A stretch of 64,000 nt of DNA from the NCBI RefSeq assembly GCF_030410395.1, contig NZ_JAUHHF010000012.1:1-64000 (forward strand), given 5' to 3'. Of the stretch, positions 1-64,000 are shown piece after piece (positions within the stretch are counted from its first letter, which is position 1; each line of letters begins with the position of its first letter). A program made the translations under genes and the position numbers. A model generated the notes under the pieces. The model made no database searches. It was not told the origin of the DNA and saw only the letters and a list, made by a program, of their open reading frames with translations. The stretch comes from Zwartia panacis. GTDB taxonomy: Bacteria; Pseudomonadota; Gammaproteobacteria; Burkholderiales; Burkholderiaceae_B.

Positions 1-113
1 TATTATCGGTGTCGGTATTTGAGAAAACTGAGCTTTCAAGCGCCTTTCAGGGCGATACACTCACATCTGATTTACTCGACTCCGCTAACCAATTGAATTT
101 ATTCGGAAATTAA
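1..113 (+). CDS. C-terminal tail of an unidentified upstream gene (partial)
   Basis: One reading frame is open from the window edge and ends with TAA at 111-113. It gives about 36 residues with ordinary coding composition and the ending QLNLFGN. The other two forward frames hit stops sooner or look non-coding. Too little is left to name a family. The stretch from 114 to 201 before the next gene is AT-rich and is probably a short spacer or promoter region. That this is a real coding tail is an inference from the open frame alone. Confidence 0.45.
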   Translation, partial: LSVSVFEKTELSSAFQGDTLTSDLLDSANQLNLFGN

Positions 114-201
114 CCGGACGCTACTGATTTTAATTAAAAAATAAAAAATTTGATTACATTGGATCGCTGAAGTCGGTTGCATAATTAGAGGTGATTTAAG
201 A

Positions 202-1038
202 ATGGATTTGGGAGAGAAAATGTCTTCAAGGAATGAACCGATCGAGACGAGGTGCGCTAAGTCCCCAATAACTACGCACGATTCAATCGCAAAAATGGTT
301 ACAAAGACAAATGGCAAGAGGGTTGCAATCGTTCAGTCGAACTACATTCCATGGAAAGGCTACTTCGACATGATTGCATCAGTAGACGAATTCATTCTGT
401 ATGATGATGTGCAGTTTACAAAAAACGATTGGCGCAACAGGAATAAAATCAAAACTTCGACCGGCGCTCAATGGCTGACTATCCCAGTGTTTCATAGCAT
501 CACTGACCGCATTAAAGATGTGAAAATCTCGCAATCAAATTGGAATGTCAAGCACTGGAAAACGCTACAGCATAATTATAAGAAGGCTGCCGCATTTGCA
601 GATACTTGCGACTTTCTTGGTGATTTATATGCCCGAGCAAAGTACTGTTACATTAGCGAAATAAATTATTTTTTTATTTACGAAATTAGTCGATTTTTAG
701 GAATAGACACTAAAATATCATGGGCTTCTGATTATTCTTACGAAGGCGACAAATCGATGAGGGTTCTTTCCCTCTGTAAAGCGGCTAAGGGAGATACATA
801 TTTATCGGGGTCTTCAGCTCAGTCATATCTTGATTTAGAGTTATTCAAAAGTGAGGCGATCTCGATTGAATGGATGGATTATGCGTGTTATCGAACATAC
901 CACCAATTGCACGGCGATTTTGATCATCGTGTCTCAATAGTAGATCTAATTTTGCATACAGGGAAAAGTGCTCCCGATTTTATGAAGCATGCAAAGCATG
1001 ACAACCAAGATAAAATTATGAGTTTGCAATGTCAATAA
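202..1038 (+). CDS. WbqC-like family protein
   Basis: WbqC-like family protein of 278 residues. The hallmark N-terminal block VAIVQSNYIPWKGYFDMI lies at about residues 41-58, followed by DEFILYDDVQFTKNDWRNRN (about 62-81). Family members recur in O-antigen and aminosugar loci, and I know of no established reaction for them. The ATG at 202 has an AGAGGTGA ribosome site 7 bases upstream. Family proteins are usually nearer 240 residues, and in-frame ATGs at 220 and 295 would trim the unconserved N-terminal extension. The gene overlaps the following FAD oxidoreductase by 10 bases, so the two are probably translationally coupled and act in one pathway. Family assignment is strong; function is unknown. 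Confidence 0.85.
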   Translation: MDLGEKMSSRNEPIETRCAKSPITTHDSIAKMVTKTNGKRVAIVQSNYIPWKGYFDMIASVDEFILYDDVQFTKNDWRNRNKIKTSTGAQWLTIPVFHSITDRIKDVKISQSNWNVKHWKTLQHNYKKAAAFADTCDFLGDLYARAKYCYISEINYFFIYEISRFLGIDTKISWASDYSYEGDKSMRVLSLCKAAKGDTYLSGSSAQSYLDLELFKSEAISIEWMDYACYRTYHQLHGDFDHRVSIVDLILHTGKSAPDFMKHAKHDNQDKIMSLQCQ

Positions 1039-2459
1039 AGTCTGAGTCCAAAAATATTGTAATTGCCGGAGCGGGCATTCCCGGCCTTATGATTGCCTTA
1101 CGATTGGTGAACACCAAACCGGATAGTCGAATCGTTGTTTTCGATCGCGCGGCAGAGGTTGGTGGAGTTTACGCAACCATAAATTATGCCAATGGCCGCG
1201 TATTTGATCATGGCATGCATATTATCTACGAGTCCTGCTGCCCTGAGATTGATGATTTATATTTGGAAATCATGCCGGCTGATGATTGGCACATATTGGA
1301 GCAAAATCATAAAGATATTGCTGGGGCCTTTTTTCGCGGGAAATTGCAAACTCATTCTCACTACGTAGACCTGCGCTCATATCCCGATGACCAGCAGCGC
1401 GAGTTCATGGGAAGTGTAATGCAGGCTGTATCAATGCAAACGGTCCCTGCCACAGAGTCCTGCGAGGATTTACTAATAGCTCAATTTGGATCCGAGGTGG
1501 TGAGGGCAGTTCACGACCCCCTACTGAACTCGCTGTACGGGATGTCTTCCAGGGATTTAGCACAGCTTGCTGTGCGCTTAACCGCCCTCGAGAGGGTTTG
1601 CTTGTTCGATGCTCCGACTACCCTAGAGCTTATGAAGTCTGACCCGCTTCGAGCCCGCGTAGCATATCCGGACCAGATAAATCTACCGCCTTATCGAACC
1701 AACTCGCAAAAGGGGTTATACCCGAAGCAGTTTGGTATGGGGAATTTTGTAGATCGATTAAAACAACTTCTGCTATCGCGTGGAGTTGAGATAAAGACTG
1801 GAGCCAACCTAAAGCAGGTGCACTGCAATGACGGTTGTGTAGAGTCTGTAACCCTATCGTTCGACGCTCTCTCGGATGAGCATATTTTTGCTGACGCCCT
1901 AATTTGGACAGTCGGTTGGCCAGCTCTTGCCCATGCTTTAAAAGTAAACACCCAGAACCTACCGTCAAAACCTAAAGGCAAGAGAAAGATCGTCTTCGCG
2001 AACCTAGTATTTGACCGCATGCCACAGATGGATCGGCTCTATTACTTTTACTGTTATGACGCTGGTTTCGCTACATTCCGTGTAACCAATTACAGCAACT
2101 ATTGCCCTGCAGCTTGTGCAGACGGCACATTTCCCGTCTGCGTGGAGCTATGGCCTGAGCGTCTAGGAGATGAATTGAGAAGCGCCACTGATGAGCAGTT
2201 GCTTGACTTATCCCTAAAGGAGTTAAAAGCTTTTGGCGTCATAGGGAACCACCAATTACTGTTTGGTCAGATTCATCGAGACGCCGCTGAGTTTCCATTG
2301 CCAAGTCTTGATAACGCGAGACAACTGCAGCAATTGCGAAATAAGGTGGAGGAAACTCTACCGAACAATATTGTTGTGACGGGCCTGCTGGCCGAGCCGA
2401 GCTTATTTTTTCTGCCCGACATCCTAAAGGATGCCTTTAAAAAAATAGCAAAACTATAG
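1029..2459 (+). CDS. FAD-dependent oxidoreductase (amine oxidase / UDP-galactopyranose mutase-like fold)
   Basis: Flavoprotein of 476 residues with an N-terminal dinucleotide-binding motif GAGIPG (residues 14-19), an acidic residue ending the second strand (VVFDR, about 37-41), and GG at 45-46, as in the NAD(P)-binding-Rossmann/amine-oxidase family that also holds protoporphyrinogen oxidase and UDP-galactopyranose mutase relatives. The substrate is probably a nucleotide sugar or lipid-linked sugar, judged only from the neighbours: it overlaps the WbqC-like gene upstream and abuts a methyltransferase downstream. I see no signal peptide or membrane segment, so it should be cytoplasmic. Family call good; reaction unknown. 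Confidence 0.8.
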   Translation: MSIKSESKNIVIAGAGIPGLMIALRLVNTKPDSRIVVFDRAAEVGGVYATINYANGRVFDHGMHIIYESCCPEIDDLYLEIMPADDWHILEQNHKDIAGAFFRGKLQTHSHYVDLRSYPDDQQREFMGSVMQAVSMQTVPATESCEDLLIAQFGSEVVRAVHDPLLNSLYGMSSRDLAQLAVRLTALERVCLFDAPTTLELMKSDPLRARVAYPDQINLPPYRTNSQKGLYPKQFGMGNFVDRLKQLLLSRGVEIKTGANLKQVHCNDGCVESVTLSFDALSDEHIFADALIWTVGWPALAHALKVNTQNLPSKPKGKRKIVFANLVFDRMPQMDRLYYFYCYDAGFATFRVTNYSNYCPAACADGTFPVCVELWPERLGDELRSATDEQLLDLSLKELKAFGVIGNHQLLFGQIHRDAAEFPLPSLDNARQLQQLRNKVEETLPNNIVVTGLLAEPSLFFLPDILKDAFKKIAKL

Positions 2460-2471
2460 GTGTTCTATCAT

Positions 2472-3638
2472 ATGCAAAACATCAAAATTGCTCAGCTTCC
2501 TTTCTACTGGCGACTTGTTAGCCGTGAGGAAAAAGTCGATGGCATAGTTGACAGTAAATATCCTTTTTCTTTTGACTTCAATCGCGAGCTAGGACTAGTG
2601 ATACAACGACGTGATACTCAGGTCCTTGCTGCTCTAGAAAAAATCTATCAGCTAGGTCATAACATAGGCTATTTGCAGGATGCGAATGAGCTTGCGCGCC
2701 CTTACGGTACGGATTTCATTCGTTACCTTAATAACGTTCTGGTTAAGAATGTAAACATCCGCCGTATTCTTGAGATCGGGTGTGGTGGATGCGTTGTGCT
2801 AGCTGATCTCAAGAACCGCGGCTTCGACGTACTGGGAATCGACTCCAGTCCCTTCGCTGCCTTAGAGGGGACAAAAAAGGGAGTAGAGGTGCTGACAGAC
2901 TTTTTTCCAAGTCAGCGGATCGAAGGAACTTACGATCTTATATTTCATGTGGACGTACTTGAGCACATCGAAGATCCTGTTTCGTTCCTGAAGCATCACT
3001 ACACCCGACTTAACGACAACGGCTTGGTGGTTGTAAATGTTCCTGACGCCACTGAAAGCATTCAACTTGGTGACATTTCCATGGCGATGCATCAACACCT
3101 GAATTACTTCACGTTAAAGTCGCTAGCACGCACACTGCAAGCAGCTGATTTTGAAGTGGTTTCAGTGGACAAAGCTAAATACGGTGGCTCACTTTACGCT
3201 ATTGGCCGACGTAGGGCCCAAACTTCACACGCAGCAAATGTCTATGCTAGGTTCCATGAAGAGGTTTATGAAGCTTTTATTGCTAAAGCAATTAAAATGG
3301 TCGACGCCATGCGCAGCCTGATTAAAGAAATCACGAGCAATTCAGAAAATACTCTGGGGTTCTACGTGCCGCTGCGAAGTCTTCCCTATATCGCCACATT
3401 ACAAATTCACTATCCTTTTAGATTTTTTGACGATACCCCTCACTGGCATCATCGAGAATTCGATGGCGTAGACGTAAGAGTTGAAAATTTTGAGGACCTG
3501 AGGGCACGGCCAGTAACCCACATCATTATTATGAGTTTAACTTTTGATCATATTATTCGTAAAAAAATTCATGCTGAATTTGGAGAAACGATCCAAGTGA
3601 TGTCACTATCAGAAGTCGCTCATCGCACAAACCAATGA
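2472..3638 (+). CDS. class I SAM-dependent methyltransferase
   Basis: Methyltransferase of 388 residues. The SAM-binding motif I EIGCGG is at about 101-106, followed by the acidic motif II region VLGIDSS. A later region containing FHVDVLEHIEDP is typical of Methyltransf_11/23-type enzymes. The N-terminal 80 residues lack the cysteine cluster of NDP-sugar C-methyltransferases, while the C-terminal third (GFYVPLRSLPYI) recalls the extra domain of that group. I chose ATG 2472 because an AGGTG site lies 9 bases upstream; an in-frame GTG at 2460 has no ribosome site. It overlaps the next GT2 by four bases. A sugar or sugar-nucleotide is the likely substrate by context. Confidence 0.8.
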   Translation: MQNIKIAQLPFYWRLVSREEKVDGIVDSKYPFSFDFNRELGLVIQRRDTQVLAALEKIYQLGHNIGYLQDANELARPYGTDFIRYLNNVLVKNVNIRRILEIGCGGCVVLADLKNRGFDVLGIDSSPFAALEGTKKGVEVLTDFFPSQRIEGTYDLIFHVDVLEHIEDPVSFLKHHYTRLNDNGLVVVNVPDATESIQLGDISMAMHQHLNYFTLKSLARTLQAADFEVVSVDKAKYGGSLYAIGRRRAQTSHAANVYARFHEEVYEAFIAKAIKMVDAMRSLIKEITSNSENTLGFYVPLRSLPYIATLQIHYPFRFFDDTPHWHHREFDGVDVRVENFEDLRARPVTHIIIMSLTFDHIIRKKIHAEFGETIQVMSLSEVAHRTNQ

Positions 3639-4576
3639 ATAAACCAATCAAGCCCGAGTTATCGATTGTCGCAACAATTTATAACGGCGAAACCGTTATA
3701 CCTAGTCTTGTTCAGCGCATCATTAAAGCTGTTTCAACTATGGGTATTTCTTTTGATATTCTACTTGTTGACGATGGGAGCACTGATAACTCGGCCTTCG
3801 TACTTGAGTCTGAGGCCTTGGCCAATTCGAGTGTGCAAGTCTTGATATTGAGTAGAAACTTTGGTCAACAAATTGCAATGAGCGCTGGGGTTGCGCATGC
3901 TCGTGGCAAACACGTACTCATTATGGACGGCGATTTGCAAAACCCTCCGGAAGCTATTCCCGAATTGTATGCAAAGGCTCTAGAGGGATATGACGTTGTA
4001 TACACGACTGCCAGAGTTCGTAACAACTGGATTGACCAACTAACTTCATGGTTGTTTTGGAGATTTCTGAACCAAATTGCAAATATGCAGGTTGTCCGAA
4101 ACCAGCTCATGATGCGCATAATGTCAGAGAGGGTCGTTGAGCACTACAAACGTTATCCAGAACGAATTCGTACGGTTGCAGCTATTAGCCACGACATCGG
4201 TATGAAAACATCTGTAATTGAAGTTAAAAATGAGCGAAGAGTCGCAGGAAAAAGTAACTACAGTACGCTAAAGCGATTAAACCTAGCCATTGATGTCATC
4301 TTCGACTTTTCAAATCATCCGTTGAATGTACTTTTTTATACCGGATTAGTCATAATGCTAGCTACTGGTTTGTTGGGATTGGCTTACCTATATTCGTACT
4401 TAACCTACGATGTGTTGCCTGGTTTCACAACCCTAGTATTGCTTGTAATGTTTTTTGGAAGTAGCAATTTAATCACATTAGGCTTGTTAGCCAGATACAT
4501 TGCAAACATCTACACCGAGGTTAAACAACGACCACTCTTCATTGTTCGACAACATATAAACCTGCCTCAAGAGTAG
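3635..4576 (+). CDS. family 2 glycosyltransferase, DPM1/GtrB-type polyprenyl-phosphate glycosyl transferase
   Basis: GT2 of 313 residues with LLVDDGSTD (about 43-51) and the metal-binding DGDLQ (98-102), followed by two C-terminal hydrophobic segments (about 230-255 and 262-285). This is the layout of the DPM1/GtrB/ArnC group, which charges undecaprenyl phosphate with a sugar at the cytoplasmic face of the inner membrane. It overlaps the methyltransferase gene by ATGA. The next plus-strand gene is a GT-C-like membrane protein, the kind of enzyme that uses polyprenyl-phosphate sugars, so the two may form a donor/transferase pair (inference). The sugar is not predictable. Confidence 0.85.
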   Translation: MNKPIKPELSIVATIYNGETVIPSLVQRIIKAVSTMGISFDILLVDDGSTDNSAFVLESEALANSSVQVLILSRNFGQQIAMSAGVAHARGKHVLIMDGDLQNPPEAIPELYAKALEGYDVVYTTARVRNNWIDQLTSWLFWRFLNQIANMQVVRNQLMMRIMSERVVEHYKRYPERIRTVAAISHDIGMKTSVIEVKNERRVAGKSNYSTLKRLNLAIDVIFDFSNHPLNVLFYTGLVIMLATGLLGLAYLYSYLTYDVLPGFTTLVLLVMFFGSSNLITLGLLARYIANIYTEVKQRPLFIVRQHINLPQE

Positions 4577-4897
4577 AAAATTAGCGCGTAATCTCTTTAC
4601 ATATACATGTCTCGATAATCAAGATTTAAATTTTCCACTATTTAAAGGCTACAAAATACTCTTTACGATACGGACAATCGTGCAAAGTCCTGACAGTCAA
4701 AAGTGCCAAAATCTCTTTCAAATAAGCGCAAAGCATGCGAAAGAGTGAAAAGATTCCAAGGTTCGAGCTCACCCCAACCATTAATAATCTAATCTAGTGC
4801 GCTTATAGGGCGCCTTTATTCTGTGCAAAAGAGGCCAAACCTGAGTGCATTTAGAGACTAACCTTTAGAGCGATAAACACTTAGCTCACACGTCACG
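4577..4897. other. 321-base intergenic gap
   Basis: AT-rich spacer between two plus-strand genes. I see no convincing reading frame, tRNA or strong hairpin with a T-run. Short GCGC repeats near 4798-4814 are too weak to call a terminator. It probably holds a promoter for the following gene, but I could not pick out a good -35/-10 pair. Confidence 0.4.
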
Positions 4898-6493
4898 ATG
4901 GAGCAAAAATTGAACTGTCAGTTTTATCAACGCTACAACTTCTGGGCTATCCTAGTTGTCTGCCTTGCAAGCGGTATTTCACTGTGGCAGGGGTTTTACT
5001 CCATTGACCCCCATCATTGGGGGTTAATGTTAAGCAATACCAAAGACCTGCTCAATGGACTTGCCCCCTATCGCGATATTTCCATTAATTACGGAATTCT
5101 CACGCCAATTATTCAAGGAACTCTGTTCAAACTCACTTCGCAAAGTCTTATTTCGATCCAGGTTGCTACTGTTGCTTGTTATGCCGTAGGCTTATGGGTC
5201 TTATTTCGACTAGCATTTAGCTTAACGCAAGACTCAAGACTTTCTTTTTATGTTTTGTGCAGTTGTGTCCTCATTCATCCGATCGTAATCTATCCGTGGC
5301 CTAACTACATTGCTTTTCCATTCTTGATGGGTGGAATTTTTTATGCGGTCAAAAATAATCCAACTAAAATCGAATGCTTCATAAGTGGTGCTCTTTTTTC
5401 TTTAGCTGCGCTGGCACGAGCAGAATATTTGATTGTGGCGATCGCTATTTTTTTTATAGCACCTATTATTGATTTATTTACAAAGCGCACTACTTTGCCT
5501 AACCGTGCTGTACAACTTTTCTTTTCATTGAGCGGTTTTCTTCTTCCATTAAGTATCTTTGGCATTTATTTGAGCACTAATAATTTAGTCGAATATTGGT
5601 TTGGTCTAGCTTGGACTTTACCGTTCGATGCAACACCGAAGCTTTTTCAACACATGAGTGGTTTTAGTGTTTTTAATAGCTTTTTCAAGTCAGCAGTATT
5701 AGGTTTATCTCAACTGAATTTACGGTTAATCGTTATTTATTTGATGATTCTGATCAACATCATCTTCTGTCTAACGTATTTCTTTAAGCGTTCTAGTCTG
5801 TCTAACCAAGCTAGCTTAGTTAAGACTTCTATCCTGTCCCTGCTTTGTTTAGGCCAAGTATTGCATCTAACTGAAATATTCAGAGTTGCAACGGGCTCTA
5901 TCATCGGTCTTGTAGTTGTATACGTCTTGCTCAAAAAAGTAAAGTTAGACCAAATATTTTTTATATTAACTAGTATCGTTTTTATTTTTATCTTGCCTCC
6001 TACCACTGCAGATTCTGGCAATTACTTTGCCCCCTCAAAACAAACGGTATCGACTGCAAAAATGGTACACGAACCCGCAATTTTTAAGTACCAACTTTGG
6101 CCCGAGCCTGTAACCAAGTACTACACCCAATTATCAAATGACATGGCATCGATCAAAAACCTAAATTGTGGTGTGAAATATCACTTTAACTATTCAATCG
6201 ACGTGTTTCTACACGTCATCAGTCCATTTAAAAAGTATCAAGTTCTGCCGTTTGATCAACCCTTAATGTACCCAGCTTTTAAGACGATCCGTCCTGATTT
6301 TTTACCCATTGAAGAAAAGCAAAAAGATCTCGATATCATGATAATGCGCTTGTTCCCGAATGAAGAGGTCGAATCATTTGTCGCTCCGGAGGGCTACTTA
6401 ATTTATAAAAAATATCTAACCCCTTCTATGGCATTTATCCCAGTTGATCACACACTTATGTTGATGGTGCCAGAGACATGTCTTGTTAAGTAG
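4898..6493 (+). CDS. GT-C-like polytopic membrane protein (putative lipid-linked-sugar glycosyltransferase)
   Basis: Integral membrane protein of 531 residues with roughly ten hydrophobic segments, the first at about 14-32. An acidic residue follows in the first periplasmic loop (SIDPHHWG, D37), and then comes APYRDISINYG. This layout of an early loop aspartate and a PYRD-type motif is common in GT-C fold enzymes (ArnT/GT39/GT87-like) that transfer sugars from polyprenyl-phosphate donors in the periplasm. The last 150 residues are a mainly soluble, presumably periplasmic domain. No clear ribosome site precedes ATG 4898. It may use the product of the DPM1-type GT2 just upstream. Fold inferred; donor and acceptor unknown. 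Confidence 0.65.
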   Translation: MEQKLNCQFYQRYNFWAILVVCLASGISLWQGFYSIDPHHWGLMLSNTKDLLNGLAPYRDISINYGILTPIIQGTLFKLTSQSLISIQVATVACYAVGLWVLFRLAFSLTQDSRLSFYVLCSCVLIHPIVIYPWPNYIAFPFLMGGIFYAVKNNPTKIECFISGALFSLAALARAEYLIVAIAIFFIAPIIDLFTKRTTLPNRAVQLFFSLSGFLLPLSIFGIYLSTNNLVEYWFGLAWTLPFDATPKLFQHMSGFSVFNSFFKSAVLGLSQLNLRLIVIYLMILINIIFCLTYFFKRSSLSNQASLVKTSILSLLCLGQVLHLTEIFRVATGSIIGLVVVYVLLKKVKLDQIFFILTSIVFIFILPPTTADSGNYFAPSKQTVSTAKMVHEPAIFKYQLWPEPVTKYYTQLSNDMASIKNLNCGVKYHFNYSIDVFLHVISPFKKYQVLPFDQPLMYPAFKTIRPDFLPIEEKQKDLDIMIMRLFPNEEVESFVAPEGYLIYKKYLTPSMAFIPVDHTLMLMVPETCLVK

Positions 6494-6530
6494 CTCAGGA
6501 GGTCACTACCATTACAACGCACAAATCGAC

Positions 6531-8330
6531 TCAAGTTTTTGAGTGTGACTCAGTAGTCTTTACAATATCGGCATATTTCGTAATCCGTTGCACTCTTCCG
6601 TTATCGATTTCGATAATTTGAGAACAGTTTTGCAGAGTGGTGATCCGATGTGCGACGCTAATTATTGTTAAGTCTGTTGATAATGCTTCTAAAGCAGACA
6701 TTACGCTCGCCTCAGTTTCGTTATCGAGCGCGCTTGTTGCCTCATCAAAGATGATCACGTCAGCTTTTTTGTAAAGAGCACGGGCAATGCCAATTCTTTG
6801 CCGTTGCCCGCCAGAAAGCCTAACACCTCGTTCGCCAACCATCGTGTTGTAACCATCGGGCCACGATTCTATCGAAGTTGCTAATTGTGCCTGACGGGCA
6901 CTTAGCCTTACCCGTTCGATATCTATTTGATCTAAAGGAACACCAAACGCGATATTAGCCGCTACCGAGGTATCCGCCAGAAAAATGACTTGAGGGACGT
7001 GGGCGATATGGGCTTGCCAAGAACGGTAATTTGAGGCGGTAATCGCTTGATTATCAATACGCAGCTCTCCCTCCGTTGGAATCAGGAGACCCATTAATAC
7101 ATCCAATATGGTGCTCTTTCCGCTTCCTGTCGAACCGATAATACCTACCCTTGCTCCCTTGGGTATAGCGAAACTAATACCTTCTAATACATTTTTATTT
7201 TGAGTGGGATAACGAAAAGATACTGTGTTGAGCACGATTTGTTTATCAAACGGTAGCGGCTTAGGAGTAATCTCATCCGCATGAGCAGGTAGCGGCTGCT
7301 CCAACAGCTCTATCGCATCTTCAAGCAAAGCTTGACCGCCTTTCATGCCAGACCAACTTGAATAAGACTGCTGCAAGATAGGAAGTAGACGCTGCGCACC
7401 CAAGGCTAAGGCACCTAGCAAAGGAACAGCGCCCGCGACACCCTCGGCCCGACTCGCGAGTGCATACGCGAGAAAAGCGATCAACACAATGCCGAGCGCT
7501 TCAATTGCAAAGCGTGGGCTATTACTGATAATACTGATATTCGCTTGGGATGCACGAAAAGACATATCTGCTTTTTTATAAATATCACAATAAACATTTT
7601 GTGTACCATCAAGTAAGACGTCTCTAATCCCACCCAAACCCTCTTGTAAAGCTTTAATAACCTGGGCAGAAGATTCGTTCAGTCGGTCGCCCTCGCGTTT
7701 AAGCTTTTTCTTAACAAAGAAAATGACGCACCCGTAAATAGCACCAAACCCCACAAATGCGGCCAATGCGACAGTGGGTTGTAAAGCGATCAAAGTTGAA
7801 ATGATCGCAACGAGCATCAAAAATGAGCTTGCTAACACCAAAACAGGCACAATGGCACAATGCACTACATTACTCGCCTTGCCTGAAATGCCCGCGATTA
7901 ACTCGCTACTATTCCGAGAGATTTGCACCATGTAGGGCTGATAGAGGCTGCGTCGGTAAATGCTTATGCTAAGGTCGGCACCCACGCTATGACTAATCCG
8001 CGTCTGCGCCCAAAGTAATAACAACCTTAGGCCACCTGAGATCACGGCAGCGGCAGAAAATAGTATTGTCAAAGGCAACAAAAGATTTTGGGGGTCTGTA
8101 ATATTTGCATATTGCGCAACTGCGCGAACAAAATCAACTTCAAATAACCTCTCAGGCGCGGTTAGAACAGCCAAAAAGGGCAGTATTGCCCCGATACTGA
8201 TCATTTCCGCTAACGAGCAAACGATCATTAGTAAAAACAGTACTGAAAACTGCTTTCGCCTTTTGTCAGTAATATGCGGCCACAAGCGCTTTAAAAGGTT
8301 TAATAATGACGTGTTGGTAGGATTTAGCAT
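6531..8330 (-). CDS. ABC exporter with fused permease and ATPase (PglK/MsbA type), putative glycolipid flippase
   Basis: Half-transporter of 599 residues: six predicted membrane helices in about 1-330, then a nucleotide-binding domain with Walker A GSTGSGKST (399-407), Q-loop VPQ (about 446), signature LSGGQ (505-509), Walker B VIIFDE (525-530) and the switch histidine in VAHR (561). The closest functional models are PglK/WlaB and MsbA, which move lipid-linked oligosaccharides or lipid A across the inner membrane as homodimers. ATG 8330 is preferred, with AGGG 9 bases upstream; a TTG 12 codons earlier lacks a site. It stands alone on the minus strand between two plus-strand blocks. A second exporter of this type is encoded at 44626-46470. 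Confidence 0.9.
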   Translation of the reverse strand: MLNPTNTSLLNLLKRLWPHITDKRRKQFSVLFLLMIVCSLAEMISIGAILPFLAVLTAPERLFEVDFVRAVAQYANITDPQNLLLPLTILFSAAAVISGGLRLLLLWAQTRISHSVGADLSISIYRRSLYQPYMVQISRNSSELIAGISGKASNVVHCAIVPVLVLASSFLMLVAIISTLIALQPTVALAAFVGFGAIYGCVIFFVKKKLKREGDRLNESSAQVIKALQEGLGGIRDVLLDGTQNVYCDIYKKADMSFRASQANISIISNSPRFAIEALGIVLIAFLAYALASRAEGVAGAVPLLGALALGAQRLLPILQQSYSSWSGMKGGQALLEDAIELLEQPLPAHADEITPKPLPFDKQIVLNTVSFRYPTQNKNVLEGISFAIPKGARVGIIGSTGSGKSTILDVLMGLLIPTEGELRIDNQAITASNYRSWQAHIAHVPQVIFLADTSVAANIAFGVPLDQIDIERVRLSARQAQLATSIESWPDGYNTMVGERGVRLSGGQRQRIGIARALYKKADVIIFDEATSALDNETEASVMSALEALSTDLTIISVAHRITTLQNCSQIIEIDNGRVQRITKYADIVKTTESHSKT

Positions 8331-8431
8331 TACACAGTGCCCTAGGTTTAGCGCAGACTCAAGCAAAAGACAATCATTGCTTGATGGGTTTAGTTTAACA
8401 GGCGAGTTCCGCCAACGTTAATGGCATCACA
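8331..8431. promoter_or_regulatory. divergent intergenic region
   Basis: A 101-base spacer between the divergently read ABC exporter and DUF6492 genes. By position it should carry start signals for both units, but I could not identify convincing -35/-10 hexamers on either strand. Confidence 0.35.
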
Positions 8432-9358
8432 ATGCAAATAAATTTTTTTACCGTTTCTTTGCCGGAAAACATACCGACGCTAAAAGTATCACTTGAGCAG
8501 CTCAATAATTTTTATCAGTCGCCACCCTTTACTATTATCTGCCCTGACGTTTCAGCGCATCTATTTATTGAAAGCCTTGCTAAATTTGATAATATTCAAA
8601 TTTTGTGTGAATCTTCGATATTAGACCTATCGGATTTTAAGAAGCATGTTAGTCAATATCTCACGTCGCTTAATTCCCCCACTGAGATACATAATCGACT
8701 CAGTTGGTATTATCAGCAAGCATTAAAACTAGCTTTTTTAATGAGCCAACCACTCAGATGTTTTCCCCTCGTCATGTGGGATGCCGATACAATTCCAGTA
8801 GAAAAGATTAGGTTTTTTAATAATAATCATTCAATCTTGTACGGATCGGCACTTGAGTTTCATCTCCCATACTTTCAAACGATGCAGAAAATATACGGAG
8901 TGCTTCCCCAAAGATTTTCGGCTTTCACGATTCAATTTTTCACATGTACCGATCAAGAATTGCTATGTCTTCGTGAGCGTCTCCAGCAATTCCTGCCACA
9001 ACCAGAAAACGCTTCGGTCGCTGAATGGGTGTCCCAAATTATCATTCAAAGTGTTTACAATACTCATCAGACTTTTGAAGGATCTCTTTTCAGCGAGCAA
9101 GAACTTGTAGGTCTGTCTCACATGTTAGCGAACGGTGAACGACAGCGCACCCTGACTTACCTTCGTTGGGGATTTAGTGGTCTCGTCAGTTCTAGGCAAA
9201 TGCGTTTAATAAAACTATTAGGTTTTAAACATATTACCTTTGAAAATGTAGAAAATATTTTATATAAAAAACAAGGCTGGATCTCTTTATTAATTTTTAT
9301 TGCCAAACAGATTTATCGACAAAGGTTGCGACCCCTTATCGCGCCAATATCCAGGTAA
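8432..9358 (+). CDS. DUF6492 family protein, putative GT-A-type glycosyltransferase
   Basis: Protein of 308 residues matching DUF6492 features: FFTVSLP at the start, a central SWYYQQALKLAFL block (about 90-102), and a DxD-like MWDADTIPV (about 113-121), which would bind a metal-nucleotide-sugar complex in a GT-A fold. It lacks a signal peptide; a hydrophobic, basic tail may touch the membrane. First of six closely spaced plus-strand genes (8432-14129) that look like one glycan-building unit. The family has no established reaction that I know of, so the glycosyltransferase role is inferred from the DxD and context. Confidence 0.7.
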   Translation: MQINFFTVSLPENIPTLKVSLEQLNNFYQSPPFTIICPDVSAHLFIESLAKFDNIQILCESSILDLSDFKKHVSQYLTSLNSPTEIHNRLSWYYQQALKLAFLMSQPLRCFPLVMWDADTIPVEKIRFFNNNHSILYGSALEFHLPYFQTMQKIYGVLPQRFSAFTIQFFTCTDQELLCLRERLQQFLPQPENASVAEWVSQIIIQSVYNTHQTFEGSLFSEQELVGLSHMLANGERQRTLTYLRWGFSGLVSSRQMRLIKLLGFKHITFENVENILYKKQGWISLLIFIAKQIYRQRLRPLIAPISR

Positions 9359-9362
9359 CTAG

Positions 9363-10349
9363 ATGTCTCAGACCCGTAATATGTTGTTGACGCGAATTAA
9401 GAGTCTCTTAAAAAAAATCCCGTTTCTGATTGCTATTAAACGGCACCTCTGGCTGGGCACGTACAAGTTGGCGAAAATAGTCTTTGCCGTCCTCAGGTCA
9501 GCAATTTGGGCGCCGCTTTTTCGTACTCACACACTACGTGAATTGGTGTTCGACACAACACCGACTTCGGATTTGTTGTTGGCGAATACTGGAAAAGAGG
9601 TCTTTGTGATTTCAGCACAAGACCGATCCATCAGCAGAATGATCTATTCGCGAGGAGTCAAAGACTTTGAGAGCGTAGAGCGTGTCGTTAAACTACTGGC
9701 ACCAACACATCAAAAAAAGCTGCTTATTGATATTGGTGCCAATATTGGTACGATTTGCATACCCGCCGTGAAACGCGAGTTTTTTAAATATGCAATCGCA
9801 GTCGAGCCAGAGCCGTTCAATTTCTCTTTGCTACAAACCAATATCCACCTCAATGGATTGGCTAAAGAAATTACCACTCACAATATTGCGCTTGGAGAAA
9901 GTGCAAATCAAGAAATACTTTTTGAATTGTCAGAGACCAATTTCGGTGATCATCGGATACGAACTTCAGATAAAGCAGGACTCCATGGCGAAAGCACAAG
10001 AAAAACTGTTTCAGTAAAGTCTGAACGCTTTGACGATTTATTTCCTAACCTAGACCCAAATGAGACCTTGATTTGGATAGATACCCAAGGGTACGAGGGT
10101 TATATCTTAGCGGGGGCAAGTTTGAATTTAGTAAAGAATATTCCCCTTGTTGTCGAGTTTTGGCCTTATGGAATGAATCGAAGCGGCTCGTTTCCAGCAT
10201 TGAAAGCTTCTTTACTCGGCAAAGGATACACTTCATTTTATGATCTTGAGACCCAAGACGGTCCGTTGCCTTTGACAGAAGAAAACCTTCAGAATTTGTA
10301 TACCAAAATTGGTATCACGAGTGGCTTTACTGACCTGTTGATTATTTAA
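9363..10349 (+). CDS. FkbM family methyltransferase
   Basis: Methyltransferase of 328 residues. SAM motif I LIDIGANIGT lies at about 120-129, the acidic AVEPEPFNF follows, and DTQGYEGYILAGA, characteristic of FkbM enzymes, comes near 238-250. FkbM proteins usually O-methylate hydroxyls on sugars or secondary metabolites. An N-terminal segment rich in basic and hydrophobic residues (about 1-60) precedes the catalytic domain and may be membrane-associated. It begins four bases after the DUF6492 gene and lies two bases before the next, so co-expression is expected. Likely target: a sugar of the glycan made here (inference). Confidence 0.85.
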   Translation: MSQTRNMLLTRIKSLLKKIPFLIAIKRHLWLGTYKLAKIVFAVLRSAIWAPLFRTHTLRELVFDTTPTSDLLLANTGKEVFVISAQDRSISRMIYSRGVKDFESVERVVKLLAPTHQKKLLIDIGANIGTICIPAVKREFFKYAIAVEPEPFNFSLLQTNIHLNGLAKEITTHNIALGESANQEILFELSETNFGDHRIRTSDKAGLHGESTRKTVSVKSERFDDLFPNLDPNETLIWIDTQGYEGYILAGASLNLVKNIPLVVEFWPYGMNRSGSFPALKASLLGKGYTSFYDLETQDGPLPLTEENLQNLYTKIGITSGFTDLLII

Positions 10350-10351
10350 TC

Positions 10352-11389
10352 ATGCCACTAACTGACGCTTGCGCGATCGTTAAAGACGCCTCCGCTTTCA
10401 GCTTACCTAGCGATAAGACACCACCATTAGTTTTTGTTTGGCTGGGGGATAAGTTTCCTGGCTGGCTTTCTACTGCCTTAGCCATGAACAGTAAGCTTTG
10501 CGGAATCTCGTGCATTTTGATTTCGAGCAAATTGGCAGGACGTCTGCCGTCAGTTGAGCAGCAAATATTTATTGAAGATTTTTATACGCCACCGCGTGAA
10601 TTGAATGTACAAATGGGAAACGTGAGCCCAAAGTTTCGGGACGGCTTTTGGATTAAGACAACCGAGCGTTTTTTTGTCCTTGAACAATTTATGGACAAAT
10701 TCTCTTGCCCAGCCTTGTTTCACGCAGAACTCGACAATCTTATCTTTGATGTGTCGTCGCTGGCACCAAAATTAGACTCTTTCGGGAAAGGGGTCTTTTG
10801 TCCTCGCGACGCGTTGGATCGTGGCATTGCTTCACTTGTTTACATCAACGAAGTAGATGCCTTGAGAGATATGCTCTTACAGCTATCGCAGAACTCTACA
10901 CTTTTTGCGAACGACATGGTGCTCTTGGGTCACATGCTCCAATATTCAACTAAGTTTTTTTCGCTACCAACTGAGAATGCATTTAATAAAGGAACGTGCC
11001 CAGGCTGGTCTTCACTAAGCGTTGATAAGCTCGGGGGGATCTTTGATGCTGCTGCATTAGGTCAGTATCTTTTTGGAATTGATCCAAAAAATAGTGGCGT
11101 GTTTTTATTTAACTTTTTTGAAAACGAAAATAAGGGTTGCAACTTAAGTCAGCTTAAATTCACCCCAAAGTTTGCAGATCGTAAGTTTTCAATTACGAAC
11201 CGAGAGCACGATCTTACTTTTAATGTCTACAATCTACACATTCATAGCAAGCAGTTTTTGCAGTTACAAGACCCGGGACGCTTTAATGACGTATTAAAAA
11301 AGGCAAACATGGGCGAAAAAAGCCTGATAGCCATTAATATTTTGCAAAATAGACTGTTTAAATCAATCCAATCCAGACTAATGCGATAG
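10352..11389 (+). CDS. unrecognised protein, possibly GT-A-like glycosyltransferase
   Basis: I do not recognise this 345-residue protein. It starts with a plausible beta-strand/loop opening (LVFVWLGDKFPGWLST, about 27-42), then FWIKTTERFFVLEQFM and LFHAELDNLIFDV, where the E-x-D pair could be a metal site like the DxD of GT-A enzymes. The middle (FCPRDALDRGIASLVYIN) also resembles the acceptor side of such folds. There is no signal peptide or clear membrane helix. Its place between an FkbM methyltransferase and another methyltransferase in a tight operon suggests a glycosyltransferase or sugar-modifying enzyme. The E-x-D reading is a guess. Confidence 0.55.
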   Translation: MPLTDACAIVKDASAFSLPSDKTPPLVFVWLGDKFPGWLSTALAMNSKLCGISCILISSKLAGRLPSVEQQIFIEDFYTPPRELNVQMGNVSPKFRDGFWIKTTERFFVLEQFMDKFSCPALFHAELDNLIFDVSSLAPKLDSFGKGVFCPRDALDRGIASLVYINEVDALRDMLLQLSQNSTLFANDMVLLGHMLQYSTKFFSLPTENAFNKGTCPGWSSLSVDKLGGIFDAAALGQYLFGIDPKNSGVFLFNFFENENKGCNLSQLKFTPKFADRKFSITNREHDLTFNVYNLHIHSKQFLQLQDPGRFNDVLKKANMGEKSLIAINILQNRLFKSIQSRLMR

Positions 11390-11471
11390 GCAACTGGTCG
11401 TTTTCACAGTTATTGAGTTAACACTATTTCTTACTTCGAGATTTATTATATTTAAAGGTTTAACTTATTTA

Positions 11472-12221
11472 ATGAACTCAGTTGCCATAAAAATCCTCCG
11501 ACGTCTCGGTGTTCTTGGTATCACAGCGTCACTGTTGCGTGGCAGAGTTTCTATCTCAGGCAGGCTCAAGGCTGACACTTATCCAAACATCAATGCCTTA
11601 ATCGACGAGCATTTTACAAAGTTTTCGACTCCCGATCATCCTTGTAAAGCGACGCTGACCCTGGCACTAGAGCTGTTAAATGAACAACCTGCTTTGATTG
11701 CCGAAACGGGCTCATCTGCCTGGGGCACTAACAGCACATTGCTGCTTGATTCTTATTGCAACAGTTTTGGTGGAGCCTGCTACAGCGTCGACATTAGACT
11801 TGAACCAATGCTTCAGTTGCAATACATCACATCGAACCGAACACGTATGTACTGTGATGACTCGGTCGCATTTTTAAAAAACCTAACATTACCCAGCGAT
11901 AGTGCAAAGATTGATCTGCTTTACCTCGACTCTTGGGACGTAAATTGGGCTGACCCGATGCCCAGTGCCATTCATGGTCTTAATGAGTTTTTAGCCGCAA
12001 TGCCCAAACTGAAGCCAGGCTCACTCGTTCTGATTGATGACACGCCCAGGGATCTAGCGAATGCGACAAAAGCCCATCCAGGTGTCGCCAGAGATTTTCA
12101 AGCATTTTTCGATAGATTCGGATTTGCACCGGGCAAAGGTGCTCTCGTGAAGCAAATGATCCAATCAACGGGTCGCGGCGAGGTACTAGCCCACAAATAT
12201 CAACTTTTACTTCGACTATGA
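11472..12221 (+). CDS. class I SAM-dependent methyltransferase-like protein
   Basis: Protein of 249 residues with a SAM-binding core: AETGSSAWGTNS (motif I, about 77-88), CYSVDIR (acidic motif II), CDDSVAFL, and IDLLYLDSWDVNW with LVLIDDTP near the C terminus, as in Methyltransf_24/TylF-like enzymes. Motif I is degenerate compared with the classical E/DxGxGxG. The gene follows an 82-base gap after the preceding one and shares ATGA with the fucosyltransferase downstream, so the two are translationally coupled. No good ribosome site is visible. It likely modifies a sugar before or after fucosylation (inference). Confidence 0.65.
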   Translation: MNSVAIKILRRLGVLGITASLLRGRVSISGRLKADTYPNINALIDEHFTKFSTPDHPCKATLTLALELLNEQPALIAETGSSAWGTNSTLLLDSYCNSFGGACYSVDIRLEPMLQLQYITSNRTRMYCDDSVAFLKNLTLPSDSAKIDLLYLDSWDVNWADPMPSAIHGLNEFLAAMPKLKPGSLVLIDDTPRDLANATKAHPGVARDFQAFFDRFGFAPGKGALVKQMIQSTGRGEVLAHKYQLLLRL

Positions 12222-13102
12222 AGGTAATTCCTCGTATTCTTGGTGGGCTAGGTAACCAGCTGTTCTCTTATTGCGCAGCGCGGCGCTTAGCTCTCGCAAA
12301 TAACGCTGAGCTCGTGCTGGATAACGTAAGTGGATTTCGCTACGATCTCGAATATCAGCAGAAGTACCAGTTAGATCACTTTCATATACAGGCCCGTTGT
12401 GCCACTGCTGCCGAGCGACTTGAACCGTTCTCACGCATTCGCCGTTATATCAAGAGAAGAGTCAGTCGCAAATCTTCGTTTGAAGAGCGTCATTATATTC
12501 AACAAGAAAGTAACGATTTTGAACCTAGACTATTACAAGTGAAGTTGTCGAATACTGTTTACCTTGAGGGATACTGGCAAAGTGAGGGCTACTTCAAGGA
12601 TATTGAGCCAATCATTCGATCAGACCTGAAAATTATTTCGCCTAATGACTCTGTTAATTTGTGCATGGCAGCGCAAATACAAAACTGCGTTGCAGTAGCT
12701 GTTCACGTCAGATTTTTCGATGCTCCGACCAGTTTGAGCGGCAACAATGCACCTCATGAATACTACAACAAAGCAATTTCCATGATTGAGGCGTTTGTAC
12801 CGAATGCGCATTACTTTTTATTCTCTGACAATCCAACCGCGGCGCGAGCGTTGATCGCATTGCCCGATACAAAAATCACGCTCGTCGCACATAATCGCGG
12901 TGACGCTAACGCATATGCTGACCTATGGTTGATGTCGCTTTGCAAGCATTTCATTATCGCCAACAGCACTTTTAGTTGGTGGGGTGCCTGGCTCGCTGAG
13001 CACGAGAATAAAAAGATTTTTGCCCCAAGTTTACAAATTCGTGAGGGTAAAACTGCATGGGGGTTTAATGGACTGTTGCCAGCCAGCTGGATAAAAGTCT
13101 AG
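12218..13102 (+). CDS. alpha-1,2-fucosyltransferase-like enzyme (GT11)
   Basis: GT11 family protein of 294 residues. The N terminus carries GGLGNQLF (9-16), the GDP-fucose-binding motif I appears as HVRFFD (163-168, normally HxRRxD), and NSTFSWWGAWL (249-259) is the conserved C-terminal motif. GT11 enzymes add L-fucose from GDP-L-fucose, usually alpha-1,2 to galactose. The gene overlaps the methyltransferase-like gene by ATGA. A GDP-L-fucose synthase is encoded at 46512-47498, consistent with fucose in the glycan, but no GDP-mannose dehydratase is in the window. The second arginine of HxRRxD is Phe here, so donor specificity should be confirmed. Confidence 0.85.
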   Translation: MKVIPRILGGLGNQLFSYCAARRLALANNAELVLDNVSGFRYDLEYQQKYQLDHFHIQARCATAAERLEPFSRIRRYIKRRVSRKSSFEERHYIQQESNDFEPRLLQVKLSNTVYLEGYWQSEGYFKDIEPIIRSDLKIISPNDSVNLCMAAQIQNCVAVAVHVRFFDAPTSLSGNNAPHEYYNKAISMIEAFVPNAHYFLFSDNPTAARALIALPDTKITLVAHNRGDANAYADLWLMSLCKHFIIANSTFSWWGAWLAEHENKKIFAPSLQIREGKTAWGFNGLLPASWIKV

Positions 13103-13127
13103 GCCCTCTATCGAGTTACATATCATT

Positions 13128-14129
13128 ATGCCCAGAATCTCGATCATTATGGCGTGTCACAACGCTGAACAATTTGTTGGCGAAGCAATAGAGAGCGTTC
13201 TTTCTCAAACCTTTACCGATTTTGAATTGATATTTATCGACGACTGTTCGATAGATCAAAGTTTGGCGATTGCGCGCTCGGTTGCCAAAGGAGACGTTCG
13301 GGTAAAAATTCACGCGAACCTGCAAAACGTTGGCGCAAGTGCTACGCGAAACCTAGCGTTCGGTTTAGCTACAGGTGAGTGGTTGGCAGTTTTGGATGCT
13401 GACGACGTGTTTATGCCAACAAAGTTAGAAAAACAAATCGCTGCCATCGATAATGGCGATCCCCAACTGGTGTTGCTAGGCACAGGTTGCCACATCATTG
13501 ATCGAAATAACAAAATCCAATCAATCCATCTATATCCAACAAGTTCGGCAGCACTAAAAAATCGCCTGATTGGACACGTACCTTTTCCACCGCACTCGTC
13601 ACTCATGTACCGGGCTTCGACCGTCAAAGCGCTCCATGGATTTAATGTACGGTTTTCACATGCAGAGGACTTAGATCTTTGGCTTCGTTTACGCAATCAC
13701 GGGGCATTTGCCTGCCTCAAAGAGCCTCTAATTAAATATCGTATCCATGAAAATAATGCATCAAGCTTTGCTGAAAGAAAAGGCTATATTCATTTAGACT
13801 ACGCGACGGCAGCTAGCGTATGCGAATTACTCAGAAATCAAGGCCTGCTTGATCCATCCAGCTCGAAGGATGAAACTATTTGGAATGACTTTTTAGCGTA
13901 CATCAGCCATCAAGTTAAGCTTTCAAAAATGATTGAATATAGAGATTGGAAAAAATCATGGCGCTCTGCCGAGTCTATGTATAGACCAAAGTCAGTTCAA
14001 TACTTAAGTTTACTTAAACAAGCTTTGATTCATCCATTTAATATGTTGAGACTGATGCGGGAGCACATCGATGGCAATCAGGTCGCATCGACCAGTTTCA
14101 AAAACTGGGTACGCAAATCCCTGCAATGA
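13128..14129 (+). CDS. family 2 glycosyltransferase
   Basis: GT2 of 333 residues, GT-A fold. It opens with ISIIMACHNAEQFVGEAIES, then FIDDCSID (about 38-45) and the metal-binding VLDADDVF (about 87-94). The HAEDLDLWLRL block near 178-188 contains the usual catalytic acid (ED) of inverting enzymes. There is no membrane helix; the protein should be cytoplasmic at the inner membrane face. It closes the 8432-14129 plus-strand group; the 210-base spacer that follows separates it from the CDP-sugar operon. Acceptor and sugar unknown. Confidence 0.88.
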   Translation: MPRISIIMACHNAEQFVGEAIESVLSQTFTDFELIFIDDCSIDQSLAIARSVAKGDVRVKIHANLQNVGASATRNLAFGLATGEWLAVLDADDVFMPTKLEKQIAAIDNGDPQLVLLGTGCHIIDRNNKIQSIHLYPTSSAALKNRLIGHVPFPPHSSLMYRASTVKALHGFNVRFSHAEDLDLWLRLRNHGAFACLKEPLIKYRIHENNASSFAERKGYIHLDYATAASVCELLRNQGLLDPSSSKDETIWNDFLAYISHQVKLSKMIEYRDWKKSWRSAESMYRPKSVQYLSLLKQALIHPFNMLRLMREHIDGNQVASTSFKNWVRKSLQ

Positions 14130-14339
14130 GAGTCTTGCTCTTTAGTCAATATTTGGGCGAGAGAATCTAAAGGCGACCGGCAGTGTCAGGCGTATCGCCC
14201 TGCTGAGAGTTGTTGCAGGGGTTGTAAGCTGGAATTATCCTAAAAGCGATAGTAATCGTCCCTGAAAAAAGTTCGATGTTGAACTGGCTCTGCTCTGACT
14301 AGTTTTAACTCCCGCTAAGAAAGGGAAAATTTACTTACC

Positions 14340-15350
14340 ATGATTGATACAGAAAAATTTACGATTACTCTGAACAATGGTGTTGCATTCACCTGCAAGA
14401 AGAACGTTAGCCTTTTGGATGCCGCCGCTGCTGCTGGTGTGGCATTTCCGTATAGCTGTCGCACTGGAAGATGCAGCAGTTGTAAATGCAAAGTGCTTTC
14501 AGGTGATACAGATTGCTTAACTGCTGAGCTAGGGTTAACCGAACAGGAAGTATCAAGTGGTTGGGTCCTGGCTTGCGTCAGAACAGCACTCTCAGACCTG
14601 ATGCTTGTTGCGAATACCGTTGAGGATTTCGACATCCCAGCACCTCAGACCTTGCCTTGTCGAATCCATGATATTAAGAACTTGGCTCCGGACGTATTGA
14701 GTGTGAAATTAAGATTGCCACCATCTGCAGATTTCAAATTTCTCCCAGGGCAATACGTAGATGTCATCGGTCCCGGAGGTAAGCGCCGAAGTTATTCATT
14801 AGCAAACTCCTACGCAACTGACAAGATTCTTGAGTTACATATTCGGTCAGTGAATGATGGACTTTTTAGTGCTTATTGGTTTGAAACGGCGAAAGTTAAT
14901 GATCTCTTACGCCTTCATGGCCCATCAGGAACATTTTTTTTACGAGGAGTTAAGGGAAAGGAGCTTGTATTTTTGGCAACGGGAACGGGAATTGCACCCG
15001 TCACGTCGATTTTGGGAGGTTTATATGAGTTGCCCCCCGAAGATTGGCCAGAAACTGTGAGCGTTTACTGGGGAGGGCGATCCAGTGCTGACCTTTATTT
15101 TAATCTCGATTTTCAATTCAAATTAATTAGCTTTATCCCCGTTTTATCAAGACCTGAATCTTCTTGGGTAGGGGAAGTAGGATATGTTCAGGATGTATTG
15201 CTCAGTAAGCGTAGCGATCTATCTAATATGATGGTGTACGCATGTGGAAGTAACGCAATGATTAAATCAGCGGAAGCTAAACTTAGTGCAGCTGGCCTGC
15301 GTGAAGGATGTTTTATGTCGGATGCATTTGTGTGCTCAGCTAGGCCTTAA
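14340..15350 (+). CDS. ascD: CDP-6-deoxy-L-threo-D-glycero-4-hexulose-3-dehydrase reductase (E3)
   Basis: Iron-sulfur flavoprotein of 336 residues that passes electrons from NADH to the E1 dehydrase during C3 deoxygenation of CDP-sugars. The N terminus is a plant-type [2Fe-2S] ferredoxin with C40, C45, C48 and C79 in the canonical Cx4Cx2C...C spacing. It is followed by an FAD-binding RRSYS (149-153) and an NAD-binding ATGTGIAP (213-220). It is equivalent to AscD/DdhD/RfbI. It is the first gene of a seven-gene run on the plus strand whose next three genes complete the CDP-4-keto-3,6-dideoxyglucose pathway. An AAGGGA site lies 13 bases before the start, slightly far. Assignment is firm from motifs and context. 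Confidence 0.92.
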
Positions 15351-15364
15351 TTCAAAGGATACTT

Positions 15365-16138
15365 ATGAAAGCTGTAATTCTTGCGGGCGGTCTTGGAACA
15401 AGATTAAGCGAAGAAACCTCTGCTCGCCCGAAGCCAATGGTTGAAATTGGCGGCAAGCCTATCCTTTGGCACATTATGAAAATGTACTCACAGCATGGGG
15501 TAAATGACTTCGTGATTTGCTGTGGTTATAAGGGATATGTAATAAAGGAATATTTTGCTAACTATTTTCTTCATACGTCCGATATAACCTTTGATATGCG
15601 TAACAATCGGATGGAAGTGCACCAAAAAAGAGCTGAACCTTGGAACATCACATTAGTCGATACAGGCGATGAATCGATGACTGGTGGACGTCTCCGCCGT
15701 GTGGCCGAATACGTTCGCGAAGATGACGCATTTTGTTTTACGTATGGCGATGGAGTAAGTGACGTTGACATCACTTCCTTAATTGGATTTCACAAGAATC
15801 ATGGAAAGTCAGCGACCTTAACTGCAACTTTTCCGCCGGGACGCTTCGGAGCATTGGATATCACTGATAACCAAGTTAAACGTTTTATGGAAAAACCGAA
15901 AGGTGATGGAGGCATGATCAATGGTGGCTTCTTCGTACTTTCACCTCGAGTATTAGATTATCTAGAGAACGATGCAACTGTTTGGGAGCAACAACCTCTC
16001 CAGCGCTTAGCAACTGGCGGAGAGCTGATGGCGTTTGAGCATCACGGCTTTTGGCAGCCTATGGATACCCTGCGAGATAAAACCTATTTGGAAGAACTTT
16101 GGGCTACTGGTAGTGCGCCATGGAAGACATGGGAATGA
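15365..16138 (+). CDS. rfbF: glucose-1-phosphate cytidylyltransferase
   Basis: Cytidylyltransferase of 257 residues that makes CDP-glucose from CTP and glucose-1-phosphate, the entry step to CDP-dideoxy sugars. It shows the nucleotidyltransferase signature [20 protein letters not shown] (6-25), [12 protein letters not shown] after it, and [11 protein letters not shown] further on. The length matches RfbF/DdhA/AscA. A good AAGGA site lies at 15355-15359. The coding sequence ends in an ATGA overlap with rfbG, so the two are translationally coupled. Cytoplasmic. Very confident. Confidence 0.95.
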
Positions 16139-17208
16139 ACATCGTTGCACAAACCGATCCAGCATTTTGGCGGGAAAAAAGGGTTTTATTAACTGGTCAT
16201 ACAGGCTTTAAAGGAAGTTGGTTGAGCCTATGGCTTCAATCCTTCGGAGTTATCTTGCGTGGCATTGCACTTCCACCTCCGACGGTTCCGTCACTCTTTG
16301 AATCCGCTCGAGTATACGAAGGAATGGAACATCGTATTGTTGATATACGTGATTTTTATGCTGTGAAGTCAGAGTTTGATGAGTTCAAACCTGAAATCGT
16401 GATTCATATGGCTGCTCAGCCGTTGGTGAGAACGTCCTATCAGCAGCCAATCGAGACCTATGCTACGAATGTGATGGGTACAGTACACGTCCTCGAGGCA
16501 GCACGACACTGCCGTTCCGTAAAAGCCATTGTCAACATCACTACAGATAAATGCTACGAGAACCGTGAATGGATATGGGGGTATCGCGAGAACGAGCCTA
16601 TGGGGGGGCATGATCCCTACTCAAGTAGCAAGGGATGCGCGGAGTTGATAAGCGGAGCCTACCGCAGTTCTTTCCTCAAGGATGCTGGCATTGCAATGGC
16701 CACTGCACGCGCAGGGAACGTAATTGGGGGGGGAGACTGGGCGGCTGATAGACTAGTGCCTGACATTCTGCTTTCACTCATTAAAAACGAGCCTGTATTA
16801 ATCCGTAATCCCCACGCTATTCGCCCCTGGCAGCACGTGCTTGAACCACTTTCCGGTTATTTACTGCTAGCAGAGCGACTTTACAGCGATGGGCAAAGAG
16901 ATGCAGAAGGTTGGAATTTTGGCCCTCTCGATGAGGACGCGCGTCCTGTTCAGTGGATTGTTGACTATCTTTGTGAAAAGTGGAGTAAAGATGCAACTTG
17001 GAAGCTACAACCTGGCGATCATCCTCATGAGGCGAACTTTCTGAAATTGGATATTTCAAAAGCTCGACAGCGTCTTCATTGGGCTCCTCGATGGTCACTT
17101 GAGGCCGCACTAGACCACATTATTGACTGGCAGCAAGCTTGGCTATCAAAGGATGATGTCCGCGCAGTTTGTCTCAATCAAATTTCACTTTACGGATCAA
17201 AGCAATGA
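16135..17208 (+). CDS. rfbG: CDP-glucose 4,6-dehydratase
   Basis: Extended SDR of 357 residues that converts CDP-glucose into CDP-4-keto-6-deoxyglucose. The NAD motif is GHTGFKG (21-27), TTDK lies at 136-139, and the catalytic pair is Tyr162 and Lys166 in YSSSK. Equivalent to RfbG/DdhB/AscB. The start at 16135 shares ATGA with the end of rfbF; an in-frame ATG five codons upstream is less likely. The end overlaps the start of rfbH by four bases. These unbroken overlaps show a single translationally coupled operon. Confidence 0.95.
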
Positions 17209-18557
17209 CGACAACCTATGTGAACTTTCAGCCTCAGCTTGATAAGCTTCGTAACCAAATAACAGAGCTAGTTCAACAATACGCAGACATTGCTTACGCC
17301 CCTAAGACTTTCATCCCGGGAGAGAGCGTTGTGCCAGTATCTGGTAAGGTGATTGGCGCAAAAGAGCTGCAGCTTATGGTGGAAGCATCGCTAGACGGCT
17401 GGCTCACTACGGGTCGATTCAACGAAATGTTCGAGCAACGATTAGCAAAATTTTTAGGGATCAAGCACCTGATCACGGTCAATTCCGGCTCATCGGCTAA
17501 TCTTGTTGCTTTCTCTACGCTAACCAGCCCAAAGCTAGGCGATCGCGCGATTAAGCAAGGTGATGAAGTGATTGGCGTTGCCGCCGGCTTTCCTACAACA
17601 GTTAATCCAATCATTCAGTTCGGGGCAGTGCCTGTCTTCGTCGATGTGGAGCTGGGGACGCATAACATTGATGCAACCAAAATCGAAGCGGCTATCACAA
17701 AGAAAACCAAGGCTATTATGTTAGCCCATAGCCTCGGTAACCCGTTCAATTTAGATGTGGTCACTGCGCTCTGCAAAAAGCACAACCTGTGGTTGGTCGA
17801 AGACTGCTGTGATGCCTTGGGTGCGACTTACAATGGGCAATTGGTCGGAACCTTTGGAGATATTGCTACATTGAGTTTCTATCCCGCTCACCATATCACC
17901 ATGGGCGAAGGTGGGGCGGTGTTTACTAACAACGCCGAGTTGAAACTAATTGCAGAGTCTTTCCGGGATTGGGGTCGCGATTGTTACTGCCCACCAGGCA
18001 AGGATAACACCTGCAATAACCGCTTTTGTTGGACAAAGAAAGAACTGGGCGGAGACCTTCCTGACGGCTATGACCACAAATATACCTATAGTCATTTGGG
18101 TTACAACCTTAAAATTACCGATATGCAGGCGGCCTGTGCATTTGCTCAGATGGATCGGTTAGAAGAATTTATCTCAAAACGCCGCGCCAATTTCACTTAC
18201 CTCAAGAGTCGTCTGATCAATGTCGGGCAGTTCCTTCACCTCCCGGAAACCACCCCAAAAAGCGAACCGTCTTGGTTTGGTTTCCCGCTGGTGCTTAAGG
18301 AAACGGCGGGTGTAAAGCGAACTGATCTGATAAACTTTCTGGATCAGAATAAGATCGGGACTCGCCTTCTTTTCGCAGGCAATCTAACTAAACAACCCTA
18401 CATGGCAGGCCGCAACTTCCGTGTCAGCGGCGAGCTCACCAACACCGACATTGTTATGAATAACACCTTCTGGTTAGGGACCTTCCCTGGGTTGGATGAG
18501 CCACAGCTGGATTACATCGCGGATAAGCTGGAAGAGTTCTTCGGTTTGAACTTCTGA
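17205..18557 (+). CDS. rfbH: CDP-6-deoxy-D-xylo-4-hexulose-3-dehydrase (E1), PMP/iron-sulfur dehydrase
   Basis: DegT/DnrJ-fold enzyme of 450 residues that removes the C3 hydroxyl of CDP-4-keto-6-deoxyglucose with E3. In [14 protein letters not shown] the lysine that holds PLP in aminotransferases is replaced by histidine (H229/H230), the hallmark of E1. Cysteines at about 201-202, 260, 262, 270 and 275 can supply the [2Fe-2S] cluster. The start at 17205 shares ATGA with rfbG; the frame is open 12 codons further upstream. The product, CDP-4-keto-3,6-dideoxyglucose, is the branch point to abequose, paratose, tyvelose, ascarylose or yersiniose, and here probably feeds the next three genes. Confidence 0.95.
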
Positions 18558-18560
18558 ACC

Positions 18561-19625
18561 ATGAGCGATAATCTTTTTTGGTTACGCCTCCCTATTGACG
18601 ATCTCGACCGGGTTTTCAACGCAGTTGGTCCAAGGTGGGAGCGATTACGCGGCCAGCGATTGCTGCTGACTGGAGGCACGGGTTTCATCGGCAAGTGGCT
18701 ACTCGCGACTTTCCTGCACGCGAACCAAAAACTGGCTCTGTCAGCACACATAGTTGTGCTTAGCCGGCGGCCAAAGGCATTTCTTGAAGAATTCCCCGAG
18801 CTTCACGACTCCAATGATGTTACTTGGCTGAGCGGCGATGTGCGAGATCTCGCGCCCGATGCCCCCGGTGACTGCAACTTCGCCATTCATGCAGCTACGG
18901 ACGTCGCCACAACATGCACTCCGACCGATATCTTGGACTCCTGCATAGCTGGTACGCGCCGTGTTTTGGACTCGATGGTACGCGGCGCAACTGCGCGACG
19001 CCTACTGCTATTAAGTTCTGGAGCTATATACGGGCGCACACCACCTGAATTATCAGTCATTCCTGAAGAGTGGGCTGGAGCACCCGATCCACTGACGCCT
19101 GCTTCCGCTTACGGTGAGGGAAAGCGTATAAGTGAAATGCTTTGTGCAATGGCGGCTTCAGAGATACCAAATTTGGAGGTCTCGATAGCAAGGTGCTTCG
19201 CGTTCGTTGGGCCGTATCTGCCCCTCGATAAGCATTTTGCGATTGGTAACTTTATTAGTGCTGCATTGCGTGGAGAGGACATCCGCATTCAGGGTGACGG
19301 CACGCCACTGCGGACATATCTGTATGCGTCAGACCTTGCACACTGGCTATGGGTGATGCTATTCGACGCGCCGAGCGGCCGAGCCTTTAATGTCGGCGGT
19401 GTCGAAAGGCTATCGATTGGTGCTTTGGCGCATCGCGTCAACCGCACTTTGGGTAGCAATGTCGAGGTTCGGATTACTCAGACGCCCTGTCCAAGTATTG
19501 CGCCGCAGGCCTATGTGCCGTCGGTCGATCGAATTGCCGTCGAACTAGGTCTGGTCCCATCAGTTGGCTTAGACGATGCCATACTGCGCACGGCCCGTTG
19601 GGTCGGCCAAACCTCACGAGACTGA
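18561..19625 (+). CDS. NAD(P)-dependent SDR reductase/epimerase of the CDP-dideoxysugar operon
   Basis: Extended SDR of 354 residues with GGTGFIG (38-44), LSSG (151-154) and the catalytic Tyr184/Lys188 in YGEGK. About 35 residues precede the cofactor motif, and the C-terminal half is the usual substrate-binding domain. Its position after RfbH equals that of the last-step reductases (abequose or paratose synthase, or YerF of yersiniose). It starts three bases after rfbH and ends one base before the transketolase gene. The G+C of this and the next two genes is visibly higher (35 of 60 bases in 18601-18660) than that of neighbouring blocks, a sign of separate origin. It could reduce a C4 ketone or the ketone of an added side chain; the sequence alone cannot tell. 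Confidence 0.8.
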   Translation: MSDNLFWLRLPIDDLDRVFNAVGPRWERLRGQRLLLTGGTGFIGKWLLATFLHANQKLALSAHIVVLSRRPKAFLEEFPELHDSNDVTWLSGDVRDLAPDAPGDCNFAIHAATDVATTCTPTDILDSCIAGTRRVLDSMVRGATARRLLLLSSGAIYGRTPPELSVIPEEWAGAPDPLTPASAYGEGKRISEMLCAMAASEIPNLEVSIARCFAFVGPYLPLDKHFAIGNFISAALRGEDIRIQGDGTPLRTYLYASDLAHWLWVMLFDAPSGRAFNVGGVERLSIGALAHRVNRTLGSNVEVRITQTPCPSIAPQAYVPSVDRIAVELGLVPSVGLDDAILRTARWVGQTSRD

Positions 19626-19626
19626 T

Positions 19627-20445
19627 ATGAATATTCTCAATATCGACAGCAGCGATTTAGCGCGCCGCATGCGTGTTCAGGCGCTGCAGATGGTACACCG
19701 CGCGAAGGCTTCCCATATCGGGTCAGCCCTCTCCATCTGCGACATCGTGGCCGTCCTGTACGCTCAAACACTCAAGCTAGCTCCACGTGAACCGACAGCA
19801 CCTTGGCGCGACCGCTTTATCTTGAGCAAAGGCCACGCTTGTGTAGCCGTATACGCTGCATTGGCAGAAACTGGCTTCTTTCCCATCAAGGATCTACTAA
19901 CCTACGGACAAGACCATTCGGCGCTAATGAACCATATCAGTCACAAAGTTTTGGGCGTTGAATTCTCGACTGGTTCGCTCGGCCATGGCTTACCCTTTGG
20001 TGCCGGCAAAGCACTGGCAGCAAAGCGGCTTAAACAGGACTGGCGCACCTTTGTACTACTTAGTGATGGTGAACTGGGAGAAGGATCGAACTGGGAGGCA
20101 ATGATGTTCGCGGCCCATCATCATCTGAATAACCTTGTTGCAATCGTCGATTACAACAAGTTACAGAGTCTGACGACTGTAGACAAGACGCTACGGATAG
20201 AGCCTCTGGCCGACAAGGCCCGCGCATTCGGCTGGGCTGTCCACGAAGTTGATGGCCACGACCATCGCGCATTACGAAAGCTTTTCTCACAGCTCAACTT
20301 GAAGGCTGGCAAGCCCTCCTTCTTGATTGCCCACACAATAAAGGGCAAGGGCGTCAGCTTTATGGAGAATAGCGTCGAATGGCATTACAAATCACCGTCA
20401 ACGGACCAGCTTGCTTTGGCACTGGGAGAGTTGAACCATGCGTAA
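19627..20445 (+). CDS. transketolase, N-terminal (thiamine-diphosphate-binding) subunit
   Basis: Protein of 272 residues equal to the PP domain of transketolase: H30 in SHIGSAL and H70 in SKGH (substrate/ThDP histidines), GSLGHGL (116-122), and the ThDP-magnesium motif running from SDGELGEGSNWEA (146-158) to VDYN (174-177). ATG 19627 lies one base after the SDR stop. It pairs with the following gene, which supplies the Pyr domain, so the active enzyme is a two-subunit transketolase. Its place inside a CDP-sugar operon, rather than near pentose-phosphate genes, suggests transfer of a two-carbon ketol unit to a sugar nucleotide (inference). G+C is high (38 of 60 bases in 19681-19740). Confidence 0.9.
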   Translation: MNILNIDSSDLARRMRVQALQMVHRAKASHIGSALSICDIVAVLYAQTLKLAPREPTAPWRDRFILSKGHACVAVYAALAETGFFPIKDLLTYGQDHSALMNHISHKVLGVEFSTGSLGHGLPFGAGKALAAKRLKQDWRTFVLLSDGELGEGSNWEAMMFAAHHHLNNLVAIVDYNKLQSLTTVDKTLRIEPLADKARAFGWAVHEVDGHDHRALRKLFSQLNLKAGKPSFLIAHTIKGKGVSFMENSVEWHYKSPSTDQLALALGELNHA

Positions 20446-21319
20446 TGCCTTCATTCAGGAGTTAGTGCTGCTAGCACGCCAGCATCCAAAGATCGCACTG
20501 ATCGTGGGCGACTTGGGCTATTCGGTTGTAGAGCCTTTCGCTGACGAATTCCCTCACCGCTTTATAAACGCAGGCGTCTCCGAGCAGAATATGACTGGAT
20601 TAGCCGCCGGCATGGCATCAGAGGGCTATCATGTCTTTACCTACTCAATTGCTAACTTTCCCACCTTCCGCTGCGCAGAGCAGATCCGCAACGATGTGGC
20701 GTATCACAATCTACCGGTAACAATAGTAGCGGTGGGAGGCGGTTTGGCCTACGGTGCTTTAGGCTACTCACATCATGCAGTGCAGGACTACGCGCTAATG
20801 CGCACGCTTCCTAACATGCTAATCGCTGCGCCGGGTGATCCGATGGAGACCCGAGCCTGTATGCGCTATCTGGTCGAGAATCCAGGTCCTTCATACCTCC
20901 GCTTGGGTAAAGCTGGAGAGCCGTGCTTCCATGAACAGGTACCTGCTGTACAACCAGGTTTGTGGCTTGAAGTTTCACCTGGCAGCTCAGAAGCAACGTT
21001 CTTGACAACCGGCGCTACGCTCGCCCATGCGATTGAGCTCCAGAAAAAAACAGAGGGCACGCGTCCTGCCGTGCATTCGCTGCCACTTTGGAGCATGGAG
21101 AATAAACCGATGCAGGCACAACAGGTCACACGCTATAAGTACGTAACGACAATGGAGGATCATCTTTACGATGGTGGTTTTGGTTCGTGGTTGCTCGAGG
21201 CGGTCGCTAAAAATGGTGGTCCAACGGAACGACTCAAGATTGAGGCGCTTGATCCCCGCGTCTGTGGCACTGTGGGATCCCAAGCAGTGCTTAATCTTTA
21301 TGGGGGGTTAAGCGAGTGA
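20438..21319 (+). CDS. transketolase, C-terminal (pyrimidine-binding) subunit
   Basis: Protein of 293 residues equal to the Pyr and C-terminal domains of transketolase. INAGVSEQNMTGLAAGMA (43-60) holds E49, the glutamate that activates the thiamine ring. YGALGYSHHAVQDYALMR follows, as in DXS/transketolase proteins that form the substrate channel. It overlaps the N-terminal subunit gene by eight bases, which ties the two subunits to equal production. It is the last gene of the operon; I see no clear hairpin/T-run terminator after its stop. Assignment as the partner subunit is firm; the physiological donor and acceptor are not known. Confidence 0.9.
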   Translation: MRNAFIQELVLLARQHPKIALIVGDLGYSVVEPFADEFPHRFINAGVSEQNMTGLAAGMASEGYHVFTYSIANFPTFRCAEQIRNDVAYHNLPVTIVAVGGGLAYGALGYSHHAVQDYALMRTLPNMLIAAPGDPMETRACMRYLVENPGPSYLRLGKAGEPCFHEQVPAVQPGLWLEVSPGSSEATFLTTGATLAHAIELQKKTEGTRPAVHSLPLWSMENKPMQAQQVTRYKYVTTMEDHLYDGGFGSWLLEAVAKNGGPTERLKIEALDPRVCGTVGSQAVLNLYGGLSE

Positions 21320-21685
21320 CGGGTTAATCCTCCTCTTTTCAGAGTCGATCAAGGCAGAATCTATACGGCCAAGGTCAACCGCTGCTTTGCTGTTAATCCA
21401 CCCAAGGATATATTAAGTCTGTCGTGATTACCCAAGACATCGACCAACCCTAGATTTGAGCACTGACATATTTAGGTCCGCTGTCGCAACAAGTAATCGA
21501 TAGCTTACCTTGCCAAGTCATAGATTGTCTTAATACCCTAATCGCCCGCACTGGCAGCAGTAAGAGATCTACATCAAAGCAGCCATAATCTGACTATTGG
21601 TATATCGCGACTTATTAATGAAGAACTCCCTCACACTTAGGAAACTCTACATAACAACCGCTTTTTTAGAGCCTCTTAAGCTCGC
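21320..21685. other. 366-base gap between convergent operons
   Basis: Gap between the plus-strand CDP-sugar operon and the minus-strand wbpM-type gene. Three-frame reading gives only short broken frames. There is no recognisable RNA gene, insertion-sequence end or strong terminator; a GAGC/GCTC stem near 21673-21687 is too short. It marks the junction of two gene blocks of different base composition and could be a recombination scar (inference). Confidence 0.4.
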
Positions 21686-23650
21686 TTAATGCCACCTTGG
21701 GTCTATTTGCTCAAGTGTGATCCAGTCAACAATCTTGCCATCAGGAACATAGCCTGACACCAACTCAACCAATATGGCTCTTAGCGCTACGATATCGTTT
21801 TTATCCAAGTCAGATTTCAATAACTCGAGTTTTGTTTCTAACTCTTGCCATGGAAGGTACTCTTCATGAGCCTTCATAATCCTTGGATGTGTCGTTATTT
21901 TTGGATTCTCGCCAATCAGAAGCTCTTCATATAGCTTTTCTCCAGGGCGTAAACCTGTGACTTGAATATCAATATCCCCATCGGGGTTGTCAGCACTTCT
22001 TAACGTTAGGCCGGAAAGCTCAATCATTCTCTTTGCAAGATCGATAATTTTTACGGGCTCACCCATATCTAAAACAAATAAATCACCACTCTGAGCCATA
22101 GCGCCAGCCTGAATAACTAGCTGTGCAGCCTCGGAAATCGTCATGAAGTAACGGGTGATTTCAGGATGGGTAAGAGTAATAGGCCCTCCATCACGGATTT
22201 GTTGACGAAATTTTGGGACAACTGAACCAGAGGATCCAAGGACATTGCCAAAACGGACCATCGAAAAAGTAGTGCTTTGAGCAAAAGTATCTAGGCTATT
22301 GCAGTTAGACATTTGGGCCATTGCTTGCAATATCATTTCGGCAAGACGTTTACTGGCTCCCATGATGTTCGTGGGGCGGACAGCTTTATCTGTACTAATC
22401 AAAACAAAATTAGATACGCCATGAGCTACAGCAGCCTTGGCAACGGTTAATGTGCCTATGACATTATTTTTTATGCCCTCGACAGGATTATGTTCAACGA
22501 GCGGAACATGCTTGTATGCGGCCGTGTGATAAACAGTATCCGGCTTCCACGTATGCATGATTTCACTCATACGTACGGTATTTTGAACGGATGAAAGTAA
22601 AGGAATTATTTCGACATTTGAATGTGTAGCTGCAGAAACGAGTTCCTGATGAATTGTATAAAGAGAATATTCGTTTTGTTCGATCAATAATAAAACCGAG
22701 GGATGGAGTTTAAAAATTTGTCGACAGATTTCACCTCCGATGGATCCACCCGCTCCAGTGACGAGAACAACCTTAGCACTTACGTGAAGATTTAATAAGG
22801 CGTCATCAGGTGCGACCATTTCACGACCAAGAAGATCATCAATATCCAACTCAATTAAATCAGATGTACTTACTCTACCTTGCGCTAACTGCGTGACGCT
22901 TGGAAGCGTGCGAACAGAAACACGCGCTTTGAGCATCTCGTTGAGGATTTCATTTCGCCTTTTTCGATTAATTGAAGGTAACGCCAGTAAGACATCACTA
23001 ATGCGTAATGAAACAATTATTCTATTCAAATCGGCTGGGTTATGAATGGGCAGTCCGTTAATGACATGCCCATGAAGTCGCAAATTGTCATCTAAAAAGC
23101 CAACGACACGCATTTCTTGACTGTTTGCCATTGCAGCAGCAAGCTGTTGACCAGAAGTGCCGGCACCGTAAATTAAGACTCTCGGCAAGGAAGATCTTTT
23201 GAGTAAGTTCTGATACGCACCACCAAGAAAATAACTTGCAATGGCGCGCGATGCACCAATAGCCAAGAGGAGCAGGATAGGCTGTATTAATCCAATTGTT
23301 CTAGGAATACCGTCGAAACTAATAGCAGTAAAAATAGTTGCATACACCAACCCATATAATGCAGTGGCTTTTGTGACAGCCTTGAGAGCTGGCCATCCGG
23401 AATATCGAAAAATGGCGCGATACAAACCCCAGAACATGAATATTGGCAGCGCCAAAGCGATAGAAAAAATGGCTGCTTTGATTGGAGGTCCGGAAAGAGA
23501 AACAAATTCTCCTAAACGTAAATAAAAAGCGAACCAGACTGTTAATACGCAAAGACAAGCATCCACGGCGACAACTACCAGGCGTTTCGCAGCGCGAGGT
23601 AATTCAAGAATGGAGGATGTTGCACTTGTGCTGAGCATAAAAATTGCCAA
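21686..23650 (-). CDS. wbpM: membrane-anchored UDP-GlcNAc 4,6-dehydratase (WbpM/CapD/PglF family)
   Basis: Protein of 654 residues: about four N-terminal membrane helices (20-145), a first Rossmann region YGAGTSGQQ (161-169), and a second, catalytic SDR domain with TGAGGSIG (298-305) and STDKAVRPTNIMGASKR (419-435). The usual catalytic tyrosine is Met430, with Lys434, as in WbpM (SMK type). It forms UDP-4-keto-6-deoxy-GlcNAc for D-QuiNAc or D-FucNAc, or for bacillosamine-like sugars. It is the last gene of a minus-strand operon behind a PglC-type transferase and a WbpV/WbpK-type reductase, the classic set for a D-QuiNAc/D-FucNAc-initiated glycan. Confidence 0.92.
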   Translation of the reverse strand: MAIFMLSTSATSSILELPRAAKRLVVVAVDACLCVLTVWFAFYLRLGEFVSLSGPPIKAAIFSIALALPIFMFWGLYRAIFRYSGWPALKAVTKATALYGLVYATIFTAISFDGIPRTIGLIQPILLLLAIGASRAIASYFLGGAYQNLLKRSSLPRVLIYGAGTSGQQLAAAMANSQEMRVVGFLDDNLRLHGHVINGLPIHNPADLNRIIVSLRISDVLLALPSINRKRRNEILNEMLKARVSVRTLPSVTQLAQGRVSTSDLIELDIDDLLGREMVAPDDALLNLHVSAKVVLVTGAGGSIGGEICRQIFKLHPSVLLLIEQNEYSLYTIHQELVSAATHSNVEIIPLLSSVQNTVRMSEIMHTWKPDTVYHTAAYKHVPLVEHNPVEGIKNNVIGTLTVAKAAVAHGVSNFVLISTDKAVRPTNIMGASKRLAEMILQAMAQMSNCNSLDTFAQSTTFSMVRFGNVLGSSGSVVPKFRQQIRDGGPITLTHPEITRYFMTISEAAQLVIQAGAMAQSGDLFVLDMGEPVKIIDLAKRMIELSGLTLRSADNPDGDIDIQVTGLRPGEKLYEELLIGENPKITTHPRIMKAHEEYLPWQELETKLELLKSDLDKNDIVALRAILVELVSGYVPDGKIVDWITLEQIDPRWH

Positions 23651-24211
23651 TTAGTGAGAGATGCCGTCACGGCGCAAAACTTTTTGCGCCGTTAACGATA
23701 GTATTAAGATATCAAAACGCACTGATTTACGTCTAGCATACTCTGCGTCAAGTGCAACTTTTTCAACGATAGGAAGTTCGTCCCGCCCGTTAACTTGTGC
23801 CCATCCTGTCAAACCGGGCACTAATTTATGGATGCCATGCTTTGTGCGTAACTCAATCAAATCAGTTTGGTTGAAAAGTGCCGGTCGTGGACCAACAAAG
23901 GACATGTCACCAATCAGAATACTCCATAACTGAGGGAGTTCATCAAGACTACTTTTCCTGATAAAAGAACCAACTGGAGTTAAAAAATCTGTTGGATTCT
24001 GGAGTAAGTGAGTGGCAACTACCGGTGTATCGATACGCATGCTTCTAAATTTTGGCATGCGAAATAATTTATTACCTTGACCCACGCGCTCGCTAAGATA
24101 AATGATAGGCCCTTTAGATGTTAGTTTTACTAGTAAGGCAACTATAAGCATCGGTAACAATAAAACTATCATGCTTAGTAGAGATAGAAATATGTCAAAA
24201 AAACGTTTCAT
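23651..24211 (-). CDS. polyprenyl-phosphate sugar-1-phosphate transferase, PglC type (initiating enzyme)
   Basis: Monotopic phosphoglycosyl transferase of 186 residues, the short PglC-like form without the extra WbaP membrane domain. One re-entrant hydrophobic segment (about 8-30) is followed by KFRSM (54-58), the catalytic Asp-Glu pair in SSLDELPQLW (D90, E91) and VGPRP (106-110). It should move a sugar-1-phosphate, probably QuiNAc or FucNAc made by its neighbours, onto undecaprenyl phosphate. The chosen ATG overlaps the stop of the upstream SDR (TAATG), with GAAGG nearby; the frame is open 20 codons upstream within that gene. Confidence 0.92.
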   Translation of the reverse strand: MKRFFDIFLSLLSMIVLLLPMLIVALLVKLTSKGPIIYLSERVGQGNKLFRMPKFRSMRIDTPVVATHLLQNPTDFLTPVGSFIRKSSLDELPQLWSILIGDMSFVGPRPALFNQTDLIELRTKHGIHKLVPGLTGWAQVNGRDELPIVEKVALDAEYARRKSVRFDILILSLTAQKVLRRDGISH

Positions 24212-25179
24212 TAACTTGCCTTCATAAAAAGGAGCTCCAAACCTTCGCGGGTATTCATGCAAGGTCTCCAATTTAGGCGTTGTGTCGTTTTTGAAATATC
24301 CACTTGCAAATTTCCAAGTAGTCTGTCGGTGAGGGATTTTTTTCCAAGGAGACGTGCGAAAAATCTCAACAATATAGGGGGTATGGGTAGTAGCCTTGGT
24401 CTCTTACCCATTGCGTTGCTTAATGCAATAAGAAGGGTTGTGGTGGAGATATCTTCTCCGTCACTCACCATAAATATTTCATTTGCGGCAGCAGGATGAT
24501 CAACACAGCATATAAGAAGATCTACCAAATTATCGAGGGAAACGAAGCTACGGCGATTATGCAAAACAGCGCCTAGTGGTAATGGAATCCCCTTAGATAT
24601 CAAGCGTATCAAACTTAAAAAATTTGCTTTAACACCGGGTCCATACACAAGTGGTGGTCGAATAATAACCAACTCCATACCCGTTTCATTCGCGATGACT
24701 TGTAATCCGTATTCCGCTTCCATTTTTGAAATTCCATAAGCATCTTTTGGATCAGGCGTGTCATCGGGGGAAAAAAAATGATTTGCTGTGGTTAATTCCC
24801 CGTTTACTTTTACAGAACTTAAATAAATGAACCGCCTGACACCCTTGGCTGCAGCTTGGCGTGCAAGATTTAGTGTGCCTTCAACATTGATGGCGCGAAA
24901 CATGCCAAGAGAATCTGCTGATGTTTCATTCATGACATGGACTCTGGCAGCGCAATGAATAATGACTTTTACATCATCTAACGCGGCATCCCATTGGGTC
25001 GTTGAAGCGAGTGCAAGATTAAAGTGCCTGCACGGCAGATCATGCATGAAATTTTGATGTGTCGTAACGACAATGTTGGAAGGATCGACAAATGTTAGTA
25101 GGCGTGAGGTGAGCGCCTTGCCAATAAAGCCAGAAGCGCCAGTTACTAGGATTCTTGAATTGTGCATAACTGCAGTCAT
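24211..25179 (-). CDS. SDR 4-reductase of the WbpV/WbpK type (UDP-D-QuiNAc or UDP-D-FucNAc synthesis)
   Basis: Extended SDR of 322 residues with TGASGFIG (13-20), LSSV (120-123) and catalytic Tyr148/Lys152 in YGISK. Enzymes of this type next to WbpM reduce the 4-keto group of UDP-4-keto-6-deoxy-GlcNAc, giving UDP-D-QuiNAc (WbpV) or UDP-D-FucNAc (WbpK). The two outcomes cannot be separated from sequence by eye. The gene starts directly after the UDP-GlcNAc 2-epimerase stop and overlaps the initiating transferase gene, placing the reaction just before lipid loading. Confidence 0.85.
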   Translation of the reverse strand: MTAVMHNSRILVTGASGFIGKALTSRLLTFVDPSNIVVTTHQNFMHDLPCRHFNLALASTTQWDAALDDVKVIIHCAARVHVMNETSADSLGMFRAINVEGTLNLARQAAAKGVRRFIYLSSVKVNGELTTANHFFSPDDTPDPKDAYGISKMEAEYGLQVIANETGMELVIIRPPLVYGPGVKANFLSLIRLISKGIPLPLGAVLHNRRSFVSLDNLVDLLICCVDHPAAANEIFMVSDGEDISTTTLLIALSNAMGKRPRLLPIPPILLRFFARLLGKKSLTDRLLGNLQVDISKTTQRLNWRPCMNTREGLELLFMKAS

Positions 25180-26316
25180 TTAATGTTGCACTTTATGCCA
25201 AACCCTGCGGTTAACAAAGTCCGTATAACTTTGTATGATTCTGACGATTTTGTCAGAAACATTGTCGGGCGAATAGTCAGCGACAAGCCTTAACGATCTG
25301 TCATCTCCGCGAGACTGTTGTTCGAGAACAGCGAGGCCCTGCATGACACGATCGATATCTAGGCCTACAAACATGACCGCGGCTTCTTCAAAGCCCTCGG
25401 GACGCTCATGTACCTCGCGAAGGTTGAGTGCAGGTAGATTTAAAATCGAGGACTCTTCAGTGATTGTCCCACTATCAGACAAAACTGCTCGCGCACCTTG
25501 TTGTAGATGAATATAATCCAGAAAACCAAAAGGTTTTTGAAACTTTACAAGCGGTGCGGCAACCAGACCGGCTTCCTCAATGCGTTTACGCGTTCTTGGA
25601 TGCGTTGAAACAATCACAGGTAAATTGTATTTTTCAACGAGCTTGTCTAACAATAAAAATAATTTACGCAGATTTTCAAGAGAATCAACGTTTTCTTCTC
25701 GATGAGCGCTGACTAAAAAATACTGTTGCTCTTGTAAGTTTAACGTCGACAGGACCTGTGATGCGTTGATTTCGGAGCGATAGTATTCAATCACCTCACG
25801 TAATGGACTGCCTGTTTTAATAATTTGATCTGCTGGAAGACCTTCGCGAAGGAGGTAGTTTCGCGCAATTTCACTATAGGTAAGATTGATATCCGCGATA
25901 TGGTCTACGATGCGACGATTAATTTCTTCGGGGACACGAAAATCAAAACAACGGTTACCTGCTTCCATATGAAAAATTGGGACCTTGCGGCGCTTTGCAG
26001 AAATAGCTGACAAACTGCTATTGGTGTCGCCCAAAATCAAAATAGCGTCCGGTGAGTATTTTTCAATGAGATTGTCGGTAGCAATAATAATTTGACCTAT
26101 TGTTTCGGCCGCGGTCTCTCCAGCTGCCTCCATAAAAACATCAGGTTTTCGGATGGCAAGCTCAGAGAAAAAAACTTCATTCAACTCATAATCATAATTT
26201 TGACCTGTATGGACAAGAAGATGATCAAAAAACTGATCAAGTTTTGGAATGATTCTTGATAGACGAATGATTTCTGGCCGCGTTCCAACTACTGTCATTA
26301 CTTTGAGTTTATTCAC
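25180..26316 (-). CDS. fnlC: UDP-N-acetylglucosamine 2-epimerase-like enzyme of L-aminosugar synthesis (FnlC/WbjD/WbvD type)
   Basis: Non-hydrolysing UDP-GlcNAc 2-epimerase fold of 378 residues: VVGTRPEIIRLSRII (9-23), HTGQNYDYELNEVFF, LGDTNSSLSA, and FHMEAGNRCFDFRVPEEINR, the last typical of the FnlC/CapG subgroup. It catalyses the final C2 epimerisation that yields UDP-L-FucNAc or UDP-L-QuiNAc. The start is GTG at 26316, supported by a perfect AGGAGG six bases upstream inside the end of fnlA, which it overlaps by eight bases. It works with the next two minus-strand genes as a three-enzyme set. Confidence 0.92.
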   Translation of the reverse strand: MNKLKVMTVVGTRPEIIRLSRIIPKLDQFFDHLLVHTGQNYDYELNEVFFSELAIRKPDVFMEAAGETAAETIGQIIIATDNLIEKYSPDAILILGDTNSSLSAISAKRRKVPIFHMEAGNRCFDFRVPEEINRRIVDHIADINLTYSEIARNYLLREGLPADQIIKTGSPLREVIEYYRSEINASQVLSTLNLQEQQYFLVSAHREENVDSLENLRKLFLLLDKLVEKYNLPVIVSTHPRTRKRIEEAGLVAAPLVKFQKPFGFLDYIHLQQGARAVLSDSGTITEESSILNLPALNLREVHERPEGFEEAAVMFVGLDIDRVMQGLAVLEQQSRGDDRSLRLVADYSPDNVSDKIVRIIQSYTDFVNRRVWHKVQH

Positions 26317-27319
26317 CGATTGCCTCCTGAATCATCGGCAAGCTTAGTAAAACATCTTTCACTTGTTGAACATTCAGTCGCTGTGTATTGTGCGAGGTGT
26401 AATCATCAAAATTAGCAATTTGTGTTTCACCTTCTACAAAATATTTGTCATAGTTCAAATCTCGTGCATCTGCAGGGATTCGATAGTAATTATCAAGATT
26501 TTCAGCTCTTGCCATCTCTTCCCGTGATACGAGTGATTCATACAGTTTTTCACCATGTCTTGTACCGATCACTTTAATTTCACTTTTGTTAGGAAATAAT
26601 GATGTCATGGCATGAGCAAGATCTCCTACCGTTGAAGCAGGCGCCTTTTGAACAAAAATATCGCCTGGACGCGCATGCTCAAAAGCATATAAAACCAGAT
26701 CGACCGACTCTTCAAGCGACATTAGAAAACGCGTCATATTCGGGTCTGTCACGGTGATTGGCTTTCCTTGTCGTAGTTGATCAAGAAAAAGAGGAATGAC
26801 TGAACCGCGCGAAGCCATGACATTGCCGTAACGTGTCGCAGACAACACGGTTGTGGCGGGATCACACAACCGAGATTTTGCCACCATGACTTTTTCCATG
26901 AGCGCTTTGGATATGCCCATTGCATTAATTGGGTACACAGCTTTATCAGTGCTAAGTAAGACGCAACGGCTCACACGCTGGTCAATTGCAGCTCGCATCA
27001 CATTTTCAGCGCCCTGAACATTGGTGCGCATGGCCTCCATCGGATAAAACTCACAAGAAGGAACTTGCTTGAGCGCAGCCGCATGGAACACAAAATCTAC
27101 GCCTCGCAATGCGTCGTAAATACTGTCGTACTCCCGAACATCTCCAATATAAAATTTTAATTTGTCATTTTTCTGATGGAGACGCATATCCTCTTGTTTT
27201 TTTTCGTCACGACTAAAAACGCGAATTTCGGCGAGGTCAGAATTGAGAAGTCGACTCAGTACGGCATTTCCAAATGATCCGGTACCGCCAGTGATTAAAA
27301 GAATTTTGTCTTTAAACAT
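26309..27319 (-). CDS. fnlA: UDP-GlcNAc 4,6-dehydratase/5-epimerase (FnlA/WbjB/CapE type)
   Basis: SDR of 336 residues without membrane segments: GGTGSFG (11-17), RVFSRDEKKQEDM (32-44), HAAALKQVPSCEFYPMEA, and LSTDKAVYPINAMGISK (121-137), where Met133 stands in place of the SDR tyrosine, as in CapE/PseB relatives. It makes the L-sugar intermediate UDP-2-acetamido-2,6-dideoxy-L-lyxo-4-hexulose from UDP-GlcNAc. It lies six bases after the RmlD-like reductase gene and overlaps fnlC. Family assignment is firm. Confidence 0.93.
   Translation of the reverse strand: MFKDKILLITGGTGSFGNAVLSRLLNSDLAEIRVFSRDEKKQEDMRLHQKNDKLKFYIGDVREYDSIYDALRGVDFVFHAAALKQVPSCEFYPMEAMRTNVQGAENVMRAAIDQRVSRCVLLSTDKAVYPINAMGISKALMEKVMVAKSRLCDPATTVLSATRYGNVMASRGSVIPLFLDQLRQGKPITVTDPNMTRFLMSLEESVDLVLYAFEHARPGDIFVQKAPASTVGDLAHAMTSLFPNKSEIKVIGTRHGEKLYESLVSREEMARAENLDNYYRIPADARDLNYDKYFVEGETQIANFDDYTSHNTQRLNVQQVKDVLLSLPMIQEAIGE
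26323..26328 (-). promoter_or_regulatory. ribosome binding site for the GTG start of fnlC
   Basis: On the minus strand AGGAGG ends six bases before GTG at 26316. It is the strongest ribosome site I noticed in the window and decides the GTG start over the in-frame ATG at 26298. It lies inside the 3' end of fnlA, consistent with coupled translation. Confidence 0.7.
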
Positions 27320-27325
27320 TTGTTT

Positions 27326-28234
27326 CTAGCCCGTAGGATCATTTAAATGGAATGCATGCTGGCGACGAATTAACTCTGCCCAGGAAGGTGGTTTGTAACC
27401 GGTCAGATTTCGGAACCTACTTGAATCAAGAGAGCGATCAATGACAAGATTTTCATCGGGCTCTATCACGATAGATTTTTGATAGATTTCAGCAATTAGA
27501 CTGAGAAGATCAAATTTATTGATTGGGGATGCAGAAACGTGAAAGACGCCATGCAATTCAGGACGTGGAATAACATAGTCTCTGATGACTGTTGCTAATT
27601 CAACTGTGGGTAGTCCCGAGAATAAGGCGCGTTTGTAACCTTTTACAGAACCTGATTGTGATAAAAACCATCCGACCAAACCATGAGCACTTTGCATTTC
27701 GTGACCAATAATTGAGGTTCGGAGGGTGATAGCGTTTGAATAATCTACTTCACCAAGTAATTTGCTACGGCCATATAAATCTTGTGCATCAGGATTATCA
27801 TTTTCTGAGTACATGCCACGCGAACCGTCAAAAACGCAGTCGGTACTGATATGAATGAGTTTTGCATCGACGAGTTTGCAAAGTCTCGCAAGCCTATGGG
27901 GAAACAAAGCATTAATTGAAATGCTACTAAAGGGATCATTTGCTTCCTTTAGTTGTTTGACTAACCCAATACAGTTAATCACAATGTCAGGTGTTGTTCT
28001 CGCGAGTAGTTGAGTAAGAGCATCAATGTTTTCTACATCGATCCCCCAAACTATATTTTGTTGCAACTCCTTAGGCAGGTAGCTTTTGACGCGATCAGAT
28101 CTAGCCATTCCTGAGAGCGTAAATTTTTGCGTGTCTTGAGAAAAGACACGAAAGATTGCACTACCAAGCATCCCCGATACACCTAAAACAAGGATTTTCG
28201 TTTTTAAGTTTGTCCCGACGGATTTGGAATGCAT
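27326..28234 (-). CDS. RmlD-like SDR reductase of UDP-L-aminosugar synthesis (WbvR-like)
   Basis: SDR of 302 residues resembling dTDP-4-dehydrorhamnose reductase: GVSGMLG (18-24), STDCVFDGSRGMYSE and Tyr154/Lys158 in YGRSK. It sits between the WbuB-like transferase and FnlA. FnlB/WbjC/CapF, the reductase for L-FucNAc, is about 370 residues with a C-terminal cupin; this protein ends with the SDR fold. RmlD-type reductases in this position (WbvR) lead to UDP-L-RhaNAc and then UDP-L-QuiNAc, so L-QuiNAc is the better prediction (inference). ATG 28234 is chosen over a TTG two codons upstream. Confidence 0.82.
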   Translation of the reverse strand: MHSKSVGTNLKTKILVLGVSGMLGSAIFRVFSQDTQKFTLSGMARSDRVKSYLPKELQQNIVWGIDVENIDALTQLLARTTPDIVINCIGLVKQLKEANDPFSSISINALFPHRLARLCKLVDAKLIHISTDCVFDGSRGMYSENDNPDAQDLYGRSKLLGEVDYSNAITLRTSIIGHEMQSAHGLVGWFLSQSGSVKGYKRALFSGLPTVELATVIRDYVIPRPELHGVFHVSASPINKFDLLSLIAEIYQKSIVIEPDENLVIDRSLDSSRFRNLTGYKPPSWAELIRRQHAFHLNDPTG

Positions 28235-28255
28235 AATCAATATGAGGCTATTTAG

Positions 28256-29476
28256 TTATTTATTAGTTAAAACTAATTCAAAATGTTTTTTTAGGTTTTC
28301 AGCTAGCGTGTTGGGCTCAAAGTGAGACTCGTAAAATTTGAGACCTGCATTGCCCATTTCCTTTAGTGTTTCTTTTGGTAATTGGTATAAAGTCAGGATA
28401 CGTTGAGCAAGTTCAGGGGCATTTTCGGCCTCGCATGCTAAACCTGCGCCTGCTTGCTCAATGATTCTTGCACCTTCGCCATCTAGGCAGGCGATGATAG
28501 GCTTACCGGTTGCGAGATATACCTGAATTTTACTAGGTACTGTTTGACTCATGATCGGATTTTTTGACAAGCTCACCAGAAGTGCGGAGGCCTGATTCAA
28601 TATGCCGGGCATTGCTTCAACGGGAAATCTTCCGGGCATAACAACGTTACTAATGTTTCTTCGCTGAATTTCTGATGCGAGCCATGCGCTCAAACTTCCG
28701 CTACCAACTAAAATAATTTTAATTTCAGGATAGGGCAATAGAATTTGAGCGGCGCTGATGACTGTATCGAGCGCCTGCACTGTTCCGAGATTTCCTGCAA
28801 AGACGACGTTGAAGCCATCGTCTAGATGCAAGGCAACAGTCTGAGAGTTGTCAAAGCTAGCAAAAGCAATTTCACCTGGGTTTGGATGATAGCGGACTGG
28901 CGTTGTTCCGGCCATTTTTTGTACCGAAGGACTAAATGCCTGCGACTGGACAAGTAACAAATCACTTTTACGGTAAATCCACCTCACAACACTAGAAACG
29001 GATGCTAAAAGAAATTTATTTTTAACAAAGCCAGTTGCTTCAAGACTTTGAGGCCAAAGATCCTGAATCCAAACAACTACTTTAGCCTTTTTAATTTTGC
29101 CTATTAATAGGGCACCAATTGCTTGGATGATGGGAGACGGCGCATAAACAAAAATAATGTCAAATTGCTGGCCTTTCAGTAGCATTGGGCCAATGAGCGA
29201 TGTGCTGAAAACAAATGACAGATAGTTAGCAATTAATCCAAATGCTCCGGCCTTACCGCGAGCAGCAAGGGGCACACGCACAATCTTGTAGCCAGTTTTG
29301 TGCAACTCTGATCCAAAACCAAAGGCTCGATATCCTTTGAAAACCTTGCCTTGTGGATAGTTCGGTTGTCCAGTCAATACAGTGACTTGGCATCCAACGG
29401 CAATTAATGACTCCACAACTTCGTTTATACGAAATGATTCGGGCCAAAAATATTGAGTTAAAACTAAAACCTTCAT
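28256..29476 (-). CDS. GT4 glycosyltransferase, WbuB-like (L-FucNAc/L-QuiNAc transferase)
   Basis: GT-B fold enzyme of 406 residues. The start MKVLVLTQYFWPESFRINEV, then TGQPNYPQGKVFKGY and VVWIQDLWPQSLEATG, matches WbuB-type transferases that follow FnlABC genes in O-antigen loci and attach L-FucNAc as the second sugar. The donor-binding region GNLGTVQALDTVISAA and a later PSKIQVYLATGKPIIA are typical of GT4. It is the first gene of the seven-gene minus-strand operon that ends with wbpM. ATG 29476 is used; an in-frame GTG lies three codons upstream and neither has a good ribosome site. The sugar is inferred from neighbours. Confidence 0.85.
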   Translation of the reverse strand: MKVLVLTQYFWPESFRINEVVESLIAVGCQVTVLTGQPNYPQGKVFKGYRAFGFGSELHKTGYKIVRVPLAARGKAGAFGLIANYLSFVFSTSLIGPMLLKGQQFDIIFVYAPSPIIQAIGALLIGKIKKAKVVVWIQDLWPQSLEATGFVKNKFLLASVSSVVRWIYRKSDLLLVQSQAFSPSVQKMAGTTPVRYHPNPGEIAFASFDNSQTVALHLDDGFNVVFAGNLGTVQALDTVISAAQILLPYPEIKIILVGSGSLSAWLASEIQRRNISNVVMPGRFPVEAMPGILNQASALLVSLSKNPIMSQTVPSKIQVYLATGKPIIACLDGEGARIIEQAGAGLACEAENAPELAQRILTLYQLPKETLKEMGNAGLKFYESHFEPNTLAENLKKHFELVLTNK

Positions 29477-29518
29477 GTTTGACACTGTTTTGCGTATGTA
29501 TTCGGTGAATTAAGATGT

Positions 29519-29540
29519 TTAATATCAAGATCGATATTAA
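29519..29540. repeat. perfect 8-bp inverted repeat upstream of the L-aminosugar operon
   Basis: TTAATATC (29519-29526) and GATATTAA (29533-29540) are exact inverted copies with six bases between. The pair lies 43 bases before the WbuB-like gene, in the only sizeable gap ahead of the seven-gene operon. On the minus strand it contains TTGATA, a near-consensus -35, though I see no convincing -10. It could be an operator or part of the promoter; it has no T-run. Confidence 0.45.
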
Positions 29541-29665
29541 GGATGTGCATAAGAATATTTTTATGACTACGTCTCAAGACAGACTGATGCCACTTGATTT
29601 CCATCGTTACACTCCCTGGTAAGACGCAACATACTGTGAAGGTTAAAAAATTTCCTAACTAATTT

Positions 29666-31381
29666 TTATTTATACGATCCATAAATAAAAGGAAGTTTTC
29701 CAAAGGAGTGTATAACCTCGTTAACAACACCTAATAGGGTTAATATGAAGGCAATACCAAAAAAAATTATTATTAAATATTGTCTTTCTATCGTCTGGGA
29801 GTAAAAAAACATACTTCTTTTTTGCTTCCATGCATAAGAATAAAGTAATCCCACAAATACACTTAGCAGTATTAGATTTTCTCGAAGCAAAAACGAGTGT
29901 GAATAGAGATTCCCAAGAAATAAAGAAAATATCCCATAAGTGACGGGAATAAGAACGACTCTTTTTTTAACATTGAAAAATGGCCATAGGAAAACAATCA
30001 TAAAGCTCAATATTCCTACAATCCCAACTTCTGCTAGGGTTTGCAAAAAATAGTTATGTGCATTCTCACCTCCCGCTCGCACCATGGCGAGGGAGTTACT
30101 AAACTCAAGCACAGACGAAAGCCTAAAAAACTCACCGTTCCCCACACCAAACCAAGGGTACTGACTGGACATGCGTATTGCCGCCGAGTGAAACTCTAAT
30201 CTCCATCTAGAAAGCTCATTAAACGCTTCAAAACCATTTAAATCGGGATTAGTGATCGCACTATACAGTTCCTTTATCCATAAATAATGACCTGAATAAA
30301 AAATAATGATCAGTACAGAAGCGATTAATACTAAAAAATAAATTCCATTCTTGTATAAATTTTCTCGCTTTTCTTTTAACCTATATATAAATATAATAAA
30401 TATTGTTATACAGGCTAAGAAAAGTGAAGCCCTTGATTTACTTAAAACAATGGCGATCCAACTCAATACAATTGCACTAATCGTGATGTACCGCCAATAT
30501 TTGTGATCGGCCCGAACAAGAAATCCAATGAGTCCTACCGCACCAAGTAACATATGCGCAGCAAATGAGTGAATATCTGACTGAAAACCAACCGCGCCAT
30601 AGCCAATGCTTTCGGGACGATATGCAATTGTTGCGGCAGGCAATCCTATCTTTGAAAATGCTTGAAATATCCCATAACTGGCAGAGACTATTACTGCGAC
30701 TACTACCGGTTTAAAAACAATTGCATCTCTATCCCTATTATTACGTAGTGCCTCTGAAATAATAATGACGACCAAACCTGCAAAACTGTAGACAATCATA
30801 TCTGCTACGGGTGCAAAGTCATTGCTTTTGCTAAGCAGCTTAAAATGCAAAAGACTTAAAATTAATTCTTGCCAATTAAAGGATGATGCAGATTGCCAAA
30901 AATTTCTAGAAATAGCGACTGCAGTTGAACACACGAGTATGATCAATAACAGCCCCAGCGGCCAAGGTGGCGCTAATTTGGAAATTGAAAATTTCCTATA
31001 TTGAAATATTTCTCTTAAAAAACCACCCACAGTGAAGCCAGCGATAATATCTATACTGGGATAAGCAACAAAGTATGGAACAGCAGGTTTGTAAAAATGT
31101 TGAATTTGTTCATGGAAGGCCGTTGCAAGTGGTAATGAAAAAATCACAAAAAAAATTGACCACTTCCTTGATACAACACCAATCAGTAAAGCTAAATTAA
31201 AGTAAGTGAGCGTCGGCCATCTCACAGGCTGAAAGAGTGAAAACACATAACTACTTAGCACTACAGCGAGTGATAAACCCGTTATGAGCAAGGCACTCCA
31301 AGATAAATAGATGCCTATTTGTTGGCAAATACGCACTGGATAAGTTAAACGATTGGCAGAATGGCCTGCGGTATTAAACAT
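29666..31381 (-). CDS. O-antigen ligase/polymerase family membrane protein (Wzy_C, WaaL-like)
   Basis: Polytopic protein of 571 residues with about twelve hydrophobic segments. A large periplasmic region holds FGVGNGEFFRLSS and then GGENAHNYFLQTLAEVGIVG, the Wzy_C signature (HN...L...E.G..G). Such proteins ligate lipid-linked glycan to lipid A-core or protein, or polymerise repeat units, in the periplasm. It is a paralogue of the ligase at 52195-54279, sharing FQSDIHSFAAHMLLGA (FQHDIHAFAGQMLIGA there). It ends just where the other copy continues into an extra soluble domain. It overlaps the preceding GT4 gene by one base (TAATG). Confidence 0.85.
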   Translation of the reverse strand: MFNTAGHSANRLTYPVRICQQIGIYLSWSALLITGLSLAVVLSSYVFSLFQPVRWPTLTYFNLALLIGVVSRKWSIFFVIFSLPLATAFHEQIQHFYKPAVPYFVAYPSIDIIAGFTVGGFLREIFQYRKFSISKLAPPWPLGLLLIILVCSTAVAISRNFWQSASSFNWQELILSLLHFKLLSKSNDFAPVADMIVYSFAGLVVIIISEALRNNRDRDAIVFKPVVVAVIVSASYGIFQAFSKIGLPAATIAYRPESIGYGAVGFQSDIHSFAAHMLLGAVGLIGFLVRADHKYWRYITISAIVLSWIAIVLSKSRASLFLACITIFIIFIYRLKEKRENLYKNGIYFLVLIASVLIIIFYSGHYLWIKELYSAITNPDLNGFEAFNELSRWRLEFHSAAIRMSSQYPWFGVGNGEFFRLSSVLEFSNSLAMVRAGGENAHNYFLQTLAEVGIVGILSFMIVFLWPFFNVKKRVVLIPVTYGIFSLFLGNLYSHSFLLRENLILLSVFVGLLYSYAWKQKRSMFFYSQTIERQYLIIIFFGIAFILTLLGVVNEVIHSFGKLPFIYGSYK

Positions 31382-32538
31382 TATTTAACTTGTCCATTAA
31401 CTGTTTTTTTATAAACTTCAACGATGTACTGCCACGTTTGTTTTGCACAGATTGGCCAGGTATATGCCTCTGAGAGCGCTCTCGCTTTAACTGATAAATT
31501 TTTTCTTAACTCTGAATTAGAAATTAACGTTCCAACAGCTTCTGCTATTGACGTGTCCTCTGTAGGATCAAAATAAACACCCCCATCTTGCAATACTTCG
31601 GGCAAACTGCTCCGATCTGAGCATGCAATCGGCAATCCGGACGCCATCGCTTCTAATAAGGTGATGCCAAAAGTTTCACAACTAGAAGCAAAAATAAAAA
31701 GATCAGCTTGAGCAAAAAAATCTGGGATTCTGTCGGGGGGCAAGAACTCCAGGACTTCAACAAACTCATTATCTGGATCTGAAATTGATATTTGTTTTTC
31801 GAGTATTTTTTTAGCGCGTTGTCCCCCACCGCCTACAAGAGTCAGTTGTAAGTTATGACCCTGATCCCGCAATCGCTTGATAGCGCTGACAACAACCCAT
31901 TGATGTTTATATTCAAACACGGGTGAGATATACAAACATCGAATCGGATGATCGGAGCTCTTTGGCCAGATTCTTGGCACGACATCCCTTCTGAAAACGT
32001 CGCTCACCCCATGCGGGATAACCCTTGTCTCAGAAAGTTTTCCCGTCACATCTTGTACACAGCTCGCAGCATAGCGTGTAAGAAAAATATTTCCATCTGC
32101 ATAGCGAAATGCTCTTTTCTGTACTAAACGAATAAATTCCTGGCGAAATCTATTCATACTCAAACCAAATAAACGTAAAGTACCTTTTTCAAATGGTAAT
32201 AAGTTCTGACTTAGGACAACCATTGGTTTGAATTGGCATACAGTACTTGCTTCCGCTGTAAATAATACTTGGCAATCTTGAGCCTTGATTTCTAAACTTA
32301 ACTTCTTAGATTGCCAATACAGTTGATGAGCAATGGACATCTCTGTTTCAGGAGGATGATGTTTGATGAGCCACGGCTTATTTGGCACAGAATCTAATAG
32401 CTTTTGATATGCCCACAAGTGTATGAATTTAATTCCATAAATATCGATTCTCTCTAAATCAAGTATTCCAACTAAATGGGCAATGCCGCCGCCCGAGCGA
32501 ACGCGCGAAGCATCAACAGCAACATTTATTGCCCGCAT
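31381..32538 (-). CDS. GT4 family glycosyltransferase
   Basis: GT-B enzyme of 385 residues. The N terminus has VAVDASRVRSGGGIAHLVGI, the glycine-rich acceptor loop of GT4. The C-terminal half has CLYISPVFEYKHQWVVVSAI and ASSCETFGITLLEAMASGLP, which contains the conserved E-x7-E nucleotide-sugar motif. It is cytoplasmic and probably peripheral. AGGAG seven bases before ATG 32538 supports the start. It lies between a GT9 enzyme and a ligase, in the unit running from 34560 to 29666. Sugar unknown. Confidence 0.88.
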   Translation of the reverse strand: MRAINVAVDASRVRSGGGIAHLVGILDLERIDIYGIKFIHLWAYQKLLDSVPNKPWLIKHHPPETEMSIAHQLYWQSKKLSLEIKAQDCQVLFTAEASTVCQFKPMVVLSQNLLPFEKGTLRLFGLSMNRFRQEFIRLVQKRAFRYADGNIFLTRYAASCVQDVTGKLSETRVIPHGVSDVFRRDVVPRIWPKSSDHPIRCLYISPVFEYKHQWVVVSAIKRLRDQGHNLQLTLVGGGGQRAKKILEKQISISDPDNEFVEVLEFLPPDRIPDFFAQADLFIFASSCETFGITLLEAMASGLPIACSDRSSLPEVLQDGGVYFDPTEDTSIAEAVGTLISNSELRKNLSVKARALSEAYTWPICAKQTWQYIVEVYKKTVNGQVK

Positions 32539-32553
32539 GAATGACTCCTGTTT

Positions 32554-33792
32554 TCATGACTGATTGATGTGGATTTCATGTCGCTGAGCCATACCACATG
32601 CATCGATAACTTGTTTTGTACCGACATGAGCGATGCACGGCACCGCACCCAGCTCGTCCAGCGGGTAATGACAGCGCCATCTACAACCAAAACATTCCAT
32701 TGAACTGAACACGGATATTGGCTTGGGTCGGTTAATGTCCTCCGCCTCAGGATTGTATGGAAGAAATCTACCAAAATGCCCGCCTCCCAATATACAAACT
32801 GACGGAACTGCTACAGCCGCCGCAATATGAATGGCAGACGACTCATTTGCAATAACCAATTGTGCGTGACGAATAACTTCTATCATCTGAAGTAATGTTG
32901 TTTTACCCGCAATATTCATCACCTTGATCTCGGCTTGAGCCGCGATTTGTTTACAAAGCGCTTGCTCTGAGTCTGTTCCGCACAATACCGTAGTGAGTCC
33001 TTGTTTCTGTAAATACAGAATAATTTCGACGAAATTTTCAATGGGCCACATTCTTGGTGCCCAAGACGCACCTGGCACAATGACACTATAGCGTTCGGGT
33101 AAATCTAATGCATGGGGAAATTCATCAAACGCCGGAATCACAGGAATGTGACTTCGGAAGTTAATATTGCCTAGCTTCCTAATCAGTTCAGCATTTGTAT
33201 TTAGCTCGATTGGAGGAGAAGTGCCACATGGCACCAGTGTTGTGTACCAAGTATCAGTAATCATTTTGTGACTAGCTGAAATGTTGTTTAAATCCCCTAG
33301 GTGTCCAATTCGATTCGAAGCGCCAGATGCGCGAACAATGAGATCAACAACATATTCTCTCGAATAGGTTGGATGTATGACTGTCGTGAAGCCCAGCCTT
33401 CGCGTGGCACATAATAATTTGAGTCGATATGACTCGTCTGTTCTTAACCGCGGTACATCCACTGCGACAACTTCATCCCAGTATGGCAAGCGTGTTGCAA
33501 GTACTGACCAAGTTTTATTTGCATATAAAACAAGTCGCTTATTTGGATACAAATTCTTAAGTTCTTTCGCTGCATCAAGCCAAATAACAAAATCACCAAT
33601 CAAGTCAAGTCTAACAAGCAGAACAGTTTCACAAACGGCTTTCTTTTTTGGCAAATAATCAATTAGCCAGTATTGCTCAGTCAATATCAAAGTAATACGA
33701 TGATAAAACCATACAAAAAACATACGCCGTATTTTATGGAGTCGTGGCGGTACTTTTTTTAATTTGATCAATACATTGGTTACGATTCGCAT
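32554..33792 (-). CDS. GT9 family glycosyltransferase (heptosyltransferase-like)
   Basis: GT-B protein of 412 residues resembling ADP-heptose:LPS heptosyltransferases. VLLVRLDLIGDFVIW (about 57-71) is the GT9 opening with the catalytic aspartate region, SVIVPGASWAPRMWPIENF is the second-domain start, and ANESSAIHIAAAVAVPSVCILGG is the donor-binding end. A cysteine cluster (MECFGCRWRC) near the C terminus resembles those in many GT9 proteins. It follows a GT2 gene by six bases. Because it lies outside core-LPS genes, its donor need not be a heptose. Confidence 0.85.
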   Translation of the reverse strand: MRIVTNVLIKLKKVPPRLHKIRRMFFVWFYHRITLILTEQYWLIDYLPKKKAVCETVLLVRLDLIGDFVIWLDAAKELKNLYPNKRLVLYANKTWSVLATRLPYWDEVVAVDVPRLRTDESYRLKLLCATRRLGFTTVIHPTYSREYVVDLIVRASGASNRIGHLGDLNNISASHKMITDTWYTTLVPCGTSPPIELNTNAELIRKLGNINFRSHIPVIPAFDEFPHALDLPERYSVIVPGASWAPRMWPIENFVEIILYLQKQGLTTVLCGTDSEQALCKQIAAQAEIKVMNIAGKTTLLQMIEVIRHAQLVIANESSAIHIAAAVAVPSVCILGGGHFGRFLPYNPEAEDINRPKPISVFSSMECFGCRWRCHYPLDELGAVPCIAHVGTKQVIDACGMAQRHEIHINQS

Positions 33793-33798
33793 AGATTT

Positions 33799-34560
33799 TT
33801 AAGAGACCTGTATGAATCGTTTCAAAATTTGACGTTTCGTTCTGAGATAAATTGTGAGTATTTTGTCAAAATAACTTCGCTTCCTGCCAAGAGCTCCTAA
33901 GAAAATTTCATCAAGTTCCTGAAAATATCGCTTTTTCAATCTACCAGATCCTGAGATCGAATCTGCATAAAGCCTAAAAACAGCAAGTTCATTTTTATCA
34001 ATAAAATGCTCGGCTCCATGCTGTAGAAAATTTAAAAATAATTCATAGTCCCAGCATGTACGATTTAGAGTGTTGATACCTCCAACCTTCTCATACAACG
34101 ACGCAGGGAAAAATGTGGATTGTTGAAACACGACAGCCGAACGATGTAGCATTTCTCGGGCAGATAAGACACTAGGAGCAATCGGTGTTCTTATGCCAAA
34201 CGCATCTTCTGAATAGCCTTGTCCTGTCATGAAACAATTTGTGTTGCGACAATCGAAGAATTCTTTAACTTTGCTTAGTGCATTTGGCAAGTAATAGTCA
34301 TCAGAATTGATAAATCCATATATATCGCCTGTTGCGTGACTAAAACCTTTGTGTAATCCATCGGCAGGTCCACTGTCCGAGTCAAAAACTTTCACTATCC
34401 GATCACCGTAAGATTCGATCAACTCCCTACTTCCATCCGTGCTCCCAGGATCGACCACAATATACTCAACCTCACACTCCTTTTGCTCGAGGACTGAGTC
34501 AATACATTCCCTAAGATATTTCTTCTGATTAAAAGAAATAGTGACAATTGAGATTTTCAT
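33799..34560 (-). CDS. family 2 glycosyltransferase
   Basis: Compact GT2 of 253 residues: ISIVTISFNQKKYLRECIDS at the N terminus, VVDPGSTDGSRELI (about 35-48), and GFINSDDYYLP (about 82-92), where SDD is the metal site. The WDYELFLNFL segment (about 171-180) is the usual acid-containing acceptor motif. It resembles WcaA/PgaC-type transferases without membrane helices. First gene of the GT2-GT9-GT4-ligase unit. A 185-base AT-rich spacer (34561-34745) upstream probably carries its promoter, but no good hexamer pair is seen. Confidence 0.88.
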   Translation of the reverse strand: MKISIVTISFNQKKYLRECIDSVLEQKECEVEYIVVDPGSTDGSRELIESYGDRIVKVFDSDSGPADGLHKGFSHATGDIYGFINSDDYYLPNALSKVKEFFDCRNTNCFMTGQGYSEDAFGIRTPIAPSVLSAREMLHRSAVVFQQSTFFPASLYEKVGGINTLNRTCWDYELFLNFLQHGAEHFIDKNELAVFRLYADSISGSGRLKKRYFQELDEIFLGALGRKRSYFDKILTIYLRTKRQILKRFIQVS

Positions 34561-34745
34561 CTTGAGTGAGTGATTGCGACTTTATTTATATGAACGTGAA
34601 AAGCTAATTTATTTTTTGAGAATGATGAGATAAAAAACTTTATACGCGAATTAAAATGAACGCGTTTGCATCTGCAAGATCAACCGATGTTGTATACCAA
34701 TGTTATCGTTATCTTTCTTCGCAAAAGCTATGCGTATTTATATCG

Positions 34746-35837
34746 TTAATACCTCATTTCTCTAGTTTTTACTGACATCAAACTAGCCGTCGTGATTTCA
34801 GGTGTGATTTGGCTTGCTAAATGCGCACTCATATGACCCATCTGTATGAGCTTTGTGACATTATGGCTCGACATCAAATGCATTTGGTAAGCAAGGTCTT
34901 GGGGTGAGTCATTATAAAAGGTATAACCATTTAAATGATCAATCAAAAACTGGGGCCTCGCACCCACTCTCTCTGAAAATATAAGAGGTAATCCAGCCGT
35001 TGAAAACTCGTGGGCGACAACACCCCACGGCTCATAGCGACTAGGCAATATAAAAGCGCCTGCATTTTTCGCACGCGTGACGAGGTCTGATTGAGACAAA
35101 AATGACTCTACAGTAATACCGTCATTCCGTTTGGCAGCACTTATTAAATCGTCATGCAGTGGACCATTTCCGATACAGTTTAGTTTCCAAGTCCCTTTGT
35201 ATTTTTCTTTATACAGATCAAAGGCCTGAATCAAGATATCGATACCTTTTGCCTTCGCAAAGCGACCGACATACAGAAAAGTCTCAGGATAATTGTTCAG
35301 TTTTTCCTGATCTAGTGCTGCAGCTGCCAGGCTAAACAAATCGGAATTTCCGCTCAGCAAATTACAAATGATTTCTGTTTTTTTAAAGCCAATACGTCTT
35401 GCATACTCGTACTGTAAAGGGCCAGGTACCCACACATAGTTATAAAAGAGTTTTTTATAAACCCAGCGAATTAATAAAGCGCCTATTTGTTGCCGCACAG
35501 ATCCCGTCCACTGACTATCCAAACCCGCAACGATCGTCACTCCCTTTGACTTTAACTTGCGCAAGGCTGGGAAATAGCCACGATCCATCCAACCCGTCAC
35601 GTAAACCAGATCAGGTGAAAGCTCAGTGACGAAATCAACGATTGCTTTGGGAGTGAAAGCAGATCGATCATGAAATGTAATTTTTGTACTGTCTGTATTC
35701 GCGCTTGGTACAAATGGAGTTAGCTTATTTTGACTCCAGTGAATAACGTCAACCGTCGCGCCGTAGTCATTCACTAGTTTTTCAAAAATCGGCAGGTTAT
35801 AGCCGAGAAGTTCTGTATACAAGTAGAGAACTTTCAT
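34746..35837 (-). CDS. GT4 family glycosyltransferase
   Basis: GT-B enzyme of 363 residues, starting KVLYLYTELLGYNLPIFEKL and with ETFLYVGRFAKAKGIDILIQ at the start of its C-terminal domain. The donor motif is FILPSRYEPWGVVAHEFSTAG, containing the usual E-x7-E arrangement. The N-terminal glycine loop is less typical than in other GT4 proteins of this locus. It is the last gene of the operon beginning upstream with the HlpA-like and GT-B genes, three bases after the preceding GT4. Donor and acceptor unknown. Confidence 0.85.
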   Translation of the reverse strand: MKVLYLYTELLGYNLPIFEKLVNDYGATVDVIHWSQNKLTPFVPSANTDSTKITFHDRSAFTPKAIVDFVTELSPDLVYVTGWMDRGYFPALRKLKSKGVTIVAGLDSQWTGSVRQQIGALLIRWVYKKLFYNYVWVPGPLQYEYARRIGFKKTEIICNLLSGNSDLFSLAAAALDQEKLNNYPETFLYVGRFAKAKGIDILIQAFDLYKEKYKGTWKLNCIGNGPLHDDLISAAKRNDGITVESFLSQSDLVTRAKNAGAFILPSRYEPWGVVAHEFSTAGLPLIFSERVGARPQFLIDHLNGYTFYNDSPQDLAYQMHLMSSHNVTKLIQMGHMSAHLASQITPEITTASLMSVKTREMRY

Positions 35838-35840
35838 GAT

Positions 35841-36977
35841 CTATTGAACCACGGGTGCTAATGCACGATAAACGCCGAGAGTTTCTTGTGCACATCGCTC
35901 CCAATTGAAATGTTTTTTTCTAGCTAATCCTATATTTATAAGTTCTTGCGTTCGTGATGAGGACAACACAACGGCTTCAATCGCAGCAGTCATATTCTCA
36001 GTTGAACGAGGGTCAAAATATTCCCCCGCTTGAGCGATAATTTCAGGCATAGCACTAGTGTTACTGCTAATGACTGGGCACTGGTGCGACATTGCCTCTA
36101 GTGGCGGCAAACCAAAGCCTTCGTAGATGGACGGGTATACAAGTGCTGCGGCTTTTTTGTACAAGTTATTTAATACCTCATCTTCACCACCGAGTTGCTT
36201 AACTTGGCCTACGCTGAAGCCTAACTCTTTAATTAAATTCTGTTCCTCGGCATTAAAATTCCCGCCGCCAAAGGCAACTAAATCAAACTCTTTCATTATT
36301 TTCTGTGATGACGATATTGCACGCAATAATCCAGTAAAGTTTTTATAGCCCTCGCGCAACCCAACGTATAAGAGATAGGGACGTTGATTTGATTCTTTAG
36401 AGATGCAAGCCTCTTCATTCTCTGGAGGATCACAAGCCAGATAGACAACAGAAGCTTTTTCAGAAGAGATCTCAAATATATCCATAAGATCTTTCTTAGT
36501 ACTGTGTGAAATACAAATCACATGGTCTGCACGCATCACAGACTTATATTTTTCAGTAGTTTTCAATTCGGAATTTGAATAGCCTTTAGCAAGCAAATCT
36601 AACTCACTAATCATATCGAAAACTGTCAACACTACTGGGCAGGCAGGCGGAGCGATTATCTTTGATGAATAATATGTCTCATGAACAATATCAGGCTGCC
36701 AGTTTTTAATTGATTTTCTTGCGAGCAAACGATTAGCTGTCACACAAACCGTAGCTGTTTTAAGTGGGTAATCAGTAATCGCATAGCCATGAACGATCGA
36801 CTGCGGGAGTTTTCGTAGATATTGATTTCTATATAGCGGAGCAAAAATACCAACATCTACATTACAAACACCTGAGTCATTTGAGTCACTTAAGTGATCT
36901 GCCAGCCGACAAAAATACCGTGAAATTCCACCCGTTTTTTGTAAGGTAAACGCTTGATGATCAAAAGCAATTTTCAT
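35841..36977 (-). CDS. GT4 family glycosyltransferase (mannosyltransferase-like)
   Basis: GT-B enzyme of 378 residues with FDHQAFTLQKTGGISRYFCR (4-23), where the glycine pair is the acceptor-side loop, HETYYSSK, the PYLLYVGLREGYKNFTGLLR linker strand and YPSIYEGFGLPPLEAMSHQC carrying the E-x7-E motif. This type is common among WbdA/WbaZ-like mannosyltransferases. ATGA overlap with the HlpA-like gene upstream and three bases to the next GT4 gene indicate coupled translation. The sugar is a guess. Confidence 0.88.
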   Translation of the reverse strand: MKIAFDHQAFTLQKTGGISRYFCRLADHLSDSNDSGVCNVDVGIFAPLYRNQYLRKLPQSIVHGYAITDYPLKTATVCVTANRLLARKSIKNWQPDIVHETYYSSKIIAPPACPVVLTVFDMISELDLLAKGYSNSELKTTEKYKSVMRADHVICISHSTKKDLMDIFEISSEKASVVYLACDPPENEEACISKESNQRPYLLYVGLREGYKNFTGLLRAISSSQKIMKEFDLVAFGGGNFNAEEQNLIKELGFSVGQVKQLGGEDEVLNNLYKKAAALVYPSIYEGFGLPPLEAMSHQCPVISSNTSAMPEIIAQAGEYFDPRSTENMTAAIEAVVLSSSRTQELINIGLARKKHFNWERCAQETLGVYRALAPVVQ

Positions 36978-37900
36978 TTAATTAACCGTGAAAATTGTTT
37001 GTTAATTTTACGAAGCTGTCTTTTTACAAATGATGGAGCAATCTGATCCTCAGAGATAAAGCGATCACCTTCAGGGTCTTGCAACACGAAATTTGGATGA
37101 GCAAGTGGAAAGGCGATCGGCTGCGTCGGCATATTTGCATGAATACCCACCTCATGGGTATGCGTAGCCTCTGGCCCGAAACCAATATTCGAAATTAAAT
37201 TCACGTTAGGCACAACCTGGAGCATGCCTCTTAATAAAGCAGTGAACGTCCAAGAGCAATCCCATGTATCCAGTGATCCGTCGTAGACCATCTCAAATGA
37301 ATTGCGCCAGTACTCTTGCTCACCTTTATTAGGGAATAAGACTTCAATCCAGCCCTCGTCTCTAAACTGCGGCCACTGCTTGATATCTCTATCGTAGTGC
37401 TGCCAGGCTCTGCGCCAGGAAGCCCAGCCCCATATGTGGGTGTAGCGAGAAAAATAGTAACTCCCGCCGCCACGCTGTCGTCCGAACTGTAGATTTCCGC
37501 CAGAAATCATACTGACACGGTCATTGTGTCTGTACCGCTCAAGCATTTCTTCGCAAAACCGGAAAAAACTGGGCTCTGGCAAACAGTCATCCTCGAGAAT
37601 GATGGCCTCTTCAACCTGTTCAAAAATCCAGTCAATCCCACTCGCGACTCGTAATTTACAGCCCATATTATTTTCAGAAAAGTTTGTGATGACCTCACAG
37701 TCCCAATCAGCTTTCTGAATAATTGCGCGTGTCTGCTGACATTTTTCGTATTCTCCAGCTCTATTCGCGCGCGGTCCGTCCGCCACAACCAATAGCTTGG
37801 GTGGCTTAGCCTTTGCAATCTCTCTGAATACACGCTCGGTTGTATCAGGACGATTAAAGATTAATAAAGCGACAGGTGTCGTGAGCTGAAAATCAGCCAT
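36974..37900 (-). CDS. HlpA-like GT-A-type glycosyltransferase, copy A
   Basis: Protein of 308 residues in the family often named hemolysin HlpA-like. It shows VALLIFNRPDTTERVFREI, LLVVADGPRAN, AIILEDDCLPEPSFFRFCEE (E-D-D as the likely metal/nucleotide site) and HIWGWASWRRAWQHYD. These features resemble GNT-I-like GT-A enzymes. It is one of three paralogues here, with 43655-44620 and 49644-50582, and is the most divergent. It lacks a signal peptide or membrane helix. It lies 14 bases after a GT-B-like gene and overlaps a GT4. The transferase role is inferred from fold motifs and context. Confidence 0.75.
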   Translation of the reverse strand: MADFQLTTPVALLIFNRPDTTERVFREIAKAKPPKLLVVADGPRANRAGEYEKCQQTRAIIQKADWDCEVITNFSENNMGCKLRVASGIDWIFEQVEEAIILEDDCLPEPSFFRFCEEMLERYRHNDRVSMISGGNLQFGRQRGGGSYYFSRYTHIWGWASWRRAWQHYDRDIKQWPQFRDEGWIEVLFPNKGEQEYWRNSFEMVYDGSLDTWDCSWTFTALLRGMLQVVPNVNLISNIGFGPEATHTHEVGIHANMPTQPIAFPLAHPNFVLQDPEGDRFISEDQIAPSFVKRQLRKINKQFSRLIK

Positions 37901-37914
37901 AGTGCCTTTCGTTT

Positions 37915-39129
37915 TTAATTTTGTAAACTTTTGTGAATAAACGCTGAAAGCTTGTTTTGGACAACAACTTCACTGAAATCATTTCGATACGCAGCAAAGT
38001 TATCTTTAATATTATCAAGATCCAATAGCGATATTAAACCGCTATAAATGCTAGAAGTCTCATCTGCATCTACAGCTAGCCCAATTTTGTAGTGACTGAC
38101 ACGTTGCCCCATCAAGCAGTTTTCAGCAACCATTATCGGCTTTTCAAAATACGCCGCCTTTGAAAGCATATTGCTACTGCGTGAAAAATCACGGTACACA
38201 GCAAAAATCACATCTGAAATTGAGATGATTTCATTGAAAATCCGTTCGTCTTTCACGTATTCTGGATAAATAAATAGATTCTCTGGTGGATGGTCCTGTA
38301 TTTTTTTTAGTGCGGATTCATCCTCAAGCGTCAGATTGTTTGTATTAATCCGACCCATTTGAACAAAAAACCACTGGCTTTGATCAGAGAGACCGATCAA
38401 ATCATACCAACGGGCCAAGTTCTTTTGTTTGCCAATCGATCCGCCCATAAAAACGATTTTTCTACCTGCAGCGAATGAAAGAATTTCGTTTGCCAATGCG
38501 CTTCGTTGTTCAGGAAGGGCGGTTTCAGTGATGTCTGGTAAAAATTCAAAAATGCGCCCTGGCATTTCCTGCTGATAGGTCTTACAAATAGCCTCATCAA
38601 GCAAACACGTTCCCTTGTAAGTATGCAGGGAATAGTATCCTTCAGAAGGGTGGGCACCTGGCGTAATGCAAAGCCCTACCCACGGCAAACTATTTAAAAA
38701 ATTCAGGTTCTTCCAATACTGGGGATCTGAAGGATAGGCATCAACATACATATTAAAAACAAGACGGATTTGTCCCGTATACCTATCGATCAGCTGATTA
38801 ACGCGATCAAAGAATAAAGCGGGATCGAGAGATGTTTTACGTTGGCGAAACATCAACCTGCCATACAAAGCATGACACCTATGCCAAAACTTTTTAAGCA
38901 TTGAGTGAGGGCCTGTCGTTCGACCCGTTGCATCTAAAACGACCAGATAATCTGACTCATTGATGCCCTTATGCTTGAGCTTTAAACGCAAGCCCTCAGG
39001 ATCATTGCAAACAGCAATCACCCCAAAACCGGATTTCGACACTAAATCAATAAACAGTACATGCCAGGAGTCAAGATGGCCTTCATTTGAAATCGGGTTA
39101 TAGAGCAGGATGTATCCGTTTTTATTCAT
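37915..39129 (-). CDS. unnamed GT-B-like glycosyltransferase family, copy A
   Basis: Protein of 404 residues, clearly paralogous to 40418-41674. Shared blocks are ILLYNPISNEGHLDSWH near the N terminus, FNMYVDAYPSD in the middle, the linker AAGRKIVFMGGSIGKQKNLA and, near the end, IFAVYRDFSRSSNMLSKAAY followed by EKPIMVAENCLMGQRVS. The two-domain layout and the last block, which resembles the donor-binding end of GT4 proteins, suggest a GT-B glycosyltransferase. I cannot place it in a named family. It sits between a GT4 and an HlpA-like gene. Confidence 0.65.
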   Translation of the reverse strand: MNKNGYILLYNPISNEGHLDSWHVLFIDLVSKSGFGVIAVCNDPEGLRLKLKHKGINESDYLVVLDATGRTTGPHSMLKKFWHRCHALYGRLMFRQRKTSLDPALFFDRVNQLIDRYTGQIRLVFNMYVDAYPSDPQYWKNLNFLNSLPWVGLCITPGAHPSEGYYSLHTYKGTCLLDEAICKTYQQEMPGRIFEFLPDITETALPEQRSALANEILSFAAGRKIVFMGGSIGKQKNLARWYDLIGLSDQSQWFFVQMGRINTNNLTLEDESALKKIQDHPPENLFIYPEYVKDERIFNEIISISDVIFAVYRDFSRSSNMLSKAAYFEKPIMVAENCLMGQRVSHYKIGLAVDADETSSIYSGLISLLDLDNIKDNFAAYRNDFSEVVVQNKLSAFIHKSLQN

Positions 39130-39146
39130 ACGTTTTAAGATCCCGC

Positions 39147-40421
39147 TTAATTTGCCCTATGTGACGATCTGACCAGTGCTTGCTCGTAAGTACGCAAATA
39201 CTGTTCTACAACGACATTAGGGGAGAAACGGGCTTCTGCTATTTTTCGAGCTGTATGGGAAAGGTGTTTCCATCTCACGGGATCACTTAGTACCCAAAGC
39301 ATCCCTTTTGCAAGGCTATCGATGTCAAAGGCAGGCGCTAACCAACCGCTCTGCTCGTGATCAACGATATCGGGCAGACCACCGATATTGAAAGCAACAA
39401 CAGGAATACCACAGGCGTGGGCCTCAATTGCAGTATTGGGTAAATTATCGACTCTCGATGGCGCCATCATCACATCTGCTGCAGAGTAAATCAATGTCAT
39501 GACATGATCATCGCGAACAGGACCAAGCCAACGTACTTTGCAAGGCCAATCATGTGAAATGACCGGCTGATACTGACCGAAAATCAACAACTCAATGTTG
39601 TCAGGTTCACTTGCAACCACCTTGGCCATCGCTTGCTTGAGGAGATCCTCGCCTTTGAGATGAGGCATTCCCCCTGCGGAGCCAGACAAAACATATTTCT
39701 TGCTTTGATCCAATCCCAACACACGCCGTGCAAAATCTTTTGGGATTGGTCGCCAAAGATGCTCCATCTCGATTGGATTAGGAATGACTGTGATCGAAGC
39801 ATCTCGAAACAGCACGCTATCTTTTGCGCAACCTGCCATCCAGCGCCCAGGTGTCACGATATTGAAGTTCTGATCGACCCAGCATTTTTTCTTGGACTCC
39901 CAGGCCTGACGATTGAGGTCTGGGCCGGACTCACCTGCAGGCCTATTATCGGGTAGGTACCCCACTCTGAACCTGGAGGCTTTGTCATCATCCGCGACGT
40001 GCTCTCCACCACAAAACGCCCACATATCATGCAGGGTCCAAACAATAGGCTTGCGGATATTCCCAACATCTTCGATCGAGAGCAGATTGACGATCCAGTG
40101 CAGATTCACCACATCCGCATCGCAACGATTAATTTCCTCAACAATCCCTGCGCTCACCAGACCAAACGAGTGCATGATCAAGTTATCTGTTTTCCAGTTA
40201 CGCTCGGTGAAGGCGCGTAGTTTTTTCTGAATACGACCTTTTACTTTTTCAATAAAAGTGCGTGGACCTCGGCCTGCGATAACCTTGTCATTCGCCGTCT
40301 GATGCGACAGTACGCGCATGGTGCTGTCGATACCATGTTGCAACAGCGCAGTATGTAAACGATATGCGGCTCTCGAGGCTCCACCACTAAAGTCGTCCGT
40401 TGAAAGGTGAAGGATCTTCAT
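39147..40421 (-). CDS. GT4 family glycosyltransferase
   Basis: GT-B enzyme of 424 residues. ILHLSTDDFSGGASRAAYRL (3-22) is the acceptor-side glycine loop, VVNLHWIVNLLS and IVWTLHDMWAFCGG are typical of GT4 enzymes of O-antigen loci (WcaC/WcfI-like), and MAPSRVDNLPNTAIEAHACG holds the donor-binding acidic motif. The start at 40421 shares ATGA with the upstream GT-B-like gene; an in-frame GTG five codons earlier is less likely. It lies between the two paralogous GT-B-like genes, probably adding consecutive sugars with them (inference). Confidence 0.88.
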   Translation of the reverse strand: MKILHLSTDDFSGGASRAAYRLHTALLQHGIDSTMRVLSHQTANDKVIAGRGPRTFIEKVKGRIQKKLRAFTERNWKTDNLIMHSFGLVSAGIVEEINRCDADVVNLHWIVNLLSIEDVGNIRKPIVWTLHDMWAFCGGEHVADDDKASRFRVGYLPDNRPAGESGPDLNRQAWESKKKCWVDQNFNIVTPGRWMAGCAKDSVLFRDASITVIPNPIEMEHLWRPIPKDFARRVLGLDQSKKYVLSGSAGGMPHLKGEDLLKQAMAKVVASEPDNIELLIFGQYQPVISHDWPCKVRWLGPVRDDHVMTLIYSAADVMMAPSRVDNLPNTAIEAHACGIPVVAFNIGGLPDIVDHEQSGWLAPAFDIDSLAKGMLWVLSDPVRWKHLSHTARKIAEARFSPNVVVEQYLRTYEQALVRSSHRAN

Positions 40422-41674
40422 GCGTTTGACATACACTTTTTAAGAAAGCCGATCAGATGCTGGCCCAGCGCCCGAAGACTAAAATCACGCCGATAATATT
40501 CAAACTGATTTCCCATCGATCCTGCTGTTTGAACGAGGGTAGTCATGGCAGTCAACATCGCGTCAACGTTATGCTCAGGGACTGTCAAGCCAATGCCATA
40601 CTGTGAAACGCGCTCGCCCATTAAATATCCTTCAGCGACAAGGATGGGCTTACTAAAAGCGGCAGCTTTGCCAGGCATATTGCTACTGATTTTAAAGTTT
40701 CGATAGACAGCAAAAATGATGTCGCTTGTCTGGATGACCTCGTTAAACATTGCCTCATCAGGCAAGTACTCAAGTTTGATGTATAGATTTTCTGGGCATT
40801 GTCTTTTGATTTTTGCCAACTCAAGCACATCTTCACTTGTTAAGGTGTCCTCAAACATTTCTCCAATCTGTACAAAATAAAACTCTCGTGCATCTGCCTG
40901 ATGAATCAGCTGATACCAGCATGCAAGATTTTTATTGCCACCGATCGTGCCGCCCATAAATACGATTTTGCGGCCTCGTGCTTTATCCTTGATCTCACGA
41001 ACAAGTGCACTTTCAGTTAAAGGCAACGCGTTTTCAGTAATATCAGGTAGGTAACCAAATACTTTGCGAGGCATTGCCCGCTGCGCCTGCTCGCAAACGC
41101 TCTCGTCTAGGAAACACATTCCCTTGAGAGCTGTTTGAGCGTAATAAATTTCCGAATACTCGGGTGTCGGTACAAATCGAATACCCGCCCATGGCAGTTT
41201 ATTTGAGCTTTCAAACTGCAACCATCTCGCCCCGTCACTGGGATACATATCCATGTACATGTTGAACACAAACGAAGGTGGCCATTTACATTGTTTGATC
41301 GAAGCGTTGATACGACGTCCGAATTCAACAGGATCCAGAAATCTGGGGTCTAAATCATTTGTATTGTGTTGATTGCGAGATTGGATACCAATCATTCTCT
41401 GCAATCGACCCAATACGCGTTGAGCAAAACTTGGGCGCAACACATTCCAGTCCAACACACACAGTCTTTCCAAGTATGCTTGGTTTTTAGACTTGAGCCG
41501 CCGTGTTAAATCCTGTGCATCTGGTGTCATCGCATTGACGTACCATCCGGCATCCAGCAAGATCGAGATAAACATCGCATTCCACGAGTCCAAATGGCCG
41601 TGACCTGAGATGGGGTTGTAAAGGAGAATACTTGGCAACCTTGATGTTGGCTGGGTCATTGATAGATGATTCAT
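40418..41674 (-). CDS. unnamed GT-B-like glycosyltransferase family, copy B
   Basis: Protein of 418 residues, the second copy of the family seen at 37915-39129: SILLYNPISGHGHLDSWNAM, FNMYMDMYPSDGARW, GRKIVFMGGTIGGNKNLACW and IFAVYRNFKISSNMPGKAAA. A GGTGG site lies just before ATG 41674, which shares ATGA with asnB. The frame is open a further 23 codons inside asnB, but that start is unlikely. Conserved acidic and glycine-rich blocks in both halves suggest GT-B folding; donor unknown. Sequence similarity to copy A is high enough to show by eye that they arose by duplication. Confidence 0.65.
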   Translation of the reverse strand: MNHLSMTQPTSRLPSILLYNPISGHGHLDSWNAMFISILLDAGWYVNAMTPDAQDLTRRLKSKNQAYLERLCVLDWNVLRPSFAQRVLGRLQRMIGIQSRNQHNTNDLDPRFLDPVEFGRRINASIKQCKWPPSFVFNMYMDMYPSDGARWLQFESSNKLPWAGIRFVPTPEYSEIYYAQTALKGMCFLDESVCEQAQRAMPRKVFGYLPDITENALPLTESALVREIKDKARGRKIVFMGGTIGGNKNLACWYQLIHQADAREFYFVQIGEMFEDTLTSEDVLELAKIKRQCPENLYIKLEYLPDEAMFNEVIQTSDIIFAVYRNFKISSNMPGKAAAFSKPILVAEGYLMGERVSQYGIGLTVPEHNVDAMLTAMTTLVQTAGSMGNQFEYYRRDFSLRALGQHLIGFLKKCMSNA

Positions 41675-43653
41675 CTCGCCACCACCCTTTGGTACCACAT
41701 CTCCAATAGCAAGAGCTTGTAGGTAAAGAACAACCCAGTCCAATTGCGTTTGGCTATGTTTTCAAGCAAATGTGCAACTTTATCTGCAGCCAGTACACCT
41801 GAGTGAACGAGTTGCCCGTTGCTCAGCATCTCCCCATACCGGCCAACCACTCCGGAAAGCCACTCCTGTAAAGGAGGCTGAAAACCGGCTTTGGGTCGAC
41901 TGAGTACCTCATCTGGCAAAACGCCCTTTAATGCAGCACGCAACCAGGCTTTTTGACCGAGTGCATGATCAGGATGATTGGCCCTGAGTTGCATCACGAG
42001 CTCAATTAACTTTGCATCTAAAAACGGCATTCGGGTTTCAACCCCAACCGCCATCCCAACGCGGTCACCTAGCGACAAACAGTTTGAAGTCAACCAAGTA
42101 TCAAACAACATACGGATGACGGCAGCAGGGATTTTTTCTCTCGAGCGCAAACCAATGGCGGTTGGCTTGAAAAGCGAATCCGGGCCAAGCGAGTGCATCG
42201 CAGACCCATATACTTCCGCTTTAAGCGCAAAAGGACCATCAAAATCCGGATGGAGCATGTAATACATCAACTGCTCAGAGGGGTTGTGTGTATCACCTAC
42301 TTTTTGCAGGATAGCTGCCCATTTCTTAATCGTTGGATGTGCATGCGGATAGTGTGCGACTTTATTCAAAAACAGCTGTGCGCTGGTCGAACCCAGCCAC
42401 TGCGCTGCAAACTTGATCGAAGGGTGATCCAGCAACTGCTGATTTAACTCAACAGACTGTGTCACATAGGGATAGCCCCAAAAAACCTCATCACCACCAA
42501 TCCCTGACAATAAAACCTTGATACCCTGATCAGCTGCAGCGCGCGGGACAGCATAATGGCCAAAGGCAGCAGGATCCGCAATCGGCTCATCCATCACCGT
42601 GACGAGCTCTGGAAAAAAATCAACAAAGCTATCTACCGGCAACTCGACCTCATGAACAATCATGCCCAAAGACTCTGCTAACGTGCGAGCCTGCGCACGC
42701 TCATCATAGGCAGGTCGGCCGGGATAGCCAACACAAAATGCGTGCATAGGCTCTGGGTAGTTTTTTTGTGCCAGCGCAGCGATCATCCCTGAGTCAATAC
42801 CACCAGATAGAGCAACCCCTACCTGGACATCAGACCGCAAGGTCATTTTGACCGCATCCTCCAGAGCGTCTCGAATGGCCGGGAGAATCAATTTGGAATC
42901 TGTTGAACTTGGGATGGGATCGATCACGTTCTCTACAGACCAATATGCTTGGGGATCGAACGTCCACTGCTTCACATGGAGGGAAACTGAATGACCTGCA
43001 GCGAGTTTATGCACACCCTGCAATAAGGTGTAGGGTTCAGGAACATATTGATAATGTAGATACATATCTACAACGGATGAATCTAGCTCCGGTCGTTTAT
43101 CCAGCAATGGAATCAGCGCTTTGAGCTCAGAAGCAAAAATCAAAGACTGTTGATCGAAATGATAGAACAGCGGCTTTTCACCGCAACGATCTCTTGCTAA
43201 ATAAACAAGCTTTTCTTGCCTATCCCAAATGGCAAAAGCAAACATGCCACGAAAGCGCTTCACGCAATTGTTGCCCCAGACTTTATAGGCAACCAATAAA
43301 ACTTCTGTATCTGAATGGCTGATAAACGTTTCACCCAGAGACTCTAGCTCTGAGCGAAGCTCTAGGTGGTTGTAGATCTCACCGTTATACGTCACTACAT
43401 ATCTGCCATCCTGGCTCAGCATCGGCTGGTGACCAGCGTCACTTAGGTCAATGATCGATAGCCTTGCATGACCAAATTGAATATGCTCATCTGAATACTG
43501 CCCTATCCCATCAGGTCCACGATGTGACAGTCTGAGAATATCTTTCTCAGGTAATGCTGGCCAATGTGACGTGTGCGATGTATGGACGTCATTTGATGCA
43601 TTGCTTGATGCATCAAATGATCTTTTATGAATGCGTCCAATGATTCCGCACAT
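41671..43653 (-). CDS. asnB: asparagine synthetase (glutamine-hydrolysing) family protein
   Basis: Protein of 660 residues: class II glutamine amidotransferase domain with the catalytic Cys2 directly after Met1, RGPDG (45-49) and YNGEIYNHLELR, then an ATP-pyrophosphatase synthetase domain with ALSGGIDSGM (about 270) and LSGIGGDEVFWGY. It matches AsnB of polysaccharide and exosortase-type loci, where such enzymes amidate carboxyl groups, possibly on uronic acids or a protein, rather than only making free asparagine (inference). An inverted repeat lies in codons 12-22. It begins one base after an HlpA-like gene and shares ATGA with the next gene. Confidence 0.92.
   Translation of the reverse strand: MCGIIGRIHKRSFDASSNASNDVHTSHTSHWPALPEKDILRLSHRGPDGIGQYSDEHIQFGHARLSIIDLSDAGHQPMLSQDGRYVVTYNGEIYNHLELRSELESLGETFISHSDTEVLLVAYKVWGNNCVKRFRGMFAFAIWDRQEKLVYLARDRCGEKPLFYHFDQQSLIFASELKALIPLLDKRPELDSSVVDMYLHYQYVPEPYTLLQGVHKLAAGHSVSLHVKQWTFDPQAYWSVENVIDPIPSSTDSKLILPAIRDALEDAVKMTLRSDVQVGVALSGGIDSGMIAALAQKNYPEPMHAFCVGYPGRPAYDERAQARTLAESLGMIVHEVELPVDSFVDFFPELVTVMDEPIADPAAFGHYAVPRAAADQGIKVLLSGIGGDEVFWGYPYVTQSVELNQQLLDHPSIKFAAQWLGSTSAQLFLNKVAHYPHAHPTIKKWAAILQKVGDTHNPSEQLMYYMLHPDFDGPFALKAEVYGSAMHSLGPDSLFKPTAIGLRSREKIPAAVIRMLFDTWLTSNCLSLGDRVGMAVGVETRMPFLDAKLIELVMQLRANHPDHALGQKAWLRAALKGVLPDEVLSRPKAGFQPPLQEWLSGVVGRYGEMLSNGQLVHSGVLAADKVAHLLENIAKRNWTGLFFTYKLLLLEMWYQRVVAR
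43589..43620. repeat. 12-bp perfect inverted repeat inside the start of asnB
   Basis: TCATTTGATGCA (43589-43600) and TGCATCAAATGA (43609-43620) are exact inverted copies with an eight-base loop. In the asnB message this places a stable stem at codons 12-22, shortly after the start. It encodes part of a variable stretch between the Cys2 motif and RGPDG. It could slow translation or serve as a recombination site, or be chance within a low-complexity insert. Confidence 0.6.
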
Positions 43654-43654
43654 G

Positions 43655-44620
43655 CTAAGCCTGCCGATTGAAAACTTGACGGAATTTTTTCACTATCCAT
43701 TGTGGAGAGCGCAGGAACTGGTCTCGTCTCTTTTTGAGACGATTCATGAATCGATCTGGATGATTCAGCCCACCAAAATTATGGTTAAACACATGACGGT
43801 CTGCCGATACGTTTTGTTTAACCTTTTGGGGATGTATCAGTTCGCCCAAAGGATAGATTGGCAAACCTTCTTCATCCCCTGATGTCACCGTATGTGTGGC
43901 ATCAGGTCCAAAGCCAATATTGGTGACAAGATTAACGTTGGGCGTAGCGGTCAGCCCTCCGTGATACCAGACGCAAGCTGTCCACTGGTAGTCCCAAGTA
44001 TCAATTTCACCGCGCTTGACTCTATCCAGCAATCCTGACCAGACTGTCCGCTCGACGGGGTCAGGGAGTTTTCTACGCCAGTCTGCTGTCGATCCCCACT
44101 CTGGCCAAAAGGGAATATCTACGCGGTAATGTTTCCATGCCCTTCGCCAGGTCGCCCAACCCCAGCAATGATTGAATTTTGAAAAATAGTACGACGCATC
44201 GCCTTGTTTTTTTCCATGCTGAAAATTGTTTCCGGTGATGACCCATACACGAGAATCATTTTCATAGCGGTCTAATAAGGCATCGCAGTACGAGAAAAAA
44301 TCTTCGTGTGGAATGCAATCATCTTCAAGGATGATTGCACGCTCAACTTGGCTAAATACCCAATCCAGACCAGAGCTGACACGTAATTTACAGCCCATAT
44401 TGTCATCAGAATAATGACGTAAAACTTCGCAGGGCCAATCAATGTTTGCCACAACTTCTCTAGTCTCACGGCAGCGATTAAAGTCTGTTGGATGCCCCGG
44501 CCTTGGACCGTCAGCAATAATGAGAAGCTTAGAGGGGCGCTGGGCGCGTATCGCCTCAAAGCTTTGCCTCGTATGACGAGGGCGGTTGAATATGATGAAG
44601 GCAATCGGTGCATTCAGCAT
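43655..44620 (-). CDS. HlpA-like GT-A-type glycosyltransferase, copy B
   Basis: Protein of 321 residues, close paralogue of 49644-50582 and more distant from 36974-37900: FIIFNRPRHTRQSFEAI, LLIIADGPRPGHPTDFNRC, AIILEDDCIPHEDFFSYCD and HCWGWATWRRAWKHY. The E-D-D triad is the likely nucleotide-sugar/metal site. Large parts are alike to copy C at the DNA level (for example around 44140-44170 versus 50105-50135), showing recent duplication. ATG 44620 is used; an in-frame GTG lies one codon upstream. It sits between an ABC exporter and asnB with almost no spacers. Confidence 0.75.
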   Translation of the reverse strand: MLNAPIAFIIFNRPRHTRQSFEAIRAQRPSKLLIIADGPRPGHPTDFNRCRETREVVANIDWPCEVLRHYSDDNMGCKLRVSSGLDWVFSQVERAIILEDDCIPHEDFFSYCDALLDRYENDSRVWVITGNNFQHGKKQGDASYYFSKFNHCWGWATWRRAWKHYRVDIPFWPEWGSTADWRRKLPDPVERTVWSGLLDRVKRGEIDTWDYQWTACVWYHGGLTATPNVNLVTNIGFGPDATHTVTSGDEEGLPIYPLGELIHPQKVKQNVSADRHVFNHNFGGLNHPDRFMNRLKKRRDQFLRSPQWIVKKFRQVFNRQA

Positions 44621-44625
44621 CACAT

Positions 44626-46470
44626 TTACTCTTGAGCGTGAAGCGTCGTGGAGGGTTGTTCCGCAGCCTGACCGGCCAATTGCTTAAACGCAGCAGAGGA
44701 ACGCATCAATTCATCATAAGTACCATCTGCAACAACTCGACCTGCCTCTAGCATCACAATTCGATGACATGCCTGCACAGTCCTTAAGCGGTGAGCAATC
44801 AGAATCATTGTCCGCTCTGCACTCAAGCTCTGTACTGCCTGCATCACGGCATCTTCGGTCATGCCATCCAGTGCGCTCGTCGCCTCGTCAAAGACGAGAA
44901 CATCGGGATTGTGATAAAGCGCACGAGCGATACCGAGTCGCTGACGCTGGCCCCCCGATAACTTCACGCCGCGCTCGCCCACCATGGTGTCATAACCATC
45001 AGGAAGCTGTGAAATGAATTCTTCTGCCTGCGCCATTTGCGCCGCAAGTTTGACCGCAGCGTGATCAATTTGGCCCTCTGGTATACCAAGTGCAATATTG
45101 CGTGCAACAGAAGCATTGGTGAGAAATACGTTCTGCGGAACGTATCCGACCCGTTTGCGCCAGGCACGTTCATTGGACTCCACCAGATTCACCCCATCCA
45201 CTGAGATGGTTCCACTGGCAGGAGGATAAAGACCTAGTATCACATCCGCGAGCGTTGTTTTTCCCGACCCCGTTCTACCCACTAACCCGATACTTTGATT
45301 TTGCGGGATCGTCAGCGAGACTTGATTTAATGCAGGTCTATTCGCAGAGGGATACTGGAACGTCAGATTTTCAAGCATGATCTCCTTTTTAAACACAAGG
45401 GTCTGGTCTTGTTCAATGAAGTTTCGACTTGTGCTGTTTCGAACAACCGCCAGATCCGCCTCCAGCGATTCGACTGCCCGCGTGTGATACTTGATCGTAA
45501 TGGCCGATGCAAAAAACTGCTGAAATATGGGAACCAATCTATTTCCGGCTAATGCATAGAGTGCTAGTGAAGGAATCGCTGCAGTCCCCTCGCCCTTTAA
45601 AACAAAAGCAAGTGTGACCGCCACGATACCTGCATACGCAAACACTTCGATGACATATCTTGGCAAGGCAGAGGCCAACTGATTCGATGCTTGTGTCTCT
45701 GTGAGCGCTGAAAATGACTGCTTGAATTCTGCAGTTGAGGCAGACTCTCGCCCCAATACGCGCAGTTCTTTAACACCGTGCAAACCTTCTAATGTCGTGC
45801 GCCCAACGGTCAAGCTCGCTTCGATCATTTTTGCGCCAAGCCGCACCTGTCTGGCGCGAATCAATCGATAAACAAACATATAACCACAACCAAGTACCAA
45901 AACCGTTCCAAGAGCGACAGTCGGATCAACAAAAATAATGAGGCTGATCAGGACAAGACCGCTGAGTCCTTTTGAAACGACAGCCAATAGAGAGGCTAAA
46001 AAGCCGCCCAAAGCGGATTCCACATCGCCACCGATGACTCTGCTCAAGGACGTAGTGTCTCTTTGCACATGAAATGAATACGGGAGATATAGATAACCTG
46101 TGAATAACTCTGAAGAGAGTTCTTTGCGTGCAAGCGCCAAATAATGAGTCTGCATCCAAAGGTTCGCAGCGGTCACCATGTTACCGATTGCAAGCACTGT
46201 CACTGTCAAAACACCTGCGCCAATGACTGCGCCTTGTTGCGTCTGTATATTTAAGAGTTTCAGTGATTGGTCTAGCCACTGATACTTTGACAAAATGCTA
46301 GGATCCATCACGATCGCCATAAATGGCAAGATCGATGCAACACTCGCGGTCTCAAAGATGGCAGCAATCAAACTAACAAAAACGACAAATGGCAAACCTC
46401 TCTTGCTGGACTGAGGCAAGATTTTGTAGAGTTGCTTAAATGGTAGAACGACGCCTGAAACAATATTCAC
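44626..46470 (-). CDS. ABC exporter with fused permease and ATPase (PglK/MsbA type), second copy
   Basis: Half-transporter of 614 residues: about six helices in the first 330 residues, then Walker A VGRTGSGKTT (about residue 408), Q-loop YVPQN, signature KLSGGQRQRLG, Walker B VLVFDEATSALD and switch IAHR. It is similar in layout to the exporter at 6531-8330 but only moderately so in the membrane part. It is likely to flip a lipid-linked glycan in the manner of PglK. The start is GTG at 46470 with AGGT just upstream. It heads the operon segment that continues through HlpA-like B, asnB and the GT-B/GT4 genes. Confidence 0.9.
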   Translation of the reverse strand: MNIVSGVVLPFKQLYKILPQSSKRGLPFVVFVSLIAAIFETASVASILPFMAIVMDPSILSKYQWLDQSLKLLNIQTQQGAVIGAGVLTVTVLAIGNMVTAANLWMQTHYLALARKELSSELFTGYLYLPYSFHVQRDTTSLSRVIGGDVESALGGFLASLLAVVSKGLSGLVLISLIIFVDPTVALGTVLVLGCGYMFVYRLIRARQVRLGAKMIEASLTVGRTTLEGLHGVKELRVLGRESASTAEFKQSFSALTETQASNQLASALPRYVIEVFAYAGIVAVTLAFVLKGEGTAAIPSLALYALAGNRLVPIFQQFFASAITIKYHTRAVESLEADLAVVRNSTSRNFIEQDQTLVFKKEIMLENLTFQYPSANRPALNQVSLTIPQNQSIGLVGRTGSGKTTLADVILGLYPPASGTISVDGVNLVESNERAWRKRVGYVPQNVFLTNASVARNIALGIPEGQIDHAAVKLAAQMAQAEEFISQLPDGYDTMVGERGVKLSGGQRQRLGIARALYHNPDVLVFDEATSALDGMTEDAVMQAVQSLSAERTMILIAHRLRTVQACHRIVMLEAGRVVADGTYDELMRSSAAFKQLAGQAAEQPSTTLHAQE

Positions 46471-46511
46471 TATTGACCTAAATGATTGCCTGCGTAATTA
46501 GCTCCAGCCAA

Positions 46512-47498
46512 TTACTCAAGCACTTTTTTTAAATAGTCTTGGTAAGCAATGCTCAACCCTTCTTCGATATCTACACTCGGATTCCAGCCTAAGGTTTTTA
46601 GCAAGGTGCTATTCATCAGTTTTCGTGGTGCGCCATCTGGCTTGGTTGAGTCAAAGTCTATTTGCCCCGTATATCCGATGACCTTCCCTACCGTCTGCGC
46701 AAGTTGCGCAATGGTGATGTCTGACCCATAACCCACATTAATATGGCTTTGCATTGGCTTTGTATGCTCTTCGTACTGAGCTTTAGGCAAGTTCATCACA
46801 TATACACTTGCGGAGGCCATATCATCCACAAACAAAAACTCACGGTAGGGCTTGCCAGATCCCCAGATCGTGACAGTGGGTGTTTTATTCACTTTTGCCT
46901 CGTGAAATCGGCGAATGAGCGCAGGAATGACGTGCGAGTTTTCAGGATGGTAGTTATCGCCAGGGCCGTACAGGTTTGTAGGCATCACCGAGCGATAGTC
47001 CACACCGTGTTCGGTGCCGTACTGACGGTTGTAGCTTTCGCAAATCTTGATGCCGGCGATCTTGGCAACGGCATAAGGCTCGTTTGTTGGCTCTAAAAAA
47101 CCTGTCAACAGTGCATTTTCCGACATTGGCTGTGGTGCCAACTTTGGATAAATACAGCTACTACCTAAAAATAATAATTTTTTGACGCCATTTCTAAAGG
47201 CTGCATCGATGACGTTTGCCTGCACCATCAAATTGTCGTAGATGAATTCAGCAGGGTAGGTATTGTTGGCATGTATACCGCCGACTCTCGCAGCAGCCAA
47301 ATAAACCTGATCTGGCTTTTCAATCGCGAAAAATTGTCTGACTGCGGCTTGATCAGTCAGATCTAGCTCTGCATGCGTGCGTCCAATGATCCGACTCGGG
47401 TCATGTCCTTTTGCAATCAAATTACGTACGATGGCCGAGCCAACCATTCCACGGTGTCCCGCGACATATATCTTTGGCATTGCTTGTTGTATCGCCAT
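46512..47498 (-). CDS. fcl: GDP-L-fucose synthase
   Basis: SDR of 328 residues that epimerises and reduces GDP-4-keto-6-deoxymannose to GDP-L-fucose. It shows GHRGMVG (14-20), LGSSCIYP (111-118, with C115) and catalytic Tyr142/Lys146 in YAVAK, plus the family-typical [10 protein letters not shown]. It matches Fcl/WcaG in length and motifs. Its partner GDP-mannose 4,6-dehydratase (gmd) is not in this window. The expected user is the GT11 enzyme at 12218-13102. An inverted repeat straddles its stop codon (46494-46515) without a T-run. Confidence 0.95.
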
Positions 47499-47537
47499 GA
47501 TCGTAGGTATTTTTAATTTGGTTCGTAATAATTAATA

Positions 47538-47573
47538 GTTAATGCTCGAAGTACATAAATACTTTGCATTAAC
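47538..47573. repeat. nested inverted repeat between the WecA-like gene and fcl (possible terminator)
   Basis: GTTAATGC (47538-47545) pairs exactly with GCATTAAC (47566-47573), and inside it AAGTA (47549-47553) pairs with TACTT (47560-47564). The hairpin begins eight bases after the WecA-like stop on the minus strand. A real T-run is missing; AT-rich sequence follows, so it may be a weak terminator, an RNA stabiliser or an operator ahead of fcl. Confidence 0.5.
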
Positions 47574-47580
47574 CCGAAAC

Positions 47581-48666
47581 TTATCTTAGTCCAAGCGAGG
47601 GCATCGTCCAGCGAAAGTGCACTAACCGAGCATAGATGAGCGCATAAATAAATACGCACACAAAAAAACTAATAATTAGCATCGTCGCACTTTTGCGAAA
47701 CACAATCGACATGGCGGCAGGAATCAGTGCATACAGCAACATAATGGGTAAAACCGCTGCATTTTGAACAATGGGAGAACGCCCAGCAAGCCACTTGCGA
47801 GTGACGCGCGCCCAGATCAAGCTATGGAGATGCAACCTATCCGGATGGCCTAATTTTAACGCGCGCGCCCTACGTCGCGCCATAGAAAACAACACCTCAA
47901 TGATCGGATACCCGCAGGCCAACAAAGGTGCCCAAGGGGATACCGAGGGGTTTCTCATTGCGACCATCACCGCAACCCAACCCAATAAGAACCCTAGCAA
48001 GTAAGCTCCGCCATCCCCCATAAAAATCTTGCCATAAGGATAGTTAATTAGCAGGAAACCAAAAGCTGCACCACCCAATATAAAACATATCTTAGCCATT
48101 TCGGCGTCGCCTGCCAAAAAGGCGATCAGACCGAGCGTAGACATACACAGCAAAACAATCCCGCTCGCCAAACCATTTAACCCGTCAATAATATTGATGG
48201 CATTGGCCACTCCGCCTACTGCAAAAGCAGTAAACAAAACAGATACGGGTGTAATCGCCAATAACCAATCCACACCGCCTATGCCAATGCGTGTCAGGCT
48301 ATCGCCTGTTAACCACCAAGCTAAGACGCCACTCGCAAAGGTTGCAAGCAATCGTTCTGTGACACGACCGCGCTTGAAAACATCCTCTATCACACCGGCC
48401 AGAAAGGCTGGTAATGAAGCAAGCAAAATTGGACCTAAAACAACGGCCACCTCGGGCGGAGCAAAAAAAAAGCCGACCACTAAACCGATCAAGATCGCTA
48501 ATCCACCGATCCGAGGGGTAGGTTCCTCATGTATTTTTTGCACACCCGACTCAGAGTCCAGAGTGTGTGCACCATGCAAGTGCTTTGTCCAGATAATGGC
48601 CAAGCATATTGCGAAGGAGGTCAAGCCCGCTGTAGTGAGCGCAAGATGAGGTATGGCAAAAAGCAC
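47581..48666 (-). CDS. polyprenyl-phosphate HexNAc-1-phosphate transferase, WecA/WbpL type
   Basis: MraY-like protein of 361 residues with about eleven hydrophobic segments. PRIGGLAIL (51-59), a GVIEDV catalytic loop (91-96), NIIDGLNGLASG (158-169) and FMGDGGAYLLG are the four active-site regions of the family; EDV replaces the usual DD at the second. It begins lipid-linked glycan assembly by loading a sugar-1-phosphate on undecaprenyl phosphate. A second, unrelated initiating enzyme (PglC type) is at 23651-24211. The start is GTG at 48666 with an AAAGG about ten bases upstream; an extended -10 element precedes it. Confidence 0.9.
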   Translation of the reverse strand: MLFAIPHLALTTAGLTSFAICLAIIWTKHLHGAHTLDSESGVQKIHEEPTPRIGGLAILIGLVVGFFFAPPEVAVVLGPILLASLPAFLAGVIEDVFKRGRVTERLLATFASGVLAWWLTGDSLTRIGIGGVDWLLAITPVSVLFTAFAVGGVANAINIIDGLNGLASGIVLLCMSTLGLIAFLAGDAEMAKICFILGGAAFGFLLINYPYGKIFMGDGGAYLLGFLLGWVAVMVAMRNPSVSPWAPLLACGYPIIEVLFSMARRRARALKLGHPDRLHLHSLIWARVTRKWLAGRSPIVQNAAVLPIMLLYALIPAAMSIVFRKSATMLIISFFVCVFIYALIYARLVHFRWTMPSLGLR

Positions 48667-48726
48667 TATTTTTGAGCCTTTAAGGGATCAATGTGCACTC
48701 AAAAACGTGCATTAGATTAGCCTTGA

Positions 48727-48735
48727 ATCATAACA
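48727..48735 (-). promoter_or_regulatory. extended -10 promoter element for the WecA-like gene
   Basis: On the minus strand TGTTATGAT matches the extended -10 (TGnTATAAT) in all but one base, about 60 bases before the GTG start. No good -35 is seen, which such promoters can lack. It lies in the 118-base gap behind the DUF5672 gene, so the WecA-like gene probably has its own transcript. Confidence 0.4.
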
Positions 48736-48784
48736 CGACAACTATTCTTTATAACGATGAAAAATCGTCGCTAGGCTATTGATT

Positions 48785-49639
48785 TTATTGAGATTTCATT
48801 AAATCTTGTATGAGCCCATTTTTCTCAAACATACGTTGCCAAAATTCAGGATTATAACGCTGCCAGGCGTGGCATCCAAAGGGAAGCTGGTGCTGATTCA
48901 GTTCAAACAAATACTCGGGGTGTGCTTCAAAGGCAAATGCGATGGCCTCGACTGCTTTAGGGACAGTAAAAAACGCGCATCGCGGCGCGACAAAGAGACT
49001 CCAAAACAAGTCCTCATTGACATCAATATTGATCTGGAAGTTTTTATACACAAAAGAATGGTAATCCTTGAGGTAGCGATAAGTATTTGAGATCCAACTA
49101 CCGGGCCAGGACTCCATGAGTGTGTTTTTAAATAGCCTAGGGCGCTCGAGAACCCTAAGGAAATCCGGGATGCTCCTCAATGAAAATCCACCATTTCCAA
49201 CGCAATCTAACTGCAAGGGTTTGGTCGGCTGCGTGTATCCCACAAACCAGGGGGCACCAATATAAGAGAAGCCCTTAGCTGCCCAAGCATCGAGTTCGTC
49301 CCTAAATACTAAAGAATCTGTCTGTGCAATCAAAACGTACTGATAATCGATAAAAGTCCGATAAAACATGCTGGACATCATCAGGCGGTTGTAGCCATCA
49401 ATGCCAGCAAAGTAATGATCTGGAAAAGTTTTATAGCCAATCGATCTACCAAACTGGGCTGAAAGGCCTGCTAGAAATACTTCAAGTTTTTCAGGACCGA
49501 CAAAATATAAATCGTGTTTAGCTAAAACACGCGCAGCATTACTGATAGAAAACATTTCCTCAGGACTTAAGGACGTCTGATAAATCGGAATGACGACCGC
49601 ATTTTTTTTGAGTGGCATATTGACCGATCGCATTGTCAT
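48785..49639 (-). CDS. DUF5672 family protein, putative glycosyltransferase
   Basis: Protein of 284 residues matching DUF5672: NAVVIPIYQTSLSPEEMFSI (about 13-32), YFVGPEKL, YNRLMMSSMFYRTFIDYQYV and LIAQTDSLVFRDELDAW, where the Q-T-D stretch takes the place of a GT-A DxD, followed by YIGAPWF and GNGGFSLRS, which resembles the acceptor loop of GT-A enzymes. No membrane helix is present. It follows HlpA-like copy C by four bases, so the two are co-transcribed. The enzymatic role is inferred; no activity is known to me. Confidence 0.72.
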   Translation of the reverse strand: MTMRSVNMPLKKNAVVIPIYQTSLSPEEMFSISNAARVLAKHDLYFVGPEKLEVFLAGLSAQFGRSIGYKTFPDHYFAGIDGYNRLMMSSMFYRTFIDYQYVLIAQTDSLVFRDELDAWAAKGFSYIGAPWFVGYTQPTKPLQLDCVGNGGFSLRSIPDFLRVLERPRLFKNTLMESWPGSWISNTYRYLKDYHSFVYKNFQINIDVNEDLFWSLFVAPRCAFFTVPKAVEAIAFAFEAHPEYLFELNQHQLPFGCHAWQRYNPEFWQRMFEKNGLIQDLMKSQ

Positions 49640-49643
49640 CCAG

Positions 49644-50582
49644 CTAAGGCTGACCTTTCCACATTCTGATGAGTTTATTTTTCACGCGAATTGGAAATTT
49701 CAATAAGGTACGAGGAAATTTCATGTACAAGCCACCCAACAGATGATCAAACACATACTGATCCGCTTTTAGATGTTGCGTGACCTCAGGTGGATGCGTG
49801 ATTGGACCCAGCGGCTTAACAGGCACACCTGGTTGATCCTCATCCGCCAATGTGTGCGTGCTATCAGGACCCACACCGATATTGGTCACAAGATTGACAC
49901 GCGGTGTAGCGGTCAGCCCCCCGTGATACCAGAGGCAAGTCATCCAGGGGTACGCCCAAGAATCAATTTTTTTAAGATAAATACGATCAAATATATCAAT
50001 CCAATACGCTTGCTCATAAGGGTCAGGGACCTTGTTACGCCAATCCTGAGAAAGTTTCCACTCAGGCCAAAACGTGATGTCACCGTCATATTGTGCCCAC
50101 GCTCGTCGCCAGGTCGCCCAGCCCCAGCAATGACCATATTTTGAAAAATAATAGGCGTCATTGCTTCTTTTTTTACCATTCTGGTTGTTATTACCGGTAA
50201 TGGTCCAGACGCGATCATCGTCTTTATAACGCTCAAGCAAGTCTTGGCAGAAAGGGAAAAAATCGGGATGTGGCAGACAATCATCCTCCAGAATGATTGC
50301 GCTCTCAACCTGACTAAATACCCAGTCTAGTCCGCTAGATACGCGTTTTTTTAATCCTAAATTTTGATCCGCATAATTTCGCTGTACCTCACAGGGCCAG
50401 TCGATCTGAGAAACGACTTCACGCACCGCCAGACACCGCTCCTCATCCGTGGGATGCCCTGGACGAGGACCATCAGCGATAATAAATAAACGCGCCGGAC
50501 GGGCGGCACGAATAGCCTGAAAGGTTTCTCTCGTGTGGCGGGGACGATTAAAAACGATATAAGCGATTGAAATATCTGTCAT
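49644..50582 (-). CDS. HlpA-like GT-A-type glycosyltransferase, copy C
   Basis: Protein of 312 residues, the third HlpA-like paralogue: YIVFNRPRHTRETFQAI, LFIIADGPRPGHPTDEERC, AIILEDDCLPHPDFFPFCQD and HCWGWATWRRAWAQYD. It is closest to copy B. Copies A and B keep NMGCKLRVxSG in the middle, whereas this one reads NLGLKKRVSSG, so the cysteine there is not essential. First gene of the long minus-strand region, divergent from rmlA. The metal-site and transferase role are inferred from the EDD motif. Confidence 0.75.
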   Translation of the reverse strand: MTDISIAYIVFNRPRHTRETFQAIRAARPARLFIIADGPRPGHPTDEERCLAVREVVSQIDWPCEVQRNYADQNLGLKKRVSSGLDWVFSQVESAIILEDDCLPHPDFFPFCQDLLERYKDDDRVWTITGNNNQNGKKRSNDAYYFSKYGHCWGWATWRRAWAQYDGDITFWPEWKLSQDWRNKVPDPYEQAYWIDIFDRIYLKKIDSWAYPWMTCLWYHGGLTATPRVNLVTNIGVGPDSTHTLADEDQPGVPVKPLGPITHPPEVTQHLKADQYVFDHLLGGLYMKFPRTLLKFPIRVKNKLIRMWKGQP

Positions 50583-50739
50583 GACTAGATTGTATCTGTT
50601 CGATTGTCAGGGACCTTGAGTTTGACGGGATCAGTAAAAACATTAAACCCCCTGCCTTTAAAGATCGATTTACCCCTTGTCATGTGAATACAATAGCGAA
50701 ACTCGACTTCATTCGCATCGTCTAACAATTTAGAAAAAT
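50583..50739. promoter_or_regulatory. divergent promoter region between HlpA-like copy C and rmlA
   Basis: A 157-base spacer that must drive two divergent units. For rmlA a possible -10 is TACAAT at 50689-50694, with no good -35 at the right distance. On the other strand no convincing site was found. No clear inverted repeat stands out. Confidence 0.35.
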
Positions 50740-51624
50740 ATGCACACATCACGTAAAGGTCTAATTTTAGCCGGTGGCTCGGGTACTCGACTCTATCCAG
50801 CAACGCAATCTATATCAAAACAGTTATTACCGGTTTACGACAAACCGATGATTTATTACCCGCTTTCAACCTTGATGTTGACGGGAATAAAAGAGGTATT
50901 GATTATTTCAACACCTAAGGATACGCCACGATTTGCTGAGCTACTCGGCGATGGGTCGCAATGGGGAATGCAAATCGAGTATGCCGTTCAGCCGAGTCCT
51001 GACGGGCTTGCACAGGCATTCATTATCGGCCGACACTTTATTAATCATCATCCTAGCACTCTTGTTCTAGGAGACAACATATTTTATGGACATGACTTAG
51101 TTCGTAAACTAAAACATGCAGATCAAACAGCAGATCAAGCTACAGTATTTGCTTATCACGTCCCAGATCCTCAGCGTTACGGTGTCGTGGACTTTGATGC
51201 AGCTCAAAAAGCACTCAGCATTGAAGAGAAACCCGCACAGCCTAAAAGTAACTACGCCGTCACAGGGCTTTACTTTTACGACAATCAAGTCTGCGACATT
51301 GCTGCAACTGTGAAACCCAGTGCACGTGGCGAACTAGAGATCACCGATGTCAATCAACGCTATCTTGAGTTGGAGATGCTCAATGTTGAGATCATGGGAA
51401 GAGGATTTGCCTGGTTGGACACAGGCACCCACGATAGTTTGTTGGAGGCGTCGAGCTTCATCGCAACCTTACAAAAAAGACAAGGCTTACAAGTCGCATG
51501 TCCTGAAGAAATCGCATTTGCACAAAAGTGGATTGATGAAGAACAATTAGAAAATTTGGCGCAGCCATTTATAAAGACAAACTATGGTCAATATTTGATG
51601 CGGCTCCTTAGATCACGAGCCTAA
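50740..51624 (+). CDS. rmlA: glucose-1-phosphate thymidylyltransferase
   Basis: Protein of 294 residues that makes dTDP-glucose from dTTP and glucose-1-phosphate. The signature [20 protein letters not shown] (10-29) is followed by [26 protein letters not shown] and [14 protein letters not shown]. It is a standard-length RmlA/RfbA. No ribosome site is obvious before ATG 50740. It is followed by rmlC; rmlB and rmlD, needed for dTDP-L-rhamnose, are not in the window. Assignment firm. Confidence 0.95.
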
Positions 51625-51650
51625 ATTCCTTCACGTTTTCGGAGTCCAGA

Positions 51651-52202
51651 TTGCCTTATCACGTCACACCTACTTCTTTATCTGGTGTTCTCATCCTTGA
51701 ACCGAAAGTGCTCAAGGATGACAGAGGATTCTTTTACGAAAGCTTTAACCAACAAGATTTTGCTCACGCAACGGGATTAAATCCAACCTTCGTTCAGGAC
51801 AATCACAGCCAGAGTAAAAAAGGGGTGCTTCGGGGGTTGCATTATCAAATACAACACGCCCAAGGAAAGTTAGTGCGCGTCGTGAAGGGTGAGGTCTATG
51901 ACGTGACCGTTAATCTGCAGCGCCACCATCCAGAGTTTGGAAAATGGACGGGGGTGCACCTAAGTGATCAAAATCATCGTCAGCTCTGGATACCACCGGG
52001 ATTTGCGCACGGTTTTTTGGTGCTGAGTGATGAAGCAGATTTTTTGTATAAAACGACGGACTATTATTCACACCCAGATGAGCGCTGCCTGCTATGGAAT
52101 GATCCGGCAATATCCATTCAGTGGCCCGAGGAGAACGAGCCCATTCTGACGGACAAAGATCGTCGCGGCTCTCGATTGGCGGATGCAGATGTCTATGAGT
52201 AA
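51651..52202 (+). CDS. rmlC: dTDP-4-dehydrorhamnose 3,5-epimerase
   Basis: Cupin enzyme of 183 residues: EPKVLKDDRGFFYESFN (17-33), the catalytic His64 in RGLHYQ (61-66), PPGFAHGFLVL (115-125) and the tyrosine Y133. It epimerises C3 and C5 of dTDP-4-keto-6-deoxyglucose. The start is TTG at 51651, supported by GGAG six bases upstream; no in-frame ATG fits the conserved N terminus. The next gene starts inside its 3' end. Assignment firm. Confidence 0.93.
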   Translation: MPYHVTPTSLSGVLILEPKVLKDDRGFFYESFNQQDFAHATGLNPTFVQDNHSQSKKGVLRGLHYQIQHAQGKLVRVVKGEVYDVTVNLQRHHPEFGKWTGVHLSDQNHRQLWIPPGFAHGFLVLSDEADFLYKTTDYYSHPDERCLLWNDPAISIQWPEENEPILTDKDRRGSRLADADVYE

Positions 52203-54279
52203 GGGATACATACTTAAAGAGTCTTGCGCAAACCTAGGCTTTGCAATCTCGTTACTCGTCTCTTTCATTATTGTTTTCAATCAGTTTGAGTCATTAAAGG
52301 GCTTAGATCCCTTTTACCGCATCACGATACCAGCTCTGTGTTTGGCCTTTTCGTTCATCGTGTCGACGATCAATCTTCGATGGGGAATCATTGCTTGCGT
52401 CTTCGCGCTTCCGCTACTCCCGAATCTTGCATGGCAAATTCAGCAGCATTTTGGTTACGGTCGAATTCTCTCTTTGCATAATAGTGGCTTAGATTTAGTG
52501 GCTGGCCTTTTTCTAGGTGGGCTCGTCAATCAGTGGCTAACAAATAAAAAAATAAGCGTTAAATCCTCTTTCCCATGGCAGTTAGGTCTTTTGATGCTCG
52601 TTTTAACGGCATCTGTTTCCTTAGCGATCGCGCGCAATCTTCAACAAACTGGCTCACCGTTTCAGCTCTCTAGTTTCTTTTATAACGCGATGCATCTGAG
52701 ATCCATCGGTTGGCACGATGATTACCGACCGTTAGTGGACTGGGTGGTATTTGGCTGTGCGTCGTCACTTATTTATATCATCATCACTGCGCTGGCATCA
52801 TTGCATAATCGTAATGAATACATTTTCAAGCCTTTAATCATAAGCTTGCTAATCGCTGCATATGTAGGCTTCAAACAGTCAAAATACGGGTTTGGTCTAT
52901 CACTCGATCAGATTAACTTTCGCGTTGATCGCTTTGGGTATATGGCATTAGGCTTTCAACACGACATTCATGCATTTGCCGGCCAAATGCTGATTGGAGC
53001 GATCGGACTGTGGGGGTATTTGTATTACGCCAAAAGCATCCAATCCAAGTTATTTATTTTGTCCTGCATACCCGTATTTTGGATTGCTTTATTTTTGAGT
53101 AAATCGAAATCAAATTTTACGATCGCTGTTATTTCTCTAGTTTTTATTTTTTCTATCTGGCTGTTTAGACGTTCACGTTTACTGTTGCCCGTTCTCAAAC
53201 CCGCACTTTTCTTCTTTGTAGTAGTGATTTTAAGTGTAGTTTTTTTCCACGATGCATGGTTTTCTAGCCTAGTGAAACTCACTCGTTATTTTGAACTACC
53301 GGATCTTGATGCTATTAATTTTAAATTGTCATATCGTCCAGAAGTGTATCTGGCCGCACTTAAGTTTTTTGCGCTTTATCCAATCCTAGGTCTCGGTCAA
53401 AGTGAGTTTTATCGCCAGTCCGCCGATCATGCTTTGACAAATTCTTATTATTTAAGCATCAACCAAAATGGTGAAAATGCACATAATTATTTTCTGCAAA
53501 CACTCGCGGAAACAGGCCTTGTTGGTATAGCGGTCTATGCTCTTCTGATTTTTTATCCTCTCTTTCGCATTGAAAATAGACGGCTGCTCATCCCGGCAGG
53601 CGTAGCACTTGGGGCACTTTTTTTAGGTAATATTTTTGCGCACTCCATGCTTGTACGTGACACCCTTTTTATAGCCGCTTGCTTTATCGGTCTGATGTAC
53701 GCATGCCTAAAAGGCGAACAAACTTCAGCAAGGTCAGCCGACTTTTACTCTAATAACAAAGAGCCGAAGTTCTCGGCAAGCTCAGCTAAAGTAAAACTCC
53801 TCAAGCATCCCTATCTGATTGCTATATTCACTATTTTTGTAATGATTTCGGCTTTTCGAGAAATTTATACTTCATTCCGATCCGTACCTTTCCTGAAAGA
53901 CGTGCAATGTTTCAAAGAACGCAAGCTAGACGCCGACGGCTGGACCTCTGGTGTATTCAACGTTGCAATTCCTCAAGGTGCGAGAGGCATCACACTCAAC
54001 ATCAAAGGGACACAGCCCTACGTAACAAAACGACCCTTAGCAGCTGACCTAAATATCATGCATGGTCAATCGCGACGCATTCAGTCATCCCAAATACTAT
54101 TTAATAAGGATGGCCCTTATCAAATATCAATTAATTTTGATCGAGGTGCTGTTGCTGATGATGGGGAATACAGAGCTGAACTCCGCCTAGAGAGATGCTT
54201 TATTCCTAGAAATTTAAATATGAATGCAGACGGGAGAAGACTTGGAATTCAAATTGAGTCCATTAAAGTCAACCATTGA
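52195..54279 (+). CDS. O-antigen ligase/polymerase family membrane protein (Wzy_C) with extra C-terminal domain
   Basis: Protein of 694 residues. About twelve hydrophobic segments cover the first 560 residues, with the periplasmic LGLGQSEFYRQSADH and GENAHNYFLQTLAETGLVG, the Wzy_C signature. Paralogue of the ligase at 29666-31381, but it continues for about 120 more residues as a soluble, probably periplasmic beta-rich domain with cysteines in VQCF and ERCF that could pair. ATG 52195 overlaps the rmlC stop; an in-frame ATG four codons upstream is equally possible. It polymerises or ligates lipid-linked glycan; which of the two cannot be told by sequence. Confidence 0.82.
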   Translation: MSKGYILKESCANLGFAISLLVSFIIVFNQFESLKGLDPFYRITIPALCLAFSFIVSTINLRWGIIACVFALPLLPNLAWQIQQHFGYGRILSLHNSGLDLVAGLFLGGLVNQWLTNKKISVKSSFPWQLGLLMLVLTASVSLAIARNLQQTGSPFQLSSFFYNAMHLRSIGWHDDYRPLVDWVVFGCASSLIYIIITALASLHNRNEYIFKPLIISLLIAAYVGFKQSKYGFGLSLDQINFRVDRFGYMALGFQHDIHAFAGQMLIGAIGLWGYLYYAKSIQSKLFILSCIPVFWIALFLSKSKSNFTIAVISLVFIFSIWLFRRSRLLLPVLKPALFFFVVVILSVVFFHDAWFSSLVKLTRYFELPDLDAINFKLSYRPEVYLAALKFFALYPILGLGQSEFYRQSADHALTNSYYLSINQNGENAHNYFLQTLAETGLVGIAVYALLIFYPLFRIENRRLLIPAGVALGALFLGNIFAHSMLVRDTLFIAACFIGLMYACLKGEQTSARSADFYSNNKEPKFSASSAKVKLLKHPYLIAIFTIFVMISAFREIYTSFRSVPFLKDVQCFKERKLDADGWTSGVFNVAIPQGARGITLNIKGTQPYVTKRPLAADLNIMHGQSRRIQSSQILFNKDGPYQISINFDRGAVADDGEYRAELRLERCFIPRNLNMNADGRRLGIQIESIKVNH

Positions 54280-54316
54280 TGATTGTTTTCTTTATCAGGC
54301 GTGTTGAATCACCAAG

Positions 54317-54913
54317 CTACCGACAGAGATAGTCGACGTTGACAGGACTATTTCTAAATGGATCTGTTAAGTCATCAGAATACGTACCCATCAAAAGACG
54401 CTGTTTAGGTAAAAAATGATTTCTAAAAAAACGGCTGCTTGTTGCAAGAGTTTGTCCCCAAGCAGTCAATTTCACGCATCCGTTTTGAATGATTATGGTT
54501 CCCGACTGCTGTTGCTCTGTCAGGCGAACATCCACTAAGCGATGCTCTTTGACGTACTCCTTAGTAAAGACCTGATCAAAGTCCGCAAGCTTGATACCAC
54601 CCCCACGTTGTTGCAGCTTTTCTAAAATGTAAAAAGATAAAGATCTGTCGATGACTGTTGGCACTGAAATAGCAAAGGAATATCCCAACAAAAGCCAGAT
54701 CAACAAAAGTTGTGATGTTTCAAAGGATGTAAAAACTCTAAGCCACTTCACGCGATAAGTGATGATTAAAGCCAGGAAGGAAGCAACCACAGCATCAAAT
54801 AATGCGCTGTAAAAAACAACGCCTACCTTGAAAAATTTAATATGAATAAAATAAGTGACCAGCAGCAACAGGCCAAAACACAGGGTGCTACAGAGCAGTT
54901 TGATGTATTTCAT
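54317..54913 (-). CDS. small membrane protein of the GtrA/GT2 module, function unknown
   Basis: I do not recognise this 198-residue protein. It has three or four hydrophobic segments within the first 105 residues (about 5-25, 33-52, 65-85), then a soluble C-terminal half (about 105-198) with conserved-looking blocks DQVFTKEYVKEHRLVDVRLT and GCVKLTAWGQTLATSSRFF. It shares ATGA with the GtrA gene upstream, which overlaps the GT2 gene, so the three form one translated unit. It is too small for a GT-C transferase, the usual third partner in Gtr glucosylation systems. It may couple the flipped sugar to an acceptor or regulate the pair (inference). Confidence 0.7.
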   Translation of the reverse strand: MKYIKLLCSTLCFGLLLLVTYFIHIKFFKVGVVFYSALFDAVVASFLALIITYRVKWLRVFTSFETSQLLLIWLLLGYSFAISVPTVIDRSLSFYILEKLQQRGGGIKLADFDQVFTKEYVKEHRLVDVRLTEQQQSGTIIIQNGCVKLTAWGQTLATSSRFFRNHFLPKQRLLMGTYSDDLTDPFRNSPVNVDYLCR

Positions 54914-55326
54914 ACCTTGAACACCAATACTTTATTTCCAAAATAGCTACATAAAATTTGCATCGCTGTTGCAATGACAAATCCAATGATATAGTTTTGT
55001 AGGTATAAATCTACCCATACATGCATGAATAGCCCATGCAACACTGCTATCGCTACATATAAAAAAGTGAATCGATAGAGTTGTTTGACTAATGGCTCTA
55101 GCGATCCATTAAAAACATAATATCTACTACCAATAAATGATGCAGAAATACCAAACACAGCAGCAATTAGATTGGCAACGCCTGCAGAATCCCAATCTAG
55201 TATTTTTAAAAAAAACGTTAAAACTAAGAAATGAATCGCTGTCGCAACCAGTCCATTAATAATGTATCGAATCGATTGTTTATTCAAACTGGCAGTCAAC
55301 ATGTTCGGTCGAAGACTATTGAACAT
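54910..55326 (-). CDS. GtrA family membrane protein (putative polyprenyl-phosphate-sugar flippase)
   Basis: Protein of 138 residues with four hydrophobic helices, typical of GtrA (PF04138-like): IRYIINGLVATAIHFLVLTF near the start, ANLIAAVFGISASFIGSRYY and a basic C terminus with YFGNKVLVFKV. GtrA proteins are thought to flip undecaprenyl-phosphate-linked sugars. The next gene upstream is a GtrB/DPM1-type GT2 whose product would be its substrate. The start is uncertain: ATG 55326 overlaps the GT2 end by 11 bases, ATG 55302 is an alternative, and the frame is open further upstream. Confidence 0.88.
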   Translation of the reverse strand: MFNSLRPNMLTASLNKQSIRYIINGLVATAIHFLVLTFFLKILDWDSAGVANLIAAVFGISASFIGSRYYVFNGSLEPLVKQLYRFTFLYVAIAVLHGLFMHVWVDLYLQNYIIGFVIATAMQILCSYFGNKVLVFKV

Positions 55327-56275
55327 GTTTGATGTCTGCAATATATGAACGGTAATCAATCTGATTCGGTGCGCCCGAGCGAACAACCCCCGTTAACATC
55401 AGTGTCATCAGGGTCAAAGCTCCTGTTTGTAAAAGCACCAACAACAAGATGCCAAGGGCGACTGAAAACCATCCGGGCGTTGCAAAGCCTGCTAATTTGA
55501 GAACAATGGCCACTGCACTGGCTATAACGGTTGCAACAGCAACAAGGGCACAAACAATCCCGACTCTGACCAATACATCTTCTGCAAACACCATTAGAGC
55601 CCTGAATCCATGAAGTGCCAAACCAACAAAATTCATTTTGCTCTTACCTGCGTATCTGGGTCCACGTTCGACAGGCAATGTTTGAATACGCAACTTTGAA
55701 GTCAAGACACAACTGGCCACATGCATCCAAAGCTCTTGCATTGCCGCGAGTCGTTTCAGCGCAGAAGGCTTAAGCGCCATAAAGTTACCGAAGCTGATTT
55801 TTCGGCCTGTTAAAAACTGAAACAGTAATTTATAAATTAGATAAAAAGTTTTAAAGCGTAATGTCTCGACACGACTTTTACGCTGCGCTACAACCACGTC
55901 GACTTTGGGCGACTGCATGGGAGCCACTAGTTCACGTATGGACTGCGGCGTGTCTTCGCCATCTGAGTCCATCACCACCGTGCACGGCATATCGGGGAAA
56001 TGGTCAGCCACATAATTAATACCAATCGCGATCGCTCTCTGATGACCGACGTTTCTCTTCAACTGGATGACAACGCCATTCAAAGCATTGGTTTTGAGCG
56101 CTTCGATATGTACAGGCTGATTCACCGAGCCATCATCTACCGCTACCACATAAACACGATCGCCGTACTCAGCAGACAACTCTCTAAAGAGCCTGGTCGA
56201 GGCCTCTTGATCCTCATAAATCGGCATCACGACCGCAAAGCGCGAGTCAGTCATGTTGGCAGCGAGTTGTGTCAT
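55316..56275 (-). CDS. family 2 glycosyltransferase, GtrB/DPM1-type
   Basis: GT2 of 319 residues: [27 protein letters not shown] (about 44-55), [17 protein letters not shown] (metal site, about 99-115) and two C-terminal helices (about 233-258 and 270-295). It should make undecaprenyl-phosphate sugar, handed to the GtrA protein encoded just downstream. The start overlaps the UDP-xylose synthase gene by ATGA. A second, similar GT2 is at 3635-4576. Being next to the UDP-xylose genes, it may use xylose (weak inference). Confidence 0.87.
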
Positions 56276-57216
56276 TGCGTCACAACCTTTTTAAAATAAT
56301 CGATTGTGCGCTCAAGACCTTGCTCCAAGGCGACAGTAGGTTCCCAACCCAATAATTGCTTGGCCTTGGTGATATCAGGACGGCGTTGTTTGGGATCATC
56401 CTGGGGCAACGGCATATGAATCAGCTTGCTGGTCGAACCTGTCAACCGCAGTACTTTCTCTGCCAACTCGATCATGGTGAACTCGCCTGGATTTCCCATA
56501 TTGATTGGACCCACGATCTCGTCACCTGCATTCATCAATTGCATAAAACCTGCAACCAAATCATCTGCATAGCAAAAACTGCGTGTCTGCGAACCATCGC
56601 CATAAACTGTCAGGTCCTGACCTCTCAGGGCCTGGACAATGAAGTTACTCACCACACGACCATCATCCGCTGCCATGCGAGGACCATAAGTATTAAAAAT
56701 GCGGACGACCTTGATTTTGACGCCATGCACACGCTGATAATCAAAAAACAGCGTCTCTGCCGCACGCTTACCTTCGTCATAGCAGCTACGGATACCGATC
56801 GTATTGACGTTGCCCCAGTACTCCTCGGGCTGGGGATGAACGGAAGGGTCACCATAGACCTCGGAGGTCGATGCTTGAAAGACTTTTGCGCCAGTTTTCC
56901 TAGCAAGCTCCAGCATATTTAAACCACCCATCACCGATGTTTTCATCGTATGAATCGGGTTGAACTGATAATGTACCGGAGAGGCTGGACAGGCGAGGTT
57001 ATAGATCTCATCTAACTTTTCAAAATCAATCGGGTCAACGACGTCGTGTTTGATGAAAGTGAAGCTGGGATGTTTAAGCAAGCTCTCTATATTTTTTTGG
57101 CTACCTGTGAACAAACTATCCAAACATATAATTTCATGACCTTGCTCGATCAGGCGATCACATAAATGCGACCCTAAAAATCCAGCGCCACCAGTCACTA
57201 ATATCTTTTTCATCAT
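56272..57216 (-). CDS. uxs: UDP-glucuronate decarboxylase (UDP-xylose synthase)
   Basis: SDR of 314 residues: TGGAGFLGS (8-16), [19 protein letters not shown] (about 69-87), STSEVYGDP with the conserved Glu119, and catalytic Tyr146/Lys150 in YDEGK, plus [10 protein letters not shown]. These are the hallmarks of UXS enzymes, which oxidise, decarboxylate and re-reduce UDP-GlcA to UDP-xylose. The start at 57216 overlaps the stop of the UDP-glucose dehydrogenase gene (TGATG), so product channelling and coupled translation are likely. Assignment firm. Confidence 0.93.
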
Positions 57217-58568
57217 CAAGCGCGCCCCACACCAGAATACGTAAAGCCAAGGGACTTTAAAGCGGCCGGATCAAGATGGTTACGACCATCAAAAATCAGA
57301 GGCTGACGCACGACGTTTTTGACTTGGTTGAAATCAATTGTTTTATATTGTGCCCATTCAGTCACCAAAACAACTGCATCGGCATTTTGTGCAGCGTCCA
57401 CTTCATCTTCGACGAGTTTTAACTTTGCGTTGCGCAACAAATCAGCAAAGACATGCTCTGCGACTTCTTTGGCCACCGGATCATGGGCGGATACTGTCGC
57501 ACCGGCCGCGCACAGCGCACGGATCAGATCGATAGAAGAAGCTTCGCGCATATCGTCTGTATCGGGCTTGAAAGCAAGCCCCCATACGCAAATATGACGA
57601 CCAGCCAGATCTTTACCCATCTTGGCTACGATCTGCTCAAACAAATACTGTTTTTGCTTTTTGTTGCGCGCCTCCACACCATTTAACACAATGGGGTCGA
57701 CACCCACGCTTTGTGCGATGCGCACCAGTGCCTGAACATCTTTAGGGAAACACGAGCCGCCATAACCACAACCTGGCCGTAAAAAAGCGGGACCAATCCG
57801 TGAATCGGTCCCCATTCCCATTCGAACGTCTTCTACGTTGATGCCGAAACGATCGCATACATTCGCGATTTCGTTCATAAAGGAAATACGCGTGGCGAGC
57901 ATGGCATTGGACGCGTACTTGATCAGCTCTGCCTCTTTGACGCCAACCGTCAGTAGCTGGCTATCCTGTTTGACATAAGGCTTGTAGAGCTTGAGCATTT
58001 GCTCGCGTGTTTTTTCGGATTCAGTACCGATCACAATACGGTCTGGATTAAAGAAGTCATCGATCGCGGCGCCTTCTTTGAGAAACTCAGGATTACTCGC
58101 GACATCGAAGTCTATGAAGCACTTGCGCTGGAATAATTGCCAGGCGACTTCACCTTTTACCAGGTCTGCCGTACCAACTGGAACCGTTGATTTATTGATG
58201 ATAATGGCTGGTCCCGTGAGTGCCTGACCGATTTCTTTGGCCGCGGCCAGCACATAGCGCAAGTCGGCTGAGCCATCCTCGCCCTGGGGGGTACCCACAG
58301 CAATAAAAACCAGCGTTGGCACATCACCATCCGAACCCAGACGGGCAAAGCCAGCTTTGATGCCATCCGCAAACTTTAGTCGCTCACTGGCGATCGAGGC
58401 ATCCACCACCTCTTTCAAACCGGGCTCATAGATTGGGATAATACCTTTTTCAAGGCGTGCAATCTTCGAAGGATCGGTGTCAACGCACACAACAGTGTTG
58501 TCTTTGCTTGAAAGACACGCTGCGGTCACCAAACCGACATAACCTGCACCAACGACTAATATTTTCAT
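57216..58568 (-). CDS. ugd: UDP-glucose 6-dehydrogenase
   Basis: Protein of 450 residues: GAGYVG (7-12) as the NAD site, [19 protein letters not shown] (88-106), [10 protein letters not shown] (126-135) and catalytic Cys273 in [10 protein letters not shown] (268-277). It oxidises UDP-glucose twice to UDP-glucuronate, the substrate of the following UXS. First gene of a five-gene minus-strand unit (ugd, uxs, GT2, gtrA, small membrane protein). A perfect -10 hexamer lies about 80 bases upstream. Assignment firm. Confidence 0.95.
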
Positions 58569-58649
58569 GAGAATCTACTTTTCACTAACAATCGGTCAAC
58601 ACTGTAAGCCTCAGCAGCGTTGAAAAAATGGATGCCCCTTTGCGTGGAC

Positions 58650-58655
58650 ATTATA
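58650..58655 (-). promoter_or_regulatory. -10 promoter hexamer upstream of ugd
   Basis: TATAAT reads perfectly on the minus strand, 82 bases before ATG 58568. At 16-18 bases further upstream only weak -35 candidates are seen. It lies in the 172-base gap behind the large GT-C-like gene, where a promoter for the ugd unit is expected. Confidence 0.35.
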
Positions 58656-58740
58656 AATACTTGGTAAACAGACATATTTTAAAGTTACCGTTTTTTCCAG
58701 GTTTACAGCCTTTATCTTGGATTTATGCCTGTTTAACCAT

Positions 58741-60783
58741 TCATTTGGAGACTTCTACCGGATATTTCGGTACGACCATGCCCAAATCATGAAACCAAGC
58801 GACCCCCTCTTGCACAAGACTGACTTCTAACTGGTAGCGCCCCGCCCGAGCAGGCAAAGCAATTTTGAGTTTTACCGTCTCTGTTTGTCCAGACTTAAGT
58901 GCAAAGCTCAGATCTTTACGCCCTAACCATTCTGGATTTTCCTTGAGAAGCATCTCTTTATCAATTTGAACAAAGCGCCATGAAAGTCGAATAGGTCCTA
59001 TGGTCGATAAGGCTCTCAAAGTTTCATCTGAGGTATTTTCTATCGATACAGCGACATCAAGATCTGAAATATGAGTCTCAACTTGTATACTCAGTCTGAT
59101 TTTTGATGCCAACTCAGCGCTGATTGTTTGATTAGTCGCCAATACAAAATCACCAGAGCAAGGCACTAGAGGTAGCAAGACAAGACGGTTCCCTATCGAA
59201 TCATTTTCCAGCTTTGTATTTTTAAACAAATCGAAATAACCACTCAGCCTATTCTGAAAACTGATACAGGGCAAAGGGTCAAGATAGCCTGGGGGTACAT
59301 TTCCCGAATAGCCATTGAGAGTAGGCAAATGCCTGTCTTGTGCAAATATCATTGCATCCAGCTCAACTGCCCTAACATGCTGATCATCTGGTCTACCCGT
59401 GACAAATATGATGCGATCTTTCAAATCGATTGCGGGCAATCGTGCTTTGAGTTGGTTTTGTCGGTCTAGCCATTGACTAACAGCTGTGCTGTAGGGCTGA
59501 TAATAAATCGGCTCAATAATAACGAGTAACACCAGCGTAACCAACGCTGCCCATCGGGCTTGCCATGTTGGAAATCTCTGCTGCACACTATCGATGGCGA
59601 TGGCGGCAATAATACCTAACGGTAATAACATGACTAAGACGATTCTGGTTACAGCCCGAACTGAGCCCACTCCTGGCACAGAAAGTAAAACCCTGTAAAT
59701 TGAGTATCCATTGATGGAAAGTGTCAGGGCAATCAAGCCAAAAAGTGTCCATGCCGCAACTCGTCCTAGTCGCTCATACACGCCTAATTTAAATATGTAA
59801 TAAATACCGATAGTCACAGTCACTAGAGGACCAAGACCCAAAAACATTTGATGCTCGTGCCGCATTGGAATTTGAGTAAATGACTGACCAATTCTTTTAG
59901 TTAGAAGTGATCCGTCGGCAATAAAATAGCTTCCCATCGTTGGTATCATCGATTTAACTTCGTCCAGTGAACGATTAAATCCATAAACCGACGAAATAAT
60001 TTGATATTGATGCAGCAAAGATAAAATCGCACCACATAACAGAATCAAAAGAATGAGTGCAATCGCAATTGCCGTTTTTGAATGTGACGGATTCATGCGC
60101 CAACAGCTGAATGAAAATTCTTTGTTGACCAATAACCATACCAGCGTCATGATTCCTAACAGATAAATTAGAAACATTCCCAGGTAAATCGAACACAAGA
60201 ATTGAATCAATAGCCAGAAAATAACTCTTACAAAAATAAAAATATTCTTACTTTGTAAAAATTGATACATTGCGAAAAAAGCAAGTGGAATTGCAAAGCG
60301 ATACGTCAGCTGTGCATGCGCTTCTTTTGGTAGCGCTGGTAATGCAAAAGTAAATACGAATGCTCCAACGCCCGCGGCAAGGATTGAAAATCCAAGTCGT
60401 TTTAAAACGTAATAGGTCACCCAAAAGTTAAGTAGATTTCCAACAATGAACCAGCCTAAATAGGCGTATTCACGACCTAAGCCCGCAAGTCGGAAAAAAA
60501 TATAAGCCCAACCCGACCCGAAATGATTGTCACTAAAAGCCAATACATTCTCGAATGGATAAAAAAAAGCGGGGCTCCAAAGTTTCGGAACTTCGCCCCT
60601 TACCCATTGATATAAATGTTCGAGAATGACACTGTTAAATCTAGCATCGAACAAGTCGCCGGGAATGGCTCGTAGCCAATCCGTTGTATGCATGATGTAA
60701 CCAAAAAAACCAGCAGAAAAAATTGCAGCAAGCAATCCACTTTGCAGCAACCATTCAACTGTTTTTTTAGAATATCGATACAT
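58741..60783 (-). CDS. large polytopic membrane protein, GT-C-like
   Basis: Protein of 680 residues with about 11-12 hydrophobic segments in the first 430, the first at about 12-30. The first loop contains GDLFDARFNSVILEHLYQW, and DNHFGSG follows, acidic residues placed as in GT-C fold glycosyltransferases; ALPKEAHAQLTYRFAIPLAF is another conserved-looking block. The last 240 residues are soluble and beta-rich, presumably periplasmic. AAAGG five bases before ATG 60783 supports the start over an in-frame TTG one codon earlier. Donor unknown. It follows the tandem GT4 gene by eight bases, so the two probably act in the same chain. Confidence 0.65.
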   Translation of the reverse strand: MYRYSKKTVEWLLQSGLLAAIFSAGFFGYIMHTTDWLRAIPGDLFDARFNSVILEHLYQWVRGEVPKLWSPAFFYPFENVLAFSDNHFGSGWAYIFFRLAGLGREYAYLGWFIVGNLLNFWVTYYVLKRLGFSILAAGVGAFVFTFALPALPKEAHAQLTYRFAIPLAFFAMYQFLQSKNIFIFVRVIFWLLIQFLCSIYLGMFLIYLLGIMTLVWLLVNKEFSFSCWRMNPSHSKTAIAIALILLILLCGAILSLLHQYQIISSVYGFNRSLDEVKSMIPTMGSYFIADGSLLTKRIGQSFTQIPMRHEHQMFLGLGPLVTVTIGIYYIFKLGVYERLGRVAAWTLFGLIALTLSINGYSIYRVLLSVPGVGSVRAVTRIVLVMLLPLGIIAAIAIDSVQQRFPTWQARWAALVTLVLLVIIEPIYYQPYSTAVSQWLDRQNQLKARLPAIDLKDRIIFVTGRPDDQHVRAVELDAMIFAQDRHLPTLNGYSGNVPPGYLDPLPCISFQNRLSGYFDLFKNTKLENDSIGNRLVLLPLVPCSGDFVLATNQTISAELASKIRLSIQVETHISDLDVAVSIENTSDETLRALSTIGPIRLSWRFVQIDKEMLLKENPEWLGRKDLSFALKSGQTETVKLKIALPARAGRYQLEVSLVQEGVAWFHDLGMVVPKYPVEVSK

Positions 60784-60791
60784 CAAAACCT

Positions 60792-63314
60792 TTATATTTG
60801 CGTCATCCAGTTATTTTCAAATATGACTTTCTTTAATTGATTTGCGCTCTGTTCCCACGTCAGCCACGGCATTTTCGAAATATCTGGAATCCGCCCGGAA
60901 TGATTTGCTTGCAGCCAGCTTTGAACAGCCACAGCCAAAGCCTGCCCATCGCCATTGAAATACGTAGCGTAGTCACCAGCAACTTCTTTAAACACTGGCA
61001 AATCGCGCGCAATGATAGGTTTACTATGTTGGGCAGCTTCTATCAGCGGCAATCCAAAGCCCTCGCCAACACTTGAGGTGATTAGACAGGTTGCGCTCTC
61101 ATAAATCTTTGCCAAATACTCATCACTTACTCCCTTGAGCCAAAACAACCGGCGCTCTTTTTCAGGATGACTTTCTAATCTACTCACGAACTCGTCGACC
61201 AACCACCCCTGCTTGCCAACTAATACTAGATTGACATCGACGCCCTGTGACCACAAGATCTCGAAAGCATCAAGAGTGATCTGATGCGCTTTGCGAGGCT
61301 CGATGGTACCAACGGATAAAAAAGTAGGCCTGGTGGAAAGTTTTGCAAGTACGGCCAAACCATTTTCAGGCACGCCAACAGAGGGCACACTGTTATCGAT
61401 ATCCGCCCCCAAATGAAACCAACCTATCTTATAGGGTCTGGATAGCTTTTGTACATTTTCAGTACGCCATTCGATCAATTCGTTTGCTACCGCTTTAGAT
61501 ATACAAATTGAACCATCAAATTTTGCAAGAATACGAAGCCAGTCTGCATGTACAGTTCCTAAACCTGAAGGCCAAAAATGTGGAAACTGTATTGGTAATA
61601 AATCATATACAACAAAATAAACGGCAAGACCTCTTGATCTCAATCCATTGAGATAAGGCAATTGGTATCTTGTTACTTGATGCTGAAGATCAAGGCCCAG
61701 AAAAATATCTCCAGGTGACGATTCAATGACATCGTCCGCCACACTGAACATTTTCATACCGTCATCGTTAAAGTATTTTTCTAAGAATCTATTTGCCCTT
61801 CTATAGCCAATCTCTGCTGTGGTTCCGTAAACAGGTTCAACTAAATATCCAGCTGGAGGGTTTTGGATGAGTTGAAACAATATGCTTCGGGTGACGCGCT
61901 GGACTCCAGTTGCAGCATCCTTAGTAACAAGTTCAGATATATCAACAAAGAGTTTTTTTAATCCTGGTCTAGGCTGATTCAGCGCAATCATTGAAGCGCA
62001 GCGCATCAGCTCATCGCCTGTCAAGTTTGGTTTCAATTCAGCGATTGCTTCAACCAATCTAACCTGTCTATCAGCATAATCATCCACATTTTGCTGTGTC
62101 TCAATGTTATTCAATGCTTGCAGAGCCCTTTTCCCGCAGGCGTCCCATGAGTAATGCTTTACATTTTGAGCACCTTGATCAATCAGTTTTTCTCGGAAAG
62201 TCTTGTCCGTCAGCACGCGGGTCAACTTGGACAGAATATCCTGCTCAGATGTTGGATCAAACAGTGCATCAGCATCGCCAACGACCTCGGGCAAGCTACT
62301 GGTGTTTGACGCAATCACTGGGGCGCCACACGACATTGCCTCTAACACAGGCAAACCAAACCCTTCATGCAGAGAGGGAAAAACATATATATGACATAGG
62401 TTGTACAAGTGGCACAGGTCCGTATCTGAAATTCCCCCTGTAAACACTAACCTACCGTCCGGAACACCACAAGACTTTGCATGTAACCGCAAGGCTTGAA
62501 TATTTGCTTCGGGAATTTTTCCTGCGATGACTAATTGGTATTCTTTAACCAGCTCTTTAGGTAACTGGCTATATACACTGATCAAACGATTCAAATTTTT
62601 TCTTGCATCTGCACCGCCAGAATACAAAACAAATTTTCCGGCAATCTCGAAACGCTTTTGAAGAGACTTCAGAACGGAATCTGATATTTCTGTATTAACA
62701 AAAACCGGATCGCACGCGCCAGAAATATTCGTAATTTTATTTTGATCTAGCTGAAGATGTTCGACTGCTTCTCGCGAGGAACTATCTGATATTGTGAGCC
62801 ATGCATCTGCTCGCTTGAGGTACTCAAGCTTTGTTTTGTAAAATTTTTCGTACGCTGGGTTGGACTCAAGATAGATCTCGGACTGCACTAAAGGTATCAA
62901 GTCATACAAAATCGCAACCGTCTTATATTTAACTGATAATCGGCCAATGCTTGTTACTGCGTCATCCCCAAATCCATCAAACATGCTTGTAATCAATACA
63001 ACTTCAGGTTGTAACCCGATCATAAAATCTTCACGGATGAGCTCTGCAATTTGACTGTTACCATGGTTATTTTCTGCACAAGCCTTCACGGGCCCGGGAG
63101 CGAACCATACACGAATATCCTCTTGAGCAATGAGTCCATCAAGTGCGGTACGAATAGGCTCAATAGTTTCGGGGAACATACCATTCAGAGCAACAATGAT
63201 TTGATGGGCTCCTTTATGACGAAGGATGGCTTTAGTCAACGAAATGCTATACCGTCCAATGCCACGATGACGACTCTCGCTTTGCGCCCCTTGAAGGTCA
63301 ATCACTATTTTCAT
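60792..63314 (-). CDS. bifunctional glycosyltransferase, tandem GT4-GT4 fusion
   Basis: Protein of 840 residues with two complete GT4 modules. The first (about 1-400) has SESRHRGIGRYSISLTKAIL, SGGADARKNLNRLISVYS and PSLHEGFGLPVLEAMSCG; the second (about 450-835) has ATGVQRVTRSIL, FLSVGTIEPRKAHQITLDAF and TSSVGEGFGLPLIEAAQHS. Each has its own E-x7-E donor motif, so it probably adds two sugars, as in the multidomain WbdA type. It overlaps the upstream coiled-coil gene by one base (TAATG). No membrane segment. Confidence 0.88.
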   Translation of the reverse strand: MKIVIDLQGAQSESRHRGIGRYSISLTKAILRHKGAHQIIVALNGMFPETIEPIRTALDGLIAQEDIRVWFAPGPVKACAENNHGNSQIAELIREDFMIGLQPEVVLITSMFDGFGDDAVTSIGRLSVKYKTVAILYDLIPLVQSEIYLESNPAYEKFYKTKLEYLKRADAWLTISDSSSREAVEHLQLDQNKITNISGACDPVFVNTEISDSVLKSLQKRFEIAGKFVLYSGGADARKNLNRLISVYSQLPKELVKEYQLVIAGKIPEANIQALRLHAKSCGVPDGRLVFTGGISDTDLCHLYNLCHIYVFPSLHEGFGLPVLEAMSCGAPVIASNTSSLPEVVGDADALFDPTSEQDILSKLTRVLTDKTFREKLIDQGAQNVKHYSWDACGKRALQALNNIETQQNVDDYADRQVRLVEAIAELKPNLTGDELMRCASMIALNQPRPGLKKLFVDISELVTKDAATGVQRVTRSILFQLIQNPPAGYLVEPVYGTTAEIGYRRANRFLEKYFNDDGMKMFSVADDVIESSPGDIFLGLDLQHQVTRYQLPYLNGLRSRGLAVYFVVYDLLPIQFPHFWPSGLGTVHADWLRILAKFDGSICISKAVANELIEWRTENVQKLSRPYKIGWFHLGADIDNSVPSVGVPENGLAVLAKLSTRPTFLSVGTIEPRKAHQITLDAFEILWSQGVDVNLVLVGKQGWLVDEFVSRLESHPEKERRLFWLKGVSDEYLAKIYESATCLITSSVGEGFGLPLIEAAQHSKPIIARDLPVFKEVAGDYATYFNGDGQALAVAVQSWLQANHSGRIPDISKMPWLTWEQSANQLKKVIFENNWMTQI

Positions 63315-64000
63315 TATTCACAAGCCCTTTTCTTGACTAAGGCTGTCTTTAATTCATGATGAATATGCTGCGCTAGAGGCGTTGGCCGCGTGCAGATCAA
63401 CACGGGCAAATATGGCGATTCGGGCGAATCTGTGACCTCTGCAGTATCGGCATTCAAGTTATCTACGAATGTAATGCTCAAATATAAAGCTCGCAAATTG
63501 TCATATATTTTTAACTTGCTAGAAGCTCCGCTGTGCTTCGCACGCAAATTAGGATGCGCATCAAAATAATTGATCGCACAAATGAGTAATGGTTTGCAAA
63601 CTTTTTTAACGAGATCGCGAAAACGTCCCATCAAGCCGCGCTCCCGCAACAACTTGACCTGGTTGCCAGCCCAGCGAACAGGCGCAGTAATGCGCCAAGA
63701 AGTGCTAAGGTAAATCGCATTCAAAGCATTTTCCGCGAAGATGGCTTTGTTCATGGCTTGCTCAGCCAGAACTGCAGCACGCTCAGCAGCGGACGATGCG
63801 GCATTTGCAGCGGCCAATGCATCTGCGAATTTGACATCAATCTGCTGATCATATCCTCCCGCTAACATGCCAAGCGTGACCCCATACTCAGGCTCAAAAG
63901 CAGAACTAATCTGTCGGATAATATTCTCTGACGCCGATTTTTGGGCAACTATTGCATAGTCAGGACTCACCCCGCCAAGCACATCGTGTATTGAAAGCTT
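63314..64000 (-). CDS. C-terminal part of a protein with coiled coil and STSWRITAP motif (partial; probably methyltransferase or glycosyltransferase)
   Basis: The frame stays open through the window edge, so only the last 228 residues are visible. The front contains DVLGGVSPDYAIVAQK, which resembles the end of FkbM-type methyltransferase domains. There follows an alanine-rich coiled coil (AANAASSAAERAAVLAEQ and on, about 60-95 of the visible part). LSTSWRITAPVRW comes next, a motif common at the C-terminal ends of polysaccharide methyltransferases and glycosyltransferases carrying coiled coils. The last 100 residues are unrecognised. A GTG at 63982 is only an internal codon. It overlaps the tandem GT4 gene. 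Family guess moderate. Confidence 0.6.
   Translation of the reverse strand, partial: KLSIHDVLGGVSPDYAIVAQKSASENIIRQISSAFEPEYGVTLGMLAGGYDQQIDVKFADALAAANAASSAAERAAVLAEQAMNKAIFAENALNAIYLSTSWRITAPVRWAGNQVKLLRERGLMGRFRDLVKKVCKPLLICAINYFDAHPNLRAKHSGASSKLKIYDNLRALYLSITFVDNLNADTAEVTDSPESPYLPVLICTRPTPLAQHIHHELKTALVKKRACE

Follow-up and report, generated by a model that had tools for sequence, protein, structure and literature searches.

A split transketolase as a candidate ketone-accepting carboligase in a CDP-3,6-dideoxyhexulose operon of Zwartia panacis

Introduction

Why would an operon for a CDP-activated dideoxy sugar end in a transketolase encoded by two genes? The question is raised by a 64,000-nucleotide stretch of the Zwartia panacis genome (NZ_JAUHHF010000012.1, positions 1 to 64,000; hereafter the window). 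A comparable system is the yersiniose A pathway of Yersinia pseudotuberculosis (DdhA-D, YerE, YerF), encoded in an O-antigen cluster, in which CDP-4-keto-3,6-dideoxyglucose is branched at C4 by a thiamine diphosphate (ThDP) enzyme and then reduced. YerE, however, is a pyruvate-using member of the decarboxylase superfamily (PMC12247030), whereas the window has a two-gene transketolase (TK) that keeps the donor histidine H100 (E. coli numbering throughout). The two-protein ThDP complexes AviB1/AviB2 and Pau11/Pau12 likewise extend a deoxysugar at C4 by two carbons (PMC4753412); they use a pyruvate donor and, unlike the window enzyme, are of the alpha-ketoacid dehydrogenase type, of the E1 alpha/beta kind (PMC12247030). 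Two-carbon branching in operons such as this one has so far been assigned to a different enzyme family; judging from its genes, a split TK probably performs it here.

Operon organisation

The genes ascD-rfbF-rfbG-rfbH-SDR-tktN-tktC form a single tight operon on the plus strand of the window. All seven ORFs claimed in an earlier sequence-only reading were recovered, with two glycosyltransferase genes in front of them:

12218..14129, + strand: two glycosyltransferases (GT11-like and GT2; PF01531, PF00535), immediately upstream of ascD
14340..15350, + strand: ascD, ascD/ddhD-like E3, [2Fe-2S]-FAD-NAD(P)H reductase (PF00111, PF00970, PF00175)
15365..16138, + strand: rfbF, glucose-1-phosphate cytidylyltransferase (TIGR02623, 478 bits, cut-off 300)
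16120..17208, + strand: rfbG, CDP-glucose 4,6-dehydratase (TIGR02622, 498 bits, cut-off 278)
17205..18557, + strand: rfbH, E1, PLP/[2Fe-2S] C-3 dehydratase (NF011936, 737 bits, cut-off 423)
18561..19625, + strand: extended SDR, which probably reduces the side chain of a branched keto-sugar with NADPH (PF01370; S153/Y184/K188/R69; pairing with ThDP carboligases)
19627..20445, + strand: tktN, thiamine-diphosphate-binding half of the split TK (PF00456, 142 bits, against 40 for E1_dh; H26, H66, H100 and H261 retained)
20438..21319, + strand: tktC, pyrimidine-binding and C-terminal half of the split TK (PF02779 and PF02780; E411 and H473 retained)

RfbF, RfbG and RfbH were judged by the NCBI equivalog cut-offs, and all three exceed theirs. 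AscD passed no equivalog model and is assigned by its domains only; we take its role to be that of E3, the electron donor for RfbH. The operon thus holds a CDP-3,6-dideoxyhexulose pathway, with RfbF, RfbG and RfbH over curated cut-offs and an E3-type reductase beside them. Spacing is close (ascD-rfbF +14, rfbF-rfbG -19, rfbH-SDR +3, tktN-tktC -8). We read the start of rfbH as the ATG at 17205, in an ATGA overlap with rfbG, and that of tktN as the ATG at 19627, 1 base past the SDR stop; the ORF caller had placed them at 17169 and 19576, and with these ATGs its overlaps of -40 and -50 become unnecessary. G+C content is higher in the SDR-TK segment (0.53-0.55) than from ascD to rfbH (0.45-0.48), so that this segment may have arrived separately, a point against the scheme proposed below. 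Rfam gave no match over its thresholds.

The split transketolase

TktN and TktC have the make-up of the transketolase superfamily in split form: Transketolase_N lies on one chain, the pyrimidine and C-terminal domains lie on the next, and the catalytic Glu and active-site His are present. Both halves find their best PDB match in the split-gene TK of Carboxydothermus hydrogenoformans (6yak, 6yaj), whose halves form an active TK (PMC7661550). The assays of that enzyme used aldehydes as acceptors, and its THAGLTVGEDGASH stretch corresponds to VGGGLAYGALGYSH in the window TK.

Several other identities were rejected. An E1 alpha/beta (AviB-type) enzyme, whose N chain would be best matched by E1_dh, is ruled out by the domain scores of the N half (Transketolase_N 142 bits, E1_dh 40). 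The window proteins carry PF00456 and PF02779/PF02780 and not, as in YerE, a single chain with TPP_enzyme_N/M/C. A frameshift or assembly artefact is ruled out because, in 44 of the 60 loci that carry this SDR family, each half is a gene of its own, which confirms the split TK of the sequence-only reading as real. Finally, another contig of the genome encodes a transketolase of full length (937 bits against a cut-off of 682), so that the split TK is not the housekeeping enzyme.

Across 45 aligned TK rows, E411, H26, H66, H473 and H261 are retained in 45 and H100 in 27; the alignment was unreliable at R358, S385 and R520. The window TK retains all five active-site and donor histidines (H26, H66, H100, H261 and H473). 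On the acceptor side, H461 is Gly in 45/45 rows and D469 is Leu, Gln, Ala or Met in 45/45, the window TktC having G100 and L108. Changes at D469 improve the use of non-hydroxylated acceptors (PMC10787763). Both changes are also found in split TKs without a nearby rfb gene (e.g. L199/L223), and we therefore dropped them as a signature of ketone acceptance. This comparison with background loci covered the N halves of all loci, with strand taken into account, and the C halves of all except the minus-strand loci L190, L191, L195, L200, L204, L207, L211, L215 and L216.

Gene content of related loci

We scanned 60 loci seeded with the SDR family, so that the counts are conditioned on the SDR. Genes were typed by tblastn; ORF picking under-counts, with overlapping antisense ORFs in G+C-rich loci. 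At least one of rfbF, rfbG and rfbH is also present in 57 of the 60. A split TK occurs in 44 loci and a YerE/acetolactate-synthase-type thiamine enzyme (DC) in 13; one locus has both and four have neither. The best PDB match of the swap-in DC enzyme at L041 is 8rph, which is JanthE, a YerE-like ketone-accepting enzyme (PMC12188165), and the swap-in enzymes of L061 and L234 carry the TPP_enzyme domain set. Within the genus, one congener (G014) combines rfbFGH with a DC enzyme, and the window genome has six DC-type matches, at most 30% identical and off contig C3. On the SDR tree (cut-off sequences L077 and L080 omitted, L079 trimmed to 370 residues), the TK/DC label requires at least four changes, and L032 (TK) and L070 (DC) are sisters with support 99/98. 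Co-occurrence of the split TK with rfbFGH, for which the sequence-only reading had proposed a genome survey, proved recurrent, rfbF, rfbG and rfbH all being present in 30 of the 44 TK loci. Such recurrence across many genomes indicates that the operon is neither chance nor frameshift.

A survey of 61 RfbH neighbourhoods was seeded with neither SDR nor TK. It yielded 22 with DC (a tblastn match of at least 150 bits anywhere in the stretch, 4 to 8 kb from rfbH in L162, L164 and L173), 6 with a split TK, 33 with neither and none with both, the last figure being weakly informative as about 2 are expected (6 x 22 / 61). A ThDP enzyme is found in 13 of the 15 loci with the SDR family (at least 185 bits, a threshold placed at the observed score gap) versus 15 of the 46 others (Fisher p = 3e-4, taking the loci to be independent). 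The swap pattern of scan and survey, in which the SDR family is accompanied in rfbFG(H) loci by a split TK or by a DC enzyme, gives good support at the level of gene content to a split TK standing in for YerE, with C4 branching of a CDP-4-keto sugar as the best reading. Donor supply adds further support: NeuB-type or HpcH/HpaI-type genes (tblastn, at least 55 bits to four query proteins) are present at 10/13 DC versus 0/43 TK loci in the scan and 11/22 versus 0/6 in the survey, and a TK needs only central metabolites.

The SDR could instead be a C4 reductase making abequose, paratose or a similar sugar, with the split TK serving another purpose such as precursor supply. RfbH loci with no ThDP enzyme in reach are common (33/61), at L144 and L148 the SDR stands with no such enzyme nearby, and the family scan returned the window SDR as a generic extended SDR. 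Against this, the SDR family tracks ThDP carboligases from two different superfamilies, and a full-length TK is already in the genome. We consider this alternative, which the sequence-only reading had also raised, very unlikely. Three loci with a window-like TK beside rfb genes (L188, L189 and L191) gave no strong match to the window SDR family, and another reductase may serve there.

The acceptor itself may vary. No rfbH was seen in 10 of the 14 loci of clade A2: three congeners with rfbFG, SDR and TK lack it genome-wide, and seven more loci lack it in the examined stretch. The module would thus not need 3-deoxygenation, and the acceptor would not always be a 3-deoxy sugar. These loci would also suit a split TK whose substrate is another keto-sugar of the cluster, or one that removes a two-carbon unit instead of adding it, which we regard as highly improbable. 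Against it, rfbF or rfbG is present in 43 of the 44 TK loci, all but L047, whose 4.2 kb contig starts inside rfbH. This presence points to a CDP-4-keto-hexose throughout, and a ketol donor requires a C3 hydroxyl, which a 3-deoxy sugar lacks.

The donor unit

Addition at C4 would leave the question of which unit is transferred. The TKs of these loci fall into clades that differ at the H100 equivalent; the tree has long branches (L039, L032), and its deep clade order is not relied on. The position is Leu in 18/18 clade-B TKs, but H100 is retained in all 12 rows of the window TK's group and in L188-L191. H100L is the change used in engineered TKs to admit pyruvate (PMC10787763, PMC7661550), a donor that wild-type E. 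coli TK cannot use (PMC10787763). The clade-B enzyme of Paraburkholderia kururiensis KP23 (L065) lies with the SDR at the genome's only strong rfbG; the eight DC-type matches of this genome are all on other contigs, and the top two are an acetolactate synthase and a glyoxylate carboligase. Strain M130 of B. brasilensis belongs to P. kururiensis (PMC3622988), and B. brasiliensis is cited as a producer of yersiniose A in PMC4753412 and PMC4153317.

Residue and species together lead us to predict an acetyl branch for clade B and, for the window, a glycolyl branch that the SDR would reduce to 1,2-dihydroxyethyl. The retention of five histidines by the window TK, unlike its H100L sister clade, moderately supports transfer of a ketol (glycolyl) unit. 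Were pyruvate the donor in the window, the same C4 branching would give yersiniose (4-C-1-hydroxyethyl), as with YerE. The species link of P. kururiensis speaks for this, yet it concerns the sister clade, whereas the window TK belongs to the H100-retaining one, and the inability of the E. coli enzyme to use pyruvate also counts against it; we hold it to be unlikely.

Discussion

We propose the following scheme. RfbF, RfbG, RfbH and AscD would make CDP-4-keto-3,6-dideoxyglucose, as the family membership of the first three indicates. TktN and TktC, as one split TK, would draw a two-carbon ketol (glycolyl) unit from hydroxypyruvate or a ketose (phosphate) and attach it at the C4 ketone. A 4-C-glycolyl tertiary alcohol would result, a step suggested by the gene swaps and by residues of the active site. 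The SDR, with NADPH, would reduce the side-chain ketone to CDP-3,6-dideoxy-4-C-(1,2-dihydroxyethyl)-hexose for a polysaccharide. In effect, this would be the yersiniose pathway with its YerE-type carboligase swapped for a TK and its branch hydroxylated. We consider the scheme as a whole, from glycolyl transfer to SDR reduction, fairly likely.

Its parts differ in strength. The sequence-only reading had likewise foreseen a carbon-branched sugar; here, the gene swaps uphold replacement of YerE by the TK, H100 and the other residues moderately support the ketol unit, and side-chain reduction is a step we infer from the pairing of the SDR with carboligases and from its residues S153, Y184, K188 and R69, present in 59/59 rows including the window. 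The gene after DC in L146, a YerF by position only, showed 25% identity over 154 residues (E 5e-5).

Miharamycin and amipurimycin are nucleoside-type antibiotics. For their Streptomyces pathways, a two-gene TK has been proposed to place a hydroxyacetyl unit on a keto sugar, a function still given as pending in a 2025 review, where the 13 candidate sequences are all from Streptomycetes (PMC12247030). The earlier claim of new chemistry is toned down by this precedent. The present TKs are set apart, by description, in belonging to polysaccharide-type CDP-sugar operons of mostly Proteobacteria. In the open-licence literature we found no assay of such a TK with a ketone sugar, nothing on a TK with CDP-dideoxyhexose or O-antigen genes except that review, and no dihydroxyethyl-branched sugar, names containing commas having been searched with spaces, which possibly lost matches.

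More tentatively, we suggest from these genes that, within bacterial surface-sugar operons, TK took on the role of a ketone-accepting carboligase, and that it did so in two natural lineages. The H100-keeping lineage of the window would yield an apparently undescribed 3,6-dideoxy-4-C-(1,2-dihydroxyethyl)hexose, and the His-to-Leu lineage yersiniose without YerE. The 44 candidate loci, from many genera, bear on the question of ketone-accepting TKs, and their acceptor, CDP-4-keto-3,6-dideoxyglucose, can be made by well-known enzymes. The prediction is sharp, as one residue would decide between a glycolyl and an acetyl branch, and it names the sugars to seek in polysaccharides. If true, these enzymes would offer biocatalysts for dihydroxylated tertiary alcohols, and branched-sugar chemistry would become readable from genomes.

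Architecture of the operon

A run from ascD to a split transketolase on one strand, as claimed by the sequence-only reading, is present with tight spacing:

14340-21319, + strand: ascD, rfbF, rfbG, rfbH, extended SDR, tktN and tktC (ORFs, family models, domains)
17205, + strand: possible rfbH start, an ATGA overlapping the rfbG stop (from sequence)
19627, + strand: possible tktN start, one base past the SDR stop (from sequence)

With these two starts, the successive spacings are +14, –19, –4, +3, +1 and –8. RfbF, RfbG and RfbH pass their NCBI equivalog cut-offs. We infer that the split transketolase would branch the CDP-keto sugar at C4 and that the SDR would then reduce the side chain. The G+C content is 0.45–0.48 from ascD to rfbH and 0.53–0.55 in the SDR, tktN and tktC (window, 0.44), and the last three genes may therefore be of separate origin. 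A second, full-length transketolase is encoded elsewhere in the organism's genome.

An ABC-exporter-like gene (6534-8366) and a run including methyltransferase-like and glycosyltransferase genes (8432-13102) are common to the congener G031 (locus L018), with counterparts in the glycan cluster 51–71% identical. The glycan surroundings are thus conserved between the two genomes, whereas the dideoxyhexose part is different.

The SDR is usually accompanied by a ThDP enzyme

An alignment profile built from the SDRs of the window and of three congeners was searched against genome contigs and yielded 63 loci, in 60 of which tblastn confirmed the SDR. By tblastn, rfbF, rfbG or rfbH is present in 57 of these 60 (rfbH itself in 41), and both halves of the split transketolase, whose co-occurrence with rfb genes the earlier reading had proposed to survey, lie in 44. 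A YerE/acetolactate-synthase-type ThDP enzyme (DC-type), sought with five seed proteins from SDR loci without transketolase, was found in 13 of the 60; L039 is the sole locus with both. Neither enzyme was found in the SDR loci L048, L074, L077 and L080, all on short contigs or close to contig ends. The DC seeds are diverse (31–55% mutual identity). The L041 seed has its best PDB match in 8rph, JanthE, described as a YerE-like enzyme for aldehyde-ketone coupling (PMC12188165), and the L061 seed best matches acetolactate synthases, so YerE-likeness is not established for every DC enzyme here.

All 59 SDR rows share S153, Y184, K188 and R69, and each position of the TGGTGxxG motif is conserved in 54 to 59 of them. 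An Arg ending the second strand of an SDR points to NADP(H), and a Tyr-Lys pair to a reductase or epimerase. These sequence features suggest that the window family uses NADP(H) and is a reductase or epimerase. Its closest solved sequence relative is UDP-glucuronate decarboxylase, a kinship that leaves the reaction unfixed.

A second survey, seeded with neither SDR nor transketolase, looked for the RfbH family at two taxonomic levels: 11 of 369 genomes from the class and 50 of 399 from the order were positive, and both sets contain the genome of the window. Apart from the window copy this gave 61 places, each taken with as much as ~9 kb of flank per side, contig ends permitting; six of the stretches are shorter than 10 kb. 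A DC-type enzyme (≥150 bits) lies in 22, a split transketolase in 6, both in none and neither in 33. The SDR profile scores at least 185 bits in 15 of the 61 (next score, 146), and a ThDP enzyme is present in 13 of these 15 versus 15 of the 46 others (Fisher p = 3e-4, counting loci as independent although some are close kin). L144 and L148 hold the SDR and a NeuB-type gene, with no ThDP enzyme in reach.

At L154:5840-11726, rfbH and a DC-type gene are directly followed by ORFs looking like ribosomal proteins; either the gene setting is unusual or the contig is a chimera.

Apparent exchange of carboligase and reductase

The window's genus holds three designs: rfbFGH-SDR-split transketolase (the window); rfbFG and SDR-split transketolase without rfbH, in three congeners where a genome-wide search at E 1e-60 found no RfbH; and, in congener G014, rfbFGH with a DC enzyme downstream. 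The transketolase/DC label must change no fewer than 4 times in the SDR tree (59 rows, bootstrap not fully settled); if only well supported branches are counted, the DC group still demands 2 changes. The transketolase locus L032 has the DC locus L070 as its sister, with support of 99/98. In locus L166 (6512-10502, – strand), an H100L-type split transketolase lies between rfbH and a reductase that resembles, by eye in the printed N-termini, the gene after DC in L142 and L146, termed YerF by position only; this is possibly a YerE-to-transketolase swap in place. Judged from the genus designs, the tree and the L166 mixture, carboligase and reductase appear to have been exchanged independently of each other.

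Locus L222 (2417-7008), from the window's class, has the order rfbF-rfbG-tktN-tktC-SDR with no rfbH seen in the locus, and its TktC is 41% identical to that of the window. A Sulfotransfer_3-like and APH-kinase-like gene pair (Pfam-typed in the L013 and L035 copies only) precedes SDR-split transketolase in the rfbH-less loci L013-L015, L035, L050 and L067; in L060 only the kinase-like ORF was seen. CDP-4-keto-6-deoxyglucose, or the branched product made from it, may be the substrate of this pair.

YerE-like enzymes have been described as the LPS solution to sugar branching; for miharamycin and amipurimycin the proposed enzymes are transketolases, and the 13 split candidates counted, of putative function, are all from Streptomycetes (PMC12247030). 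The window enzyme is likewise a proposed branching transketolase but, unlike those candidates, sits in a CDP-dideoxyhexose operon. The claim of new chemistry thus narrows: transketolases had already been proposed for these two compounds, while no paper among those listed in our literature searches connects one with CDP-dideoxyhexose genes.

Active site and donor of the split transketolase

In E. coli TktA numbering, H26, H66, H473, E411 and H261 are kept in all 45 transketolases, and the H461 position is Gly in all 45. Position D469, where changes are reported to improve the use of non-hydroxylated acceptors (PMC10787763), is Leu in 33, Gln in 10, and Ala and Met in 1 each.

H100 is His in 27 of the 45, including the window (TktN H103, counted from 19627), and Leu in 18/18 members of the sister clade B, a single branch of the transketolase tree at 100/99. 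In the RfbH survey, Leu also occurs in L166, L169 and one of two transketolases in L184; background split transketolases (best-matching loci from 299 Pseudomonadota genomes, query window tktC) have His in 29/29. All 21 Leu-type enzymes, sampled only by SDR- or RfbH-seeded scans, adjoin rfbF, rfbG or rfbH. H100 is listed among donor-binding residues, with Phe at that position in DXPS, and H100L in a Geobacillus transketolase is cited as raising pyruvate use (PMC7661550); wild-type transketolase is reported not to use pyruvate, H100L having been introduced so that it is accepted (PMC10787763). For a clade-B enzyme (L064), the C half fits the models for transketolase and DXS equally well, at 126.7 bits; window TktC scores 104 bits with the former and 88 with the latter.

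The two split transketolases of L184 differ and lie ~13 kb apart, the Leu-type one beside rfbFG and the His-type one 47% identical to window TktN.

Genes for a NeuB-type synthase or an HpcH/HpaI-type aldolase, potential suppliers of a keto-acid donor, occur in 10/13 DC loci and 0/43 transketolase loci of the SDR scan (L039 taken as DC; L077 and L080 left out), and in 11/22 and 0/6, respectively, in the RfbH survey. Since central metabolism already supplies ketose phosphates and pyruvate, a transketolase would need no such dedicated gene.

Paraburkholderia kururiensis KP23 (L065) carries rfbFGH-SDR-clade-B transketolase, and no other strong rfbG was found in its genome. Its eight DC-type matches all lie on other contigs, the two best being acetolactate synthase and glyoxylate carboligase and the other six weaker. 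Strain M130, formerly B. brasilensis, is reported to be P. kururiensis (PMC3622988), and a yersiniose A polysaccharide is reported for B. brasiliensis (Mattos 2005, cited in PMC4753412 and PMC4153317); the connection between clade-B split transketolase and yersiniose A holds at species level, not strain level. As to the donor type, which we infer, this link suggests that the acetyl branch of yersiniose is built by clade-B enzymes, whereas the window clade, which keeps H100, would add a glycolyl unit.
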